From positions 1 through 7,833 of the forward strand of contig CALNBC010000354.1 in the NCBI GenBank assembly GCA_937874755.1: a stretch of DNA of 7,833 nucleotides, in the 5' to 3' direction. The position numbers were made by a program, and so were the translations under genes. Below are positions 1 to 7,833 of this stretch, in pieces (position 1 is the first letter of the stretch; the number at the start of each line of letters is the position of its first letter). Under the pieces are notes generated by a model. The model did no database searches, was not told the origin of the DNA, and saw only the letters and a list, made by a program, of their open reading frames with translations. Source of the stretch: an uncultured Clostridia bacterium (lineage in GTDB: Bacteria > Bacillota > Clostridia > Christensenellales > CALWSW01).

Positions 1-538
1 CAAATATTTCGCGGACAATTGCGGCGCCGGTGGGTTCGATGGCATACCGTCCGTCTGGCCCTTTACAGTAACCCAAAGCCCAATTGCCGTTATTGACCTT
101 GCATTCGCGGGCGTTTTCCATCATGCCGCGCTTGATGTTCTCGCTGAGCGTTGCGCTGTACCACTCGGCAGTGCTTTCAAGCATTCCTTCGAGTAGTATA
201 CCGGCTGAACCCTCGGGGATATACTCGCGGGCATACAGTACGCGAACGCCATAGCGACGAAGGCGGCCTTTGTATACGGCGGCGTCTTCGCGGTTACGGG
301 CGAAGCGGTCAACCTTCCAACATACGACGAGCTGCACCTTGCCTTTTGCGGCGTCACGTATCATGCGCTGGAACTCAGGTCGTTTTGCAGTTGTGCCGGT
401 CAAAGCGCGGTCTGCGTATTCGCCGATGATCTGTATATCGTTCTTCTGGCAGTACTCACGGATTTCTTTGAATTGCTGCTCTATGCTTGTGTCTTTTTGA
501 TTGTGACTTGAGTATCTGCCGTATATGTACGCTTTCAA
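1..538 (-). CDS. Large serine recombinase (phage integrase), N-terminal part, cut by window edge
   Basis: Site-specific recombinase of the resolvase/invertase superfamily. Such phage integrases join attP and attB through a covalent phosphoserine-DNA intermediate. 179 codons are present. The catalytic domain opens with the Y-x-R-x-S motif (Y6-G7-R8-Y9-S10, with S10 the likely nucleophile), followed by SIEQQ at 18-22, TGTTAKRPEF around 47-56 and the VDRFARN block at 76-82, which supplies the active-site arginines. From about residue 156 (GYCKGPDGRYAIEP) it enters the next DNA-binding 'Recombinase' domain, and the rest lies beyond position 1. The start is TTG at 538-536, with AAAGGA at 551-546 and a 7-base gap. 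The nearest ATG on this frame is internal and would remove the catalytic Ser. It is last in the leftward lysogeny operon, the usual place for an integrase. Family identification is firm; its role as the integrase of this element is inferred from context. Confidence 0.93.
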   Translation of the reverse strand, partial: MKAYIYGRYSSHNQKDTSIEQQFKEIREYCQKNDIQIIGEYADRALTGTTAKRPEFQRMIRDAAKGKVQLVVCWKVDRFARNREDAAVYKGRLRRYGVRVLYAREYIPEGSAGILLEGMLESTAEWYSATLSENIKRGMMENARECKVNNGNWALGYCKGPDGRYAIEPTGAAIVREIF

Positions 539-545
539 GATGGTG

Positions 546-551
546 TCCTTT
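546..551 (-). promoter_or_regulatory. Ribosome binding site fixing the TTG start of the recombinase
   Basis: On the minus strand this reads AAAGGA, 7 bases before TTG at 538. It is the only good Shine-Dalgarno match near the N-terminus and supports the TTG start, which keeps the whole Y-x-R-x-S motif. Confidence 0.6.
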
Positions 552-612
552 CGTGGAGATGTAGCCTGATAATAAACTATTTTTTTCTGCGTTTTTTATC
601 TCGCCAAAATAC

Positions 613-1059
613 TCATTTCTCATGGATCTCGCTGCAAAACATTACTAATATTCCAATGAATAAGCCACCGAAGTAAGCGACAGCGAAGAGGGCAATGACT
701 GCTTTAATTATGATAGTGAAAATCGAATCCTGGCTTTGCGACGGCATATAATGGGCGTTCTCTTGCGCTAGTTTATCTGTAGGTTTTGGTGTAAATGCAG
801 GGGCTGGCGTGGGGGTTGATGCGGATTTAGATGACGATCCACCGTGATGGTCGGTCTGGTCGTCGAAATCATATACGCATGTACCGCCTATATGTTGATG
901 GGGTGGGTATCCATGATGATAATGGTACTCGCCCATTGAGCGATTGTAATGACCTCCGGAACCATCAGTACGCCCGCTATGAGCAGATGTGGGCAGTGCA
1001 ATCAGAAATGCCATGGCAAGTATCACCACGGAGAGTAGCGAAATAAGTACACGCTTCAT
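613..1059 (-). CDS. Secreted or membrane-anchored YHYH-motif His-rich protein
   Basis: A 148-aa exported protein. Residues 1-26 look like a signal peptide (MKR, then a hydrophobic stretch, then PTSA with likely cleavage before H27). The mature N-terminus carries the block typical of small YHYH proteins of Gram-positive bacteria and their phages: AHSGRTDGSGGH, then GEYHYHHG at 43-50, PPHQH at 52-56, and a Cys at 61. The cluster H27, H37, H46, H48, H49, H54, H56 and C61 could bind a metal, but that is inference. A Ser/Thr/Pro linker (about 75-95) leads to a hydrophobic segment (about 112-142) that should anchor the C-terminus in the membrane. The start at 1059 has no Shine-Dalgarno sequence and lies 9 bases after the lipoprotein stop, so translation may depend on coupling. 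The biochemical function of this family is not known to me; lysogenic conversion or superinfection exclusion is the contextual guess. Confidence 0.85.
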   Translation of the reverse strand: MKRVLISLLSVVILAMAFLIALPTSAHSGRTDGSGGHYNRSMGEYHYHHGYPPHQHIGGTCVYDFDDQTDHHGGSSSKSASTPTPAPAFTPKPTDKLAQENAHYMPSQSQDSIFTIIIKAVIALFAVAYFGGLFIGILVMFCSEIHEK

Positions 1060-1068
1060 TTATATGAG

Positions 1069-1338
1069 TTAAATGAAATAGTCGCGCATGCTGAGCAAAT
1101 AAAGAATTTTGTCGATTAGGTCTTGTGTCGAAGTGCTCTGTTGATCAAAATTATTAATCACATCTTCGATCTGATCAAGAAGATTACCAGCTCCTGTCTT
1201 CGCTTCACTGTATCCTTCTACGTGCCCCATTCCGTAGCCGTTGTCGTAAGCGTCATCAATATCTTGTTTGCTATAACATCCAGAAAGCGCCAGCAAGATA
1301 AGCAGAACGACAAGCACCGCTGCAATTGACCGTTTCAT
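1069..1338 (-). CDS. Small lipoprotein of the lysogeny module
   Basis: An 89-aa protein with a clear lipoprotein signal: MKRS, a hydrophobic core, and lipobox L18-S19-G20-C21, so C21 should be lipidated and the 69-residue mature part exposed outside the membrane. The mature part is acidic and probably helical (DIDDAYDNGYGMGHVEGYSEA, then two amphipathic stretches ending RDYFI). The frame is open 15 codons upstream, but the ATG at 1338 is chosen because it starts the signal peptide and has AGGGGGA about 6 bases before it. The start lies 10 bases after the repressor stop, so the two are almost surely co-transcribed. I recognise no named family. Known phage exclusion lipoproteins, such as Ltp of Streptococcus thermophilus phage TP-J34, sit in the same place, which makes superinfection exclusion a reasonable hypothesis, not a demonstrated role. 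Confidence 0.85.
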   Translation of the reverse strand: MKRSIAAVLVVLLILLALSGCYSKQDIDDAYDNGYGMGHVEGYSEAKTGAGNLLDQIEDVINNFDQQSTSTQDLIDKILYLLSMRDYFI

Positions 1339-1348
1339 TTGCGTCCCC

Positions 1349-1969
1349 CTAAAACTTCCTCCTAAGTTCGACAACCTTTCCAAGAATCATAACAGGCAAT
1401 TTAACTACATCATCACACGAATAAAACATAGCTTCATATTTAGGGTTTGCAGGAATAAGCATGATTCCTTCGGGCCTAATTTTTATTCTTTTAACTGTCG
1501 CGCTGTCACCGTTTACAAGAACTGCAACTACGTCTCCGGAGTCGGCGGAACTTTCCTTCTTTATGATTACAACATCGCTGTCCAGGATTTGCGGGTCCAT
1601 TGAATCGCCTTTGACTTTCAACCCGAAGTATTCACCGCTGGCGGCCATCTCCTTTGTAATTTCCTCATAATCAACAATGTCGGTCACTGCTTCGATCGGC
1701 ACACCGGCGGCTATTTCGCCAAGGACTGGTATCCACACGCCACCGGTGGATTGGGGGATAGGGGAAGATGCGTTTGGGTCTCGACCTACAAGATAATCAA
1801 CCGTGACACCCAGGATACTAGCGATATTTGAAAGCATTTCAGGATTAGGTGTAGCTGTCCCTGTTTCATATTTCGCATACGCTTGTTGTGATATAAAAAG
1901 TCTCTTGGCAAGTTCTTTTTGTGAGATACCTATCGCATTTCGCGCATCTTTTAGGCGTTGTTGAAAAAT
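1349..1969 (-). CDS. LexA/CI-like phage repressor (HTH_XRE plus S24 self-cleaving peptidase)
   Basis: Lysogeny repressor of 206 aa if translation starts at the ATT at 1969. Residues 3-62 form an XRE-type helix-turn-helix (SQKELAKRLFISQQAYAKYETG, recognition helix about 27-37). The C-terminal half is an S24/LexA peptidase: cleavage site A88-G89 in GEIAAGVP, catalytic S123 in KGDSMDP, catalytic K160 in TVKRI. All key residues are present, so RecA-stimulated self-cleavage and SOS induction are expected. The start is uncertain. No ATG exists at the N-terminus: TTG (2017) lacks a ribosome site, GTG (1978) lies inside the Shine-Dalgarno sequence, while ATT (1969) sits 8 bases after an almost perfect one and gives the usual family N-terminus (M-F-Q-Q-R-L-K). 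It is first in the leftward operon and faces a Cro-like gene across an operator region. Confidence 0.93.
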   Translation of the reverse strand: MFQQRLKDARNAIGISQKELAKRLFISQQAYAKYETGTATPNPEMLSNIASILGVTVDYLVGRDPNASSPIPQSTGGVWIPVLGEIAAGVPIEAVTDIVDYEEITKEMAASGEYFGLKVKGDSMDPQILDSDVVIIKKESSADSGDVVAVLVNGDSATVKRIKIRPEGIMLIPANPKYEAMFYSCDDVVKLPVMILGKVVELRRKF

Positions 1970-1973
1970 TGTA

Positions 1974-1984
1974 ATCACCCCCTT
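1974..1984 (-). promoter_or_regulatory. Very strong ribosome binding site of the repressor
   Basis: The minus strand reads AAGGGGGTGAT, matching the anti-Shine-Dalgarno partner AAGGAGGTGAT at 10 of 11 bases (the odd base can form a G-U pair). The GTG inside it has no spacing left to serve as start. The base 8 nt after the G-run begins the ATT at 1969, so this site argues for a non-standard start codon. Confidence 0.6.
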
Positions 1985-1994
1985 AAAACAATAT

Positions 1995-2009
1995 ACAACC
2001 TCTGGTAGT
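1995..2009. promoter_or_regulatory. Putative operator 3, in the repressor leader
   Basis: Imperfect inverted repeat ACAACC-TCT-GGTAGT, one mismatch between the arms. It shares the ACAACC half-site with the two repeats to its right and lies between the proposed leftward start of transcription and the repressor's ribosome site. Repressor binding here would give autoregulation. Spacing between the half-sites differs from the others, so it is the weakest of the three. Confidence 0.4.
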
Positions 2010-2019
2010 AATAGCAAGA

Positions 2020-2048
2020 ATTATTTGGATAAATATGCTTGACAACAA
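2020..2048 (-). promoter_or_regulatory. Putative leftward promoter of the repressor operon
   Basis: On the minus strand a -10-like AATAAT (2025-2020, five of six bases) lies 17 bases after TTGTTG (2048-2043, a weak -35). It would start transcription near 2013, upstream of the GTG and ATT starts but downstream of the TTG at 2017. The -35 overlaps that of the rightward promoter, so the two promoters would compete. It is a weak match and is inferred largely from position. Confidence 0.35.
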
Positions 2049-2067
2049 CCAAAAGTAGTTGTAACAT
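2039..2067 (+). promoter_or_regulatory. Rightward early promoter, sigma-A type
   Basis: A perfect TTGACA (2039-2044) is followed by a 17-base spacer and TAACAT (2062-2067, four of six bases). It points at the Cro-like gene and the early operon. Operator 1 fills the spacer and runs into the -10, so a bound repressor should block RNA polymerase. Confidence 0.7.
2045..2062. promoter_or_regulatory. Putative operator 1, overlapping the rightward promoter
   Basis: Inverted repeat ACAAC-N8-GTTGT lying between the -35 and -10 of the rightward promoter and across the -35 of the leftward one. It is the likely main site of repression. The repressor or the Cro-like protein are the candidate ligands; which one binds is not shown by the sequence. 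Confidence 0.55.
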
Positions 2068-2074
2068 GTAGGCA

Positions 2075-2091
2075 AACAACAAAAGGTTGTT
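2075..2091. promoter_or_regulatory. Putative operator 2, downstream of the rightward promoter
   Basis: Perfect inverted repeat AACAAC-aaaag-GTTGTT, 17 bases. It shares the half-site of operator 1 and also the inner AAAAG. Its centre is about 30 bases from that of operator 1, close to three helical turns. It ends just before the Cro-like gene's ribosome site, so it lies in the early transcript leader. Confidence 0.55.
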
Positions 2092-2106
2092 AAGGGAGGT
2101 GTATAT

Positions 2107-2307
2107 TTGAACTACTTAAAGGAGTTGAGACTCAGAAAAGGGCTGACTCAAGAACGCTTATCTCAGTTGCTTAACGTGTCTCAACAAGCAATAACGAAGT
2201 GGGAATCCGGGGAATGCCTTCCCCGTGCAGATAAACTTCCCCGCCTCGCCGAAATACTCGGCTGCACCGTTGATGAACTGTTGAGAGAACCCGACCAAGC
2301 CATATAG
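2107..2307 (+). CDS. Cro-like small HTH_XRE regulator
   Basis: A 66-aa protein that is nearly all one helix-turn-helix domain: LKELRLRKGLTQERLSQLL at 4-22, turn and recognition helix NVSQQAITKWESG at 23-35, and the closing helices through LGCTVDELL. There is no effector or peptidase domain, which is what a Cro-type or early antirepressor regulator looks like. The start is TTG at 2107, placed 7 bases after GGAGG at 2095-2099; no ATG is available at the N-terminus. It is the first gene of the rightward early operon and divergent from the repressor, so it probably competes for the same operators and tips the switch toward lytic growth. An activator role is also possible for this family. Confidence 0.88.
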   Translation: MNYLKELRLRKGLTQERLSQLLNVSQQAITKWESGECLPRADKLPRLAEILGCTVDELLREPDQAI

Positions 2308-2321
2308 AAAGGAGAAGAGAA

Positions 2322-2465
2322 ATGGAAATCAAAATCACAGGCGATCCCAAAGAAATAGCCGCCCTTGTATTAGCGGTACAAGAACGGCGAGAAATTCAGA
2401 CTATTGACCTTTCGAAGCTCAACGAACAGCTCCGTAAACTGCAATCATCTAATGCCACTATTTAG
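2322..2465 (+). CDS. Small early phage protein, function unknown (47 aa)
   Basis: ATG at 2322 follows AAAGGAG (2308-2314 region) at a good distance, 14 bases after the Cro-like stop. The product begins MEIKITGDPKEIAALVLAVQ and then continues ERREIQTIDLSKLNEQLRKLQ: a short beta strand followed by helices, with a charged C-terminal helix that could dimerise. I recall small early-phage proteins opening this way but know of no assigned function. Its last 21 bases overlap, tail to tail, the end of the oppositely directed gene at 2445-2651, so the two transcripts would be complementary there. Confidence 0.65.
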   Translation: MEIKITGDPKEIAALVLAVQERREIQTIDLSKLNEQLRKLQSSNATI

Positions 2466-2651
2466 CTTTTTGAATCTTGCATAAGCGTTTTGGTACATGA
2501 AGAAGAACGAACTCGTTTGCAATTCGATTGCTTCCTCGGCGTCAATCGGATTGCTGTGTAGACGTACTTTCATCGCATCAGAGTCGGCAAACGTCGTACT
2601 CGTGAATGCCAAGGCCATTTGGTGAAGTTGCTCGCCGGTGAGCTTTTCCAT
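2445..2651 (-). CDS. Orphan minus-strand small protein inside the early operon (68 aa)
   Basis: A 68-aa soluble protein starting MEKLTGEQLHQMALAFTS, with a middle (DSDAMKVRLHSNPIDAEEAI) and an aromatic-rich end (SSFFFMYQNAYARFKKLN). It looks all-helical, with no signal peptide or known motif; I do not recognise the family. ATG at 2651 is chosen over the 12-codon upstream extension because AAAGGAGGTG lies 8 bases before it and because that extension would overlap the promoter and SD. It has its own extended -10 promoter, so expression need not follow the lytic early operon. A gene read in the lysogenic direction inside the early region, with its own signals, fits the description of a moron or an independent regulator. 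That role is inference. Confidence 0.75.
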   Translation of the reverse strand: MEKLTGEQLHQMALAFTSTTFADSDAMKVRLHSNPIDAEEAIELQTSSFFFMYQNAYARFKKLNSGIR

Positions 2652-2673
2652 GAACACACCTCCTTTCGGGGTG

Positions 2674-2682
2674 ATTATAACA
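2674..2682 (-). promoter_or_regulatory. Extended -10 promoter of the orphan minus-strand gene
   Basis: The minus strand reads TGT-TATAAT: a perfect -10 (2679-2674) with the TGn extension (2682-2680). No clear -35 is seen (TAGTGA at 17 bases is poor), as is common for extended -10 promoters. Transcription would begin near 2667, about 15 bases before the ATG, leaving room for the perfect AGGAGG site at about 2660. Confidence 0.6.
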
Positions 2683-2720
2683 CACACGTATTTCTCTCAC
2701 TACAAAAGAAAGGACAGGCC

Positions 2721-2903
2721 ATGTCAGCTGCCGCACAGCGTACACAGGCAATCGACCTAATGCCTGAAACAATTCCACAAGAGCACATCGACAACCTTGC
2801 CCGACCGCTCATCGAAATAGTCACCAAAGCCTTTGAAGACCCGGCTTTCGCAGCAGAGTTTGAAATCTGGCTGGCAGAAAGGGAGAAGCGCATCAAATCT
2901 TAA
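2721..2903 (+). CDS. Small acidic early phage protein, function unknown (60 aa)
   Basis: ATG at 2721 with AAAGGA about 8 bases upstream; the frame is open further left but that part lies antisense to the orphan gene and has no ribosome site. The product starts MSAAAQRTQAIDLMPETIPQ and continues with EHIDNLARPLIEIVTKAFEDPAFAAEFEIWLAEREKRIKS, that is, an extended N-terminus and two amphipathic helices. No known motif, signal peptide or membrane segment. It is followed after 31 bases by the next early gene. I cannot name a function. Confidence 0.72.
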   Translation: MSAAAQRTQAIDLMPETIPQEHIDNLARPLIEIVTKAFEDPAFAAEFEIWLAEREKRIKS

Positions 2904-2934
2904 TTAGCCCGGCCAATATCAGAAAGGAGCTATT

Positions 2935-3114
2935 ATGCCTATCACAATCCACATAGAACCCGAAGGTTCTTATAAGCTTCACGACGGCGCCTCCCGCTCC
3001 CGTTGGGAGATAGAACGCAAGCTCACGGAAATGACACCGGACAAGCCCGGGTACTGGGACTGGTTGGAGCTGTGGGAGTATCTGGACCTATATGGGTGGC
3101 CGGTATGTTCGTGA
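2935..3114 (+). CDS. Small Trp-rich early phage protein, function unknown (59 aa)
   Basis: ATG at 2935 follows AAAGGAG at 2923-2929. The product opens MPITIHIEPEGSYKLHDGAS and its second half is unusually rich in Trp, Tyr and acidic residues (GYWDWLELWEYLDLYGWP at about 39-56), ending CS. It has no transmembrane segment by eye; the aromatic stretch is amphipathic. The stop overlaps the next start by 10 bases (3105-3114). I do not recognise a family. The coding call rests on the ribosome site, the tight packing and a sensible composition. Confidence 0.68.
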   Translation: MPITIHIEPEGSYKLHDGASRSRWEIERKLTEMTPDKPGYWDWLELWEYLDLYGWPVCS

Positions 3115-3281
3115 TATCTAAGAGGTATTTCTGCAAGCTCTCATACGTCTGCCCGAGAAGCGAACCCGTTAAAAGGTTGTGCTGTCGGTGTTGCGAAAAG
3201 TACGGTGATTGCGACGACTTGAAGCGGTGTCATAACTCGCCCGATCGGTGCGGACAGTTGCAGAAGGAGGACGAGAAATGA
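3105..3281 (+). CDS. Small Cys-rich protein, possible zinc-binding (58 aa)
   Basis: Starts at ATG 3105, within the end of the previous gene in another frame. The product MFVISKRYFCKLSYVCPRSE carries ten cysteines overall, mostly in CCRCCEKYGDC (about 26-36) followed by a RC-HNSPDRCG end, a spacing suggestive of metal binding. Many phage early regions hold such small Cys proteins without known function. The ribosome site is poor (only GGTGG nearby), so translation may be coupled to the gene upstream. The frame is open back to 3003, but that stretch overlaps the upstream gene fully, so the late ATG is preferred. The last four bases overlap the next start as ATGA. Confidence 0.65.
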   Translation: MFVISKRYFCKLSYVCPRSEPVKRLCCRCCEKYGDCDDLKRCHNSPDRCGQLQKEDEK

Positions 3282-3376
3282 GCTTCCCTCAGATTATAGG
3301 ACTAATAGTCCTAGTCTGGTCGCTGGCGTGTCTGGGCATTTCTCTCTACGCCTGGCTGAAGGATGGTAGGAAATGA
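3278..3376 (+). CDS. Tiny single-span membrane protein (32 aa)
   Basis: ATG at 3278 with AAGGAGG at 3263-3269 and a 4-base ATGA overlap with the previous stop. The product is MSFPQIIGLIVLVWSLACLG followed by ISLYAWLKDGRK: one hydrophobic helix (about 4-27) and a basic tail, so it should insert with the C-terminus in the cytoplasm. The function is unknown. It is too early in the genome, and too far from lysis genes, to be called a holin. Confidence 0.6.
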   Translation: MSFPQIIGLIVLVWSLACLGISLYAWLKDGRK

Positions 3377-3492
3377 GCAACTTCGCAATGGCACTTGAGC
3401 TACTCATGCTCTACACGCCGTACCTAGGACTGATAGCCTGCCTCGCGTTGTGGGCGTATAGGAAGCTGGACGAGAAGGGAGATAGGAAGTGA
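3373..3492 (+). CDS. Tiny membrane protein (39 aa)
   Basis: ATG at 3373 overlaps the previous stop by four bases (ATGA), with TAGGAA and AAGGATGG just upstream. The product MSNFAMALELLMLYTPYLGL continues with IACLALWAYRKLDEKGDRK: one hydrophobic span (about 6-30) and a charged, basic C-terminal tail. It resembles its upstream neighbour in plan but not clearly in sequence. The two may form a membrane pair; that is only a guess from adjacency. The stop overlaps the following GTG start. Confidence 0.6.
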   Translation: MSNFAMALELLMLYTPYLGLIACLALWAYRKLDEKGDRK

Positions 3493-3668
3493 AACAGCGC
3501 AAATGTATGGACTGCCTATATTTTATAGACCTTCGCTGTGCTCACATTGACGGCGGGCGCTGTGGGATACACCGCGTAAAACACCCACACTGGAGAGCGC
3601 GGCCTGCAGATAAATTATCGCCTAGCTTGAGGGCGATTGTTAATAAAGCGAAGGAGGAAACCCCATGA
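3489..3668 (+). CDS. Small Cys/His protein, possible zinc-binding (59 aa)
   Basis: GTG start at 3489, overlapping the previous stop by GTGA, with AAGGGAG about 8 bases before. The product begins MKQRKCMDCLYFIDLRCAHI and carries the pattern C6-x2-C9-x7-C17 ... GGRCGIH at 22-28, followed by several His (HRVKHPHW). CxxC plus a further Cys pair and His residues suggest one zinc site. The C-terminal third is basic and helical (SLRAIVNKAKEE). Small Cys-box proteins of this kind are common in early regions of phages of Gram-positive hosts; none has a role I can name. Confidence 0.65.
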   Translation: MKQRKCMDCLYFIDLRCAHIDGGRCGIHRVKHPHWRARPADKLSPSLRAIVNKAKEETP

Positions 3669-3826
3669 AAGCATTCGGCATTGAAATTCCACGAACGCCC
3701 GAGGAAGAAGCGAGACCGTACGCGCACATCGACACAAACCACTGCGCCTGTCTGTACAGATTAGGAATCGCGACCATCCACGATGCTGACACCGGCGAGG
3801 TGTGGAGGGCGGAGGAGACTGAATGA
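3665..3826 (+). CDS. Small early phage protein, function unknown (53 aa)
   Basis: ATG at 3665 overlaps the previous stop by four bases and has AAGGAGG at about 3651-3657, a strong site. The product starts MKAFGIEIPRTPEEEARPYA, has HIDTNHCACLYRLGIATIHD in the middle and an acidic end (TGEVWRAEETE). It is soluble, with a single C-x-C. I recognise no family. The coding call is supported by the ribosome site and by the unbroken chain of overlapping genes on both sides. Confidence 0.62.
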   Translation: MKAFGIEIPRTPEEEARPYAHIDTNHCACLYRLGIATIHDADTGEVWRAEETE

Positions 3827-4065
3827 GCTCATTCTTCTGCCGCCACTGCGGTGTTATCGTACTGACTTTCGGCAAGCCCAAAACACTCTCGTGCCCTTCA
3901 TGCGCTGCTATGCGCCTCTTCAAGATCAGACTCCCCAGGATAGTAATTATCCGGATGATAAAAGAAGCCGCCCGAGACGGCAATCTCGAAGCGGCGGGGG
4001 AAATTCGCACTGTTATTGTACCACAAAGGAGAAGAAATGAAAATCTTAAACCTCAAGCTCGATAA
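3823..4065 (+). CDS. Small zinc-ribbon-like protein (80 aa)
   Basis: ATG at 3823 overlaps the previous stop as ATGA, with GGAGGAG just before. The N-terminus is a short zinc ribbon: C6-R-H-C9 and C24-P-S-C27, with a beta-hairpin-like stretch GVIVLTFGKPKTLS between. The rest is basic and helical (IRLPRIVIIRMIKEAARDGNL), ending in PQRRRNENLKPQAR, consistent with nucleic-acid contact, though this is inference. Its last 29 bases overlap the start of the ATPase gene in another frame, so the extreme C-terminus may be dispensable. Exact function unknown. Confidence 0.68.
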   Translation: MSSFFCRHCGVIVLTFGKPKTLSCPSCAAMRLFKIRLPRIVIIRMIKEAARDGNLEAAGEIRTVIVPQRRRNENLKPQAR

Positions 4066-6028
4066 CTTCCAAGGGCTTAGAGATGAATCGTATGACTTCA
4101 AAGGTCAGAGCGCCAGCATCTACGGCGATAACGCGACAGGAAAGACCACCGTTTTCAACGCCATAACGTGGCTGCTTTTCGACAAGGCAAGCACCGGCGC
4201 AAAGAACTTCACGCCCAAGACCAAAGACGCAGACGGTGACATGCACTATCTCGACCATGCGGTTGAAGCACAGTTCGCTATGGACGATGGGCGAATCGTT
4301 ACCCTCAGGAAGGTGTTCCATGAGGTTTATAAGAAGAAGCGCGGTTCGGCTACGGAAGAGTTCGACGGCCATACGATTGACTTCTTTATCGACGGTGTAC
4401 CGACGAAAGAGAAGGAATACAACGCGACACTGCTCAGGTTCTGTGGCGACGCGGAAAAGATGAAGATGCTTACCATGCCCACATACTTTGCGGAGGAAAT
4501 GCCCTGGGACGCACGCCGGAAGTTACTCCTCGAAATCTGCGGCGACGTGAGCGACGAGGACGTAATCAGTTCGTCGCCCGAGCTGCGGGAGTTGCCAGAA
4601 TACCTCAGGATGCCAGGAGCGGCTAACCAGCGCTACACGGTAGACGAGTACAAAAAGATTGCTGCAGCGAAGAAAACGGACATCAACAAGCAGCTTGCTG
4701 CCATCCCCGGGCGCATAGACGAGGCGCAGCGCGCTATACCCGAAACGCCTATCGACCCCGAAGCGATACAGAATCAGCTTACCAGGCTGACTGTCGACCT
4801 CAACACGCTCATTACCAAGAAAACGGACGCGCTTACGGGCAACACAGCCGCTGCCGAAGCACGTAAGGCTACTGTTGAAACCGTGACCGCGATCGCGGAA
4901 GCGAAGGCGGCGCACAGGACGCTGGAAGTCGAGGCGAACGCCCAGGCATACGAAGCGATTGACAAGGTCAAAGGCAAGCTATCTGACGTACGTACCGCCG
5001 TAAAGGACACCGAGGCTGAAATCCAGCGCCACGAGAGCAACATCAGCCGCATGGAGGAAAGGCGCAACGAACTGCTCAAAGAGTACGAAACGGTATTTTC
5101 CGAATCGTGGGACGAGGCGCAAGCGGTTTGCCCCACCTGCCACAGGGAGCTTCCGGAAACCGACATCACCCGTATGCGCGAGGAGTTCAATACCTGCAAG
5201 AGCAACCGCTTGCAGAAAATCAACGAGCGCGGCATCAAGGAAGCCGACAAGACGAAAATCAAAGAGGAATGGGAGCAAATTGAGAAGCTGAGTGCATCTA
5301 TCGAAAGCTCCAAAGCTGAGATTGAAACCCTAGAGGGCAAGCTTGCCGAGCTGACCGCGAAGGTCAAGACCCCGGCCCTTTTCGAAACCACGCCCGAGTA
5401 TGACGCACTTGCCACCAAACTGGCGGCGTGCAGGGCGCACGAGGAAGACGTGAGCAAATATGCGACTGAGATTGTGGACGAGCTCAGCGGCGAGATTAGC
5501 ACCCTCCAGAGCGAGATTCAGGAACTCCAGCAGAGGAAAGGACAAGCTGCCCAGGTGGAAATCCAGCAGGCGCGCATCGGGGAGCTGAAAGCGCAGGAGA
5601 AAACGCTGTCAGCCGAGTATGAGGAACTGGAAGCGGGCATTTACCTTTGCGACCTGTTCACGAAAGCGAAGGTTAACGCGCTCACCGACCGAATCAACGG
5701 CAAGTTCAAGAGCGTACGGTTCAGGCTGTTTGTCGAGCAGATAAACGGCGGTCTGAAAGAGGACTGCGAGGTCATGATACCGACGGACACCGGGCGCATG
5801 GTGCCGTACACGTTCGCGAATAACGCCGCTCGAATCAACGCCGGGCTTGAGATCATCGACGTGCTGTCAAAGCACTGGGACATAGCAATGCCGGTCGTAA
5901 TCGACAACGCAGAGAGCGTGACAAGGCTTCTGCCCGTGGATACGCAGGTTATTCGCCTGGTGGTGTCCGAGGCGGACAAGGTGTTGCGTCTCAAGCTTGA
6001 TAAAAACCGCAACCAGAGCGTTGCGTAA
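4037..6028 (+). CDS. SbcC/Rad50-like phage ATPase with zinc hook (recombination)
   Basis: A 663-aa SMC-like ATPase. Residues 1-38 form the first half of the ABC ATPase head (MKILNLKLDNFQGLRDESYD; Walker A G-D-N-A-T-G-K-T at 30-37). Long Glu/Lys/Ala-rich coiled coils (roughly 180-350 and 375-560) flank a CPTC zinc hook at 365-368, the Rad50 dimerisation device. The C-terminal head shows NNAARINAGLEI at 595-606 where the ABC signature should lie, then Walker B MPVVIDNAESV at 618-628 with D623. The usual 'DE' is replaced by D-N-A-E. It is shorter than bacterial SbcC (about 1000 aa). Start ATG 4037 has AAAGGAG 9 bases upstream; an ATG 21 bases earlier has no ribosome site. Next to recT, it probably supports end processing or annealing in phage recombination. 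No SbcD-like nuclease is visible beside it. Confidence 0.9.
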   Translation: MKILNLKLDNFQGLRDESYDFKGQSASIYGDNATGKTTVFNAITWLLFDKASTGAKNFTPKTKDADGDMHYLDHAVEAQFAMDDGRIVTLRKVFHEVYKKKRGSATEEFDGHTIDFFIDGVPTKEKEYNATLLRFCGDAEKMKMLTMPTYFAEEMPWDARRKLLLEICGDVSDEDVISSSPELRELPEYLRMPGAANQRYTVDEYKKIAAAKKTDINKQLAAIPGRIDEAQRAIPETPIDPEAIQNQLTRLTVDLNTLITKKTDALTGNTAAAEARKATVETVTAIAEAKAAHRTLEVEANAQAYEAIDKVKGKLSDVRTAVKDTEAEIQRHESNISRMEERRNELLKEYETVFSESWDEAQAVCPTCHRELPETDITRMREEFNTCKSNRLQKINERGIKEADKTKIKEEWEQIEKLSASIESSKAEIETLEGKLAELTAKVKTPALFETTPEYDALATKLAACRAHEEDVSKYATEIVDELSGEISTLQSEIQELQQRKGQAAQVEIQQARIGELKAQEKTLSAEYEELEAGIYLCDLFTKAKVNALTDRINGKFKSVRFRLFVEQINGGLKEDCEVMIPTDTGRMVPYTFANNAARINAGLEIIDVLSKHWDIAMPVVIDNAESVTRLLPVDTQVIRLVVSEADKVLRLKLDKNRNQSVA

Positions 6029-6039
6029 GGAGGGAAGAA

Positions 6040-7524
6040 ATGGCAAAGGCAACTGAAAACAAGGATCTCGCGACCGCCAACACGCAGTTGGCGGAGAAGA
6101 AAGAGAACATGAGCGAACGCTTCACCAATATGGTGCTGCAGGAGTTCGGGAGCAACGTCGCCGGTGCGCTTGAGGTAACGGACTACCAACGCAGGCTTAT
6201 CCAGGGTTACTTCATTGCGATTGACCGTGCGCTTAAGAACGCCGAGGAAGAGCGGCTGCGCAAGAATAGCAAAAACAGTGACCATAAGTACGACAACGGT
6301 CTTCCGGTTGTCTGGAACAACGTCAACTTGACGGATCTGGCGCTTGATATCGTCCACTATGCCCGCATGGGCTTGGACATGATGCAGGATAACCACTTGT
6401 TCCCGATACCCTACAAGAACAACAAGGCGCAGAAGTACGACATTACGCTTATGCCCGGCTACAACGGCATTCAGTACATCGCTGAGAAATACGCCGTCGA
6501 AAAGCCGCTGTCGGTCACCATTGAACTTGTCTACGATTCCGATACCTTCCAGCCTATCAAGAAGAGTGCAACCAACCGCGTGGAATCTTACGAGTTCGTA
6601 ATCAACAAGCCGTTTGACCGCGGCAATGTCGTCGGCGGGTTCGGGTATATCGAGTATGCCGACTTTGCTAAGAATCAGCTCATCATCATGACGATGAAGG
6701 ATATCGAGAAGCGCAAGCCTAAATATGCGTCCGCAAAGGTCTGGGAGAACGGCAAGCAGGTTGAAACGGAAACCGACGGTTGGTTCGAGGAAATGTGCAT
6801 CAAGACCATCAAGCGTGAGGTGTATGTGCTATCCAATATCGACGAGGACAACATGAGCGATAGCTTCAAGGATTCGATAAACAATAGTGAGGCGGTCAAC
6901 AACCTAACCACGCGGGTGGACGATGCTGAAAAGGGGCTTTCGTCCGTCCGCAGGCAGACTGCCGAGGGGTTTGCGCAGACCGTCACGAAAGCCGACGTTA
7001 TATCCGCCATCAACCAGACCGCGGAGATTATACAGATAGCGGCGGCGAAAATCGCGCTAGAGGGCTATGTGAGCATCAACGGGACGTTTTCGGTTGACGA
7101 AAGCGGGTATATGCGCTCCACGGGCGGATCCATTGGCGGCTGGAACATACTCAACAACATGATACTTGGTAGTCCAACGTCCGAGATAAACAGCGGCAAG
7201 ATTGTGGGTACGAATATACACGCGGCGAACTTGTACGGAACACAGATATACGGCTCAACTGGCCTTTATATGGGCTATGACGCGCAAAGCGGCACGACTG
7301 ACCTTTATGCGCCTTACATAGATTCAAATGGTCTACATGCTGGCGTCATAAATTCAGGGTTGAATGAAAGGTTGCGCATTTCAAACGGTATTTACACGCT
7401 TGAATTCAGCAGCGACGTGGGAGCTGGACTATCGACGAACGGTAACATATCCTCGCCGACTATAACGTCTTTACAGCAGCAAATTATAAGTCTAGAACAG
7501 CGCGTTGCGGCGCTTGAGGTGTAG
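6040..7524 (+). CDS. recT: Chimeric ORF: RecT recombinase joined to C-terminal part of a phage tail-tip/tail-fibre protein
   Basis: One open frame of 494 codons with two unrelated parts. Residues about 25-267 are a RecT-family single-strand annealing protein: TDYQRRLIQGYFIAID, the conserved GLDMMQDNHLFPIPY, LMPGYNGIQYIA, and WFEEMCIKTIKREVY at 248-262. RecT proteins are about 250-320 aa and act in the cytoplasm on phage DNA ends; a short acidic tail after REVY is normal. Instead, from about residue 268-285 the frame becomes structural: a coiled coil (NNLTTRVDDAEKGLSSVRRQ), then INQTAEIIQIAAAKI, INGTFSVDESGYM (346-358) and GGSIGGWNI (362-370), a pattern of tail proteins of phages of Gram-positive bacteria, and a terminal coiled coil (472-494). 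ATG 6040 has AAGGAGGG upstream, 11 bases after the ATPase stop. The fusion is best read as a deletion join or assembly chimera; a working bifunctional protein is unlikely. Confidence 0.85.
   Translation: MAKATENKDLATANTQLAEKKENMSERFTNMVLQEFGSNVAGALEVTDYQRRLIQGYFIAIDRALKNAEEERLRKNSKNSDHKYDNGLPVVWNNVNLTDLALDIVHYARMGLDMMQDNHLFPIPYKNNKAQKYDITLMPGYNGIQYIAEKYAVEKPLSVTIELVYDSDTFQPIKKSATNRVESYEFVINKPFDRGNVVGGFGYIEYADFAKNQLIIMTMKDIEKRKPKYASAKVWENGKQVETETDGWFEEMCIKTIKREVYVLSNIDEDNMSDSFKDSINNSEAVNNLTTRVDDAEKGLSSVRRQTAEGFAQTVTKADVISAINQTAEIIQIAAAKIALEGYVSINGTFSVDESGYMRSTGGSIGGWNILNNMILGSPTSEINSGKIVGTNIHAANLYGTQIYGSTGLYMGYDAQSGTTDLYAPYIDSNGLHAGVINSGLNERLRISNGIYTLEFSSDVGAGLSTNGNISSPTITSLQQQIISLEQRVAALEV
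6820..6900 (+). other. Likely junction between early (recT) and late (tail) DNA
   Basis: Upstream of about 6825 the translation fits RecT; downstream of about 6900 it fits a tail-tip protein. The switch falls in codons for SNIDEDNMSDSFKDSINNSE, with no stop, repeat or insertion-sequence end visible to me. The precise base cannot be set without an intact relative to align. The frame is kept, by chance or because in-frame joins survive. Confidence 0.6.
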
Positions 7525-7536
7525 GGAGGCGTAAAC

Positions 7537-7833
7537 ATGGCTAAATATACCGTTAAAAAGGGCGACACTTTATCAAAGCTCGCCAAACAGTACGGCACGA
7601 CGGTTGACGAAATTGCCAAGAAAAACAGTATCGGCAACGTCAACATGATTCGCGCTGGCCAAGAGCTTGATATAGGCGGCGTCGAAACGGCACCGGAACC
7701 CATCGAGGTTGACGAACCGGGTTCAATGGAACAACCTCGCTCCACCGCTGACTGGTTGGGCGATTACGAAACCCCGCGCGCAGCATATCAGCCATCCCAG
7801 GCAGTTCAGGACGCGGGGTTTCGTAATCGCCCA
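7537..7833 (+). CDS. LysM-domain phage protein, partial (3' end outside the window)
   Basis: The 99 codons present start at ATG 7537, with GGGAGG about 9 bases upstream, 12 bases after the stop of the tail-like ORF. Residues 2-46 are a complete LysM domain (KYTVKKGDTLSKLAKQYGTT, then VDEIAKKNSIGN, then IRAGQELDI), which binds N-acetylglucosamine-containing glycans such as peptidoglycan. A Pro/Glu-rich linker (about 47-70) follows and the frame is still open at the edge. Behind a tail-tip gene, a LysM protein is usually part of a tail-associated or lysis hydrolase; no catalytic domain has appeared yet, so which one is unknown. The last 77 bases lie in a perfect inverted repeat, so the sequence after about residue 74 should be treated with caution. 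Confidence 0.82.
   Translation, partial: MAKYTVKKGDTLSKLAKQYGTTVDEIAKKNSIGNVNMIRAGQELDIGGVETAPEPIEVDEPGSMEQPRSTADWLGDYETPRAAYQPSQAVQDAGFRNRP
7757..7833. repeat. Perfect 22-base inverted repeat ending exactly at the window edge
   Basis: The arm at 7757-7778 (starting TGGGCGATTACG) is the exact reverse complement of the arm at 7812-7833 (ending CGTAATCGCCCA), with a 33-base loop. The next inner pair does not match, and the outer side cannot be tested because the window stops there. It lies inside the open LysM reading frame and has no T-run, so it is not a normal terminator. A fold-back (template-switch) artefact or a graph-end effect of assembly is likely; a real hairpin is possible. Confidence 0.85.

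Follow-up and report, generated by a model that had tools for sequence, protein, structure and literature searches.

Chimeric joins between DNA segments have been characterized after phi29 amplification of a single E. coli cell. The excerpted account of that work (PMC1855051) describes 475 chimeras, 85% of them inverted and 15% direct, with 58 of 69 direct chimeras linking segments more than 10 kb apart. It places complementary stretches of 2-21 nt at more than 70% of all chimeric joins, and complementary ends in only 27.6% of direct joins that span more than 10 kb. According to an excerpt of a second study (PMC4060946), fragments with one end repeating the other in inverted orientation abound in amplified libraries, and an excerpt of a third reports that sonication libraries yield similar fold-back reads (PMC10908179). 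A fold-back chimera would form when a 3' end anneals to a short upstream match on its own strand and then copies it.

Phage gene arrangements provide the other points of comparison. Viral loci encoding RecT (L002-L040) present a conserved row: an SbcC-like gene, recT, and a metallo-hydrolase gene. The SbcC-like gene is present in 36 of these 39 loci; in the remaining 3, recT lies about 1.1 kb or less from the start of the locus. The metallo-hydrolase gene (phrog_392 in L011) follows 3' of recT in 38 of the 39, and in the last (L034) the contig end falls inside recT itself. The gap between recT and the hydrolase gene is at most 10 nt in 33 loci, 112-316 nt in 4, and 1236 nt in L040. A different arrangement is found in virus locus L043, where the order is terminase (phrog_979), portal (phrog_156), major head protein (phrog_1357), phrog_511, a tail gene, and a peptidoglycan-binding gene. 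Beyond it lies an ORF that spans 2764 codons or more (L043:12160-20451).

The window, that is the whole stretch of DNA analysed here, is a complete contig of 7833 nt (C354) from a genome bin (G000) of 1.87 Mb in 432 contigs, with an estimated completeness of 72%. At 6040-7524 on the plus strand it carries an open frame of 494 codons, free of internal stops, in which residues 1-262 are RecT and residues 263-494, read in the same frame, belong to a phage tail protein. We propose that this join probably arose in vitro or in the assembly step and not in a living prophage.

The other genes of the contig are as follows. The N-terminal part of a serine integrase (2..538, minus strand; PF00239, phrog_95) is cut by the contig start. 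Between integrase and repressor are two small ORFs on the minus strand that look exported by eye, with signal-like or lipoprotein-like starts (613-1059, which has no Pfam or PHROG match, and 1069-1383). The repressor is of the CI type, with HTH_3 and Peptidase_S24 domains (1349..2017, minus strand), and is followed by a Cro-type HTH protein identified by Pfam scan (2107..2307, plus strand). Small early ORFs come next, then the SbcC-like ATPase gene (4037..6028, plus strand; phrog_77, 235 bits), the usual upstream neighbor of recT. Downstream of the fusion, a LysM gene (7537..7833, plus strand) is open at the contig end.

Each half of the fusion has family matches of its own. Pfam RecT (PF03837) matches residues 98-261 at 41.3 bits, above its gathering cut-off of 24, and phrog_34753 covers residues 6-277; the RecT part at 6040..6825 has relatives in the 39 viral loci. 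Its own C-terminal part is missing after residue 262, which makes its length unlike that of the 119 other relatives listed (326-397 aa). The tail part (6826..7524, plus strand), searched alone against 5.8 billion proteins, returned its own protein (P0001) and four relatives (P0002-P0005), all stand-alone tail-type proteins. P0002, of 271 aa, is 56% identical to residues 263-494 over 99% of that part. These C-terminal 232 residues lack the start and about 38 N-terminal residues of the P0002 kind (M..F.I.LP), and RecT stands in that place. We considered a frameshifted or variant RecT end and rejected it, because the whole of residues 263-494 aligns to tail-type proteins. The original prediction, that RecT is joined in frame to the C-terminal part of a tail protein and followed at once by a LysM gene, is thus borne out by these matches and by a PF01476 match starting at 7537 (57.8 bits, cut-off 20.9).

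Alignments of both families place the switch at a TAT codon (6823..6825, plus strand; Y262), so that the change of family foreseen near residue 267 is real and lies slightly upstream. The RecT relatives mostly read KREVY or KREVF at this point, then mostly S (S.KH.P.DP.K), and continue for about 70-110 residues more; in the window, KREVY gives way to VLSNIDEDN. At the same place the tail relatives have EQLRY or a similar motif, then.L, with about 38 residues preceding the join. Scoring of the residue at the join was feasible for 35 of the 39 RecT relatives and gave Y in 26 and F in 9; the four tail relatives have Y, Y, H, and F. Since both families carry an aromatic residue or H here and the codon is TAT, a 3-nt match at the join is likely, as judged from relatives that stand in for the true parents. 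Composition across the join is only mildly unusual: of 150 adjacent pairs drawn at random from the bin, 7 are less alike.

The join interrupts the gene neighborhoods of both halves. The SbcC-like gene is in place upstream, and the metallo-hydrolase gene is absent after the RecT half. A hydrolase match elsewhere in the bin (C322, 33% identity) was taken as too distant to be the missing gene of this phage. On the tail side, the LysM gene of the window occupies the position of the L043 peptidoglycan-binding gene, and its linker matches that syntenic gene up to the start of the terminal fold-back (TADWLGDYETPRAAYQPSQAVQDA against TANYLAGYDRYTPSQAVNDA; E 0.003 in a single comparison). Judging by this match, the LysM gene appears native up to about 7811-7815. 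An unrelated phage gene (L289, L290) is 85% identical to the linker over 13 residues; we take this match as chance, because both loci came from scanning for an 8-residue piece.

The two halves also tend, on marker genes, to belong to different kinds of phage. Among the long RecT records, 11 of 18 encode the contractile tail sheath phrog_279, as against neither of 2 tail-side records; phrog_511 is in none of the 18 and in both tail-side records, which have the same match values, look near-identical, and count as one (G134, G136). Seven of the 18 long RecT records have neither marker. The tail sheath gene of G110 starts at 37486, well past the end of recT at 9766. When 33 of the 39 RecT loci were searched as virus records, 1 contained a relative of the tail part: in G128 it sits within a 708-aa ORF, on the strand opposite to recT and about 39 kb away. 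Reciprocally, a RecT relative was found in 0 of 12 tail-side genomes or records, drawn from 56 loci, in a search run without a positive control. The tail domain is also found inside longer proteins of other virions (708 aa in G128, 1162 aa in L062). A different-phage origin falls short of proof because phages are mosaic, because the tail domain resides in such longer proteins, and because the phage of P0002 is unplaced.

The fusion is a singleton wherever we looked for it. The halves were searched separately in the 5.8 billion proteins, with the best 120 of 1304 RecT matches listed, P0001 included. P0001 is a single sequence from a single contig in both searches, and the tail half has no match in any of the 119 further RecT relatives listed. 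This separate comparison of the halves, which the original prediction had suggested, leaves this contig as the only one among the matches listed to carry both. No part of the fusion matched any of 50,697 phage records (INPHARED, tblastn), and among 101 genomes, its own included, only its own matched. When viral contigs were scanned with a degenerate DNA pattern encoding the junction peptide, 8 stretches matched, all in unrelated frames. Single-sequence patterns for the tail half revealed no relative in viral contigs; an alignment search revealed 14 viral-contig loci, along with 42 loci in genome contigs. Within the bin, searches for a second copy with the whole protein, the RecT C-terminal part, and a tail profile gave only this contig or nothing (one of them ran without a positive control), so that neither half had a visible parent copy there. 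A published RecT-tail fusion was not evident from titles in a literature search.

The contig end itself bears the mark of a fold-back, a feature that the original prediction does not mention. Its last 22 nt (right arm, 7812..7833, minus strand) are an inverted copy of 7757..7778 (left arm, plus strand), with 22 of 22 positions complementary, 33 nt between the arms, and CGCG at the inner end of both. We surveyed the ends of 114 other contigs of the same assembly, of which 67 were readable (the rest, which are short, consist of N), providing 133 readable ends. Perfect terminal inverted repeats were present at 5 of these: 15 nt (L172, 3' end), 20 nt (L202, 5'), 21 nt (L145, 5'), 27 nt (L218, 3'), and 29 nt (L205, 3'). 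Since the lengths vary, these are not a fixed k-mer overlap. By comparison, 0 of 1880 interior positions of the same assembly reach 12 nt. No terminal fold-back was found at 65 readable control ends in G001, G005, and G007 (from 74 drawn, less those that could not be read) or at 70 ends in other genome and virus records. One-sided Fisher tests give a p of 1e-6 against the interior positions and 0.029 for 5/133 against 0/135 control ends, the latter a modest control that is small, mixes assemblers, and includes virus records that are possibly trimmed. Fold-back ends of this kind point to a library or assembly prone to chimeric joins. Separately, the 3' ends of four contigs of the same assembly (L170, L180, L190, L203) have 21-mers in common, which probably represent a repeat where the assembly broke.

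In the reading we prefer, a 3' end copied from recT would have re-primed, or reads would have been bridged, at a short match of about TAT. The landing site would lie within a tail gene, either one from another phage or one far away in the same phage. An event of the same type, in which a 3' end folded onto its own strand at CGCG, would have produced the terminal inverted 22 nt. In-frame continuation across the join would then be chance, at about 1 in 3. We favor such an artefact because the fusion is unique, cuts two genes internally along with both gene neighborhoods, and breaks a conserved gene order, because the joined modules tend to differ in phage kind and virion type, and because contig and assembly have fold-back ends. 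Two features by which a chimera may be recognized are both seen: the join is limited to one assembly, with a single member on a single contig, and further chimeric joins are present, as the terminal fold-back here and at 5 of the 133 other ends. Several observations count against this reading. The frame is open across the join, composition differs only mildly, no parent copies turned up in the bin, the virion type of P0002 is unplaced, and the tail domain occurs in longer proteins of other virions. The excerpted figure of 27.6% complementary ends for distant direct joins (PMC1855051) weighs in the same direction, and fold-back ends bear on the internal join only indirectly.

The original prediction had offered a large prophage deletion or a chimeric contig as the simplest readings, and it is the chimeric contig that the evidence supports better. 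A natural deletion would have arisen by illegitimate recombination at a few matching bases, removing everything from the 3' part of recT to the 5' part of the tail gene. Integrase, switch, and early genes would then adjoin tail and lysis genes, with the fusion protein as a by-product. The gene order on both sides of the join is what an internal deletion would leave, the ORF is open in frame, the other genes of the contig are intact save at its cut ends, and no L043-type portal or major head protein was matched in the bin, albeit with distant queries and no positive control. In the collections searched, no independent genome was found to carry the same fusion as a conserved gene, which leaves the deletion unrefuted. 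Against it, a deletion needs both halves in one phage; the tail-part relative in 1 of the 33 RecT records has another setting, the tail-side genomes or records yielded no RecT relative (0/12, with no positive control), and the fold-back ends point to artefacts. We therefore regard a natural deletion as rather unlikely. The specific version in which a single in-frame event stripped a living prophage of the replication, packaging, and head block, leaving it to make a RecT-tail hybrid, seems quite doubtful to us. If true, it would take a prophage in one step toward a domesticated or satellite-like element that keeps integrase, repressor switch, and the tail/lysis end. A fusion made by natural deletion would at best be a weakened RecT.

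Illegitimate exchange between two phages in one cell, placing a tail/lysis module behind a broken recT, would fit the mosaic nature of phages and the tendency of the halves to differ in virion type. Exchanges that become established in nature mostly fall at gene borders, and here the join cuts two genes and is found once; we judge this origin improbable. A conserved, functional RecT-tail protein has the intact 494-aa frame as its only point in favor. We rejected it, because the separate searches place both halves in this contig alone among the matches listed (best 120 of 1304). The broken SbcC-RecT-hydrolase order and the unrelated frames of the 8 viral stretches with the junction-peptide pattern also speak against it, and we give it hardly any credence.

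The ORF at 6040-7524 should not be taken as a new kind of protein; it is likely a laboratory or assembly artefact. As an artefact it carries a warning: a chimeric contig can yield an open, in-frame ORF of 494 aa that matches well on both sides. The fusion is already in a protein collection, where it is listed with a RecT domain. Exact inverted repeats at contig ends provide a cheap flag: in assemblies that show them, new domain fusions deserve distrust unless backed by reads.

The locus can be set against three known systems. It resembles phage RecT (PF03837, phrog_34753) in residues 1-262 and in the SbcC-like gene upstream, and differs in lacking the C-terminal part and the downstream metallo-hydrolase gene. 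It resembles the short stand-alone tail-type proteins (P0002-P0005, whose gene adjoins phrog_511 in L043) in the C-terminal 232 residues and in the peptidoglycan-binding gene that comes next, and differs in that about 38 N-terminal residues are replaced by RecT. The third system is the chimeras of strand-displacement (phi29, MDA) amplification; library preparation by itself can also make fold-back reads (excerpt of PMC10908179). What the locus has in common with those chimeras, as far as the excerpted account goes (PMC1855051), is the pairing of an inverted fold-back with a direct join, at short matches or none, in assemblies of uncultured genomes.
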